Of a stretch of 64,000 nt of DNA, positions 1 through 64,000 are shown piece after piece (the first letter of the stretch is position 1; each line of letters begins with the position of its first letter). Made by a program: the position numbers and the translations under genes. Where the stretch lies: positions 17,675,001 through 17,739,000 of the forward strand of contig NC_135254.1 of NCBI RefSeq assembly GCF_964204865.1. The letters run 5' to 3'. The notes beneath the pieces were generated by a model, which searched no databases, was not told the origin of the DNA, and saw only the letters and a program-made list of their open reading frames with translations. This stretch comes from Styela clava. Taxonomy: Eukaryota > Chordata > Ascidiacea > Stolidobranchia > Styelidae.

Positions 1-321
1 GACCACAAAACTATCACATGTCAATGGCAATTATCAATAACTGCCAGTGGATATACCAATAGTTTCACACTATCAAAGCCTAACAGATATTTATCCTTTT
101 TTTATATGTCTCACACCTGGATACCAATTACAAACCATCATGCACTGTCAATTTTGCAAAATTGATTATTATACACCATGCACTATTCATCTACGTCTTC
201 ACATAACCTTTTTGTTACAAATTGACTCAGATATTTAAAATACGATACAAAGCAAACAGGCATTATATTAAAAAAACAAAATTTCCAAATATTCAATTTA
301 CTATTTGCATTGTTTACTTAC

Positions 322-3300
322 CTAGATTATAAGGATTGGAATGAATTTTAACGTTTTCTTCTCTCAGTTTTTCTAAAATAAATTTTTGAGTTGTCCCGCT
401 TTTTTGAATTGCTTTAATTAGTGCTTTCAATGGTTGAGGTCCAGATTCTAAAGATGGTATTACAAGAAAATATAAATTGCCGAAACCTTTTTGAAATCTG
501 GCATGGACAATGTTAGTAGAGGGTTCGAACATGACAAATGGTTAATTCAGGGTAAGTTTCTTTGTGCATTCATTCATATTGCAATTCAAAGTACTGTTAA
601 ATAAATTAATAATGAAAAATTGAACATGAATTACAGTATTTTCCGGCTAATAAGTTGACTTGGAAATAAGCCAAGGCCAACTTTCACACTAAAATGAAGG
701 TTTTCCCATATAAAATTGGCCCATCATCTGGAAAATATGGTATATTAAAATAGACATGTGATCTATAAGTTTTTCAGATTTAAACGTCCCAAATCCTATC
801 GGCCAATATAGATCCTAAATTCTGAATTGTCCACAATGCACATGATCAATTTTCGATTAAAACATAATGTCAAAATTGAGATGTTTACTTATTAATATAT
901 CTAGCATTTTGTTGACCCGACTTTTTGTTGTTCTTTCATTTCTTATTTGCTCACAAGAATCTTGATCAAGATATTCCTTTGTTTGTAAATATGGGAAAAA
1001 TCTTTCTGGCTCCAAATGATCACAAAGGTAATTTCGCATTCGGTTGAGAACCTTGAAAAAATAAAATTTTTTGTAAACCTCAGTATATCTTTATCATAGT
1101 CGGTCATAGAATCCACGCAAAAAAAGCATAATTGAACAAGTAAACAAGCTCAGTCATAATGAGCCCACAGATAACATAGAATTTCATTATTTATCTATGC
1201 AATAATGTTTTTACTCTCATTGCAGTTTTTGATATTGCCTTCATAATCCAAGGACCGTTTATACTTAATGAGTAAAAGATTCATTAAAATATTCAAAAGC
1301 AGTTTACTCAAAACAAAAGGTAATTTGACCAGAGAACAGAAAGTTATATTAGCCAGTATGCCATAAGAAATTCAAATATGGATGTACCGTGAAACTGTGA
1401 ACAGGGGTGCATGAGTAATAATAGCTTGACAAAGGCTCATTTACCGTGTTTCCCGGAAATAAGACCCAGTCAATTTTCTTCAAAAAAATAACACTAGGGC
1501 TTAATTTTTGGGGATGCCTTTTATTTTCATTTATCAAAAACAAAATTAGTAAAGAACTACACAATTTTCAAATATACAAAATATGAAAACCGATATCCAT
1601 TTACTTATAAATACTACGTTTTTATTTGAAAATAATTGCTAAACTTTGATTATTAATCATTCAAAACGTGTTGGAGAGATTTCTTATTATAGAATGGGTC
1701 AAAAAAAATTTTCACGCTATTGACCAGGTCTTATTTTAACGCGAGGGCTTTTATTAAAATCATATTTAAAATTCAAGCTAGGTCTTATTTTCGAGGAAAC
1801 ATAGTACCATTCCATAAATCAGTCATTTCGATCACTTTATGTGTCTGAGGGACACCAGAGTGTATTCATAAATAAGTGTAACAGCTCCTGTTATTATAAG
1901 CCTACTGTTCAAGCAATCATGTGAAAAAATTACAATTTTACATTTTATTTTCATTCTAATGGTGAAAACAATGAGGCATGACGCAATACAGTAAACCACA
2001 ACATCCAATCTATGGCTCATGAGCAATAGAATTTTGACCATAATGACAATTGTTCCTCTTCCTAAGAGAAAATGATTCGTAATATATTTGATTCAGGAAA
2101 AATGATTAGCAATAATTGATACTATAAACCACAACTGGCTCTTGTCAATAACAAGCGGTTCTCCGAAAATGTATGATTTCGATTATATCCTAACAGTTGC
2201 CCGAGACGCATGGACTGATTAATAATGATGTAATCAGAATTGTGACCAGATATTCCCACCCTATAGTACTCTTATATGTCGGCAATTGGCAGAAATTAAC
2301 TGCCAAGTGGGTTGTATTTGAAAATCAAAATATTTATTGCATTTGCTTAGCATTAACATTTCCTATCTCTACGCATCAACCCAATAATATCTTTTGAAAG
2401 TCAAAGTAATGAAAATATTAATAATAATTAATGATTGGGATGAAAAATTATGCTCTGTATTTCCTCTCAAGGTTTTCTCTATGATTAAGTATAATATGCA
2501 GGGTATGTTATGTTGTCTCTATTTATGTACATTGTCTTTTCTTATAGACCAGGGGTCACTGTGCCCAATGTGGCCCACCATAGGCTCGAACGTGGCACAG
2601 GAACAGTTTGGTAAAATGTAATTCTAGTATAAATAATCAATCATAATAACTTCAGTTTATATCAAAATAAAAATTCATGTTTATTTGGTATTGGAAGGTA
2701 ATAGCTAAAAATAACTAAGCAACCATCTTGTGCGAATCGCAATAAAGCGCTTTTGCGTCATAATAATTTAAATTGGCAAGTTAATTCACACATGCCTAGC
2801 TACTGGTTCTAAAATTAAAAGTATGACCTTATTTTTGAAATACCGAAGGTAGGCCAAGTGATTTTCAGAATGGCAACATATTAACTAGAAAATATACCAA
2901 AAGCAGAATAAAAATGATCTCCAAAATTATAGTATTGGGTCAAAAAATTTGCCCAAAGCAGGAAGGTAAGTAACATAATAAACGAATATAAAACAATGAT
3001 ATAAACTTGGAAGTTTATTGACTACTACGCTGGCATTATCTTACTTTATACTTTGATTAAAAATGATAAACATTACTGAATTATTTACATGGGAAACAGT
3101 TTCACTTCGTGCAATTAATCTTAATTTCAAATAATAATGTGTGTGTTCCCGAAGTGTTAAGATTTAAGCTGGAATATTTGCAACACATATCATAACACTT
3201 TAAACAATGATAAATATGCCATTTTGGCTTTAGATAAAGGATCCTCAAATTTGAAATCATACGAACACAAAGTAGAATTATTTGCAATTTATTATCTTCT

Positions 3301-4313
3301 ATTTATTATAATCTATTATTTCATTATGTTAATATTATGTTATATCACTTTCCCAAATTTTAAAATTACACTGACATTGAGACACATGACTTAGTGAGAT
3401 GTTTCGGTAAATTTCTCAGGCAATTTTTACAATTAAACCTTCAACTGCATTTTATCCAAGCAATATCCGTATCGCAGAAATATGGATATCAACTTCTGGC
3501 TTCTAACTATGGGAACTTTTAGTATAGTATTCTTATAAATCGTATTTGACCTCTCGTAACAATTAGAAATTTCTTGAAATATTTACAGATATCAAATAAA
3601 AAACTAAGCCCTAAACAATTTTTCTTGTCACAAATGTTTCCATACTAATTTGGAACAGTGAAAAGGGAAATTTCAGATGGACATTTCAAAAAAAAAGTCA
3701 GAACAATTAGTTCTGATATTTCAATGATCCAAACCATTTTATTACAGAGAATTATTTATTTCGTATTGCTAAATAAATTATCAATACTGTAATACCAAGC
3801 ATGATCAAACATACTTTCATGAAAATGTTTATAAAATTTCTCACGTCTAAAATGTAGTACCAAATTTTGAATTAGAAAAAGCATATTCCCATTTTTAACT
3901 TGAAGGGATAGGACTCAACTATGATGTTCATATTTGAAATGGGATGGTATTTAATTTGCTCATGTTTAAATACAGAAATATCATGCCTAACACCTCACCC
4001 AGGGTGGATTAAATTGGGCAATGCCGAACCAAAAAGATTCTAGTCCTGACTAAAATTGTAGCTCATTTCCTTTAATTGGCTGAGTGTTTGACAGTGCAGT
4101 AATACTGAAATTATTTTATTGTTTCACCATATACAGATATACCTGTATACAGATGGTCGAAAATGTTTGAATTCAGAAAATTTCAGTATTTGGATATATT
4201 ATACAGATATAGGTGAATCTTGCAACAAATGATATTCTTACCGTTATTTCTAATTCTCTCTCCAGTTCTTCCTCTGTCAAACCTAATTCTTCAGTATCTT
4301 GTCGACCTAACAT
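322..4313 (-). CDS. CARD-domain adaptor, BCL10-like (5' part; 3' end lies outside the window)
   Basis: Three exons are seen on the minus strand: 4313-4242 (start ATG, 24 codons, phase 0), 1051-889 (54 codons plus 1 base) and 447-322, which ends in a good GTAAGT donor and continues beyond the left edge. The acceptor at 448 has a strong pyrimidine tract. Joined, they read as an acidic start with LTEEELERELEI, then a CARD: RMRNYLCDHLEPERFFPYLQ, then SRVNKMLDIL, then GPQPLKALIKAIQKSG and TQKFILEKLREENVK. This order, the LTEE-like lead-in, the split after a short first exon and the closing TQ-F-I-KL helix resemble BCL10, the adaptor that links CARMA/CARD9 proteins to MALT1 and NF-kB in the cytoplasm. 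That function is known of the family and is only inferred here. Other CARD proteins (RIG-I-like, NOD-like, caspase) remain possible, because the sequence after the CARD is not in the window. Intron 1 is about 3.2 kb. Confidence 0.72.
634..740. mobile_element. Short TA-flanked MITE in intron 2 of the CARD gene
   Basis: The element starts CAGTATTTTCCGGCTAATAA after a TA and ends with an inverted copy (CTGGAAAATATGG) before a TA. The TA target and the CCGTATTTTCC-like ends fit Tc1/mariner-type MITEs. It resembles the ends of the elements at 1444-1804 and 33468-34662. Confidence 0.5.
1444..1804. mobile_element. Tc1/mariner-like MITE with TA target duplication
   Basis: The left end is CCGTGTTTCCCGGAAATAAG and the right end is its near-perfect inverse (CTTATTTTCGAGGAAACATAG). 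A TA dinucleotide flanks both sides (1442-1443 and 1805-1806). The element is 361 bp long and has no coding capacity. It lies in intron 1 of the CARD gene. Confidence 0.6.
1805..4241. other. Intron 1 of the CARD gene: no exon seen
   Basis: AT-rich sequence with no open frame that has sound splice sites. At 2550-2610 there is a stretch that begins CAGGGGTCACTGTGCCCA and mentions GTGGCCCACC, which looks like one end of a decayed hAT element. Nothing else was recognised. Confidence 0.4.
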
Positions 4314-4449
4314 TTTCAAGATATGTTTTAAAATCCCTTTGTCAAAATAACTGAATAACCAATGTAAATAAAACTTAATTCAGTGGGTAACAGGGTAAAG
4401 AAAAATGTCAGTTGAATACACAAATGTATGAATAGTATAACTCCGAACC

Positions 4450-4925
4450 ACTGGAAGAGATCTGTTAAATCAATATCGTAATTCCAAATAAAACCCAACT
4501 GACAAATGTGGTGTTTTCTGTTTCCTAATGTTCCACAGCTATGTCCTACACGCGCACTTCCGTATCCTGTTAGCTATTCCAGTGACGAATATGATCGTTT
4601 GTCAAATACCGCAAAGCATTTATTCACCAAACAGTCATTCATGGACATCTTGCTGTGACAGCCATACTGCCTTTGTAAACTGCGTTCACGCGGAAGTGAA
4701 CTAAAAACGGGACTTTCCCTGCTCGATGTCGTCACGAATAGGGAATTCCCCAGTTATGATCTCAGTGACGTCATTTTATGTCAGAGATTGATAATAAAAT
4801 GTGTAGAATATTTTAATTGACACTGGCCAAGAATGATAATTAATAATAGAAGGTTCTTTATTAAATTATCCCGGGAAAATCAAAGTGGATAAAAGTGAAG
4901 CGACTCAGTGCGACTTATTCTTCAT
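4450..4925. promoter_or_regulatory. Likely bidirectional promoter region
   Basis: This 0.5-kb stretch is richer in GC and CpG than its surroundings (for example around 4555-4570 and 4680-4745). It lies between the first coding exon of the minus-strand CARD gene and a candidate plus-strand first exon at 4926. No TATA box was recognised. The call rests on position and base composition only. Confidence 0.3.
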
Positions 4926-4964
4926 ATGGCGGACCACCATCGTCCGTTTACCATCCCGGATCAG
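4926..4964 (+). CDS. Candidate first coding exon of a divergent gene
   Basis: ATG followed by 12 codons (MADHHRPFTIPDQ) ends exactly at a strong donor, CAG followed by GTAGGT. It sits just outside the CpG-richer region shared with the CARD gene. No downstream plus-strand exon could be linked to it, because the next 5 kb are mostly transposons. It may be the start of a real gene with long introns, or chance. Confidence 0.3.
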
Positions 4965-5024
4965 GTAGGTATGAGAATAGTTAGAGATAGGATAGGATTT
5001 AAATATTTATTCAGAGGAGGAGAA

Positions 5025-5156
5025 AGCCGATAAGACGGCTTGATGGACGTTGCGGCAGAGGAACTGACCAGCCGTTAAGTGAACCATCCTACTGGGGCGA
5101 GCAATCCAACAATCCTCTCGTACATATTTAGGGCCTAGTTCACGAAACGCCGTCAG
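5025..5156 (-). repeat. tRNA-derived SINE fragment
   Basis: Read on the minus strand, it holds the segment GTACGAGAGGATTGTTGG, which matches the body of the SINEs at 19625-19800 and 30126-30325 (both have AGAGGATTGCTGG after a tRNA-like box B). The tRNA head is not clear in this copy. Confidence 0.4.
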
Positions 5157-5399
5157 GTACTTCTAGTTGGCATGGCATAATTCGCATATGTCATTTCTAA
5201 CCTCCATCTGACTACGTTATCCAAAAACCACCAAGGGCGTAACGTGGAACGGCGAGCTAAACCGAAGCGCGTGATAGTTTGAGGACCGTGTATTACCCAA
5301 GCGGCCACGCATCTTTTACAATAATGTGAGGTGCTCCCAAAAACAGTTATAATAAAAGTCATGTTTTGTGATAGGTATGCCGTGAAAATTTAAAGAGCT

Positions 5400-5443
5400 T
5401 AGTGTGCCGCGATATAAAAAAAGGTTAGGAACCACTGCGTTAA
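5400..5443. mobile_element. One end of a hAT-type element
   Basis: On the minus strand it begins CAGTGGTTCCTAACCTTTTT and runs into GCGGCACAC, which is typical of hAT terminal repeats. The partner end was not found, so the extent is unknown. The minus-strand open frame at 5399-5812 starts inside this end and is not thought to be a gene. Confidence 0.4.
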
Positions 5444-6718
5444 AGTACACGGACTGTTGTCTGAAACGCGCAGATGATCACCCGAAATCAAGCAAGCTAT
5501 TTCTCTCGTTTTCTCGTCGTAGCGGTCCCCACATGAGGATGACGTAGTCAGGTGGGGGTTAGGAATAATATATGCAAAAATGTTTGTGCCACGCCAACTA
5601 GGACTGCTTACCGCTTTTAGTGAACATGAGCCCATATTTATTCCACACGGGATTACTAACGCCGAGCCTAATTGACCAGCCAACCGTTCAAGTGTATGCC
5701 GTCTCACGTAAAACAAATTTATGTGATAATGATCGTGACGTAACGTCATTCCATTAAACGTATATAAACGTAGTCTATTTTGTAGACCGGGCGAGGCTGT
5801 CACAAACTTCACGAACCATATGTTGTTGTGTTGGTGTTAAGTAATTCACTCTTGCAATAAACGAAATAATAAAGAATCAACTTGGCGCAAGATTTCTCCT
5901 TAGAAATCTGAAAGATCTTAAAATCAAGTGGTTGGACAATAACAAATTGTCTCGCCATTGGCATGGACACCATTGCATTCTAGTTTTCAATACTCATCAT
6001 TCAGCTTGGCTAATATCGATAGGCCTACATATGCAGAAATATGTAACTCACCTATAATTGGCGATGACGAATTCTTGATATCAGGGTGTTCAAGAGTATA
6101 TCCCACCGCTTGCCTGAAATGCGTGATGCAGTTTTAACACCTTGATGTTCATACTAGCAAGAGAATTAGGCGCTCCAGACGTATGTTTACCAATATGAAG
6201 TTACCATAATTTTGTTCGCCTACTTTACATCAAGTTGTGTAAAGGGACGGAAGCCTATGAGCAGGAGGTAGGCTATATTCACTTGGCTAAAACAGACTGT
6301 CACCGAACTCGTAATAGAACTAAAATAAGGAAAATCGGAATAAAATTATGGCCTAACCCTAACCTGGTACACATACTATGGGAGTACCGAGAATAGTGGC
6401 TCTGGCAGATTCATATCAGTGTTAACTTTTTATCACCAGAAAAAAGAAAATAAATCACCAGAACAACACGTTGTAGCTCATGATTAACTTTAATATCAAG
6501 TCTCTCATCAACCAGTTCCAGTCAGTCATTTGCTTAATTTGTAATACAAAATATTGAGTTAAAATAAACTCAAAATGGACCAAGACCAAGAAGAGCCGGA
6601 AATCGAGCACAATGGAGGATAAATTGCCTTTCCCCTAAATTTGTCGTTATTCGGTGATAATGCATGTATTGATCCAAACTTTTCAACTAGTATTGCATTG
6701 TATTTTGCAAATTCGAGT
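5444..6718. other. Gene-free stretch with MITE fragment
   Basis: No supported gene. At 6345-6400 the sequence holds CCTAACCCTAACCTGGTACA and GGGAGTACC, which belong to the hairpin MITE family seen complete at 21598-21687 and 23386-23492. A short frame from the ATG at 6575 (MDQDQEEPEIEHNGG, then stop) has no splice site to extend it. Confidence 0.4.
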
Positions 6719-6726
6719 CCGTATAC

Positions 6727-8063
6727 CAGTGTTTCCCAACCCGAGTCCGCGGTCTCAATTGAGTCCGCGGAGTGTTTGAATGAGTCCGCAACGAGTCAGA
6801 AATTCGTGCGAGCCGCAAACGATTTTGCGGAACTTAACTATCAGCCAATTTACGTTGGAATTTACATAAACATAAAAAGCAAGTTTATTCACATAACAAT
6901 AATTGCGTCAATATTGATTACTGAGTAGGGCTGGGCATATATTCCAATATTCAACTATTGGAATAGCAATTTAATATTCGAAAATTTGGTAACAAGTGAC
7001 GCGACAGGTCACTTGCACTTGTGCGCGTCGCTTAATCATGCGATTGGATTTCACAACTCACTGACGAATTTTCCACGAAAACCTACAAGTCGGCACACGC
7101 GTCGATAGATGGTGGCAACCCAAATTTAAGTTGAAAAGCGGCAATACAAAGCACTAAAAATAAAACTGAGAACACCATAGGTTTCGTTTTATGATGGTCC
7201 GCGACCGATTAAAAACGCATTTTTAGACATTGCAAAACGCAAAATTTTGGGTGCTACTACGGTACGTACCAGGGCATTCTCCCTCAGGATTGTTTGCTTT
7301 ACTGCCTCAACATTAATACGCCGTACAGTACTGGTATATAAGTGTTGTACGAACAGCACAGATTTGTTAAATTCACAAAAATAGGAATCAAAACAACATA
7401 TCATCGGGCACTTTACCACGCATTTTTGTGTCCACGGATTGTCATGATATTTTCTGAGTGGTATTGCTTTTATTTCGCCAACACAATCGCAGATTAAAAT
7501 GATCACATTTAAATTAATAATAAAGCAAAGCGATGAATATATATTCATTTTTCATTTACTAATATACTTTAAATATATGTTTATTAAGTACTGAATCAAG
7601 TTGTACTTTCTGGAAATTTATAACACATAGTGAGATTTTTCTAACGACGATAACAAATTCACAAGATCGCAAAGTATGTAACAAAACTAAATATAATCGG
7701 GCAATATATTCTCACATTATTATGTTCGCAGATTGCCGATTGGCATTTTAAAGAAGAAATGCTTTCATCTTGTCGTAAGTCGACGCAGCCGCGAGTTACC
7801 ATGAACACAAATAAATTAATATAGAAAGTCATTGGATTGAATATTGTGCGACAGAAAGCCAATTATACACTAAAAAAGTCGACTCTTCCTAACGAACGCG
7901 TAATTGCGGCGAATTTCCGATTTTGAAATTCGTTACAATTCTGTTGTATTTGATTTTATTGCTTCTTCGCACAGTGTACGGTTGCAATAAACGCACTTTG
8001 AGTCCGCAAAGGTTTTCGCGGGTGAGAAAATAGTCCGCGATCAAAAAAGGTTGGGAAACGCTG
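6727..8063. mobile_element. Non-autonomous hAT element, copy A1, with 8-bp target duplication
   Basis: The left end reads CAGTGTTTCCCAACCCGAGT and the right end is its inverse (AAGGTTGGGAAACGCTG). The 8-bp direct repeat CCGTATAC stands at 6719-6726 and 8064-8071. The length is 1337 bp. It has no transposase frame; the open frames inside it (7189-7548, 7659-7862 and 7889-8080 minus) are not conserved as protein. A sister copy in the reverse orientation is at 55742-56914. Confidence 0.85.
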
Positions 8064-8610
8064 CCGTATACAATCACCAAATCAGTGGGCCCTTTGTCTA
8101 TGATTCATGTTTATTTTGAAGAGAAATTATAACAGTTCGATGATTGAAGTCTATCCATCTTGATTTTTCTCAAATACCGATGGGCCGATTATAGAATGCC
8201 TTTTATTTATTTTCAAAAATAGCACATTGCTCGCTTGTACGTATTGTGCTATAAAATCTAATCTATTACCTAATCGATTCCCCTACTAGTTTAGACCCGT
8301 TTTATGGTGGTCATCCGTTATTACCCGTTGCATATTCATTTATATATAGGTGAGGTTTAGAACATCAATATTTTCTTAGATATTTGTACCAGTGTATGAA
8401 CAATTGTTACATTGATGACAAAATAATTTTAATGACGACACTAGGGATGATAATCTGTAATATATTTCAAATTTTGAACAAACATACTTATTCATACTAG
8501 ACTTAAACCAGGAGAAATTTTAGGCGTTTCTGGATATTGAGATGTGACGTTAAAACAAAGTAAGGTCAGGTATTTTCGAATAAGAGAAAATGGTTTGCGA
8601 AACATCTAAC

Positions 8611-8846
8611 CTTCCATGGCCATATAATTCCATTTGGTATCCATGTCTTTCAGTTGCGTTTCGTTCTTCATTTATTGCAGAGGGAAATGAAAAGTTTTGA
8701 CTTTCGGATTGCGGTTCTTCTTTGAACGACATTTTCTGTCTTTGAAGTCGTCTTTTTCTAAAGCTTCCGGTTTTTGAATGTATACTACCATCACGATTGG
8801 AGACCACACGGGTGGTTTGTTGTTGTATAGATGTTATAGATTCCAT
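8611..8846 (-). CDS. Candidate coding exon, unknown protein
   Basis: An ATG at 8846 opens a hydrophilic reading frame of 78 codons plus 2 bases (starts MESITSIQQQTTRVVSN, later SFRKRRLQRQKMSFKEEP) that runs to a possible donor AAG followed by GTTAGA; without splicing the frame continues to 98 aa. The composition (basic, Gln/Ser-rich, no low-complexity repeat) is that of a coding exon rather than chance. No family was recognised. It lies just right of a recent hAT insertion and could belong with the candidate exon at 12440-12543 on the same strand. Confidence 0.35.
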
Positions 8847-8916
8847 TTTAACATATTATAGTAATTAGACGTACTGATGTACAGCCTAATTCTAAACTGC
8901 TCTCTGTGTCTTAAAG

Positions 8917-10364
8917 CAGGGGTTCTCAAACTTTTGGTGTTGCGGAGCCCCTGAAAAGGTTGACTATTATTCGCGGAGCCCCAAAAGAAATGTTAAAATT
9001 GTAGCTTTCCGATAAATATTCCTGAGTAAGTTAAAAGTACTTAACTTAATTTAGATGCTAAACCTTTTTTTAATGGGATTAATGCAAGTCATAAATAAAT
9101 CAAAATTTCAAAGATAAATTATATATACTCTTACTAAAGCTGTAAATTTGACACTTGACAAACATATTAATAAACTAGGGGTCGAATCTTTTCCCTTTTG
9201 ACATTTTCGGAAGACTTAAAAGGCTGCTAATAACGTGCGCGATTGCATTTTGTTACAATCACCGATAGTTTTCGTCAGCATGGCATGTTTTTAAACATCT
9301 TTACGCCGGTGTTTATTCTCCCTAAATGAAAAATTTTCCTCGGCATATACATGTATTGTTCCACAATGACGACGATAATTGCTTTTTTGTTCTCGTGGGA
9401 TATTATGAGTTCAATGTGAAAAACATGTTACCATATAGTCATCGGCGACGAAATGCTAAAAATAATAATTAATAATAAAGAGGTAAATCCGCAACTCAAA
9501 TTTCTTGATTGAAAAACGGCATTCTAAAATATTGAAACTTAAAATAAAAGATCACACTATAAGTTTGATTTTAGCAGACTCACGTCAGATTAAAAACGCT
9601 TTTATAGGCATTGTAAATCACAAAATTTGGTGTAATGTTAGGTTTTCTTTGGTTATTCATCGTATAGTAACTGCGAAATCGAAACACAGTCAATTGTGCG
9701 CGCGATTTACCTTTTTTTTATTCTGAAACTACCGACGGAGCCGCATTGCATTAAAATAAATTTCAATCGTATTTTGCCCAGATTTTGTGATTTTTTAAAC
9801 GGCGATATCTTGCTTAATAATAAGAACAAAAAAGAACAAATCAAGTTTGACAAATTCCAAGATCGCAAAAATACGACTCCAATTTATTTAAAGTTGGCAG
9901 TTTATCACGTGTTTTATGTTATTTTAGAATAGTATTCTTTCATTTTAGGAATCCTAATAGTAATCTCGAATGAAATTTGAGTAACTATGAGTACAATTGA
10001 ATTATTACGACAAGACACTTTAAATGCTCGCATCGGCCATACATTGAATATTTTACGCAACAGAAATCTCCTTATCCTCTTTTTATAATCGCAAAGAATG
10101 TTGCGCGGAAATTTCCGATTCAAATCCCCACCTCTTGAGAATCCTGGCTGCGCTCCAGCTTATAAATAATGTCATTTTTCAATTCCGCCTCTTTGCCATA
10201 TTTCGAGGCTTTATTGTTGTCAAATTTTATCGAAGCTGTTATTGTTTCTTTGAACAGTTACAAAACTAGTCATTATTTTGAAAAGTAATCGGATAGCTCG
10301 CGGAGCCCCTGGGTTTCTCTCGCGAAGCCCTGGGGCTCCGTACGGAGCACTTTGAGAACCTATG
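8917..10364. mobile_element. Non-autonomous hAT element, family B
   Basis: The left end reads CAGGGGTTCTCAAACTTTTG and then GCGGAGCCCC; the right end holds the inverse, GGGGCTCCGTACGGAGCACT then TTGAGAACC. Flanking 8-bp repeats TCTTAAAG and TCCTAAAG (8909-8916 and 10365-10372) differ at one base. Length 1448 bp. Three short open frames inside (9505-10123) show no transposase motif. A single right end of this family is at 26741-26780. Confidence 0.75.
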
Positions 10365-10372
10365 TCCTAAAG

Positions 10373-12439
10373 TACCACTAAGAACGGGTATGTAAATGAA
10401 CATCTTCCATCACTCAATGCTGTATGCATCAGATGAATGCTTGATCAAATTTAACTTTCGACCGATATATCTCGAAACAATATGAGCTAAGAGGTCACTG
10501 ATGACACACTTTTTTATACAACCACGAATTTCCCTATAATTTGCATTTACGTGGTTTTTAAATTATAGGTGAAGTTGAAGGTTATAGGTGAAGCAAAATA
10601 TATAAAGTTACAACACATTTTATCTAATAAAACAATATTCTTTTCTTTTATTCGCGAACTTTTCAAAGTTATTTGCTTTTATACTGTATATATACTACGT
10701 TGTCGAGTTTAAGGAAATGTTAGGCATAGTCATAACATAAGGTGATTATTAGTCACTACTCAGCTACATTCAAAAGGCGGTAGACAAAAACGGTGAAGTG
10801 TTGAAGGAACCGACTAGGTATTTTTCATATGCTAGTACTCTAGATATAAACTCTGCATAAGTAACAATTTAATTAGTATATATATATATACGTCAAAACA
10901 TATTTAAACTTCACCTGCTGTGTACCAGTATATCATAATCCTAATTGTTCATTAAAACACATAAAGACACAAATCTTTGAAAAGGTATATCTTTTAATAG
11001 ACTAATACTCAAAAATCTGAAATCGGGTAAAATGAAAATGGTTTGAAAATAAAAATTACATTCCGATTCCGAATCGGACAATAAAATTATTTGTCATAAG
11101 CATTAAGGTGGACGAAATAATTTAAATAACAAATTCACTCGAACAATGTGTATTCGGCAGCAGACCTTCTATCTCTAACTTAAAATCATTTATAAACCAA
11201 TATGTTTGTTTGTTTATTCACAATATTCTTTCAAGATAAACTCAATTTACGCCCTGACCTGGAATACCTTGTGCGACTTATAATTTCGTACCTGTTCTCA
11301 CTTCCTTATGCACTTTAAAATAATTTCTTTGGATTATCTTATAATTTTAATGAATTTCTGCAACAACAAACGTTTCATTTCGACATTCTGGCACGGCTAA
11401 TTTTATATTTACTTAAGACTCGCAACAATTCTTTAATCGCTCGGTTTCTACCTTTTCATATGGTTTCGACCTCGCAACCAAATGGCTTTACATTCCATAA
11501 CTCAAACCTATAGACAGTGTTTTGATATGTAAGGCCGATGAAAATTATTTTTTTAAAACTCAAAGCAATTGCAGGTTTCTTACTTGGTTAGTCATAATAA
11601 TTTGTCTATGACATGAAAGGTAAGGTGATCACGAGCAAAGGTAAAATAGATTTAGCATGGTTTAGGTTATTTATGCATCAAAACTTGTATACTCCACGCT
11701 TGGTATATATATAGTAAAAAGATATCACCTATAGGGAAGTTGATTAAGACGTGGGTTCCTTCGTGTTGTCATCAAATTGTTACAGGCTGATATTCAAATT
11801 TACTTTCCGGTCGTTGCTAATATACATAAACCGACAACATAGTTGCTGATGCATCACCGACACAGTTTTGAAGACAATAAGTTATAGTACAGAATTACCG
11901 TAAGCACAATTACCTAACCAAGGTAGCCGCTGACAGGTAGACCGAATGGTCATTTCGCGGTTATCCTGTTCATTCTGGGCAAAGTCATGAATATGTATAT
12001 ATATATTTTCAATTTTGCTTCAACTTTGTTGTGCCCGTTTGCCTGCATGGATGGCTAATAAAAAACGATTTGATTGATTGATTGAATTATTCGTGATTAT
12101 GATTATTTTAAGTTACAGTTTTTAATTGTGATAATTTTGATACTTTAAGAAATCATATAGCACGGATGGATAGTATTTTTTTTAAGATGCAAAGAAATTT
12201 AAAAATAACGTAACACACGCATTTGATAGCAGGTTTTGTGGTAGTAACCATGATAACAAGTAACCTATTTTAAAAGATTCAAATCCCGTTTACTAAGACA
12301 ATTCAGGAAAATGTAAAATGCCATAAAGGTCCTAGACCTAGATCCTCAGCTCTAGCTCCTTGAAGACAGCAACACGGCTTTCGCCACCAACCCAACGCAA
12401 TGTATGTCGCCGGAACATTTATATATATATATGACTTAC
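10373..12439. other. Gene-free stretch with a LINE-like 3' tail
   Basis: No gene seen. At about 11930-12088 the sequence closes with AATAAAAAACGATTTGATTG and repeated GATT units, like the 3' tail of a CR1/L2-type LINE or a SINE that shares it. A short TATATATA run lies at 10880. The rest is unremarkable AT-rich DNA. Confidence 0.35.
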
Positions 12440-12543
12440 CTACCATATTCCTTGTCGACGGTGTTGGTAATCGAGCAGTAGACTGGGTTTGAGTGGAGTT
12501 GTATCTCATTATATGTTCATCGAAGAAAAATATCACTGGGCAA
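12440..12543 (-). CDS. Candidate internal exon, unknown protein
   Basis: Flanked by an acceptor (AATACAG) and a strong donor (GTAAGT), it reads without stops in one frame, ending in STQTQSTARLPTPSTRNMVG, a Ser/Thr-rich stretch. The frame and splice sites suggest an internal exon of a minus-strand gene. It could precede the exon at 8611-8846, but nothing proves the link. Confidence 0.22.
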
Positions 12544-13374
12544 CTGTATTTTACTAAGTAGCCTATGTGTTTCAGATAATGAAGAAATGTTGTCTTTCAA
12601 TCGTGTTTACATTATCAAAATAGTGTATTTACCAATCAAAATCATATTAAAATTAAATGAATATATCGATTTAGAGGCGTTTTTTTTTATATAAACAAAA
12701 CCAGCTACCCAAACTAGTAAATATCTGACATGTGGGATAGTATGAGTTGGACCCTTTGTACAATGCTATTAGACGTACGCTCATTTACATATAACAGATT
12801 GAAGAATTTGGAAAAAAGGAAGGACAAAGAAATATTTTACATGCATACTTGATTATAATTTTACGCCACGATTTAAATCAGATGCTAACCACAAGTGTTT
12901 TAGCTTTCAATTTTTCTAAATTTAGCTTTCAATAACGCACCCAGAATAATAGCAGATTTTCAAATCATATATATTGCACACCGTCTTCGAGGTTATATTT
13001 ATGACTTTATCATTGGCACGGTATGAATATACCTCACCTGAGGATTGAAATGAAAGATACCAGGTATCTATCCAAAGTGATGTGCTCTGTTGCAAATAAG
13101 CTATGAATAAACACGCAAGCAAATCTATCAATGTCGCGCTGGGTAGGAAATGAGGCTTTTCCCATTTTCGAAATCTGTCTTATTTATTCGGATATATTTG
13201 TACATGTATCATGTGTATGGTGTTAGTTTATTTTAATTTTTTTTTCACTAATCAAAATAGACGAATAGAATTAAGAGGCAATTTGAAGAAGACTTTTCCA
13301 ATGGTTCTGGAAAAATTCGAGATGAATACAATTCAGCAGCACTAAAGTGGTACTCTGTCCACCATTTCATATAA
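12544..13374. other. Gene-free stretch
   Basis: AT-rich sequence in which I see no gene, repeat with clear ends or RNA gene. Confidence 0.4.
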
Positions 13375-13790
13375 AACTTGTTTTCGCATCTGGTTGGTAC
13401 GCTTGCACAGAAAATCGTTTGCAAATTGTCATTTGTTAACGGGCCAATTGCTTTGAAATTTTCAGTGGTTAAAGATTCTATTTTTGCTAGAAGGCTATTA
13501 CTTTTATTTGTTTCTTAGTTTTCTGTGAGATCTGATATTTCATCCAAATGGCGCTGTATAATTTTAATTGCGGGAACACGGTTTTATGACATCGGGACGA
13601 CTGGTACAGATAGTCTAATGTGAAAGATTGCATACCCGGCAGTTTGGATTTCATGTCCATATATATTTGGTCATCGCTCTCTCGTTCTCCTGTTGATAGT
13701 GTAATAGCCGCATTGGGACAGATGACGTGACACCGCTGTGGGTTATATTTAAATAAAAGAAAAAAACTATATATGTGGTTTGAATTCAAA
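13375..13790. repeat. Interspersed repeat family R, copy 1
   Basis: The stretch CCAATTGCTTTGAAATTTTC followed by AGTGGTTAAAGA, and the later AAAGATTGCATACCC, recur at 49540-50110 in the same orientation; the first motif recurs inverted at 18722-19105 and 39455-39870, and other parts of the family at 60497-60840. The element is about 400-550 bp. The minus-strand open frame 13487-13789 falls in it and is not considered a gene. Confidence 0.5.
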
Positions 13791-15473
13791 TAGTTTGTTT
13801 ACTTTGGAATAACAATCAGTCACTTTTATTTGATGATTAAAAGACGTTGCACTTTTGTAACTGGCATTTAGTACATTCAGGAACCCATTGCTCTAAACTT
13901 TTTAAGATCCCTTTGTATTCGATAGGTTCTTGCTTGATTGACTGTCGAGGCTGAAAATGCTATTAACGCTGATGTTGCGACCAATTGAATTAATTTGAAT
14001 GCGAGATACTGAGTCCGCGACGCTATTAGGTGAGGCCTTCAAATGACTAAGGTCATCAGAATACTCGGAATTTACGGTAACATCAAATGCCGTGCGTGTC
14101 TAGAAACAAATATTTTAGTTGAAATTTTTTATGGCTCTAACAAGAGCATCGTTCTCTATGTTACAAGTTGAAATTTCCGATGTTTCGGCGGTGTGCTAAA
14201 ATGAATTATTGCAGTGTACGCTGCTAAAAGCTCAAGATCAAATGCAAAGTAGTTGCTTGTCCTATATTGAATGGTTTTGAAAAAGAGGTGACCAGGCAGT
14301 ATTATTTGGATGGACAAGCATTATTCCAGATGCTAGTCCTGAATTAATCCTTTGGAACGACTGACGCGTGTTCTTGCTCTGACAAAATAATTGGGTTACT
14401 GGTTCGAAAATCCCTCAGAGCAGATGAGAGCAGCCTTGATGATATGCTTTCGAAAGGTCGCATTTGCTAAAATATTGTCAACCACGAAATTTATTAGTGA
14501 AATCACGCATGTGGGGAATAAGGTTGCTAAGTATGACTACTTACAACTTACAAGTAATCGATTCTTATCCGATTCCGAAATACCTCAGAACCCACAGAGA
14601 CTTTTGAAATAAATAGACGTCAAAGCCTTTTAGCGATAAACACACACACTTATATATATATAGTGAAGTTTACGACGTCGTAGCAACTTAGCATAGCAGT
14701 AAAGCAGTTTTCCAATTCTAGTCGATTCCGCGGAGAATCGATTCTGTAATCGAATCCAGACTCGATTCCGCCATTCCTAGTGAGGAATTGATTATCTGTC
14801 TGTAATCGTATGATTTTATGGAGCTCTATAGTCAACGCAAATTCACACCTCATCGCTAACCTTTCTTGGTACAATCTATGGGAGACGAATAAGAGGAAGC
14901 GGAAGAAGCTGTTTGTCAATATTTTTATAAGTTTTTAAGTTGGTCCCTGACTTTTTGACGTAAATAGAGCGGGAAAGGTGTAGCTTTAGAATGCACTGGT
15001 TGCCCGGTTGTAATATTACGGTGGATCGTGTTATGTTTCGCTCTAACATCTGTCAGGGCGAAACATGAAGTTGAAAAAAAAATGAATGAAGTTTGCTATT
15101 GATTTATTATTCTGACAGAGAATTCCATACCAAATATGGGGGTATTAGAGTTTGGGCTGAAGAGGCGTGAGTTGCGTAAGTCGACCAAAAGATCGTGTTC
15201 TGACAAAAATCAGCTCATAATGTTGGTTGCGTAACACGTGCTATTTAGAAAATGGAAAAATTTGTGATAGTTTCATATATTGAAAGAGTCAGAACTTGTT
15301 GGCCCTACCATGTTATTGGTGTATCGTTGGTCGAGAACGTTACAACTTTCAAATGTGGGGGATCAAAGAAACTGTTGCTCCTGTATCAAAAGGAAATTTT
15401 CGACCGCCTTTTCTATCAAATAACTAGAGAACGTTTGTGTTTGAAGAACTGGAATCAAATTTACGAACTGAAT
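13791..15473. other. Gene-free stretch
   Basis: No supported gene. Short palindromic motifs of the type ATCGATTC/GAATCGAT occur at 14550-14770 and may be remnants of the hAT family seen complete at 33942-34301. The open frames here (14391-14612, 14650-14919, 15252-15509) lack splice support and family resemblance. Confidence 0.35.
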
Positions 15474-16168
15474 TTATATGTCGCTGTGATGGTCTTTACT
15501 ACGCCCTAGGCAGAAAAAATAACCTCGTTTGCAAAAGGTAACGGGCTGGACGAAGTCGCGTGCTGAATTCCCATAACGCTGATAGTACCAGCAGGACGTT
15601 GTAGCATTGGATAAAGATTGGTGATTGGAGTGATCGACTTTGTTATTACTGCCACTCCCATAGGAGAATTGATGAGTTTGTGCATTGGGTGACGACGGAT
15701 TCATAAAATTCATGCGCTGTCTGTTTCTGTTACGTACAACATGCTTGGTTAACATTAGAGCCGACAGAAGTAGGGGGCGTCTTCGCACGACAAATGTGTC
15801 AAATTATGTTTTATACTTTCAATTTCTTTTCGAAGATTGCCGGGTTTGTCAGATATATTTGACATGATTGAGATAACTTTGACATTGAAAGAATGAATAT
15901 TGTTTTCAATACAACAGTCAGGGTTTGACATATTGTTGTGATTAAGAATACTATTGTGAAGGTCTTCTGGCGAACTTACTAGCAGCTCTAATAACCCATT
16001 TAACGACGGTATTTCGAACTGTATATAACCCCATTCCAAATAGGGTGTAAAAATACTAGATAGAAAGATTTGATGGTAAATATGGGAAGTATTCCAAACA
16101 CTGCACGGTATATCGAACAAACACTGAAATTGGTGAATATTCCGTATGGTATGCGTCTGAATATTCAT
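15474..16168 (-). pseudogene. Ty3/gypsy-type retrotransposon remnant (gag-protease junction)
   Basis: Two overlapping minus-strand frames follow each other: 16168-15755 (hydrophilic, with ISDKPGNLRKEIESIKHNL) and 15788-15474. The second holds CWYYQRYGNSARDFVQPVTF, which matches the block C-W-Y-H-x2-F/Y-G-x2-A-x2-C-x2-P-C-x-F found just before the protease in many Ty3/gypsy gag-pol proteins; two of the usual cysteines are replaced (by F and V). The frame changes and there is no protease or reverse transcriptase downstream, so this is a short decayed fragment. The block at 15985-16165 also recurs at 37450-37690, so that part may be a separate repeat. Confidence 0.45.
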
Positions 16169-16298
16169 GCGTATCGTTAATAGGTATGAGTTTCTAATAA
16201 TATATATAAGCCAAACAATCTAATTTTGGGCCGTGGCATTATTTTGTTGAGATATAGGTTTCAACAGCAACCTCTGAGCATTGAGAAATACCTAGAGG

Positions 16299-18092
16299 CA
16301 GGGGCGGATTAAACCTCTTTGGTTCCCTAAGCACTAAAGACTTTGGTGCCCCTTCATGTGTAATTTAATTATAAAATCAATAAACCACATAAGTGTATTA
16401 TTCATTGAAAAAAATCACAACTAACAGTAAATAAAACAAATTTTACGAACATTTTTAGGTTTTTTACCTGTTATACATAGCCGATATATATATCGGCCGA
16501 TTACAGCCGATATTATATATATGCAAACACGCAATATTGGGCCAATATATCGGTTGAGCTCTAATCCCGAGGGAGTGTGACAATAAAGATTCATGCCTCC
16601 AGTCTCAACGTGAATCGAAATATCAAAAGATACAAGCCACAACTGTAGTTTGAAATTTTACCGTACCTGTGGGTGGCGTTCGTTTAAAGAAGATATATAA
16701 AGCCTTCAGTTATTTTAAAGTTAATTCCCGAGAATTGCCGTTGTATTTTGCGCATCTCGCGTTTAATGTCGCTTCAAAATATATTCTTTCGTGACAGATA
16801 TTACTTAAAATCAAACCAGGCACTGCGTGATGGGCAAGGAAATACATTTCCGCCGTGTTCTCTTATGTCACCTTTCTTGCGACACTCATTTTATTACGAA
16901 TTGTTATATTGAGTAATTACTTATCGATCTTAAGATCGGTAAGTATATTGATAGGTATTTGTCTGTATGTCTGTCTGTCTGTCTGTCTGTGTGTCTGTGT
17001 GTGTGTCTGTTAGATGCATGCGATATCTCACGAAAGCGAGATTGAATCTGCTCCAGATTTTGCATGTGCATTCATCTTATCTCGGACCAGATGCCTATTG
17101 ATTTTGGGCGAATTATGTCGTATAATTAGCGAGTTATCAATCAATTATTGATATAGTGATCTAGATTTTTGTAAAGCGAGAGAATTTTGAAACCCGCCGA
17201 GTGTGTGTGTGCGATGCGCAGTGCGCAAGTTACAAGAGCGGATGAATCGAAACTGCAGTTTCTGTTTTGGGGGATCCCCTAACTATCGATCGATAAGTCT
17301 TCGGTTTCCAACCGATATTCTCGTTTAAAAACTTGCAGCGTGAGCAAGCTTAGTGACATCGTCAAATACCAACCAAGTCAGTCTAAGTTGGTTTTCGGGA
17401 CCTAGCTAAAAAAACTGGATTACGCGGCGTTAAGTCGGCTCTGCGTTTCGTCACTACTGACTGTCACATGGCCGACGCAGGTGTTTTTACTAAAATAAAT
17501 GCACAAAGCGTTGGAAAAAGGGTTTGAATTTCGGGATCCCAACCCCATCTAGAAAAAAACTCAAAAACGTTACTCCATTAGATACAAATACACGCTAAAA
17601 TTGTTCTGTGAGCCGCACGGAATGTATCAGCATGACAGAGTTTGGACCACCCTGGTCTACCCTATCAAGAAACTCCCGACTTTGCTGACCAATATATTGT
17701 TGAAATAAGATCGTGGAACCGCCACATAGTGTAAATAGTTCATTGATCCAATTGTTGAAGTGAATAGAAATGTTTTCAAAATAAAAATGCGACAACAAGG
17801 TGAATACTAAAAAGAAAAAAACAACAACAATTTAGGAAAACGACTCTTAGGCCCATTTCGTACCAATAAATAAGTTTCTGTGTTTATTTTTAGTAAAGAA
17901 GGTTAGTTAATATGATACTTGAAGACAAAAAATAAGCGAGTATTTTGAAGTTTGAGTCGTCTGGTGAACTCGTAATATTTTAATAAATACCGATAAACTA
18001 TATAAATTTCTACTCCAAAACTTCTGTGGTGCTCCTCTTTGTTTGGTGCCTTAAGCACGTGCTTATATTGTTTATTGGTTAATCCGGCGCTG
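16299..18092. mobile_element. hAT-type element inserted in the last exon of lipocalin L1
   Basis: The left end CAGGGGCGGATTAAACC and the right end GGTTAATCCGGCGCTG are inverted copies. The 8-bp host duplication CCTAGAGG/CTTAGAGG (16291-16298 and 18093-18100) falls in lipocalin coding sequence that is continuous once the element is ignored. Length 1794 bp. No transposase is left. A GTCT/GTGT microsatellite (16961-17010) and other repeats sit inside. Confidence 0.8.
16961..17010. repeat. Microsatellite (GTCT)n with GT interruptions
   Basis: A run of GTCT and TGTG units about 50 bp long inside the hAT insertion. It follows a short inverted repeat, CGATCTTAAGATCG, at 16925-16938. Confidence 0.8.
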
Positions 18093-18721
18093 CTTAGAGG
18101 TGATGTCACTTTCAAATCAATTAAAGTATTCCTGGCGTCAAGACGATCTTCCGCTGTTGGATATATGATGTTGGTGTATACACTCCGATTCATCGAATAC
18201 CTGAAAAATTTGAGACTATGTTATAAATGGCGTTGTATTTCGAAAATAATTATCATAGTGAATATTTGTATGAACTAATCACGGCGCCACGGTTTCAGTT
18301 TTGAGACCTTATTTTACACACTTTGGAGTTATTTCATTTTATATGATTATGGCATGATTTATTTTGTGCTGAAAAAGTACTATAGTTTTATTTTATTTAA
18401 TGCGCTTGGTGTTTCCTGAAGCGGTTACTTAATAAATAAGATCTTCGCCCAAGTTCCTAAACTTAATGTAGTATGCAAAGTAAAAGTTAATTTGTTTCCT
18501 GCACTTGTTACACTTCAAAAATTACCTTCAAATTTATTACAATCAACAGTCTGGATAAATGTTGAATATTCCGATGCAAACACCATCTTCGTGTTGCCAT
18601 TGTCATAGGACTCAGCTGTGATAATAAACACATAAATAAACAAATGTTTGTGTTATAAGTGGTCACAGTCGGAAGTAATTGTTTACTTACAGTATACAAA
18701 TATTGAAGGGATTAGATCATA

Positions 18722-19105
18722 AACAAGAGAGCTATGCTCAAATATATAGACACGTTACGCTGAAATTCACTGTTGTACGGTACGGTAACTTACCAGCAGG
18801 CTTGACCACGGAACCTGTTCGTTGATCAAGCGATCGATATATGCTTGCGAAATTGCCACATTGTGGCAAGTTCTGATGACGTCATGGCTCCAAATAAATC
18901 TCATAAAAAAATCCCAAACGAATCTCATAAAGCCACAGGAATATTTGAAATTAATAGCCTTCTAGAAAAAAATTACATCTTTAGCTACAGAAAATTTCAA
19001 AGCAATTGGTCCGGTAATCAAAGAGAAAAGCGACGTTTTAAAAACGTGTTCAAGAACAAGAACAGGAACAATAAGAACAACGACTATATTGCGGAAACTG
19101 GCTGT
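18722..19105. repeat. Interspersed repeat family R, copy 2 (inverted)
   Basis: It shares GAGAGCTATGCTCAAATATA, GGTACGGTAACTTACCAG and AAATTTCAAAGCAATTGGTC with the copy at 39455-39870 and ends in AAC-rich sequence. The plus-strand open frame 18845-19129 lies in it and is a by-product. Confidence 0.6.
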
Positions 19106-19389
19106 AATCACAATGTTTCGTTGCATTAAAAAGTACTCCTATTATAGCGTTACAATCCCAGTGTAACGAAATGCCTTCACATACACATTATACGTTATAG
19201 AAAATGTCTACATTACAAATGCAGAATGATTCCTCATGACAGCGAAATTACAGCACAATTATTCAAACAGTCGTGGAAAATATATTTTCCTGACAAACCG
19301 TCATTTGCAACGTTTATTATGAAAACAACCAACAGCTTTTTTAACGACTTCTCTGTTGCAAAAGATGTCAATTTCAAGATTCTTCCCTG

Positions 19390-19625
19390 AATAATGAAGC
19401 CACCGCAAATTGATACATCGTTAACGAATTATGGTACAACATGTTCACCAACAATACTTCAAACGTCATTTCTTGACCATATACACGAAAACTATCGAGA
19501 CGGTTCGAAAAATCCATTTGGCGTAGGTGCTGCATATTATGTGCCTCAAGCGAAAGTAGAAAAAAAAACTGAAATTACATCAAAAAAAGTATTAATATTC
19601 CGTGGCGAAAAAAGTTTGGGAAGCG
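19390..19625 (+). pseudogene. LINE RNase H domain remnant
   Basis: The frame from 19394 contains FLDHIHENYRDGSKNPFGVG then AAYYVPQAKVEKK. This fits the start of the RNase H domain of non-LTR retrotransposons (pattern Y-T-D-G-S-K ... G-V-G-A-A), with R in place of the usual T. No reverse transcriptase was found upstream and the frame is cut off by a SINE. A decayed fragment. Confidence 0.5.
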
Positions 19626-19800
19626 CTAGCTTAGGGTAGGGATGGTGGAAGGAAGCCGCCAGCAATCCTCTGGTACTAAATTATCCCCTACTGGATTTGA
19701 ACCCGCGAATCCAAGCGGGGTGATCTTAGGTTAGAAATCAAGCGTTGTCCTGAGGCTTACCACGATGCGCCACTCAACGCGAACGTAGTCAACTGCAGTG
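19626..19800 (-). mobile_element. tRNA-derived SINE
   Basis: Read on the minus strand it starts with a tRNA-like head (GAGTGGCGCATCGTGGTAAG as box A region), has the box B sequence GGGTTCAAATCC, and continues into AGAGGATTGCTGGCGGC, a body shared with the copies at 30126-30325 and 5025-5156. Box A and box B are the internal promoter of RNA polymerase III. Confidence 0.7.
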
Positions 19801-20559
19801 CACTGGCTGACATAGATACTAAACACATTAATATACGTCTATACCCTTACGCTGGATGACGAAATCTCAGGATTGTCCTTTATGGCCGTACATACCTGTA
19901 TCATGATCGCTTTTTACCAAGAGGTCTACTGTAGAGACAGACTCAAAGTGCTTCATACAGAACTAGAGTCTCCGCGAACTATTCGTTTACTCAAAATGAC
20001 ATTCATAAAATTTAAGAAGCAGCAAATACATCCGAGTTATTAACAAAATATTAATCGGTGAGTAACAATTTGTTTTTATTACGTTCTTATTGATGGGCTC
20101 CGTAAATAACAGTCTACCTCTTCACGAGCTTCATAACACCAAATTTGTGAATCAGTCGTTGTCGTCGGTATGCACTTATCTTGAGCAGTCAATTACCGTA
20201 TTTACTTCACATAGAACCGTGATAATGCTGTTGCTGATGTTATGTCTCTGCCGTTTGGTTTGGGCGGAGAAATTACCTTTACTGTAGGCCAGTAGGTATC
20301 GAAACAACGTCACATTGTGACTCCACTTTTGAGGACATCGCCGGCACGTTATTGTATAAAAACATTCTTGGCTGCGAAAGTCAATGAGCTAAGATTTGTA
20401 CGTCAATTTAGAGAATGCATGAATATAACGCTAAACACGCCGTCATTCTTTCATTGAATGGAAGGAAGGTTACATTTTTGATGACATCCACGTGCGCGTT
20501 TACTCGACAAACAAAACAAACAAATATAATGGAAATGCTGGATTCTTCGTAAGTTCCCG
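19801..20559. other. Gene-free stretch
   Basis: No supported gene. A 20-codon frame at 20226-20288 looks like a signal peptide (MLLLMLCLCRLVWAEK) but stops at once and has no donor before the stop. Confidence 0.35.
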
Positions 20560-20850
20560 TCACTGATGTAAAATTTGAGATCTGAGATAAACATTTCCAT
20601 TACATTTGAACCCGTGTACATGTGAACCCAGGTACTTTTGAACCACGTACATCTGAACCCACGACAATTGCACCTGCGTACTATCGCACTTATGGATTTT
20701 TTTTGTTTTACGGATATTTGAACCCCTATTAACCATAACCCATGGGTTTTAGCACCCGCATATAGATTGAACCCGCGGATATACACATGGGTTCAAATAA
20801 ACATGGTTCAAATGTACGTGGGTTCAAATGTACGGTCACCGAGATAAACA
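20560..20850. mobile_element. Small foldback-like element with (GTACATKTGAACCC)n arms
   Basis: The left arm holds three to four copies of ACATTTGAACCC-like units; the right arm holds the same unit inverted (GGGTTCAAATGTAC). The structure is the same as that of the larger element at 51110-51710, whose unit differs by one base (GCACCC). The minus-strand open frame 20451-20786 is a translation of the repeats. Confidence 0.55.
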
Positions 20851-21597
20851 CCCCCGAAAATACTATGAACTAGGTATTATGCGATCAGAAAATGTATGAA
20901 GCAAATCCCAACCGTCATCTTCATTCTGCAACTTTGAGATCACGCATTAAAAGCGTGATCGGATCGTAACGGCAACCTGGAGTAATTAAAGTAATCAGTT
21001 AATAATATTTGATTACAACAATCAGTTAGCTTTTTTCGTCAACTATTTGTGCGCGGGAAGCTACAAGCGACATCGCAGTCACAAATGTTCGTCGTAGGAT
21101 AAGGTTTGATTTTGTGTAGGATGTATGGATAAGTTGACTGTTGGGTTATGACAGCGAGTTCGAAACAATATTCAGGTAAGCTAAATGTTCTTTTTACTTA
21201 TTGTTTTCATTGCTATTCTATTGCTTTCATTTTTCTATTGTATAAGTGGTAAATTAGAGGTTTTCGGGCCTATACGAATTGGAATTATTAACCTAATACA
21301 GATTGGTGGATGATTCTCTTTTGTATCGAACTCACTAACATCGGGTTCCATCGTTTCCTCACAACTGGTCGAACTTAAAAGCTATATGGCAATACATAGA
21401 CTTATCATATTAAGAAACTTAAACGTAATATACTGATCTACGTCACTACGTGGGCTGCATTCAACAGGACAAGATTTATATGAATGTAATGCATAACTTT
21501 CAAAACTTTAGCAAATGTAGCGCAAAATCAATGGTTCAGTAGAGATTCGCCGGAGCCTTTTCACTTTCATATTTTATTGTGAATAGGGTGCTCCCAT

Positions 21598-21687
21598 ATT
21601 ATTCGTACCAAGATGGCGCACAACCTGAACACAGTATGTGTACCTGGTTAGGGTTCAGGTTGTGCGCCATCTTGGTACGAATACTAC
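21598..21687. mobile_element. Hairpin MITE, copy 1
   Basis: Arms of about 37 bp (21598-21634 and 21651-21687) are near-perfect inverted repeats reading ATTCGTACCAAGATGGCGCA then CAACCTGAAC. The same arm sequence recurs at 23386-23492, and partial copies are at 6345-6400 and 63135-63210. Confidence 0.75.
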
Positions 21688-22084
21688 CGGATCGCCGTGT
21701 ATAGATTGGATCTTTGTACAAAGACCCTATCAACGTTCAAAATAAGAGAATTAATAGTTATCCAGTTTAAGTTATGTATGCAGATTGCGCTGGAAATTCA
21801 AATTTTCAAATCATTCCTAACCCCAAATGGATAATTTCTAATATGTCATTTTAAAACGTGGCGGGAGCTTTGTGCAAAAGATCCGATAGATTCAGTCCCG
21901 CTGTTCATTGAATACGCTAGCTACAGTTCTGCGACAGTTTATTTATCAATATTTTAACTTTTTTTCAGATGCAAAGTTGTAGATTCAAAGACACAAAGTA
22001 ACGAACGAGGAATTTTACAAGTAAATATCATTTAAACATTTTATTTGACTTTCGACGCCTATTTTATTCCTGTACACCACTGTT

Positions 22085-22395
22085 TTCGTTTAGAATGCTA
22101 AACAATTAGATGCGAGCGCACCGCGTCTCGGGTCTTGCGATCAAAGTTGGCATCGTTATGCCACTTATTTGATCGTGTGTTTTCCCTCGAAATTGTAAGA
22201 TTCATATTTTCACAAGTTTTAATATTTGTCTTCCGAATCAAAATTCCAAAAAAGTAAGACCCACGTTCACGTTTAAAATGCTAAATATTCGATGCAAGCC
22301 AACATTGTTACGCTGCTCATTTGATCCTGTGCGTTCTATCGAAATTTAAGATTTAGATTCTGTACAAGTTTAATAATTGTGTTTTAAAGCAGATG
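22085..22395. repeat. Imperfect tandem duplication, about 165-bp unit
   Basis: The stretches 22095-22235 and 22265-22385 align along their length (AAATGCTAAA, GATGC-AGC, TTTGATC-TGTG, TCGAAATT, AAGTTTAATA). No coding content. Confidence 0.5.
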
Positions 22396-23385
22396 TCCGA
22401 AATAGTACTATACATATAGTACCTTGTATCAAATTGGTGTACTATTTGCGACCCCTAAAATTCGTTGCTCGCTTCTCTGCTGGATAGCGATCTCCAGTTT
22501 GCGATCCCTACGGTGAACAATGTGATAATTCTACAAGTTACTGATCAAAGTTAATTAGTCATATACTCCATGAAACAGTTATAATAGTTCATTGGGTGTT
22601 TTACTGTTATTGTAATATTTGCAAATCGTGCAGTTTGAAAACTACACCTGATATGTTATAAAATATTAAGCTGTATTTATGAAATTGAATGATTACATAT
22701 ACCTGTAACTGTAGAGTCGATGAAAAGCAATTTCTATGGTAATCTATAATATTTGAAATTTAATGGCAATCGCTGAATAAATCTTATTTGTTTAAATTTT
22801 CTTAGTTTTGTGTATTTAAAAAAAATCGGTGAAAAGTTTGGCTTTCATGAAATCAAATGTCGAAATTTACCCGTTACGTATTTTATTGAAACTAACGTCT
22901 ATTTTTTGCTTTGCAATGTCTCTGTCAAATAGCATTTGTCTGAATTATCTACCTAATAACATAGTTGGCTCAACGCAATTTAGTTTAATTCAAATTTAGA
23001 ATTGGCTTGCACAAAATCATGACATATATATTGATTTTCAGCTTTTTAAAACACTGCTTGAAAGTTGAGAGGACAATTTATCATTGTACCAAAAGAAATT
23101 CGTCAAGTGCCAGCTTTTCATCACTGAGTGAAATGGAGGCCTATCAAATCTGAAGAGCAAGTATGTAACCAAATCATTTGATTTCTTTTCAATCTAGATG
23201 TCTATAGTATAAAACTATAAATAAATGATATATTATATGTTTTTCGGGAAATCTACTTACAAATATTACTTTTAACATATTGAGTATAAGCTCAGTTTTG
23301 GTTTGTGTGTCAAATGAAATTTTCTAAAAATACCAACCTCAAAATTTCATCATAACATCATTCGCACAACTACCGTTTGGACCTC

Positions 23386-23492
23386 CTGAAGTATGCGCAC
23401 CAAGATGGCGCACAACCTGAACTCAGGTTGTGTACAAGGTTTGAGTTCAGGTTGTGTGACATCTTGGTGCGCATACTTCAGGAGTACCTACC
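23386..23492. mobile_element. Hairpin MITE, copy 2
   Basis: The inverted arms read CTCCTGAAGTATGCGCACCA then AGATGGCGCACAACCTGAAC and close with AGGAGTACC. They pair over about 47 bp with a short loop. Same family as 21598-21687. Confidence 0.75.
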
Positions 23493-25109
23493 GTTTTATT
23501 CTGGCTGTTGAGTCGGCCCAGTGAATAAGGCTAGAGCCATGTTTTAGAAATAAAATTTAAGAAGCTTTTTTCCGTTCCCGCCCAATAGTCGAGGTACAAG
23601 AATGCATGTGATGCATAAGTTGTGATCTTATTTTTGTCAGTTTGGACACCAATGCGCGCTCATAATTGTTTATGGAAAAATCTTAAAAACCAAACCATGC
23701 TCATTTCGTAGAATCGCGGAATTAAATATTCTGTCCTACGAATTAACTGTAGCAATATCCGGTGAATAATGGTATAGTCAGTACAGCGCATGGGCTAACT
23801 GCTGTGTTGTCCCTTCTGTTGTCGTTTCGTTTAATCGTCCAAACCGAGAGGCCAATTACTATCTTGGAATGTCAGTTTATTTAAAGGTTATTAGGCCAGC
23901 ATAAATAAAAGGCGTTTCACCGCAATAGGGTGTCACGTTGTGATTACGACAAACAGTGAAATTTTTTCATAGTGATACTTTTAGTTCAGCAGTGTATATC
24001 TGCAGAGATACTGGAAGAATTTGAACTATGCCTCGTTTAAGTGCAATTCGGTTAAAACACAACCCCAACTTAATAATCATGCAAATATTAAAACTTAAAT
24101 GTTTAACTGGTTGTTTATCATAGGGTGCCTATATATACTAATATGTCTGACATGTTTGGGAACGTAGTCCTGGCCTTTTTCATTAATCTGATGAGCGTTT
24201 TTGCCACGAATGGTAGTTGACACTAACTACCATACTATATAAAGTAATCAAGCTAATTTTTTAAATGTAACTGTAGCTTATTGTGACCTGTACGCTCTGG
24301 TAGTTCACAGATGATATTCATGCCAATGATGTTCCCAACTAGTTCAAACTGGAATCGCCCCAAATTTCCAATAATGATATTATAAGAGTGAGTCATACTA
24401 TGTGAATTAAGATAGCCGTTAATCTTACAACCTAAAGAACTCGTGTTTCAACTAAAATTTCCAAAAACGATACTGTGTAAATTATATTTAACCAAGTGTA
24501 ACTCTTTTTTGATTCTTATCCCTTTTGCTAAAAGTCTTAAGTTATTATGCCATCCATGTTCATAACTATTTAAAATAGAGACATAGTAATATGTGTCATA
24601 TTTTCCTTATTGTTAGTGCGGCCTAATCATGTGTATCAAGAAGAGCCTAATTAATGTAAACTCTCCAATATAATTTCTACTGAATGATCTCTTTTATATA
24701 CGGCACTCACCGTCAATATAAGATATAGTAGTTTCAAAACTCTAGAATTCTTACTTTTCAAATTAGATATTAGGAACTTGGGTGTCGCTGCTCGATAGCC
24801 AGTTTGGTTCCCCTCGACGTCCCTTCCCCAGTAAAACGGTGTAAATTTTCTGTGTCGTATTTTATGGTTGTGATACTTTTTACTGGTTGGAAAAAATAAA
24901 CTTGACTTGACTTGATTAATCGTGTATCTTACCCCCTTTGGTACTAGTTAACCTGACATTTGTGTTCACATGTGTTTCGAACTAAAATCGCATTAGGTTT
25001 CCAATAACGATATTATATGACTGAGTGGAATCAAGTACATCAATATGCATCAATATAACCGGGAATACGTGCTAACCGCCAATGACTTGCAACCTTTAAT
25101 CTATCTATC
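23493..25109. other. Gene-free stretch ending in a LINE-like 3' tail
   Basis: No gene seen. At 24780-24915 the sequence ends in AATAAACTTGACTTGACTTG, a tail of short tandem repeats typical of CR1/L2-type LINEs. Confidence 0.4.
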
Positions 25110-26728
25110 TCACTCCACTTTTCTATTCTCGATCCTCTGCCCTGTCTCCCTCGCCTCGGCCAACTGCTCCACGTTCCTATCCTCGACCCACCGCCCTGTC
25201 TCCCTCAACCGTCCTATCTTCGATCCACTGTCCTATTTCCCCCAGTCTTCCTATCCCCTTCAACCTCGACTCAATGCCCTATCTCCCCCAACTTTTCTTT
25301 CCTCTATCCACTGCACTATTTGCCTCAAATTTCCCACCCTCGATCCACTGTCCGACCTCGCTCAACTTACCTATCTTCGACCCACGACGCTATACCACTC
25401 AGCACCTAACCTAACGGCGCTACAATCACGACTCGATCGTCAAAATGAACTCCACCATCTTGCGACCAACTTCCATGTGTTATACTGGTCGAGTATGCCA
25501 ATGAGATGCCAATCGTACGTCGACAAAACATGATTGACGACATTCGTAAATGTAGGCTGGAATCTCAATTGGTAATCAATAACCATAATTAGTGGCTTAA
25601 AAATGTGCTACTAATTGAGCTACTGATGGCCCCGGGTTTGAGGTGACTGTTTTTAAAATTTCGAAAGGCTATTCGATATCGACATACCTGAGTTCATTTT
25701 CAGAAACTCATTCAATGTCGCCTGTATTTCCGTGCAAGGCAAAACGATGAGGAAATAGTCAAATATTTGCACGCTTAGTCATTTTCAACGAATGTTTTGA
25801 CATATTCTGTTGCATATACAAATTTCTTTTACGTGACTGAGAAAGCTGAAAAGTCAAAAACAGTCAAAGATATACGTCGCTCAGTGAGTGTAATCCCTTC
25901 CAAACTATTTTTAAGCCATGAAATGTTTGTCGTAGCTATCGTTGCCAACTGCCCTTTAATTAAGCGTATAGTCCCAAAATTGAGCTTATCGCAGTTAGTA
26001 CGTAATCTTTGGCATCGCTTTTACTATAAAATGTTGAAGAAAAATACTTTATACGGACAAGAGCACTATTGCTTATTTCGGATCAGCATCATATTGTCAT
26101 AAGGCTCACGACATGGCCAATTATTGAGGGCATAAAACGACTTGTTAAATTTTAGAACACTGTTATTCCCAACAAAAAACCATCAGTAGCCCAATTAGTA
26201 AAACATTTTTAAACTGCCAATTAAGGTTATTGTTTACTATTTGAGATTCCAGCCTACATATACGAATGCTGCCAATCATGTTTTGTCGACGTACGATTGA
26301 ATCATCTCATTGGCATACACGACCAGTATAACCCATGGAAGTTGGTAGCAAGATAGTGAAGTTCAGTGTGGTGATCGGGTCGTGAATAAAGCGCCGTTAG
26401 GTCAGGTACCGAATAGTATAGCACCGTAGGTCAAAGGTAGGTAAGTTGTGGCAGATAGGGCAGTGGGTCCGAGGATAGGTAGGTTGAGGGAGATAGGGCA
26501 GTAGGTAGAGAAGAGAGAGGTTGACGGAGAAGAAGCGGTGGTTCGAGGATGCGAAAGTTGGGGAGATAGAGCAGTGGGACGAGGATAAGGAGATAGCGTA
26601 GTGGGTCGGGGATAGGAAGGTTGAGGGAGATAGAGCAGTGGGTCGAGTACAGGAAAGTTGAGGGAGGTCGGGCAGTGGATCGAGTATAGGTAAGTAGATG
26701 GAGATAGGGCAGTGGGTCGAGAACAGTT
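25110..26728. mobile_element. Large foldback element with long composite inverted arms
   Basis: The outer parts of both arms are arrays of a roughly 38-40 bp unit (CTATCTCCCTCAACCT..., TCGACCCACTGCCC) on the left at 25110-25390 and inverted on the right at 26420-26728. Inside them both arms carry the same unique sequence in inverse order (25390-25610 and 26190-26420; for example CGTACGTCGACAAAACATGA on the left). The middle, 25620-26180, is single copy. Arms made of short tandem repeats are the hallmark of foldback elements (Drosophila FB, sea urchin TU). The open frame 25045-25533 reads through the repeats and is not a gene. Confidence 0.7.
25797..26102 (+). other. Open frame in the foldback loop, unrecognised
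   Basis: A 101-codon frame (MTYSVAYTNFFYVTEKAEKS...) occupies most of the loop between the inverted arms. No transposase motif or family was recognised. It may be chance, or a remnant of the element's own cargo. Confidence 0.2.
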
Positions 26729-26740
26729 TTAAGTGTATTT

Positions 26741-26780
26741 AACGGAGTCCTGAGTCTCCGTACGGAGCACTTTGAGAACC
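26741..26780. mobile_element. Right end of a hAT family B element
   Basis: The sequence CTCCGTACGGAGCACTTTGA then GAACCC matches the right end of the element at 8917-10364. No left end was found. Confidence 0.55.
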
Positions 26781-27214
26781 CAAAGTCTACGTAGTAGGAT
26801 ATGACAATGCGAACAACAAGTAACGAATGTTCCCCCGACTTTTGATCTCTTGAATTCTTCCTCTTTACACTCTACCATTGCAAAATTATTGGTACTTATT
26901 TCAAGAATGGTTTTGCGAGTTTAGGACTTATATTTACCAAAACACAACTAAAATCTAACTAATAACACGCGAAAACCGACAAAACGAGGTAATATCACAA
27001 CCACGAAAGACTGTCTGAATGGCAAAAGTATCTGAGCTCTTTTGAAACGTTTATTGTTACTTCAATTTTGCACTTATGCTGATTGGCCAATGTTACGACA
27101 GTAAATAAGGAAGTGTATACTCGGGGAAACATTCATAATTATAATCAGAGATTTATAAAGTTGTTATACATAAATACGCTGCACAGACGCGATGCTCATA
27201 TTTATGGAAAATTT

Positions 27215-27553
27215 AAATTGTTTCGCGACCCAGAGCGGAGGGCTTCGAGACCCAAATTTGGGTCGCAACCCCGTAGTTGCGGACCCCTGCTCTAGAACAC
27301 TGGTTTCCAACCAGTGGGCCATGGCCACTGGTCCACAGGAACATTTAAAGGTGGGCCACAGATCTATTAAAAATTGCTAGATTTGCTGATAAAGTTAGTT
27401 AAATTTGATGGTAGTAGCAACGGATGATGCTGTTCCACCTAATTATTATTAAAGTGAAAGTGTCAATTTTCGCAAAATTTTTTTTATGTTTTTCGTGAAA
27501 TTGTTCCCCAGCATGAAAAAGTTAGTGGGCCTCAGAATTATTGTGGAGCGAAA
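27215..27553. mobile_element. hAT fragments abutting lipocalin L3
   Basis: First comes a hAT-like end (GGGTCGCAACCCCGTAGTTG then CGGACCCCTG, to 27289). Then at 27300 another element starts CACTGGTTTCCAACCAGTGG; it is an inverted, rearranged copy of the 273-bp element at 44699-44971 (shared GTGGGCCACAGA and GGCATTAT-like parts) and ends abruptly inside lipocalin L3 exon 2. The plus-strand frames 27083-27380 are products of these repeats. Confidence 0.5.
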
Positions 27554-29092
27554 GTTGTCAATTGTCAAGTGGTAAAAAATATCACAAATGACCTCGAAGG
27601 CATGTGAAATTTCATTTTAAGAACTATTATTATTCTGGGTAAGTTACTATGATTATGATATTTTTGAGTTTAATGGGCATTTTGACATCGCATTCCCGCC
27701 AAAGCATATCGATTGGGCATATAAATAAATTTTAAGTGTATCCTGTGAAGGATTGTGCGAAGCACATTTACAAAATTGGATGTTCACCTGCTATTTCTTT
27801 TTGAGTAGATAATGAGAAACATTGTTTTAGAAAGTTTAATATAAAATGAATCTAAAGCAGCTTCTTAATTCTATTTTGACAATGCAGTCTATTACACGTT
27901 ATTCATATTTTCAAACATAGCCTAAAGAATTCGTGGTCGCACTTTTCAAAAACAAGGAAACAGCAACATATCGAGGAATTCGTGAGTTCTCAGTTGTTAG
28001 ACACTACCTGATTTATTAGTTGTAAATTGGAACTATTTCTATAAATACGGAAGACGCATATCATAGAGAAGCCGACTCTCGAGTTTCTTCTCACGTTCAT
28101 GACACAGCAGCTGCGCAAGAAGGTATTGTGTTATTTTCAAAAGGAATTCATCAAGATTTCACGGCGATTAAGTTTCACAACCTTATAGTTATCATGAGGC
28201 ATTTCAGATAAGTACACAAATTATATACATGTTCGAAAGCAGCAGACAGAGGTAGCTGAAGAATGAGCTTTTTTCGTGAATACAGCCTTGCGTGGAAATA
28301 AGTATGTGAAAATGTGGCATTGGGCCAACGGACGAGATACTAGAATATTTAATTTATTAAAAAAGTAACTATGCACTGGAATACATTTTTAGCAAAAAAG
28401 CAATATCTGATATCTAATAAACCAAGCAATTCATTAGTCAGCGAGGGCAGTATTAAAAAATAACATTTTATAATCTGATTGATTCAATATTTCTATTTCT
28501 GTGATTGTAACACAACCGTTTGTATAATCCATGTGTGTACGGTTACAATTGAATCTATTGAAAATGGCGACACGGAAATCATGGTTGCTACCGACTATTC
28601 AACGTACAGCGTTTATATTGATTGTAATATATTTGAAGGTAATTTGTTAATAATTTGGAAATGGCAAGAAACGAATTAGCTTTTTATTCATACACAACCG
28701 TAAGTTTATGAAAACGAGTAAGCATCTTATTTGTAAATTAACTGTTTCGAGTTACAGCAAATGCGTTAACTGAAATCGAAGTATAACTTTGAAATGTGGT
28801 TTTGAGTATTGTGCTGCCAGGGAAATCAGACAAGCACAAGAGAACAGCTGCCATAATCATCTATTGTTACGTAAAATGATATCGCACTTATTGTTAATTA
28901 TTTCATACAAATATCAAATATGTCATATTTAAATTACAATGTCAATAAAAACATAGTAAATATCTTTCAGGGATTCAGTGGATCGGAGTGTATACACCAA
29001 CACCATATCCATCAGCAAAAGACCTTATTGACATTAGGAATGCTTTGATTGATTTAAAAACCATTTCACCTCTAAATAATTCTCAATGCTAA
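27554..29092 (+). pseudogene. Lipocalin copy L3, multiply disrupted
   Basis: It aligns throughout with the intact copy L5 but lacks exon 1 and the 5' part of exon 2, which a hAT fragment replaces. The lesions are visible: exon 2 has a lost base that leads to TGA (GGCATGTGAAA), the exon 3 start has lost the ATCTAAG bases after its acceptor, the exon 5 acceptor is CAA instead of CAG (28538-28540 region), and the last exon (from 28971) stops at 29090-29092 where L5 has TCA. Exon 4 (about 28068-28140) and most of exon 5 are still very like L5. Confidence 0.8.
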
Positions 29093-29755
29093 GATGTTAT
29101 GGGTGCTTTCGACATCTCAACGAAATAATGCAACGAGGCAAATATTACATTATCTGACGGTTATTAGGACTTATAATTATCTACTCATTTTATTATAGAA
29201 TAATGTAACAAATAAATATTCAGACGTAGTCTATAGTAGAATGTTTCTTTTAGAGTAGTCACTCTGCTTTCGACAGGCCTGGGAAGCATTTATTTTTTAT
29301 GTAATCTGATGAGATCGCTTAATTGTGGAAGTGGAAATAAGTTGAGAGCCAACAAACGAAAGTCGAGAACTCGGGAGAAATAACAAAATTCGTCGCAATA
29401 GCACAGGAACGCTAATTAATGCTTTGGGATTCGCTATTTCACAATCCGAAACATATTGAACATAGATGCTTTTGGGTCACCGAAGCCTACTTTCCATATT
29501 TCAAAAAATTTGATTCTATTCAATTATCTAGGAATTTTGGTTTACATAAAGTCGATCAAGATTCCAAGTAATGAATTTTTAAGGGACACTGAAGGAAAAG
29601 TGTGCGACATGAACTATAAAGTGATTTACTATATGTAAACAGCAATGTTCTTGGTGAAGTATAGGGTCCCATAATAATCGGGGTAAAATTTAAAAAAATG
29701 AATAAATTTAATAAAGTTGCTCTGGCCTCTGCTGTTGACCATCTAGGTTAGTTAG

Positions 29756-30125
29756 GGTCGTCTAACCCGTGTGCCTCGGGCCACATGTGGCCGCCGAAAG
29801 TTTCGAGTGGCCCGCGCGGTATTATTCGAATCCCAATGTCTTTCACAAATCTGAGCTTTTATTGGAACCGCTAATGAAAAAATTGTCCTTCAAACGCACG
29901 AGAAGCATCACCTAGCTATCGAAAGCTTCTTTTATGTCCATTTATGGTCGTTATTGCTAGTGAGACATGTTTGAATTTGTTTTTATCGTCTGCCATGTAT
30001 TTCAATCTGTTTTCCTGTATTTTTTCTGTGAAGCTAGAAGAGGCAGTTTTATGACCTCAATATTTGACAGCATTTACTTTTACGAACAATTTTTTTCACG
30101 GATGAGCCAAGTAAAATCCTTCGTG
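29756..30125. mobile_element. hAT family D copy, 3'-truncated
   Basis: It begins TAGGGTCGTCTAACCC and follows the copy at 47553-48019 closely (CGAGTGGCCCGCGCGGTATT, TTATGGTCGTTATTGCTAGT) up to GTGAGACAC, where a SINE interrupts it. The right terminal repeat is missing. Confidence 0.65.
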
Positions 30126-30325
30126 AGACACTGGGTGACTTACTAATCGTCCTCAGCGTTAGGAATACGCTCGCCAACGCATCTCTGATTACTCTGTATG
30201 GGTTGGCTGGTTCGAATCCCATGCGGGGATAGTTATGTGCGAGAGGATTGCTGGACTCCTCGCCGCCGTGGGGTGATTCACGTAACCGCTGATCGGATAC
30301 GCCTTCCTCCACTAGGGTTTTGTTT
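30126..30325 (+). mobile_element. tRNA-derived SINE inserted in a hAT element
   Basis: A tRNA-like head (CAGCGTTAGGAATACGCTCG as box A region, GGTTCGAATCC as box B) is followed by the family body GAGAGGATTGCTGGACTCC and a tail with CACGTAACCGCTGATCGG. It matches the minus-strand SINE at 19626-19800. A fragment of the tail recurs at 31290-31350. The long frames here on both strands (30049-30440) are by-products. Confidence 0.7.
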
Positions 30326-31726
30326 TTTGGCTTGTTTAAATCAATTTTTTTCTGTATTCTTTGTACTTTTCATTGAAATACCCCCTGCATCGCCGCTAAA
30401 CTACGCCAAAACGTTGCGTTCGAACAGCTGCATACGCTGACGGAATTATAATTTCAAAAATGTAAGTAAAAATTCTTGTTTTAACTTTTATTTTTATTGC
30501 GTACATTCATCGCCACGGTGGTATCTACACCAAAGTCATAAGATTTTAACCGGAATGTTTATCCGAGATACCAGAGAGACGTTTTGAGAAGAAAAATCAT
30601 GAAACTTAGCTCACGAGCCTACTACAAAATTAATTGTGTCAAAGGCAGTCTTCAGCAAAGCGGGTGCGTTATGATAATGAAGAATAAACTTACATCGGCG
30701 GCAATCTACTGATTTAAACGATGAGACGCGCTAGCTGGGGCCCAGGTCTACACAACTATTTTTACCGAAGGTCCGCATACAAAACTTCAAAAATATTTGG
30801 GTCCGGACTTTCCAGAAATTATATTTCAGCATCTTTAAACACGCAATTCCTCGACCGACTAACTATTATTAGCTAATCAAAATTGTTTGTTATGACGTCA
30901 TAGTTCTTTTCATATATATTTTTAAATCTATAAAGAAAATTTTAAAAGTGGGGCAAATGATTCAAAATGAAGAATTATGCGAGGTCCGAATCGAATACCC
31001 GAAGTGTCCGGATTCGGACCGCGGTGCGTCAGTTGAGTAGCCCTGGCCTAGGCTATGCTAATTGTAAGATTCCTCTGATGCAAAGACGCTACAACTAATC
31101 TGTTATGACGCCATAATAAGGATTTCGAGTTTATGTATATTGACATTTTTCTCATAAAATAAATGCATTATTACGGTTAAATAATCCTGTTCGGTTAATT
31201 TATGCTCTGCATACTTTGTTTTTAAGGTTGAAGTGATAGGGTCTTCAAAGTTATACAAACTGAAATCGCATTTCAATTTTTGCAAAGTGGTTTCGTCGTA
31301 GGGTCGCTCACGTAATAGCTTATCGGTTACGTCTTACTGCGCCAACCACGTTTGCGGTCGCACTGAACTACAGCTTGAGAAGGTGTGTAGGAGCCTTTAT
31401 CAATATTTGCGGCGTTTTGAAGGTTTTATTGCAAATAAGAAGCGCTTGGCAAGTTTTTACATCCATTTTCCTTCAACCTATTTAATACAAAAAAATCAAA
31501 TAGTACAGCCATTTTGAACAAAACAGGCAAAAAAAAAACTTGTTTTAAAACAATTATCTTTGAACAAATCCCTATCCTCCACCATCAAGTCCATGGTACC
31601 GAAGACAAATAACTAACTAATCCCATACCCGACATGGTAACCGGAAGACGAGGGCCGTGGTTCGCTATATGGTTTTAGCTTATTTTAAAATACAATGTTA
31701 ATAAATACATAGTCAACATCTCGCAG
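30326..31726. other. Gene-free stretch with a short hAT element
   Basis: About 30746-31045 is bounded by CAGGTCTACACAACTATT and the inverse AGTTGAGTAGCCCTG, both followed inward by GGTCCG-AT, so it is probably a 300-bp hAT MITE; no clear target duplication is seen. The remainder holds no supported gene. Confidence 0.4.
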
Positions 31727-31884
31727 GGATTCAGTGGATCGTAGTGTACACACCAACTCCATATCCATCGGCAAAATACCTTTATGACATTAGGAATACT
31801 TTGATTGATTTGAACGTGACATCGACTCTAATTAATTCTCAATGCTCAGATGTTATGAGTGCTTCCGACTTCTCAACGAAATAA
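31727..31884 (+). pseudogene. Lipocalin copy L4, isolated last exon
   Basis: Preceded by CTCGCAG, this 158-bp exon has the same length and phase as exon 6 of L5 and reads WIVVYTPTPYPSAKYLYDIR and ends SASDFSTK, stop. No other lipocalin exon lies upstream, so it is a gene fragment left by the duplication, though its frame is intact. Confidence 0.7.
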
Positions 31885-31937
31885 TGCAACGACGCAAATA
31901 TTACATTATCTGACGGTTCTTAGGACTAATTATCTAC

Positions 31938-32892
31938 TCATTTTAATATAGAACAATGTAGCAAATAAATATACTGACATAGGCTATAATTGAATGTTTC
32001 TTTTAGAATAGTAACGTAGATTTCTGCAGGACTGGAACGCATTGTTTTTAACTTTTGTATGGTCTTATGCGATCGCTTCATTGTGGAAGTGGGAATAAGT
32101 TGAAAGCCATCAAATGAAAGTCGAGCCCTCGGACGAAGTAACAAAATTTGTCGCAATGCCGCAGGAACGCTTATTAATGCTTTACATATTATCGGTGATT
32201 CGTTATGTCACAATCCGAAACATATCTAGCGTAAATACTTTTGGGTCACCGATTTTATTGTTCGTTTGATATACTTTGTTTATAATGCTTTCTATATTTA
32301 CTATCCATTTTGAAGGTAGGTTATCACGGAAAATTTATTTTTAAGAATTTGATTCTATTTAATTATCCAGGACTTTTAGTTTACGAAAGGTCGGCTAAGT
32401 TTTTAAGAAATGAGGGATTTTTGAGAAAAGTGTGCAAAATGATCTAGAAAATGTCTTACTATAAGTAAACAGCAAAGTTGTAGGTTGAATATCGGGTCCT
32501 GTAAGAATCAGAAACAAATTGAAGAAATGGATTTATTTGAAAAACGTTGCTTTGACTGCTGCTGCTGTTAACCATCGAAGTTTTAAGCCAATGTGCCTCA
32601 ACACTTTATTGGTGAAAAAAATGACGCACCCCGAAACAAGTTTGAGACCAGTCATATTTACAACTCTTAATATTGGTCATGAAGCTTAATAACAGTAATG
32701 GGAGCGCCAGCGCAAATGTTGTAACGATACTCCATACAGCGTCAATTAAGTGAATAGTTTCATTAATGCTCTAATTTCCAATCATTGTTCTATTTGACTT
32801 ACAAAAAGCTCTTCACCCCTTTGATTATAATCTGAACCAGACCTTGTAATATCTTTCATCAAATTATGCGAGGAATTGTTTTTACGACCCAT
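31938..32892 (-). CDS. Hypothetical membrane protein M, copy M1 (tentative exons)
   Basis: Exon 32892-32803 (30 codons, starts MGRKNNSSHNLMKDITRSGS) ends at a strong GTAAGT donor in phase 0. A frame from about 32771 (acceptor TTAG) continues in phase with LIDAVWSIVTTFALALPLLL, a likely membrane span, and reaches a stop near 32607. A third conserved stretch, 32156-31938, holds ARLSFDGFQLIPTSTMKRSH. All three blocks recur in the same order at 47.0-48.4 kb and partly at 42.7-43.15 kb and 48.9-49.1 kb. I do not recognise the family. The exon links and the far 3' end are uncertain and the locus may be non-functional. Confidence 0.3.
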
Positions 32893-33467
32893 ATATAGAT
32901 ATACAACTTTTAATAATATGTCAACAATATATTTTATATACAAAGATGTCTGACATGAAACGTTACTAAACTTGAGATATATGAACATTGACAGCTTTTA
33001 TTCCGAACGTTATTGACATCGTTATGAATTAATTTAGTCCGAAGAAATGAGTAAATTCATACATTATGGTTAAAATAAAATTAACTTCGGAAATGAAACA
33101 AAATTTTCCACGGCGTGACTGAGTTTTCCTTTAAATTATATCCGTGCCAATTGTATACCGTCATAATATTGAAAACTTGCTGCGCATGTTATCGTTGTTT
33201 TTGTTTGATTCTATGAGCATTACGCATTTTTTATTCATACAAAGCATATTGAAATATCTAAAATAATATTCTTTCAGTTGTGATATTGAAACCTAGTCGT
33301 GTGAAGTAGGACTTCGAATCGATATATCTTGGGAAAACCCGAAAACATAATTGCAATTAAGATTTGTGGTACGATTCAGCGGGTTCGTGCAAACCCGTTA
33401 TTGGAATGAACGCGTTCTTGTTTTAGACGTTAAACAAATGCAACACCGAAGTTAACGATTACAATTA
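32893..33467. other. Conserved flank of the duplicated M block
   Basis: This stretch (for example AAATTTTCCACGGCGTGACT near 33103 and TTATATCCGTGCCAATTG near 33137) recurs at 43200-43410 and 48470-48650, upstream of each M copy. It might hold the M promoter. No open frame is supported. Confidence 0.35.
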
Positions 33468-34662
33468 CCATATTTCTCGGTGTATAATACGCAATTTCGG
33501 TTCCGAATTTCCTCTCCGAAATTAGGGGGTGCCTATTATACATTGGTGTAGAAAATTTTCAAAAAATCCTGATCGATATTTTACACGCAATATACGTAAT
33601 ATTACACGCAATATCACACGCCAAATACACATGTTTCCTTTCCGTCTTCTATTTATTTTATGTGACAAGGTCCGTAATAACCAGATCATGCTTGTTGCAG
33701 TAAAATCACACCCACAGAATGGACTATCTTGTCCAACAAAGGACAACGCATCTATTTCGATAACCAGTGTATATAAGTGATAAAAACATCACTTTAAATC
33801 GATAGTTTGATTGTTGTTGTCGGCCAGTCTGGCGTCCTCAATCCTGTTTTGCCGTATCGGCAAAACTGAATGTTCCTAAATCATTTTTTTCTCACTTTGA
33901 TTGCGGCTTGTTTCATTTCTCTCGTTTTGACTAGTCGCGACTAGGGCTGGGCATTTCGAATCGAATATTCGAATCGCATAGTAAATTATTCGAATCGGTT
34001 CAGAGCTAAATTTCGAATCGCCGCCATCTTGTTTTTATCTTTCCGCTTATGGTCGAGGTGAAATCATATGACTATTTTCTGTAGTGAGTTATTGATAAAA
34101 CGTGTTTATTATTCTGTGTGATCGCTCAGTAATCTATCTGAGTGATTTATTCTATGTCTTCAGTAATTCATTTGTTAAGAGAACCAATTACTATAATAAA
34201 GTCGCTTACAATTATATATTTCCAAGTATTCGAGATTCGATTCGAAAAAATTATTCGATTCGATTCTGAAATCACAAGGTATTCGAAAATGTCCAGTCCT
34301 AGTCGCGAGTAATCGGCAAACCTAACGCTCACAAATCTTTTTTTCCCAACCATTTTCGAAATGCTCCAAGATAAGTAACAGCACGATAATTCAAAGCCGG
34401 GTAATAGCACTCCGAGATTAACAGACAGAGACCTGTAGATGTCATAAACACTACATATTATTAACATATTATTAAATGCACAGTGAAACTTGCTAGGCTG
34501 GCTTCTCAAAAATACCAAATGCGGTCGACGCAAGTGACCGAAGTGAGTGACTGGATTCGACCGTGCGTATTATGCATGGACCTTGGTATTTTCATACAAT
34601 TCACATCCTAAAAGATCCCTGCGTATTATACGTGGGTGCGTATTATACACAGAGAAATACGG
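33468..34662. mobile_element. Tc1/mariner-like non-autonomous element
   Basis: The left end CCATATTTCTCGGTGTATAA then TACGC is inverted at the right end (GCGTATTATACACAGAGAAA then TACGG), and a TA flanks both ends (33466-33467, 34663-34664). 1195 bp, with a second element nested inside. The internal open frames on both strands show no DDE motif. Confidence 0.7.
33942..34301. mobile_element. hAT MITE nested in the mariner-like element
   Basis: Ends TAGGGCTGGGCATTTCGAAT and the inverse ATTCGAAAATGTCCAGTCCTA. The 8-bp flanks GTCGCGAC/GTCGCGAG (33934-33941, 34302-34309) differ by one base. 360 bp, rich in TTCGAATCG motifs. Confidence 0.75.
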
Positions 34663-34664
34663 TA

Positions 34665-37440
34665 TATTTGGCGTTCCGTAGAACCTGTTGTTGGTTAGTT
34701 GATACAAGAGAAAACCCATTTTTAAATTTTGGAACCCAGCACTGATCAAGATTCAATAATATTTCAACTTTTTTCAAAGAATTTATTTCTCGTTGGTATT
34801 TTTCATCTAAATTTTTAGATGAAATATTTTCGGAGGTTGTTAATTGTCAAGTAATAAAAATATTACAAACGATTCCTTAGGTGCTGTGAAGTTTCATTTG
34901 AAAAAATCATATTATTCGGGGTTAGTCACCGTGAAAATAAGATTTTTTAGTTTGAAGGACATTTAAACATCCCGTTTCCGTGGCCGGAACATGCTTTTGC
35001 TCAGTTCCAGAAACAAATCAAATGTGCTAATAAATAAATTTGAGTGTGCTAATAACCAATATTGTACTGTAGAACAGTTAACATTTTTCCTTCGCACCCA
35101 TTTGAAATCAACAACCGATTCTCGCACCCTCATTATAGAATAACTAAATATAATATAATTTCCACATGTAAATAGCTATATTGTTGCAGTGTTTCTCATT
35201 TTTTCGTGTACCTGACAGAAAAATAACGACGTAAAAAAAAATTATCGAATTTAAAAAATTGGATTCTCCCGAACGAAGTCCATTTTATCTGAGCGGTAAA
35301 CGCCAAAAATCAAAGTCTTCCCGTGATATCTCACATTTTGTTGTTAAAAACCACTGGTGAAGTGGCCAAAGCGCAAGTTAATTATATGCGAGAATATTTT
35401 CTCGGGATGTGAGAAAAAATTATGCCGTTGGAACATAGAGGAATAAGTGTATAATTGTGTATAAGCGTATAATTTTGTACTATTAAGCATGGATCGTTAT
35501 TTTCAAACATTTTGGAAAAAATATTTAGTCAGCGGAGAAACACTGGTAAATGAAAATTTCGTAGATACAAAATTGAATTAACCACCGCCCGGATTGTATA
35601 ATTCAGAAAAACATACCATCAAAACATATCACCTAAATATACAATCAATTTTATGCTTTCAGCTTCATTTTTTCTTTTCTATTTAAATTTTTGGTGTTTC
35701 TGGTGTAACAAAACTAAGTTCGAATTTGTTAGGGATAACAAATTTGGTTATGTCCTTTCTGATATCAACCATAAGAAATTGATATTGAAAATTGGAACAA
35801 CACATCTGCCATATGATCAGCAATAATTTGAACAATATATATCCTTCCCTTCGATTTTCTAAAAAACACTCGATGAAGACACATGGAAACATCAGCAATT
35901 ACTTTTGACAATAGAAAACTGGAAATATTCAGGAATATTCAACAACTTATGATATATTATCAAATTATCAAATTGATTTTTTGTCATGTTTGTGAGAGAA
36001 AAATGCTATATCAAGCGTAATATCATTGTGAAGTATTGAACTAGTATTAAACGGATTGTTTTGCAATTTGAAAGGTGCACAACGAGATGGCATATTTGTT
36101 GATAAATACATAGCACTCAATATGTGTTGCGATTTAGATACAAATACTTGATATTGGCCGAGTTTGGACCTCGAAATAAGTCACTGCGTAAATTTATACG
36201 TAATTTGACCATGATAAAATGGTTTTGTTTGTATAGCAAGACATAAATATTGAATATTGCGAACTAAAAATAATTATAAAACACATTTCCATATAATTGT
36301 GTGTATGTTAAAAATTTTAATGCCCTCGGTTATTAATATTTCACGATTGTGCATTTGTAAAAAGTATCCTTCAGTTTTCAAAACCATATTGATTGACAAT
36401 TCAGCCGTTCAGGCAAGTATATTATATGAGTGAAATAATTCAGGCAACATGAGTTTTAGAATTACAGTAAATGCAATTCACTGGAATAAAATCGAATAAA
36501 AATCAGGTCATTAGCACAAAGTCGATCAAAAACTGTTAGACAAAAAAATAGGAAACTTTTCAAGTTCTTGTTCAATTTTAAAATGTGTCAAGTTGTCTGA
36601 AATGTAATATTCGACGTGATATGGAGATCGGACGAAAGACCATGGTTTGTTTGGTTCATTTGTGATTTTTTCCTTTTTCTATTTCGGGAACAAACATAGC
36701 AAAAAAACATTTTGCTCGCTTGTACCTAAACTTCATATATATATATATATATATAACACACTGTAACCTGGTGATTACCCGAGAACTGTTTTGCTCCTAA
36801 CGTTAATTTTGTCATTTTTATTCATTGTACGTTTGGTTTCACAGTTACTATGCATGTTAAAAGACGTATTTTCAAATATTAAACAAGAAGTTTTCTTCAT
36901 CTTGTCTGGTAAAATAATAAATCGGATAAAATACAATTGTCACTTCGCTGGATGTCCAATTCTCGAACTTTTCAAGCCTACGGATAGAGGCGATGGAACT
37001 ATCTGGTAGAAAGCTATGCACACCTACTTTTAGTAGGGATAACACAAATCGCAGGGTTTTTGAACGAAATGACTGCGAGAACCTGGTAACAACATAGAAT
37101 ACCAGCGTTACATACTAATGTCAACAATGTATCCGTTGGATATTTAACTTTATCGCATACATAGAAGGTGAGGCCAAAATGTATTAATTTAGGAAGATAC
37201 AATAAGTGCACATTTAGTACATTCTTTGTCTCTTTGAAAGTTGGTGGTACTGAAAAGGACTTGCGTCATAAAGTCCGGGATATAGAAATTGGTAGAAGTA
37301 CTCAAGAGCCTTGTGTGATAGGATTAGCAAAGAAACTTAGCTCACGAAACTTAGCTTAGAGCGCTTTGTACTACACCGACTTTACTGCGCTACGTAGAGT
37401 TGTTTCTATACTGCAATCAGTGAGATGTCTGTTATCGATT
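34665..37440. other. Gene-free stretch
   Basis: No supported gene over 2.8 kb. A TA microsatellite lies at 36736-36756. Near 34840-34920 the sequence AGGTTGTTAATTGTCAAGTA then ATAAAAATATTACAAACG aligns with part of lipocalin exon 2, followed by a GGGTTAGT donor-like end, so it is a decayed fragment of a seventh lipocalin copy. Open frames such as 35683-35898 and 36791-37009 have no splice support. Confidence 0.4.
34780..34930 (+). pseudogene. Decayed lipocalin exon 2 fragment
   Basis: From GGTATTTTTCATCTAA to TCATATTATTCGGGGTTAGT the order of words (GATGAAATATTTTCG, AGTTGTTAATTGTCAAGT, AAAATATTACAAACGATTCC, GTGAAGTTTCATTTGAAAAA) follows exon 2 of L5 at 45240-45370, with several substitutions and small indels. 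No neighbouring exons are seen. Confidence 0.5.
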
Positions 37441-37690
37441 ATACTGTGGTCTTCAAAAATTTCCTCGTCTTGAAAACTTTATGTAAACGTTGAGCGTTAA
37501 AGGTTTTAAACAATTATATAAAATCAAGTTCCCTAAATACATTTTTCGTAATAAACCACCTTCGAAATAGACTGAAAGAAAGACAGATGGTGAGGTATGA
37601 TAGTAGAAGTATTGCAAACAGTCTATATCAAACAATAATTGAAATTGGTGAATATTCATTTTATATGCGTCTGCATATTTATTTGCTATA
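37441..37690. repeat. Block shared with 15985-16165
   Basis: On the minus strand it reads MNIHQFQLLFDIDCLQYFYY in a frame that parallels NIHQFQCLFDIPCSVWNTSH at 16140-16080. A shorter piece recurs at 50965-51020. Either an interspersed repeat or part of an unrecognised repeated gene; each lies downstream of a minus-strand lipocalin copy (L1, L2, L6). Confidence 0.35.
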
Positions 37691-38271
37691 TCATTCTACT
37701 GTAGCAAATGTGCATTGTATTACTATGGATTATAATGTATTTAACCCTTTCATTTTAATAGTGTGTTCCATTTCACACAAAAGGTCATTTTATTGTCGCA
37801 ACACTGGTTACTGATTACATGTTGCCTTTCTCGTATCGACCAATTTGATGACGTTTTGGGCCGGCTTGCCAAGAGGGCTGCATAATATCGTGTTTTGATT
37901 CACTTCTGTTTCACTGTGTTGAGAGTTAAGTGTGCTGTGTTTTGATGCACTTCTGATTTACTGTGTTAAGAGTTAAGCGTGTTTCGATTTTATCTGTTTT
38001 CGGAATTTTGGATTGTGCATCTTTCAATAATATACAACAACGATTAGCATCAACACTGTGTGCTTATTATCGTATGAAGGAATCCAGATTGGAGTCACAT
38101 TCCATAACGCGTGTCATAACAATACCGCGGGGATCGGACAATACCGCATGGGGTTGATAGTCTTTATCCCTAAGACCCATAAGCATCTCCAATTCTCTTT
38201 ATACTAGAATAAAATGAGTGGCTATAATATATGTCAAACAATTAAATATTTTCTTTATTGCATTGTTTTGT
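37691..38271. other. Gene-free stretch downstream of lipocalin L2
   Basis: No supported gene. A 40-bp imperfect tandem repeat at 37890-37980 (TTTTGATTCACTTCTG... GTTGAGAGTTAAGTGTG) is visible. Confidence 0.4.
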
Positions 38272-38400
38272 TTAGAAGTCGGTTGCAGCAACAACATCTG
38301 AGCATTGCGAAATATTAAGAGGTGATGTCAAGTTTAAATCAATCAAAGCATTCCCGATGTTAAAAAGATCTTTCGATGTCGGATATAGTGTTGGTAAAAT

Positions 38401-40807
38401 TTAATAATACGCTTCAATAAACACTGTATTTTAAAACATAGTATTATTTGAATACCAGTATGAACAGATTGACAATGAGGGCGACACGATTTTAGCCAAA
38501 CAAGTAATTAACAAATCCGATTCCTCATTTATTTTCATAAACATGGTATATACCGATTAAAAAGATGTTTCTTGCAGTTGTTAAGAATGCGAAAATTACC
38601 TTCAAGTGTATTGCAATCAATGCCAATGATATATGTTGAGTAATCGGTTGCATACATGATCTCCGTGTTGCCATTTTCAAAAGATTCAGCTGTAAAATAT
38701 AATATACAAACATAGTGATCACAGTCGAGTGTAATTGCTTACTACGTAAAAATATTGAATTAATCAAATCATAAAATATCATTTCATCACACTTTCAAGG
38801 TTCACCAGTTAATCGGCATTTTTATACAGCAGGCATCATGTAGCCTGTCGCATTTCCATTAAAACGGCTTCATCGATAGCTTGAAACAGTGCCTAGTTCA
38901 TTTTATTAAAAAGGGGTATATTTAACTTGTCAAATCCAGCGCTTGCAATATGTTACAACATTTACTTGAGATACTGCTATTTATTGTGGAATATTGCACA
39001 ATCTGTGGTCACGTGACATGAATATGGTAAAAAAAATTGTTCAGGATATTTTTTCTAAGTTACCTGCTTACAAGATATTTGTAAATTCCTATTGGCGAGT
39101 TTTGTCGACTTTGTGCAAATTATCATGTCCAATTTAATTGGATATCCCGAAATAATCTGTTTGCGCAAAACACATTTACCTACAAAATTATCTACAATTC
39201 CTCGCTAAAATAAGTTTTTACAACACAACCAAACAACGTAAAACTATATTTCCCAATGTACAACTTTCGCAACGAAGTCGTAGACACACATTCTCGTGAT
39301 GGAACTTCTTTATTTCGTATTCTGAAAGTAACATAACACCTTCTTTAGCAGCTACAGTATCTTTACTGCGACCATCAACTTGAGAGTTGGCCTCTATAAA
39401 TTCCACGTCTTCTGTGTTTATAGAAACACTAAAATTAATATGATATTAACAAGAGAGATATGCTCAAATATATGGACACGTAGAGAAAAACGGAATATTT
39501 TATTACCAGTTTCCCGAAAATGATATATGTATATATATATATGCGTATGAGGTACGGTAACTTACCAGTACCGTGCTTGTAGGCCTGATATTCGATAGCG
39601 GAACTGCTTGAAATAAGTTGAAAACAGTGTTCCCACCAGTAAAAATTAATACAGCGAAATTTTGGATAAAATATCAGATCTCATAGGATTCATAAAAAAT
39701 TTGGGAATAAATAAAAGTAATAGCCTTATAGCGACAAATAAAATCTTTACCCACTGGAAATTTCAAAGCAATTGGTCTAGTAGTTAAAGCAAAAAGCGAT
39801 TTTTTTCAAAACGATAGGAAGTAACATAAAGAACAACAACATAATAGCAAAACGATCTATAGGTCCACTACGTGTCCAATAAATCAGAAAGCGTTATAAT
39901 AACTGTGAACTCACTTATTCCCCAAAATGCTGCTGTTTCATTGGTTTTAAAAGCTTTCATCATGAATTCTATAGGTTCGGATCTGGATTCGGAATATAAA
40001 TCATTTTAATTTTGACGTGTATCAAAATTGAATTTTTAAGCTGCTCTAGGCATATTTTAATTTTATCTCTCTAGCATAATTGACAACAATATTTCTCATG
40101 AAATAATTAAAAATAAATTTCCGGAAAAATTCACTCAATTTTGGTAATGCTCTACAATCTACACTATTTGTAAAAATATGACTACTCCTTTATCGGCACG
40201 TTTTTTTTTTTTGGCCTTTACAGAAAAATGTTTCTGACACGGAAATGAGACATTGAAATATCCATTAATCTGAACAAACTCATTTTCACAGTAACTCACC
40301 CAGAATAATAATAATTCTTCACATGAAATATCACTTCGCCTTGGGAAACATTTGTGATATTTTTTATAACTTGACAATTGACTACTTCCGTAAATATTTC
40401 ATTTGACGATATAAATGAAAGATACCAGACTGAAGAAGGAATCTACCAAGAAAACTTAAGATCTATCAAGAAAGTCAATATAATTGGATCTTAATTGCAA
40501 TTGGGATTCAATGTTTCCCAAAATTGCAGCACTCCATGTCGAAAGGAAAGTGACTTCATGATGACTTCTTGAGGTATTTAGTTTAGCATCTATATTATAC
40601 TTGATATATTGCATCATTGAATGTTCTACTTTTATGTGTTATGACTCTTTTCACCAAATACTCGAGTTCATAAATACTCACCTGAGACCAGTCTACATCC
40701 TCTTTTGGTGTCAAACCACATTTGTCATAAATGAACGAGGTTGGATGACTATAAGCATCTATGGCCACAGTAATGTACACTGTTACCAATAGGCTACAGA
40801 GCAACAT
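38401..40807 (-). CDS. Lipocalin copy L2, C-terminally truncated (possible pseudogene)
   Basis: Exons: 40807-40682 (signal peptide MLLCSLLVTVYITVAIDAYS, then YDKCGLTPKEDVDWSQ; GTGAGT donor), 40442-40300 (SSVWYLSFISSNEIF, the lipocalin W strand), 39982-39915, 39411-39340 (VEFIEANSQVDGRSKDT), 38689-38600 (NTEIMYATDYSTYIIGIDC, the lipocalin ATDY strand) and 38423-38401. Five exons have sound splice sites and the same lengths and phases as the intact copy L5. The last exon carries an insertion that brings a TAA at 38403-38401; decayed homology to the normal end continues to 38272. As read, the product is 173 aa and lacks the C-terminal helix and last cysteine of the family. Lipocalins are secreted beta-barrel carriers of small hydrophobic ligands. 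L2 is transcribed away from L5. Confidence 0.7.
39455..39870. repeat. Interspersed repeat family R, copy 3
   Basis: Lies in intron 3 of lipocalin L2. It shares GCTCAAATATATGGACACGT, GGTACGGTAACTTACCAG and AAATTTCAAAGCAATTGGTC with the copy at 18722-19105. A TATATATA run is at 39529-39541. Confidence 0.6.
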
Positions 40808-41075
40808 AATTAATTTGCAGTTAGTACAACCGTCCTCCAGCAACACTTTTCGAATGATATTAGTTGATGTAAGCCAATCTATCGATACCAGATGAGATAG
40901 GAAATGGACGTTTTCCGAAGATACTGCATGATTTTTAATAGTTTTGTTTACAATCACAATCCGCTTCCACGTATTCGAATTTATCTTAACATTTTGTACT
41001 TTACAGTTGTGAAGTATTCGGTTTTTACAAAATGAAAAGGGCTTAATATCATTCGGAAATAAAATAAATTTATTA

Positions 41076-41110
41076 ATGTAAACTGTTACAAAAAGGCTAT
41101 ATATCAACAT
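41076..41110 (-). pseudogene. Duplicated start of a lipocalin signal-peptide exon
   Basis: Reads MLIYSLFVTVYI on the minus strand, 300 bp upstream of the L2 start, and is preceded by the same upstream words (CTGGAGAAAGCTTG, AATTATG) as the L2 and L5 starts. The rest of the exon is missing. A remnant of a promoter-plus-exon duplication. Confidence 0.5.
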
Positions 41111-41718
41111 AATTATTCTGTAGTTTATTCAAGCTTTCTCCAGCAACACTCTTTGAAATATGTCGGAAGATGTACGTGAATCTATAAATATCAGATGAAA
41201 TAGGAAAGGACGTTTCCTCAAGATACTCGATTCTATAGTTTTGTTTGATTCAATTGCACATATCTCCAGTTCTACAATGAGGCAAACATTATGGCCGGAT
41301 TAAACAAAATAATGAAAATAACAAGGCTTTCAGCTGAGTTATACAGAAGTCTCCATTTTTATTTAAAAGATTGATTTAAAATTCATTTTATATCAAAAGA
41401 GAAACGATCGAATTTATAACTACAAAGGGGAAATAATTAAGCGCATTACTGGTAGCCTGCGGTGTCTACAAATACCTTGTGTTACTTGTCCCCTTTCAGG
41501 ACACTTGTCCGACTTATCCCAATTGTCCCACTACTCCAACCGTTCCGCAGTTAGAATATATATATATCGTGAAACCTATGATTACAGTATTTGTCCGTTA
41601 TCTTCAATTTCAATTTTCCGGTATTTATTATTTTCAACTCCAAATAGCAAATCAAGTTACCCAGCAGCCGCAATCCACATTGGTAAGACCGCGAAAGTTG
41701 TGCATCCGTATCAGTAGC
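41111..41718. other. Spacer between divergent lipocalins, left part
   Basis: Contains a second decayed copy of the lipocalin upstream block (41130-41215). No gene supported; the frames at 41479-41873 lack any support and overlap a hAT element. Confidence 0.35.
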
Positions 41719-41726
41719 CTATATAT

Positions 41727-42555
41727 CAGGGTCGTCCAACTCGTGGCCCGCGGGCCATATGTGGCCCGCGGAAATATTTCGAGTGGCCCGCGCTGTATTT
41801 CCCGGAATTTATTTAAAAAAAAGTTGAGTATATTTATCATTCGAGTGATGTAATGTGCAAAGATGTGATACAAACGATTTGCTTATTTTCCTGAAATGCG
41901 CTCTGCCAGCCCTTTCAAGGTACCATAGTCCCTACGTACATATATAAAAACAATAGCACATACATAAAAGCGAGCTACTACAGCTAGCTTCAGATTGAAA
42001 ATTCGTTGAGCAATGTATTTTTCGGGTTGTCAATGTTTCATGTCCGGAAATAAAATAAGCGTTTGCAAAAATAGGCTTGTCAGGACAGACGTTTCTCGTC
42101 GGGTTGAAGAGCTTGGGAATTCTATAGCAGAAACTTTAATTGCAAAATCTGGAAAGTTTTCATTGTATTCACTGGCGCTTGACTAAAGCACTGACATAAA
42201 GTCTACTGTTAATCATGCGGGGAGTTGATGATAATTTTTAAATTGCCGAAGTCCATTGTCCCGATTAAGGGCACGACTCCAGGCATTGATTTGTGGGGAG
42301 CTGCTATGAAAATGATCAAGCGTCTTGGCTTGTCTTTGGCAAAACTTTCTGAAATAACCACTGACGGCGCCCCACCAATGGTTGGGTAACAACAGTTTTC
42401 TTGTTCTAATAATTGTCAAAGTTTAGCGTGGGGGTATTGCTTGTTTTTTCATTAACATTTAGTCAAAACTAAAACATAACCACCATGTTAAGTGGCCCGC
42501 GCACTTAATAGTAAACAAAATGTGGCCCTTCGGTAAAAAAGGTTGGACGACCCTG
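41727..42555 (+). mobile_element. hAT family D element with transposase remnant
   Basis: Ends CAGGGTCGTCCAACTCGTGG and the inverse GGTTGGACGACCCTG, with the perfect 8-bp duplication CTATATAT at 41719-41726 and 42556-42563. Length 829 bp. The plus strand keeps pieces of a hAT transposase of the ZBED/GTF2IRD2-like type: RTDVSRRVEELGNSIAETLI with KSGKFSLYSLALD (from about 42070), and LAKLSEITTDGAPPMVG (about 42335-42389), in broken frames. Shorter relatives are at 47553-48019 and 29756-30125. Confidence 0.85.
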
Positions 42556-42719
42556 CTATATATAGTAGCCACCGAGATTTCTTTGACAAAAGGATTGGCG
42601 GACAAGAGTGGCGGACGTGGCCAAGTACGTTAGTATAAAAAGTGTGTAAAATGAACCTAGAAGTGTTCGGCTAAACTTTTGTGGAATATCCGGTCCCATA
42701 AGATTCGGAGTAATTTTGA

Positions 42720-43150
42720 AAAAGTAAATGTACTAAGGTTTCCTTGTCGGCTGCTACTGTTGATCATCTGAGTTTTGAATCAATGTGTCTCAATAATTTC
42801 GCTCACGATGTCTTCTTTTCACGGTATTAATACAATAAGCTAATTGAAACCACGCTTCATTGATGAAGAATATGATGCATCAATAATCACGTTTTAGATC
42901 AATAATATGCATTACTCTTTCTAAATCGGAACATCAATAATGTGGCAGCAACACTCCATGCAGCGGCAATTCAGTGATTCGTCCAGGTGAAGTCCTCATT
43001 TAGATTTTATCTTGTTGTTCAGGTACTAGTAGGTCAAAAAAGACGCTTCACCACATTGATAATAATTTGATCACACGCTTTGTGATATCTCTCATCAATT
43101 TATGCGACGAATAGTTTTTACGACACATATAAAATTTTTCAATTTGTCAA
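42720..43150 (-). pseudogene. Hypothetical protein M, decayed copy M2
   Basis: At 43137-43060 the frame starts MCRKNYSSHKLMRDITKR and follows copies M1 and M3 at DNA level before its frame breaks. The membrane-span block (GCCGCTGCATGGAGTGTTGC on the minus strand, about 42945-42985) is cut short. It looks like a pseudogene of M. Confidence 0.35.
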
Positions 43151-43799
43151 CAGTGTGTTTGACATACATAGATTTTGAAGATAAAACTTTACTCAACCTG
43201 ATTCATTAATTGTGATATTTTAATGCCGAATATGACTGACATCGTTATCAATTAGTTTTGTTCAAAGAAAAAAGCAAATATATATGATTGAAAAATTAAT
43301 TAGCTTGAGAAATTCAACAAAATTTTCCACGGTATGACTGAGTTTTCCTATAAAATATATTCGTGTCAATTGCATACCGTGATTATAATTAACGATTTGC
43401 CGGTGTTTGACAATCTATATCTAGGTCGTCGTTTCAATCATATTTGTTAAATTTATGAGCATTTATATTTTTTGTTTATTTATTTCAAAGCATAGTAAAA
43501 TATTTAAAAATACTATTCTCCCGGAAATTATACTGATGCGTAGTAGTTTGTGATATGATGAGAAGAATATGAGTATCGGGCATAAGCATCGAATCCGTTG
43601 CGATCCATATTCCTTACTGTAACTTTTTTTAAATCTTCAATTTCAAAAGGCGTTAATTTTGTGATTGAATATAATGTATTTCTGAATTATATTTACCCCT
43701 TTTCATTCTGTAAAAACCTAAAACATTACAACTGTAAATTACACATAGAACCGTGTAGATATATACGAATACGTAGAAGAAGATTACAAACAAAACTAT

Positions 43800-43927
43800 A
43801 GAAATCATGGAGTATCCATAGAAACGTCATTTCCTATCCTGTCTGATATCTATATGAATTGACTTACATTAGCCGATATAATTTTGAAAGTGTGCTGGGG
43901 GAAGGTTGTATAAATTGAAAAATAATT
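43800..43927 (+). promoter_or_regulatory. Lipocalin L5 proximal promoter, conserved block
   Basis: The run ATTTCCTATCCTGTCTGATA ... CTTACATTAGCCGATATAAT ... GTGCTGGGGGAAGGTTGT before the ATG recurs upstream of L2 (minus, 40820-40930) and twice upstream of L6 (minus, 54154-54305). A TATA-like GATATAAT lies at 43875-43882, about 50 bp before the start codon. The shared words over several diverged copies suggest a promoter or leader under selection. Confidence 0.5.
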
Positions 43928-46900
43928 ATGTTGATATGCAGCCTATTTGTATTAGTGTATATAACTGTGAGTATAGATGCCCATAGTCAATCAACATCGT
44001 TCATTCAGGACAAATGTGGTTTGACACCAAAGAAGAATGTGGACTGGTCGCAGGCAAGTCGTTGTGTATTTAAGTCTTTGTGGCCTGAAGAGTTAAAACT
44101 GGTTATTGTCAATGTTCTGTTTGTAACAGAACCGGCTGGTAAATGTGGCTTTTTTTAAGGAACCGGCTGACAAAAAATTTGAATCCGCTGGCATAAAGTG
44201 TATCAAATATATAAGTTAAAATAATAAACTACTTCGAAAAAAATAACGAAATACAGGGTGACTTAAAATACAGAACCCATAAATTTCTTAATTACTTCTT
44301 CGAAATTGGAGAAAATTTATCTAATTTTATTTACAAAAATTTTTGCTGAAACCCCTATTCATCGACGTCGTTCAAATAATATCCAGCACTACGCTAGCAC
44401 CGTCACATAATGTTTTATATTGACCGTTTGATATTCGTTTCCATATTCGTACGGAACATTTCGTACGCAAATGGTTACACATGCCGCACATTGGGTGTGG
44501 CGTTCCCTGTATGATTTCCCGATGTGCCCATGTAAACAATATTTTTGCTATTGACATGCCCAGGTAGCAGAAAGTGCGCTTCAGCATAAAACCAATGAAC
44601 CAAGACCAGAAAAACCAAGATAATTTTTCGCAGCGTATACAAGTCTGGCTTCAACATCATGAAGATTTAGCTTGTATAACATATTCTAGAATCTAGAGCA
44701 ATGGTTCTAAACCTTTTTTCGTGGCACATTTTCACTGCACAATAATTCTGTGACCCACTAACTTTTCATGCTGGGAAAAAACTTCACAAAAAACATTTTC
44801 TGCGAAAATTGACACTTTCACTTTAATAATAATTAGGTGACATCTACCACCCTGTAACAATAAACAGCATCATCCGTTGCTACTACCATCAAATTCAACT
44901 AACTTTATCAGCAACACTAGCAATTTTTAATAGGTCTGTGGCCCACCTTGAAATGTTCCTGAGAACCAGTGTTCTAGAGAGAACATGACTTTTGTGCAAA
45001 GCGTCCTAGACTACTGTAACTTTCTGGTATATTCATACACAAACAGAAGTTCATGGGTGAACAATGTTTAATAAACTTACTTCGTACAAGTATGTGTTCT
45101 CGCTGCAAGATGGTGCCGCAATGCGTGCGCACAAGCATTGAAACTATGGAAATATGGTAATTCTGGGAGATCATAAAAATATATTTTAATTGATATTCGA
45201 TAATATTTAACTTTGTTTTAATAGATTTCATCGTCAGATTGGTATCTTTCGTTCAAATCATCAGATGAAATATTTTCGAAAGTTGTCAATTGTCAAGTGG
45301 TAAAAAATATCACAAATGACCTCGAAGGAGGTGTGAAATTCCATTTTAAGAACTATTATTATTCTGGGTGAGTTACTATGATAATGAGATTGTTTCAGAC
45401 CACTGAGCCTTTTCTGTGAAATTTCAACTGACCATTGTCGCTATAGGCATTTTGACATCGCATTCCCGTGGCAGCAACATTCTGTTATTAGGGCGCCAAA
45501 GCATATCGATTGTGCAGATAAACAAATTTTGAGGGTATCCTGTGAAGGATTGTGCGATGTTCACCTGCTATTTCTTTTTAAGTAGGTAATGAGAAACACT
45601 GTTTTAGAAAGCTTAATATAAAATGAATCTAAAGCAGCTTCATAATTCTATTTTGTCAATGCAGTCTATTACACGTTATTTATATTTTCAAACATAGATC
45701 TAAGCCTAAAGAATTCGTGGTCGCACTTTTCAAAACCAAGGAAACAGCAACATATCGAGGAATTCGTGAGTTCTCAGTTGTTAGACACTACCTGATTTAT
45801 TAGTTGTAAATTGGAACTATTTCTATAAATACAGAAGACGCAGATCATAGAGAAGCCGACTCTCGAGTTTCTCCTCACGTCCATGACACAGCAGCTGCGC
45901 AAGAAGGTATTGTGTTATTTTCAAAAGGAATTCATCAGGATTTCACGGCGATTAAGTTTTACAAACTTATAGTTATCATGAGGCATTTCAGAGAAGTACA
46001 CAAATTATCTACATGTTCGAAAGCAGCAGACAGGTGTAGCTGAAGAATGAGCTTTTTTCGTGAATACAGCCTTGCGTGGAAATAAGTATGTGAAAATGTG
46101 GCATTGGGCCAACGGACGAGATACTAGAATATTCGATTTATTAAAAAAGTAACTATGCACTGGAATACATTTTTAGCAAAAAAGCAATATCTGATATCTA
46201 ATAAACCAAGCAACTCATTAGTCAACGAGGGCAGTTTTAAAAAAATACCATTTTATAATCTGATTAATTCAATATTTCTATATAGTGTGATCAATTACTT
46301 CGATTGTGATCACTATGGTTGTAACAAAACCGTTTGTATAATCCATGTGTGTACGGTTACAGTTGAATGTATTGAAAATGGCGACACGGAAATCATGTTT
46401 GCAACCGACTATTCAACGTACATCGTTTGTATTGATTGTAATATTTTTGAAGGTAATTTGTTTATGATTTGGAAATGGCAAGAAACGAATTAGCATTTTA
46501 TTCATACACAACCGTAAGTTTGTGAAAACGAGTAAAGCATCTTCTTTGTAAATTAACTGTTTCAGGGGACAGCAAATGCGTTAACTGAAATCAAGTATAA
46601 CTTTGAAATGTGGTTTTGAGTATTGTGCTGCCAGGTAAATCAGACAAGCACAATAGAACAGCTGCCATAATCACCTATTGTTACGTAAAATGGTATCGCA
46701 CTTATTGTTGATTATTTCATACAAATATCAAACATGTCTTATTTTAAATTACAATGTCAATAAAAACATTGTTAATATCTTGCAGGGATCAAGTGGATCG
46801 GAGTGTATACACCAACACCATATCCATCAGCAAAAGAACTTATTGACATTAGGAATGCTTTGATTGATTTAAACGCCATTTCACCTCTAAATAATTCTCA

Positions 46901-46943
46901 ATGCTCAGATGTTATGGGTGCTTTCGACATCTCAACAAAATAA
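43928..46943 (+). CDS. Lipocalin L5, the intact copy (secreted, 218 aa)
   Basis: Six exons: 43928-44053, 45225-45367, 45698-45765, 45835-45906, 46363-46452 and 46786-46943. Together they give 657 bp in one frame. Exon 1 encodes a signal peptide (MLICSLFVLVYITVSIDAHS) and DKCGLTPKKNVDWSQ; exon 2 has SSSDWYLSFKSSDEIF (the W of the first lipocalin strand) and an Asn-X-Thr site (KNITND); exon 5 has the family signature ATDYSTYIVCIDC; exon 6 has KWIGVYTPTPYPSAKELID and SQCSDVM, then the stop. This order (W strand, ATDY strand, C-terminal helix with a Cys) is that of apolipoprotein-D-like lipocalins, carriers of small hydrophobic ligands; the ligand is unknown. Intron 1 has a GC-AG donor (CAG then GCAAGT) and holds a 273-bp hAT MITE. 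AATAAA lies at 47026-47031. The repeated exon sizes in L2 and L6 support the model. Confidence 0.82.
44699..44971. mobile_element. hAT MITE in intron 1 of lipocalin L5
   Basis: Ends CAATGGTTCTAAACCTTTTT and the inverse TTCCTGAGAACCAGTG. 8-bp flanks ATCTAGAG and TTCTAGAG differ at one base. 273 bp, with an inverted relative at 27300-27553 beside L3. Confidence 0.7.
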
Positions 46944-46989
46944 TGCAACGACGCAAATATTACATTATATGACGGTTATTAGGACTTAT

Positions 46990-48412
46990 AATTATCTACT
47001 CATTTTATTATAGAATAATGTAACAAATAAATATTCAGACGCAGTCTATAGTAGAATGTTTCTTTTAGAATAGTAACTTTGCTTTCGACAGGCCTGGGAA
47101 GCGTTATTTTTACCTTTTGTATAATCTGATGCGATCGCTTAATTGTGGAAGTGGAAATAAGTTGAAGGCCAACAAACGAAAGTCGATAACTCGGGAGAGG
47201 TAAAAAAATTTGTCGCAATACCACAGGAACGCTAATTAATGCTTTACATATTATCAGTAATTCGCTATATCACAATCCGAAACATATTGAAAATAATTGC
47301 TTTTGGGTCACCGATTTTAATGCTCGTTCGATATACATTGTTTAGAATAGCCTACTTTCCATATTTCAAAGACTTTGATTCTATTCAATTATCTAGGAAT
47401 TTTGGTTTACATAAAGTCGATCAAGTTTCTAAGTAATAAATTTTTAAGGAACACTGAGGGAAAGTGTGCGTCCCATAGTAATCTGGGGAAAATTTGAAAA
47501 ACTGAAAAAATTTAATAAAGTTGCTCTGGCTGCTGCTGTTGACCATCTAGGTTAGGGTCGTCCAACCCGTGGCCCGCGGGCCACATGTGGCACTCCGGAG
47601 TGGCCCGCGCGGTATTATTCGAATCCCAATGTCTTTCACAAATCTGAGCTCTTATTGAAACCTCTAATGAAAAAATTGTCGTCCAAACGCGCGAGAAGCA
47701 CCATCTAGCTATCGAAAGCTTCTTTTATGTCCATTTATGGTAGTTATTGCTAGTGAGACATGTTTGAATTTATTTTTATCGTCTGCCATGTATTTTAATC
47801 TGTTTTCCTGTCTTTTTTCTGTGAAGCTAGAAGAGGCAGTTTTATGACCTCAATATTTGACATTTACTTCTACGAGCAATTTTTTTCACGGATGAACCAA
47901 GTAAAATTCCCCGTGAGACACTAATTACTGCCATACTTCCCATTGAAATATTTATGTGTTGGTAAAACTCATTCGTATACTGAATGTGGCCCTCCGTCCA
48001 AAAAGGTTGGACAATCCTGATCTAGGTAATGAACCTATGTGCCCCAATGATTTATGTTACATAAGCTGAGTGAAGCCATACTTCAATGGTGAAAAAGATG
48101 ATGCACCCCGAAATAAGTTTGGGACCAATCATATTCACAACTCATTCGATATTGGTCATGAAGGTTAATAACAGTACTGGGAGCACCAGCCCAAATGTGG
48201 CAACAATACTCCATACAGCGGCGATTAAGTGAATTGTTCAAGGAAAGCCCTCATTTCAATTTCCTCTCATTGTTCAGATACTATTACACTGAAAAAGGCC
48301 TCTCACTTCTTTGACTACAATCTGAACCACACTTTGTGATATCTCTCATCCAGTTATGCGAGGAATTGTTTTTACGACCCATAATATACAAATTAAACCT
48401 TCTAATATGTCA
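46990..48412 (-). CDS. Hypothetical membrane protein M, copy M3 (tentative, probably damaged)
   Basis: Same order of blocks as M1 on the minus strand: 48382-48290 (MGRKNNSSHNWMRDITKCGS), 48240-48060 (IAAVWSIVATFGLVLPVLLL, a membrane span, then VNMIGPKLISGCIIFFTIEV, a second possible span) and 47224-47000 (YRLSFVGLQLISTSTIKRSH). A TGA separates the two spans and the donor after the first block is lost, so this copy is probably not functional. A hAT element (47553-48019) lies between the second and third blocks. The family is not recognised. Confidence 0.28.
47553..48019. mobile_element. hAT family D, internally deleted copy
   Basis: Starts TAGGGTCGTCCAACCCGTGG and ends AAAAAGGTTGGACAATCCTG, flanked by the perfect duplication ATCTAGGT (47545-47552, 48020-48027). 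467 bp, no transposase left. The first base is T where the family has C. Confidence 0.85.
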
Positions 48413-48939
48413 ACAGTATGTTTTACATATAAAAATTCCGACATAAAACGTTACTCAACTTGAGATATATGAACATTGACAGATTTTATCCCGAACGGTA
48501 TTGACATCATTGTGAATTAGTTTAGTTTAAAGAAATAAGTAAATGTATGTTATGGTTAAAATTAAATTAGCTTCGGGGATGCAACGAAATTTTCCACGGC
48601 GTGAAATAGCTTCCTTCGAATTATATCCGTGGCAATTGCATACCGTTATTATTTAAAAACTTGCCGAATGGTCGATTGTTGTCATTGGGTCTGTTTTTTA
48701 CATTCATTTCAAAGCATTATCATTATTGCTGTTTAGATTAAGTTATATCTTGTATTGTTTGAAGAAGTTAGACCATGATCCAACGAAAGCTCACAAATAT
48801 ACTTACTATTTCGTTGAAAGAGATCATGTTATTTTTGCTTTTCACTTTAATATTCACTTTATTCTTTTGTCATTACGTACGCTTTTTATTCCAACTTGCA
48901 TGGTCCCATCAGTCATTTATGCTTCAAAGAGATCGTACT

Positions 48940-49160
48940 TACACTATCATTTGCGTATTGATCTCTTTGACTGGAATAAATCCATCTTTGGGAATAAATG
49001 CCGAGATTTCTGCATATCTCAGAGGAGGCAGTGTTTTGTTTAATCCGACTACTTTGTTTCATTGGGGAAGCGGAGATACGTGGAATTAAATCAAACAAAA
49101 GCCGTGCAGTCGGGATACACAATGAGACGTGTCGCCAATCTTTCGAAAAAAGGAACTGCC
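48940..49160 (-). CDS. Exon-like copy of the third M block (M4)
   Basis: The minus-strand frame RHVSLCIPTARLLFDLIPRI then SASPMKQSSRIKQNTASSEI and SSQRDQYANDS runs to a strong donor (AGT then GTAAGTACG). It aligns with the third block of M1 and M3 with many substitutions that mostly keep the frame, which suggests a coding exon. No partner exons were identified. Confidence 0.3.
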
Positions 49161-49539
49161 TATTCTCCCAATGCTACTAGGGACTATACTAAATCAAGCT
49201 CACTTGCCTTCGACCACCAATCGTTTTACGAGGTTCAATTAATACACAGTGTACACAATACTTTCTTTATTTTCCACCAATCTATACTTGTGTTTCAGTC
49301 GATTTTAGAGGTGGGTTGTCACGAACATTTATATTGATGAATTTGATTTACATATTTTTTAGGATTACATATTTTTTAGGATTAGGGCGTAGTTTACAAG
49401 GTGTAAAACCAAATCAGCAAAAATCAATCGCAGCCGTTCTAATGCTCGGAGAGCTTAGAGGGACCTTTGATTACGTAGGAAGGGAGGAGACCATTCAAAA
49501 CTTTGATTTACGGTATGTTTCTACGTAAAATAGGCTACC
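49161..49539. other. Flank of the M4 block
   Basis: Continues the duplicated unit (compare 49255-49330 with 32270-32345 and 47330-47400). The plus-strand frame 49316-49528 has no support. Confidence 0.3.
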
Positions 49540-50110
49540 ATCATTTTCTGAAAAAAATTGCGTTTGCATCTGCTTTCAGGTGATCAGGCGAAGTCGTGAA
49601 GACTTCGGTACCGCTAGTTCACTGTGAAAGATTGCATACCCACACTACTAGTTTTGACCTTATATATCTATTTGTTTGGGCATTGCTCTCTTGTTGGGCA
49701 CGAAATGTTTTTTTCTTCTTGTTGTTGTTGTGAAAATGTAAAGCTAGATCAATTCGGGTACCGGTACTAGTATAAGCTACTATGTATGCTAAGTAACTAA
49801 GCTACTAAGTATGCATATGTACCCTATCGTTTTTTCCTTATTACGCTGTTGTTGTTGTTCTTGTTCATATTTTCATTTTTATTGATATGAAAAAAATCGT
49901 CTTTTTCATCAACTACTGGAACAATTGATTTGAAATTTTTAGTGGTTAAAGATCAAGTTTTTCGCTAAAATGCTATTATTTTTATCGATTTCAAAAATTT
50001 CCGTGACCTCTGTGGAAATCGTTTTGTGTGCGATGACGTCATTAAAATTAAAAATTACGTTTGTTGTGGCGGTTCCGCGTTCGCAGTCTGTTCAGGCGAA
50101 GTCGCGATTG
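49540..50110. repeat. Interspersed repeat family R, copy 4
   Basis: Shares AAAGATTGCATACCC, ATTGATTTGAAATTTTTAGT then GGTTAAAGATC, and TTGTTGTTGTTCTTGTTC with copies at 13375-13790 and, inverted, at 18722-19105. It holds the short repeat AAGCTACTATGTATGC/AAGCTACTAAGTATGC at 49776-49818. Confidence 0.55.
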
Positions 50111-51109
50111 TGGTACCGGTAGTCTTGCTGTGACAGTTGGATTCAAATTTTTTGTCAGCCAGTTCCATCACAAAGGTCATATTTTCAGCCGGTTCTGTTA
50201 CCAAAAGTCATATTTTTTTAGCAAATTAACTGATTATTTTTGATTACTTCATGATTAACATTTCAAAATAATGGTTAAGTAAGCATCATTATGTCAGAAT
50301 TAGCATCAAAATTTTTGATGATGTTGAGGATGATGTTGATCTACTGAAAACACATGCTTGAATGTTGATATTCTATAAAAAAAAAAACGCAATTCAATAG
50401 CAAAATTATCTTAACAGCTAGTGGTAAAATTTATTTTTTTGGAACAGGTTTTCTCACTCCAGGACTTGCTAACAACAGATTCTTTCACTATCACATTCTT
50501 TGAAACCAAACTTACCTAACAATCTATTCTTGATATTAAAGTAGTTTTAAGAACAGAATGCAGCCCCAGGTTCTAGCAAAAGGTGCAAACCGGCACAATC
50601 CCATCACTGCTAACATCCACACTAAAGGACAGCAATCGTCTCATGACTTGTACTTATGACATAACAATTCAATTTTCAGGCAAATAATAACAAAAGGAAA
50701 ATTACTACAATTATAAATATTAACACAATGTACAACTGTTTCGTGCGAATTTGATCATTTTACGTTTTGAAATAAAACATGTGAGCTACTTGATTTCAAA
50801 AAATCAGTGCGTCGGATAAGATGCAAAAATTCATTGACAGTAATCAGTAATGCTAACCGGTTCGCTGATTTCAGGAAATTCCGTGAGACGGTTCTATAGA
50901 ACCGGCTTAATCCCACCAAGTGTCCACCCCGTGAGCTGTGAACAGAGAGTATTTTCTTTCAATGCAGGTGTATAGAAAGTATGTCCAACACTGCATATCA
51001 AACGAACATTGAAATGAGAATTGTGGCTCTAAATCGAGTGGGCTCATGAGTTTCCAATTGTAGTATAGCTTGTCATAATAATATGTGAAGCAATAATAGG
51101 GGTTCTAAT
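50111..51109. other. Gene-free stretch
   Basis: No gene seen. Short direct repeats ACCGGTTCTGTTACC and AGCCAGTTCCATCACAAAGG occur at 50145-50210 (the word AACCGGCTG also occurs at 44130 and 44163, inverted). A 60-bp piece at 50965-51025 matches the block at 15985-16165. Confidence 0.35.
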
Positions 51110-51710
51110 GGTTGGCGACGGTTCCATTATCTTTATACCCACGTACATTTTCACCCATGAACAATTGCACCCATACATTTGCACCCGCATATTTTGGCAC
51201 CCACATATAGATTGCACACATGAACATTTACACCCACGTAGGCCTACATTTTCACACCTGTACATTTGCAGCCACGGACCTTTGCAAATGCGTAGATTCG
51301 CACCCGCGTACATTTGCACCCGCGTATAGTTGCACCCGCGTACATTTGTACCCACGGACATTTGCACCCGCGGATATATGCAATCACAGACATTTGCACC
51401 CACATACCTTTGCACCCATGTACATTTGCACCCACGTACATTTGCACCCATGTACATTTTCACTAATGAACATTTCACTATTAATCAAGTGTACATGGGT
51501 GCAAATGTACATGGTTGCAAACGTTCATGGGTGCAAATGTACATGGGTTCAAATGTCCGCGGATGCATTCTATATGCGGGTGCTAAAATTTATGTGTGGA
51601 AATATATGGGTGCAAATGTCCGTGGATGTAAAAGTATGCAGGTGCAAATGTCCTGGGTGCGGTTCTTGGGTGCAAATGTACGTGGGTGAAAATGTGCTGT
51701 CACCGTTGGA
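51110..51710. mobile_element. Foldback element built of (GTACATTTGCACCCAC)n
   Basis: The left arm, about 51137-51470, is a tandem array of a 15-16 bp unit (ACATTTGCACCCACGT and variants, some 20 copies). The right arm, about 51490-51700, is the same unit inverted (GGGTGCAAATGTACAT). The junction lies near 51480. Open frames of up to 172 codons on both strands (for example with PRTFAPAYSCTRVHLYPRTF) simply translate the array. A relative with unit GTACATTTGAACCC is at 20560-20850. Confidence 0.75.
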
Positions 51711-51966
51711 AACATGTCGCATTGCGTATCCCGATTGATCACCTTTCGTTTGGATTCTTTAACGTATTTCCACTTCACAACAAAGCGATTTGACTAGACT
51801 AAACTCAAATTAAGAAAAATGCTTTGTAGCTCCGAAGAAGTCACCGTTAATCTCATTCTAAATTACGTCTAAATAATATATTACTATATTGTCCTGTCCT
51901 ATAATAAAATGAGTGGATATTTATAAGTCCTAATAATTGCGAGTCAACGTAATTTGCGTCGTTGCA
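51711..51966. other. Short spacer downstream of lipocalin L6
   Basis: No gene or repeat recognised. Confidence 0.35.
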
Positions 51967-52075
51967 TTATTTTGTTGAGAAATCGGATACAACAACTAAA
52001 TCTGAGCATTCAGAAAGGGAAAGATGCTGTGTCACGTTCAATTCAATCAAAGCGTTCTTAATGTCGAGAACGTCT

Positions 52076-54153
52076 TTAGCTGTCGGAAAATTTTGTAGAT
52101 GTATATCCTGCGATCCACTGAATCCCTGCAATATTCAAGACTACGTTATAATTAAAATTAAAAATAAGTATTGTATATTGAATATTTGTATGAATTCAAA
52201 AGACCAACAACATGTGCGATACGATTAATTTTGCTACGATATTTGATGCATGTCATTATGAATGAATATGCCAGTTGCTATCTTGTACTGTCTGATTTGG
52301 CTGGAATTAAAGGCTACTCGAAGTAATTCACCATCAAGAAAAATCCTTTACTCATTTTTATCAACTTGCAGTTATATACAAATTAAGGATAATTTTTTTC
52401 CTACAATTTCAAAATTTTCAAAAATTACCTTTATGTATATCACACACAATACTAATGAAGTATGTTAAATAATCAGTTGCAAATATCATCTCCGCGTTGC
52501 CTTTTTCAATTGATTCAACTGCAAGAGTAAACGCATAAATAATACAAATGGTTGTGTTACAAGCATAATGATCACAATCGCAGCAATTGTTTACACTTAC
52601 ATTAAATCAATCAGAAAATGAAATATCATTATATTTCTATCGATTATCAATGAGTTAGCTATTTGGTACTTTATACCCGAGTATCACACGTCGCGTCGCG
52701 GTTTTATTAATTAATAGGTTTACATAGACAGTGTTGAGTTTTTTTATAAAAAAAAATATTTTTATGTCTATGGATCATTTTAATTTGATCGTGCAAAAAT
52801 ATACGAACAATCGTCAACACATCACTGTGTGCTTATTCGACCTCCGGGAGAGTTAGTTGGGGTTTACTTCACTAAAGTGCGTTAAATAGTACTGGGCGAA
52901 AACACGCGAAGATATTATGGCCCACTAATCCTAATACTCACAAATGTTAGCGCATTTGGCAGCTACACTTGCCCACGGCTTGTAGACCTTACCTCATGAA
53001 CCTAAATGGGATTCACCATGTTAAACGCGAGTTGGTAATTAAAGCCTCATCGCTGTATAAATTTTGACGTAGCTTGTTTTCTTCTGAGAATAACACTATA
53101 CCTTCTTCCTTAGCTGCTTTATTGCGAAGGTGACAAGAAACCTGAGAGTCGGCTTCTATAAATTTCTCGTCTTCTGCAATTATAAAAATATTTATAATTA
53201 GCACGAAAATAATAAAAAAATAAGACGTACAACAAATGCGAACTCACGTATTCCTCGATATGCTGCTGTTCCTCCGGTTTTAAAAGCTGCAACCACGAAT
53301 TCTTTAGGCTGGGATCTGTATTTTTGAATTCACATAATCAGAATTTTGGTGTAATATGCTGTGTATCAAAATATAATTTCAAGGCTGCTTCCTTGAAATC
53401 CTAATTATATCTCATTGTATTCCTCATTATCCAATTGAAAAGCCATTGCAGCTATATTTCACCAAATATTGTAAAAGATTTATACTATTTGCTAAAAGCA
53501 CGCTTAAATCTATTTTTCAGCAGCACATTTGATTTGCTTTCGCACCTTGACAAAAGAATGCAAAATCGAAATGTTCATTTAAACTGAATAGAGAATCCCA
53601 TTTTCACAGTAACCCACCCAGAATAATAGTAGTTCTTTAAATGGAATTTCACACTGCCTTCGAGGTCATTTGTGATATTTTTTATCACCTGACAACTGAC
53701 AACTTTCGACGATATTGCATCTGGAGATTTGAATGAAAGATACCATACTATACCTGAAGAAGAAATCTGTTAAAACAAAGTCAAATAATTATATATATGA
53801 TCTTAATTGCGATTGTGTTTACGGTTTTTCTCAAAATTATTGTAGGCTCATTGACTCTGAGTACAAATCGCAGCACCTTATGTTGAAGAGAGAGTTATTT
53901 CGTAATTTAATTATTAAAGTATTCTGTTGGATTGGCATTGAGATTTCTGGTATATATTGCTTTATTCGAAGTCTTACGTTTCATGTTTTAACTCTTAGGC
54001 TTGAAACACTATAATTAAATACTTAATACTTGCCTGAGACCAGTCTACATTCTCCTTTGGTGTCAAACCACATTTATCGTAAATGAACGAACTTGGATGA
54101 CCATCTATACCGACAGCGATGTACACTGTTACCAACAGACTATGTATCAACAT
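52076..54153 (-). CDS. Lipocalin copy L6, frameshifted last exon (possible pseudogene)
   Basis: Exons: 54153-54034 (signal peptide MLIHSLLVTVYIAVGIDG, then YDKCGLTPKENVDWSQ; GC-AG donor GCAAGT), 53766-53618 (SSSGIVWYLSFKSPDAISS, two codons longer than in L5), 53315-53248 (EFVVAAFKTGGTAAYRGI), 53173-53102 (EKFIEADSQVSCHLRNKAAK), 52518-52429 (NAEMIFATDYLTYFISIVC) and 52125-52076. The last exon starts normally (IQWIAGYTSTKF) but one extra T shifts the frame to a TAA at 52078-52076, giving 182 aa. In the other frame it continues TAKDVLDIKNALIEL up to the expected STK stop at 51969-51967. So five exons are sound and the C-terminal helix is lost, as in L2. It could still be expressed as a shortened protein. 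Confidence 0.68.
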
Positions 54154-54305
54154 AGCTATTTTAGGCTTTACACAACCTTCTCACAGCAACGCTCTGAAGT
54201 TATACCCGCCGATGTAAGACTATCAGACGAGATAGGAAATAACAACAACGCTTTTGAAGTTATATCCGCCGATGTAAGACTATCAGACAAGATAGGAAAT
54301 AACGT
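54154..54305 (-). promoter_or_regulatory. Lipocalin L6 promoter block, tandemly duplicated
   Basis: Read on the minus strand, ATTTCCTATCTTGTCTGATA then GTCTTACATCGGCGGATATA ... AACTTCAAAAGCGTTG is followed by a second copy about 58 bp further on. Single copies stand before L2 and L5. Both copies retain the TATA-like (C/G)GATATAA or GGGTATAA word. Confidence 0.5.
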
Positions 54306-55741
54306 TTTTAGGATACTTCCTATAGCTTTGTTAACAATACTCTTTCTCACGTATTCGAATATATTTTCACGTTTGCTGTGTGCATACCTAGGGGAATACT
54401 ATTTTGAAGGTTTTATTCTTCTTAAAAATGGATAACAAAAAAGAGAAATGCTCATAAAATTAAACAAAAACGAAATAAAAAACTGACAACATTCGGCAAA
54501 TTATTATCATAATGACGGTAAGCAACTGGCATTGACATATTTTAAAGAAGAACTCAGTCACAGCTTGAGGAAATCTGTCGTATTTCTGAAGCTAATGTTA
54601 TTCAAACCAGCTTGTGTTCCCACGACTGTTCTTTACCTCAACAACTGCTTTCAAAAAAGTTGTGAATATGATTGGTACGTAACTAGATTTGAACTTGCAT
54701 CGCCTTTCTTATCAACAAAGTGTGACTCCACTTATAGATACTAGATACTAAAACAGATAGCATCGAAAGTAAAAACATTGAGGCATAATGGCTGAAAATT
54801 TAGGAAGTTGTCAAGTCAAATTTCGATTGTCTGTTTAGGCAGCATGGATTTTATGTTAAATGCATTATTGACCGTCCAATTTTTGAACAAATGTTCTGCA
54901 ATGTTTTCGCTTTTGTTGAAAGCCTGAGTACAATCTGTTCTTTCGGTGCTATTTCTGTTATATTTTGTCGAAGATCAGTCATAAATTCACGTTTTTTAGA
55001 AGTTACCTGTAATTAGAAAGTACAACTGAAATATGTTCGATCATTTGGACCTGGATAGTTTTGCGGGATTAAGGCTATTGTTGAAACAATATATGTCTTT
55101 TTTTTTACCTCACCCGGAGTTATATTTTATAATCTTACTACTTTTGAATATACCTTGTATATATTTTGAAACAAAAGGCAGCATTTTCGAAAAATAATCT
55201 TAATGCAATATAGAAAAAAAATTGGTCATTTTTTTGAGTCGTCAAACTTGCAAAAATTGAATTACTTCAGTTAGAGTTATGCCTTTTTTATCGGTCTCAA
55301 TGCTATTTTCATAATCTTAATAAAAATCCAAAGCAGCGCAATTAATTCTTGTGAAACCATTGTTAAAATTTGTGTAATTGACGCTCTTAATGCAAAATAA
55401 AATATTGAATTGATCAATTTATTTGTCAAACTTTAAATTTTAATTACTTCAGTTAGAGTTATGCCCTTTTTATCGGTCTCAATACCGAAAATGGCGGCTT
55501 TTGAGAATGCGCCATCTAGTGGGTATTGCAACAAGCTCTTCCCACTACTGAAGTGCTGTACGAGCCGTCGGCAGCTCGATATTGCAACAATGGGTTCATT
55601 TGTTAGACTTAGAGCATTGCATTTTTGTAGTACATTTGATTGTAACATGATTGGTTTACTTTAAAATTTGATTATCAACTACACATGGGACAACAAATCC
55701 CTGCTCATCGCATTGTTTTACAATTGTTCAACTGTCTATAT
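54306..55741. other. Gene-free stretch with a tandem repeat
   Basis: No supported gene. About 55200-55310 and 55380-55490 are diverged direct repeats; both hold AATTACTTCAGTTAGAGTTA then TGCC and a run ending in TATCGGTCTCAAT. The frames at 55433-55664 on the two strands cover the second repeat and are not supported. Confidence 0.4.
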
Positions 55742-56914
55742 CAGCGTTTCCAAACCTTTTTTGTCCGCGGACTATTTTCCCATCGGCGAAAACCTTTGCG
55801 GACTCAAGGTGCGTTTTTGCAACCGCACTTTGTGAGAAGAAGCGATAAAACCAAACACAACAGAATTTAACAAATTTCAAAATTGGAAATTTGCGCAATT
55901 ACGCGTTCGTTAAAAAAGCCAACTTTCTGTGTATAATGATCTTTTCTGTCGCACAATATTCAATCAATGACAACGACGACAATTTAAATGTCTTTCTATT
56001 TTAATTTAATTGTGTTCGCGGTTGTGTCGACTTACAACAAGATGAAAGCATTACCTCTTCAAAATGCCACGGCAATCTGTGAACATAATAATGTGAAAAT
56101 ATATTGCCCCATTACATATATTTAGTTTTAATACATATTTTTTGCGATCTTGCGAATTTGTAATCGTCGTTAGAAAAAGCCTACTATCTGCTATAAATTG
56201 CCAGAAAATACAACTTGATTTAGTACTTATTAAAAATATATTTAAAGTATATTAGTAAATCAAAAATCATTAGTAAATCAAAAATCATTTTAATCTGCGG
56301 TTGTGTTGACAAAATGAAAGCAATACTTCTCAGAAAATATCATGACAATCTGTGGACACATAAATGCGTGGCCCGATTATATTTTGTTTTAATTAATTCG
56401 TATTTTTGTGAATTCGATAAATCTGAGCTGTTGGTACAACACTTACGGCGCTGATAGCGTTCTCCGTTTTATTTTTAGTATTGCCGCTTTTCAATTTAGA
56501 AAATTTGGATTTCCACCATTGACATCCACCACTTCTCGTTGTTCGAACTCGCAAGAAACACCACTTTGGGTATTCATCAAAGCGTGTGCAGACTCGTGTT
56601 TTCGTCGGAAATCCGCAAGTCTGATTAAGTGACCTGTCGCGTCACCTGTTACCAAATTTTCAAATGGTAAATTGCTATTCTAATAGTTGGATATATGCTC
56701 AGCTCTACTCAGTATCCAGTAATTATTAGCTCGATTAAGGTTATTTGAATAAATTTTAAGTGTTATGTAAATTCTAACGTAAAATCGTAATTTGGCTGTT
56801 AGTTAAGTTACGCGAAAGAGTTTGCTGCCCGCAGTGAATTTCTGGCTCGTTGCGGACTCATTCAAATGCTCCGCGGACTCATTTGAGACTGCGGTCTCGG
56901 GTTGGGAAACACTG
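55742..56914. mobile_element. Non-autonomous hAT element, copy A2 (inverted)
   Basis: Starts CAGCGTTTCCAAACCTTTTT and ends CTCGGGTTGGGAAACACTG, with the perfect duplication GTCTATAT at 55734-55741 and 56915-56922. 1173 bp. It is the reverse-oriented sister of 6727-8063 (GTCCGCGGACTATTTTC, AAGGTGCGTTTTTGCAACCG). Confidence 0.85.
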
Positions 56915-56922
56915 GTCTATAT

Positions 56923-57673
56923 AATGTTGTCAAATATAAATATTATGTGCTATTTCTGTTTGAGTAAAGAGTATGGTTTTTGCCTTTCGTAATCATGACT
57001 CTTCAAAACAAACTCAAATGAGCTGTTTCAAACACACTTTCACTGTCAAATACGCTAGGCATAGTGAAAAGTGTTATTGTGTTACAAAAATATAGTACAA
57101 CCTTGTTTCTAATTCCAAATGGTGACTATAGAGGTATATTGTGTAATGGCATTATTACTTTATACTTTTCTGATATATAAATATAATAAACAATTGTAGA
57201 TCACAATTTCCCAAATCGTGCAGCGATACAAAATTGCCAAAGAAAGGACTTCGATTTTTATTGAAATGGAAAAATACATGCACCGTACAAAATTTAATAT
57301 TTATTTTTGGAATGAGTTATCGAAACCTTTATCTAACATCATATGTCTTAATCCGATTGGTATTTCCCAGCTTTAACCTATTTTATTGCCGTGTGCTTAG
57401 TCACTGCATAACAAGAGTTTGAACACTTCAGATTGGCATCTACCGTTCCCCGAGGCGAATAGGAATTGCTACAATTTATGATGAGAACGTTGTTTTGCCA
57501 TTGTATTTAGAACACATGACATTTTTCATGATGCGTTATTTTTCTACCTCGCTCGAGGCGATTCTCAAAAACACCACAAAACGTACTGTTTCTTATTATT
57601 CAGTCAGCCATTACTCTCGCTATTTTTCAAACGACGTCGGCGTTCTATACAGATTACATTAAGTACCGTCAGC
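56923..57673. other. Upstream region of the lectin gene
   Basis: No gene seen. No convincing TATA box before the start at 57674; a short palindrome CCTCGCTCGAGGCG lies at 57548. Confidence 0.35.
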
Positions 57674-60091
57674 ATGTCACTGGCAGAAAGAATAGGAATA
57701 GCGGTATTTGCCGTATTTCTATTTGGAAAATGCGGTGCTTTTATTGAGACAACTATGTCCAATGAGTACATGATTTGCAGACCTGTTGCAGGTGTGTTTG
57801 GAACCTTGGGCGATGGAAAAAATAGTTCAGAAAAGGGAATCATGCCTGTTTTGCAGGGACCGGAAGGATCTCCAGGTCCACCAGGAAAAACAGGACTTCC
57901 GGGTCCAAGAGGAGAACCAAATTATCAAAAAGTTTCCACAATTGTTGGAGACAAAATGCACTCGATTAATGGTAAATAATTTAATTGTTTTTGTGGTATT
58001 GTGAAGCTTACCAACAATCGTGACTACGAATATTTACAGGTCGGCTCACAGGGAAGTAATGAAATAAATTAACTTTTCGGTATTGAAATTCATTATATGA
58101 AAAAAGCTATCATATCCACGTACTAACGAAATCATTTTTGAGTAACCGTACTGAACTGATATTTACAATATATTTTTCACTTTTTAGCTCGACTATTCAA
58201 ACTTGAATCCGAACTCGCAAGCCTAAAAGGTAAACGCAATTAAAGAATATATATTTAATATGAACGATATACATATTCAATTGAACGGCTTATTATAATA
58301 ATTGAAAAATACGCATGGTATATGACACCGGCTAGGATCAATATCTTTGTTTAATACTTCTCATTTCATGCAAAAAAGAAGTAATAATCTCTTTTCCGTC
58401 TTGAAACTATACGGAATTTAGAAATTCCCGCATATTTACACATTTTTATATATGTAAACATTTTTTATTTAATGTAAACTTATAAATATATATATTTAAA
58501 TTTCAGCCAGTGGTGGTGGCGGCGGAGGCGGAGGCGGAGGTAGTTCTGGAGGCTATGTTCCACCCACACAATCGCCAGAAGATATAAAAAATGGTAACAT
58601 TTTTGATTTTCCCTTTTTTTAATATGATATTTTTGGTCTATTGTGAATACGGAAAACACGTCATTAGGAATTAGTCTAGATCATTTTATCAAATAAGCCA
58701 CAAGGCCTCTATGACAGTAGTTGATTTGCAAGCAAATCTCAAACATAACAACGTTGCGAGGAATTCTGTCAAACTTTTCATTTCGTTTCAATCATGTCAT
58801 GGGACTGAACAATTGTATAATAATCAACTGTGCACACTTCACTAGTTTCCATTATTGTTCAACAATAGCACGATGGTTTACACTTTACAATAATAGACAA
58901 CAATAACTTAGGCTACAATATTGAACTTTTTCCAATGCCCAATCCAAAATCCCATCACTCAATTTTAAAACTATTAGTAATTAACGTGTAAATTTCTCAT
59001 AGCCAAAGATTGCATGGATAAATACAAAAGTCCGATCAACATAGGCACAATGTGCTATAACATAATTGGCGGTGAAGGGTTGTTGTGGACATTTACAGCG
59101 GCAGAGGTGAGTGTAATAAATGAGTACATCGATAACTCTACTTATGTATCTGAGTGTTAGAAGGCAATAGGACAGATATCCTGTTTGTACATTGTTCATT
59201 TATTCCATTTTTGTTTGTTTTAGTCAAATTGCTCAAAACTTGGAGGATATTTAGCCGATCTCAATTCTCGTGAAGTGTATGACAAAATATACAACTACAT
59301 TGATCAAACCTACAGCACAGTGGTGCAGGCCTGGACTGGTATGCGATACGAGGTAAGATATTTCAATCAAAAATGCGTATACGTAGTTCAAAGTTCAATT
59401 GTGCGTTGAACTGTGTAATAAGTCATCTGAATCCATCACCTTTGACGAAAAGAGCGATTGTAACTCAAGTTATTTTCAGTTTGGCAATGTTGTTTAACTC
59501 AATCACTGTCAAATGCTGAGAAAGCTCAAACGAATAAAGAAAGTGTGTGACATGCTCCATAAATTTTCGTTGTTAAACTGCATTGTTCACACATACAAAT
59601 ACTTCGGCACAAACAGATAGATAGAAAGATAACTACACTGAAGAATACAGCAATGCGGGATAATTTAATCCAGCTAGTTGTTGGCATGAGAATGCAAATT
59701 TGATAGATCCTTCAATGAAGTTCTAATTTGTTCATTCGCGATAAATGGAAATTATTTGGACAACTACTGGGAAATAGAAAACAAAAATGACTAAAATTGA
59801 AAAAAAAAAAAAAATTTAAATCAGCTCTCGTTCCATTTATTGCAGGATAACAAATTATTACTTCGTGATGGGAAAGAAGCGGTTTACGCTAAGTGGTCGT
59901 CCGGTTATCCGCGACAATCAACTACTTCGTACTACGCATCATACCAGAAGGTCTACATATATATGGACACCTCAGCCTACATTAGACGATTGTCCAACAC
60001 TCGCAGCAGCACCAAAAGAGCATACGCCATTTGCAGTTATGATCTAAAAGGCAACTCCACAACTTCTGCAACTCCCACAACAACAGGATAG
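57674..60091 (+). CDS. Collectin-like secreted C-type lectin (301 aa)
   Basis: Six exons: 57674-57971, 58188-58229, 58507-58593, 59003-59106, 59224-59352 and 59846-60091; total 906 bp with consistent phases. In order: signal peptide (MSLAERIGIAVFAVFLFG then KCGA), about 60 residues, seven collagen Gly-X-Y triplets (GPEGSPGPPGKTGLPGPRGE), a short helix-prone neck (ARLFKLESELASLK), ten glycines in a row, then a C-type lectin domain (DCMDKY, TMCYNI, WTFTAAESNCSKLGGYLADL, WTGMRYE, GKEAVYAKWSSGYP, RAYAICSYDL) and a Thr-rich tail. The stalk plus lectin layout is that of collectins, secreted sugar-binding innate immune proteins. The EPN/QPD and WND calcium-site motifs and one of the usual late cysteines are absent, so classical calcium-dependent sugar binding is doubtful. 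Possible polyadenylation signals are ATTAAA at 60182 and AATAAA at 60283. Confidence 0.85.
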
Positions 60092-60496
60092 AATATAACG
60101 TGACTGGTGTGCTGTTCCATTTGAATTTTGAAATGCTCTATAAAACTAGCGGAAAACAGCGCTTACAAGAGTTTGCTTTCTATTAAAGAAAACAAAACTG
60201 AAGGTTTTCAAATTGTTGTTTAATATGCTGCTTGATTTTTGCTTCTTTTTTTCGTCTTGTATTTGCTGTAACAATTGATGAGAATAAAAATATAACTGGT
60301 ATTTATATGCTTTGTATCAGTGCATTAGGCAAGATTTTACAGTAATTCAAATGCATTGCGTAAAAATGAGATACAATACACAACGCCGCAAATTAAGCAC
60401 GGTTTAGTCAAATTAAAATCTAGTGAAGCATTTTCCCTAATATGAAGATATTCAACGAGGCTGAAAATCTATGAAATTCGGCATCCGGTGATTAAA

Positions 60497-60840
60497 TAAC
60501 GAGAGAGCAATGCTCAAATATGGACGAAACGGAGAAGTACGGGTATCAAATTTTGTACACTACCGGTACTGTAGTCCTCCCGACTTCGACTGGTGACCAG
60601 AGCGCAACAATCGCGAACGGGGAACAATGTGCGCAATTTTTCATTTTGTGACGTCATCACACAAAAACAAACCGACCCCATGGAACCTCAAGGAATTTCT
60701 GAAACAAATAAAAGTAATATCTGTCTAGCTGAAACATTAATCTTCAACCACCAAAAATGAATGTCAAAGCAATAACTAAAATACTAACAGCAAAACAATA
60801 CCAACAAAGAGACTTATAGGTCCACGTCGTGTCTAATACT
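60497..60840. repeat. Interspersed repeat family R, copy 5
   Basis: Shares GAGAGCAATGCTCAAATATG and the tail AACAGCAAAACAATA ... TTATAGGTCCACGTCGTGTC with the copies at 18722-19105 and 39455-39870 (GATCTATAGGTCCACTACGT). It separates the first lectin terminal exon from the next. Confidence 0.55.
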
Positions 60841-60871
60841 AATGATTCGAATATGTATTTTCGTTTGGCAG

Positions 60872-61192
60872 AATAACAACCTCATCAAAACTGATGGCAA
60901 ACAAGCTAAATTCTCGAAGTGGATGACCTACAATCCTCGCAAGTCCGGAACTTCGTTTTACAGATCATACACATACATCTTAGCCAGGATTGACACCAGT
61001 TCCCGCGTGAATGGCCTTCAAAATGTGCCGGGCACTCGCAAACTTTCCTACGCAATTTGTCATTTTGATATATCTGGAGCTGTAACCACGAGAAGAATCA
61101 CAACAGAAACTACACGAAAAACTCGTCGTCCATACACGCGCATATCATACGGCCCCGTTCGACCACTTAATATCGGAGATGATTACTACTGA
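60872..61192 (+). CDS. Second lectin terminal exon (6b): alternative last exon or gene fragment
   Basis: After a good acceptor (TCGTTTGGCAG) the frame runs in phase 0, as exon 6 of the lectin at 59846 does, to a TGA at 61190-61192: NNNLIKTDGKQAKFSKWMTY ... GLQNVPGTRKLSYAICHFDI, then a tail rich in Thr and Arg ending in NIGDDYY. No exons 1 to 5 lie between it and the previous terminal exon. Splicing from exon 5 (59352) would give a 326-aa protein. It is either an alternative last exon of the lectin gene or a left-over of tandem duplication. The intact frame favours use. Confidence 0.65.
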   Translation, partial: NNNLIKTDGKQAKFSKWMTYNPRKSGTSFYRSYTYILARIDTSSRVNGLQNVPGTRKLSYAICHFDISGAVTTRRITTETTRKTRRPYTRISYGPVRPLNIGDDYY

Positions 61193-61856
61193 CTTCAGCG
61201 AAATCTTTCATATCAAAGTTGCTCAAAATTTAATTTCAATTTTGAAGGCTTGCTTGTAACATTTCATATATGTGGTTACTTGCTGCGGTACAATTAACAG
61301 ATTTAATTGCATACGTATTCTAATCAATCTCACTACACTAATTAATCAACATTTTATTAACGAACAAATTGATAGAGTATTCATATTTAGTCTAATTTTT
61401 CTCATAAATCGTAAAGTAGGCTATATAATTCACGTTTCTAATTCAAAATTGAATGATGACTTTGTGATAGAAAGCACTAAAAATGTATATTATAGTTCCT
61501 GAAATTCTCCACCTCTTTCGAAACGATCCTCTCCAGCACTAATGTATATATATAAAAGAACGGAACGTCGCGCTTCGCCCAATCTAGAATGCAAATTGCA
61601 AGTTCAGATGGTAAATAGGGATAATATATATATGAGCAATATATTGACACGTATTAAGTTAGATTATTGGGGACGCTTCTGTAGTTGTTTGGGCCATCGT
61701 TTATTTGCCAAGCAAGTGAGTGATTACGCCTGTCTATTCACTTGAACCTGGGTGATGCTAAGATATATTCCAATAAACGGACTACTATAAATCTTGTGTT
61801 TGGCATGCGTTATCATAAGAAATTCGACTTATTATGTTTTTATTTAATTTTCACAG

Positions 61857-62180
61857 CGCAGCAGACTTCTTAAAACAGATGGTACAGAGCCAAAATTTGC
61901 CAAATGGATGTCTTACAATCCTCGTAAGTCGACAAGTTCATTCTCATCGTATTATAGAACATATACGTACGTGCTTGCTAATATCGATACAAGTTCGCGT
62001 ATTAATGGACTTCAGAACGTACCGGGTACCCGGAAATTGGCATACGCTATTTGCCATTTTGACACATCTGGAGCTGCAACTACAAGGAGAAGCACCACGA
62101 CACAGAAAACGACAAAGACCATGCCCTATGCAAACAGGCGTTACCACTACCGCCCAGGTCTCGGGAATGATTATTACTGA
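61857..62180 (+). CDS. Third lectin terminal exon (6c): alternative last exon or gene fragment
   Basis: Acceptor TTAATTTTCACAG, phase 0, frame to TGA at 62178-62180: RSRLLKTDGTEPKFAKWMSY ... NGLQNVPGTRKLAYAICHFD, then TTRRSTTTQKTTKTMPYANR and a Tyr-rich end (YHYRPGLGNDYY). It is closer to exon 6b than to exon 6a (shared YNPRKS, NIDTSSR/RIDTSSR, LQNVPGTRKL). As for 6b, no upstream lectin exons precede it. Splicing from exon 5 would give 327 aa. Confidence 0.65.
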   Translation, partial: RSRLLKTDGTEPKFAKWMSYNPRKSTSSFSSYYRTYTYVLANIDTSSRINGLQNVPGTRKLAYAICHFDTSGAATTRRSTTTQKTTKTMPYANRRYHYRPGLGNDYY

Positions 62181-63842
62181 AGAGAATTATTTTAAAAACT
62201 AAAACATTTAACGTTTCAAACTTACTGCAGTTTGTGTTATCAACATTAATTTGGACACATTCATCCGATATTTAGATTTTGTTTTACGTAACCTCTGTTG
62301 CTGGAGGCTAATTGTGTCTATTATTGAATTTAATCAAAAGACACATAATGCAGCACAGATATTTCTGCTCACGTGACGTTGTAAGACAACGTAAACGTCG
62401 TGAACTCAATGAGGTGACAATATGGTGATTTTTTTATTAATAATTGTGTCATTTGCACCTTCTCTATAGAAATTTCGTTCTGAAAATTATTGATTGATTT
62501 ACACCAAGTTTGTTTCATGTATGGAAAGACAAATCAAGTATATAGTCCTGGTTAATCTTACATCGAGATGCTAAAACTATGTAAAAATGAAAATGCGAAC
62601 TGCAAAGTTACTCCGAACATGCAGATTCTATTCGTTGTAATGAGATTTTAAAAAATGTCCTAGATTGCAAATTTCACACATTTTATAGTTATGTTATTTG
62701 CCGCTTCGTTGAATTTGGACACTTGCATATGAACACAGTTTAAGTTATTTTATGCAATTCAAGCGAATTAGAAACCTTTGGGCACTATTTTAACGCCATG
62801 AGCGGACGTTTGCTATCTATCAATTACTCGATGCTTGCTTTAAAAGGTCATTCGGATTGAAAGGATGAATAATGGTTGTTCGGTATAGATTAGGTAAATA
62901 ATGATGCTATCAAGTTCATTTTGTACGTGACATTCCTTCTATCGAGTCCTGACTTGCGTGAAATATCATGCCATGAAAATGAATTAATTGAAGGTTTGAA
63001 TTAGGCACAAAATTCCAGGTAGGTTCATCAACTAGGTCTCATTCCTAATTTATTGGGAATAACACCTATGCATTTCAAGCAAAATTTATTAAAGAAGATG
63101 AAGATTTTTCACCTCCATCGACTTGTGACATATATATAACCCTAACCTGGTAGACATACTACCTTCCGGTGTCCGCCATCTTGGTTCACATATTACGGGA
63201 GTACCAAATTATGTGATAGGTTTCAAACAAATTAGAGACGGTGGTTGTAGACCTATACTCCATCGATGAAATCATCTTAAATCATACCTTAGCTAAAGGT
63301 CCTTCGCAATTAAATCAATCCTTCGCAATTAAATTTTGAAGCGTTAGAGTGAAACAGTTCACTTGACTCAGTCTTTATAAGGCGTAATGTAAAATATCTA
63401 TCTTGCTAAAAACTTCTGGTGGGAAAGTGAGACTTTACTTTGTGGCGTAATACTTTGTCGAACTTTATTTCATACTCTTAATGTACAAAGATATTCGTAA
63501 TTACATTAAATGGTCAAAGCTTTCAGAACATGTGCTGGTACAAGAAAACAGGATATCATAGAATCAGATTCCAGTCCAGGTGGCCCAATTGCTTCCTCTG
63601 GTAACGGTACGCTAGGAGCCCAGTTATGCTTGGTCTGTACACGGTATTCTGGACTTCTAGTGTCTTTAATGCCCTTTTTACAAAATGGTATTCAAACAGT
63701 ATTCAAGCCTCTGGTATTTTCAGCCTAACCTAGAGTTTATTTCAAAACAACAATAAAGATAGAGTGGAACCATTCGAAATTTTGATGGTATTTCAAGCGG
63801 CTTTCTCCGAGTATTCACCTTTGATTATATATATATGTATAT
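62181..63842. other. Convergent spacer between lectin copies, with a MITE fragment
   Basis: No supported gene. At 63135-63210 CCCTAACCTGGTAGACATAC ... CCGCCATCTTGGTTCACATA then GGGAGTACC belongs to the hairpin MITE family. The plus-strand frame 63510-63728 has no recognised domain. Confidence 0.4.
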
Positions 63843-64000
63843 TTAGCTAGAGTAATAATAATAGTCTGAATCATAGTCGTCGTAACTACTGGTAGTTGTC
63901 TTCTGCGTGGTCGTACTTCTTCGAGTGGTGGCGGCATTTGACATGTCATAGTGGCAGATAGCGTATGCCAGCTTTTTACTAGCAGGTGTGTTTTGTAATC
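63843..64000 (-). CDS. Terminal exon of a neighbouring lectin copy (partial)
   Basis: The minus-strand frame enters at the right edge as LQNTPASKKLAYAICHYDMS, goes on NAATTRRSTTTQKTTTSS and ends in an acidic, Tyr-rich tail (YDDYDSDYYYYSS) at a TAA (63845-63843). It is clearly homologous to the 3' halves of exons 6b and 6c. Its 5' part lies outside the window, so it belongs to a convergent lectin gene or to a further exon copy. Confidence 0.75.
   Translation of the reverse strand, partial: LQNTPASKKLAYAICHYDMSNAATTRRSTTTQKTTTSSYDDYDSDYYYYSS

Follow-up and report, generated by a model that had tools for sequence, protein, structure and literature searches.

A probable cluster of alternative last exons in a collagen-stalked C-type-lectin-like gene of the ascidian Styela clava

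Organisation of the locus

The window analysed here is a stretch of 64,000 nucleotides from Styela clava (assembly GCF_964204865.1, contig NC_135254.1, positions 17,675,001 to 17,739,000 of the forward strand), and all coordinates are given on its scale. Neither a tRNA nor an Rfam match reaching the gathering score was found in it. Towards its right end lies gene A, whose exons 1 to 5 occupy 57674-59352 of the plus strand. Downstream of them, also on the plus strand, come three intact phase 0 terminal exons, 6a, 6b and 6c. Gene A is predicted to encode a secreted, collagen-stalked protein with a C-type-lectin-like domain (CTLD), and its last exons probably form an old cluster of alternatives. 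The features of the locus are as follows.

57674..57971, plus strand: gene A exon 1, with a probable signal peptide, a conserved segment MIC...VFG and a short collagen stalk
58188..58229, plus strand: gene A exon 2; coiled-coil-like short neck, RLFKLESELASLK
58507..58593, plus strand: gene A exon 3; Gly-rich linker
59003..59106, plus strand: gene A exon 4; first part of the CTLD
59224..59352, plus strand: gene A exon 5; continues the CTLD as far as WTGMRYE, phase 0 end, donor gtaaga
59846..60091, plus strand: last exon 6a; 81 aa, most divergent of the copies, with a short Thr-rich tail after the CTLD second half
60283..60288, plus strand: AATAAA, candidate poly(A) signal 192 nt past the 6a stop; frequency near chance
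60872..61192, plus strand: last exon 6b; 106 aa, CTLD second half and Thr/Arg tail, DDYY end
61772..61777, plus strand: AATAAA, 580 nt past the 6b stop and just ahead of 6c; frequency near chance
61857..62180, plus strand: last exon 6c; 107 aa, CTLD second half and Thr/Arg tail, NDYY end
63843..64000, minus strand: part of exon 6d (gene B has no other last exon), at the right window edge; homologous to 6a, 6b and 6c

The three last exons were described in an earlier note on this DNA, and on rechecking their coordinates, AG acceptors, phase and frames open to a stop all proved correct. In alignment, the acceptors fall at the same codon position and in the same phase. Homology between the exons lies far beyond chance, with tblastn E-values of 1e-35 for 6b to 6c and 5e-15 for 6a to 6b. 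Joined in frame to exons 1 to 5, they give products of 301 (6a), 326 (6b) and 327 (6c) amino acids.

A fourth homologous exon, 6d, and the gene to which it belongs were absent from the earlier note. Gene B is a complete convergent paralogue with the same six-exon plan, spanning 63843-66227 on the window scale and thus extending past the window. Its identity to gene A is 54% in exon 1 (94 codons), 64% in exon 2 (14 codons), 54% in exon 3 (24 codons), 74% in exon 4 (tblastn) and 81% in exon 5. In both genes exon 5 closes in phase 0 with the residues RYE, which makes the gene B stalk compatible in frame with all the exons 6. Exons 6b, 6c and 6d are about equally close to one another (62-65% amino acid identity); 6a is less close to 6d than either 6b or 6c and is placed outside the three in a tree. 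Genome searches with 6c and 6a as queries returned no further clear copy. No meaningful homology, and no conserved intron element, was detected between the flanks of 6b and 6c, so that the duplication unit cannot be defined.

The encoded domains

The curated cut-off of the Pfam Lectin_C model (PF00059) is 22.6 bits. When the CTLD parts only are scored, exons 4, 5 and 6a together reach 24.4 bits and exons 4, 5 and 6b 23.0 bits, both above the cut-off; at full length, the 6c product (17.8 bits) and the gene B product (16.9 bits) fall below it. Seven Gly-X-Y triplets are visible in exon 1 of gene A, which has no listed match to Pfam Collagen; gene B scores 15.0 bits against a cut-off of 27.2. A search of PDB sequences with exons 4, 5 and 6b returned 17 matches, all weak, at E-values of up to 1; the best was to a type II antifreeze protein from the sea raven (E 0.0036), and these matches are too weak for naming a ligand.

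C-type lectin-like domains are defined by the conserved cysteines C1 to C4, of which C2 and C3 form an inner pair. Inspection identified C1 (SNC) and C4 (YAIC), and an N-terminal cysteine pair (DC, MC) hints at a long-form domain. The C2-C3 pair is absent from the alignment, each exon 6 having a single cysteine. The calcium site of collectins and mannose-binding lectins carries the motifs EPN or QPD, and WND. On inspection of the alignment, these positions are occupied by NPR or YPR and by LQN or LSN, and the classical calcium- and sugar-binding residues are absent from all last exons. The idea that one stalk might carry three different binding halves was therefore overstated: 6a is distinct, but 6b and 6c have the same residue at 49 of the 66 domain positions that align, and the classical binding residues are missing. 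The tails differ in chemistry, being short and Thr-rich in 6a as against Thr/Arg with acidic-Tyr ends in 6b and 6c.

One set of upstream exons

All six-frame segments of 15 aa or more in the whole window were searched with profiles of the lectin exons, using models which include some of the tested sequences. On the plus strand, exons 1 and 5 were each found once, and exon 6 three times in complete form. Exon 4 was recovered only weakly (iE 0.12); tblastn aligns it with gene B at the 74% identity given above. Between 6a, 6b and 6c the same searches, which are blind to a 5' exon that is strongly diverged or not of lectin type, gave nothing above noise level, and no recognisable stalk or first-half exon. 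Hidden upstream exons were thus rejected at this level, and the claim that none lie between the terminal exons stood. Several marks of a cluster of alternative 3'-terminal exons are found here: homology, a common frame, AG acceptors and a single upstream set.

This three-to-one ratio was compared with nine paralogous loci elsewhere in the genome. Exon-6-like matches exceed exon-4/5-like ones in none of the nine, a control which covers loci of 7-10 kb and whose model detects diverged last halves poorly, as illustrated by one locus (L040) in which two first halves and no last halves were matched. The wider lectin-like family is large and includes several apparent tandem arrays, suggesting that whole-gene duplication is common here.

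Selection on the last exons

Synonymous and non-synonymous change were compared, as proposed in the earlier note. Differences between 6b and 6c are distributed 26/24/60 over the three codon positions, with a dN of 0.27 and a dS that is undefined through saturation; the NG86 dS is likewise undefined for several pairs. Changes specific to each lineage are synonymous in 17 of 39 cases for 6b (p 0.009) and 17 of 33 for 6c (p 0.0007), where about 0.25 would be expected if random changes were equally likely. The excess of third-position changes on each exon's own lineage is significant for 6c (6/10/17, p 0.023) and not for 6b (12/10/17, p 0.12). In a codon model of 6b, 6c and 6d, a free omega was better than omega = 1 by 65 log units. 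Under neutrality, 6b and 6c both remained open in 22 of 5000 simulated runs, the simulation being a simple one with equal rates, no indels and 6c as start sequence.

Synonymous saturation together with a synonymous excess on each lineage makes it unlikely that 6b and 6c are dead gene fragments, the alternative raised originally. As a leading view this was set aside on the codon-position pattern, the lineage-specific excess, the codon model and the simulation, with the third-position result for 6b falling short of significance.

Three results bear on the age of the cluster relative to the duplication of genes A and B. Fourfold sites differ at 24 of 31 positions between 6b and 6c and at 38 of 64 between exons 1 to 5 of the two genes (summed over the five exons; Fisher p 0.11). 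A six-sequence tree groups 6b with 6c with a support of 88, but in a four-exon AU test the two other pairings are not rejected (p 0.063 and 0.066).

Alternative explanations

Since selection is measured over the entire history of 6b, 6c and 6d, averaging over the time since their split, the tests are compatible with separate upstream exons having been lost recently. Exons 6b and 6c could then be relics of tandem gene duplicates whose exons 1 to 5 were recently deleted, intact merely for want of time, and the frequency of whole-gene duplication in this family lends the idea some weight. It would, however, require two separate losses, in spaces of only 780 and 664 bases between successive last exons which hold no recognisable trace of exons 1 to 5, and both exons are open despite a split that is saturated at synonymous sites. 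Such an origin is considered unlikely.

A second possibility is that a single last exon works, 6a by proximity or 6b or 6c by conservation, and that the rest are bypassed or noise. Exon 6a is indeed nearest to exon 5 and has the AATAAA beyond its stop, and no sign of extra last exons was seen at the other paralogous loci examined. Against this, both 6b and 6c carry the lineage-specific synonymous excess, and 6a is itself intact and completes a domain scoring above the Lectin_C cut-off. A single working exon thus appears distinctly improbable. Least probable is trans-splicing of independently transcribed 6b and 6c to the stalk exons of either gene, A or B, for which the gene B exon 5 end and the precedent of Drosophila mod(mdg4) (in the available part of PMC12692577) can be cited, since ordinary cis-splicing across 0.5-2.5 kb would be enough.

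A model for the use of the last exons

The locus is probably best explained by last exons that form an old set of alternatives, a reading supported by the synonymous excess, the resemblance to 6d and the lack of other recognisable upstream lectin exons. We infer that the exon 5 donor (59352) would be spliced to 6a, 6b or 6c, one per transcript, and that poly(A) choice past each exon probably decides which is used. The products would have in common the signal peptide, stalk, neck and first half-domain, and would differ in their second halves and C-terminal tails. Two observations temper the model: the poly(A) signals do not discriminate, and the 6c coding sequence carries an internal donor-like GTAAGT at 61924. 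The number of AATAAA motifs observed is 2 after 6a (1.28 expected), 1 after 6b (0.84) and 1 after 6c (1.75), and about 900 nt downstream of 6c on the plus strand are without AATAAA, ATTAAA or TATAAA. As these counts are near chance in AT-rich DNA, poly(A) signals were not taken as evidence.

There is perhaps an even chance that one stalk and first half-domain are combined in this way with three conserved versions of the second half and tail so as to alter the ligand face and tail chemistry of a secreted recognition protein, possibly by tissue or on challenge.

Relation to known systems

Alternative 3'-terminal exons that are homologous to one another and selected with several poly(A) sites are already known as a kind, for example in human capping protein beta, and correspond to the 'type B' clusters of WebScipio, which has a default length tolerance of 20 aa (available part of PMC3228551). 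Gene A resembles these in having same-frame homologous last exons, each with its own stop, after common upstream exons. Exons 6b and 6c lie within the length tolerance, whilst 6a, 25 aa shorter than 6b, exceeds it. Gene A differs further in having three copies which would swap half of an extracellular lectin-like domain together with the tail, and in that its isoforms are predicted from DNA.

The Drosophila genes mod(mdg4) and lola encode nuclear factors. Both are named as alternative-terminal-exon cases in the available part of PMC3228551, and for mod(mdg4) the available part of PMC12692577 describes common exons joined to alternative 3' exons with independent promoters. The likeness to gene A lies in constant 5' exons followed by a set of single alternative terminal exons; the Drosophila genes differ in having many ends and involving trans-splicing, where gene A would make a secreted stalked protein with three ends.

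Collectins combine a collagen stalk with a C-type-lectin-type domain. Ascidian mannose-binding lectin homologues and collectins are covered in the available part of a review (PMC5465252), and gene A shares with them this combination in a tunicate and a plausible role in humoral recognition. It differs in having only seven collagen triplets, a CTLD split over exons 4, 5 and 6, and neither EPN/QPD and WND-type residues nor the C2-C3 cysteine pair.

Variation of half a lectin domain was not met in the literature searched: among the matches listed, no title or abstract opening mentions alternative last exons that swap a C-type lectin half-domain. Large invertebrate lectin families are usually attributed to gene duplication. 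If the model holds, choice of the 3' end would give a close relative of vertebrates a second way of diversifying recognition, acting at the level of RNA, for which the excess of last exons in gene A, unmatched in the nine paralogous loci, offers a clear test case.

Structure and products of gene A

Gene A, a stalked lectin-like gene on the plus strand, has five exons with gt-ag introns, followed by three candidate last exons (6a, 6b and 6c). The earlier note took all three to be frame-compatible, and each is indeed in frame with exons 1-5. The features concerned, with those of the convergent paralogue gene B, are as follows.

57674-59352, plus strand: exons 1-5 of gene A
59846-60091, plus strand: 6a, giving a product of 301 aa
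60872-61192, plus strand: 6b, giving a product of 326 aa
61080-61192, plus strand: Thr/Arg-rich tail of 6b, acidic-tyrosine end DDYY
61857-62180, plus strand: 6c, giving a product of 327 aa
62075-62180, plus strand: Thr/Arg-rich tail of 6c, acidic-tyrosine end NDYY
L005 3227-843, minus strand: gene B
L005 843-930, minus strand: Thr/Arg-rich tail of 6d (the last exon of gene B), acidic-tyrosine end DSDYYYY

By inspection, the gene A protein probably begins with a signal peptide. Its N-terminal part contains an MIC...VFG segment, conserved in gene B, after which come seven Gly-X-Y triplets, a short neck resembling a coiled coil and a linker rich in Gly. The C-terminal part is a C-type-lectin-like domain divided among exons 4, 5 and 6. 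With the domain part only, Pfam Lectin_C scores 24.4 bits with 6a and 23.0 with 6b, narrowly above the cut-off of 22.6; the full-length 6c form (17.8 bits) and gene B protein (16.9 bits) fall below it. EPN/QPD and WND are motifs of Ca2+-dependent sugar binding. Because these motifs and the C2-C3 cysteines are absent from all exon copies in the alignment, by inspection, the domain may bind a protein or some other surface.

The acidic-tyrosine tail conserved in 6b, 6c and 6d is possibly glycosylated and tyrosine-modified; it is absent from 6a, whose tail is short and Thr-rich. A donor-like GTAAGT inside the coding part of 6c, at 61924, could lead to truncation or to further splicing. A search for GTAAG/GTGAG motifs gave none in 6a or 6b.

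Relationships and selection among the last exons

Searched against the genome, the 6c protein (E up to 0.001) gave four matches: three are 6a, 6b and 6c, and the fourth lies at the window edge on the minus strand. With 6a (E up to 10) there were 13, namely 6a to 6d and nine from E 0.24 upward. The fourth exon, 6d, overlooked previously, is the terminal exon of a complete gene B, which encodes 315 aa on the six-exon plan and phases of gene A and has a single last exon.

Amino-acid identity is 65% between 6b and 6c and 62% between either and 6d, whilst 6a shows 40% to 6b, 44% to 6c and 47% to 6d. Thus 6b and 6c, which the earlier note considered as possible gene fragments, resemble the last exon of the paralogue and 6a, adjoining exon 5, is the divergent copy. 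The tree pairs 6b with 6c (support 88), adds 6d next (86) and leaves 6a outside; a separate four-exon test did not reject alternative pairings (AU p 0.063 and 0.066). The flanks of 6b and 6c have no meaningful homology, and their likeness is therefore limited to the exons.

The 110 differences between 6b and 6c are distributed 26/24/60 over codon positions, a third-position excess with p 4e-6; dN is 0.27 and dS undefined (saturated). Changes were assigned to one lineage when the other two copies were identical at the site, with a fraction of about 0.25 expected to be synonymous were random changes equally likely. Synonymous changes made up 17 of 39 in 6b (p 0.009) and 17 of 33 in 6c (p 0.0007). 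By codon position alone, the third-position excess is significant in 6c (p 0.023) and 6d (p 0.004), and not in 6b (p 0.12). A codon model of 6b, 6c and 6d with free omega gained 65 log units over omega=1, and in a simple neutral simulation without indels both 6b and 6c stayed open in 22 of 5000 runs. Differences between 6a and 6b are distributed 42/32/45, and the evidence for constraint on 6a is weaker.

Probable alternative last exons of one gene

From their sequences, 6a, 6b and 6c are fairly likely to be alternative last exons of gene A. The donor of exon 5 would be spliced to one of the three, the selection likely being set by 3'-end choice, and the products would have the stalk and first half-domain in common and vary in the second half-domain and tail. 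PMC3228551 holds that homologous terminal exons most probably represent multiple poly(A) sites, not true mutually exclusive exons. Poly(A) signals around 6a, 6b and 6c are uninformative, and the GTAAGT within the coding part of 6c speaks against this reading.

A less likely rival explanation is that 6b and 6c lost separate upstream exons very recently, which would leave an identical selection signal. Six-frame segments of the whole window and of a 30-kb stretch (C5:17738001-17768000) were searched with profiles, which are blind to strongly diverged or non-lectin 5' exons. Genes A and B each gave a single exon 1 and a single exon 5, and exon 4 only weakly. Between the last exons nothing rose above noise, in agreement with the earlier claim that no extra upstream exons lie there, although a strongly diverged or non-lectin exon would escape.

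Nine paralogous loci of 7-10 kb each served as a control.

Exon-4/5-like and exon-6-like matches (E < 0.1) in the paralogous loci
L036, L037, L053, L054: 1/1 each
L038: 1/1, partial
L055: 1/1, weak (E 0.044)
L039: 2/2, second exon 6 weak and partial
L040: 2/0
L056: 0/0

Last-half matches outnumber first-half matches in none of the nine, the model missing or barely seeing some last halves (L040, L055, L056); in gene A the ratio is 3 to 1.

Alternative last exons of gene A would share with the homologous terminal exons already known from PMC3228551, and with mod(mdg4) (PMC12692577), the use of alternative terminal exons. No report of such exons in a C-type lectin domain appeared among the matches listed from open-licence literature.

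Genomic setting

The window corresponds to contig C5, positions 17,675,001-17,739,000. The collagen-stalk lectin-like family is large in this genome (377 Mb, 379 contigs): gene B exon 1 has 80 matches (E up to 1), and a Lectin_C search gave 698 candidates, 150 of which were scored. At C18:16033598-16082525 eight exon-1-like matches lie on one strand at about 6.95 kb spacing, a very regular tandem gene array, probably of recent origin. Six more at C2:17572220-17603731 alternate between about 6.9 and 5.4 kb, which suggests a tandemly repeated two-gene unit of about 12.3 kb.

Among animals, adjacency of cellulose synthase and GH6 is characteristic of tunicates. In this genome a cellulose-synthase match (C9:16177457-16177855; 26.6 bits, cut-off 24.7) is followed, on its own strand and after about 2 kb, by a GH6 match (C9:16179895-16180164; 35.4 bits, cut-off 27), and the genome is accordingly taken to be probably that of a tunicate.

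Elsewhere in the window, a 16-bp minisatellite of TACATTTGCACCCACG-like units (51137-51695) switches from one orientation to the reverse complement, so that the whole is a palindromic repeat of large size; 20601-20834 holds similar units. A 60-bp unit is duplicated head to tail at 54183-54303 with about 91% matches.
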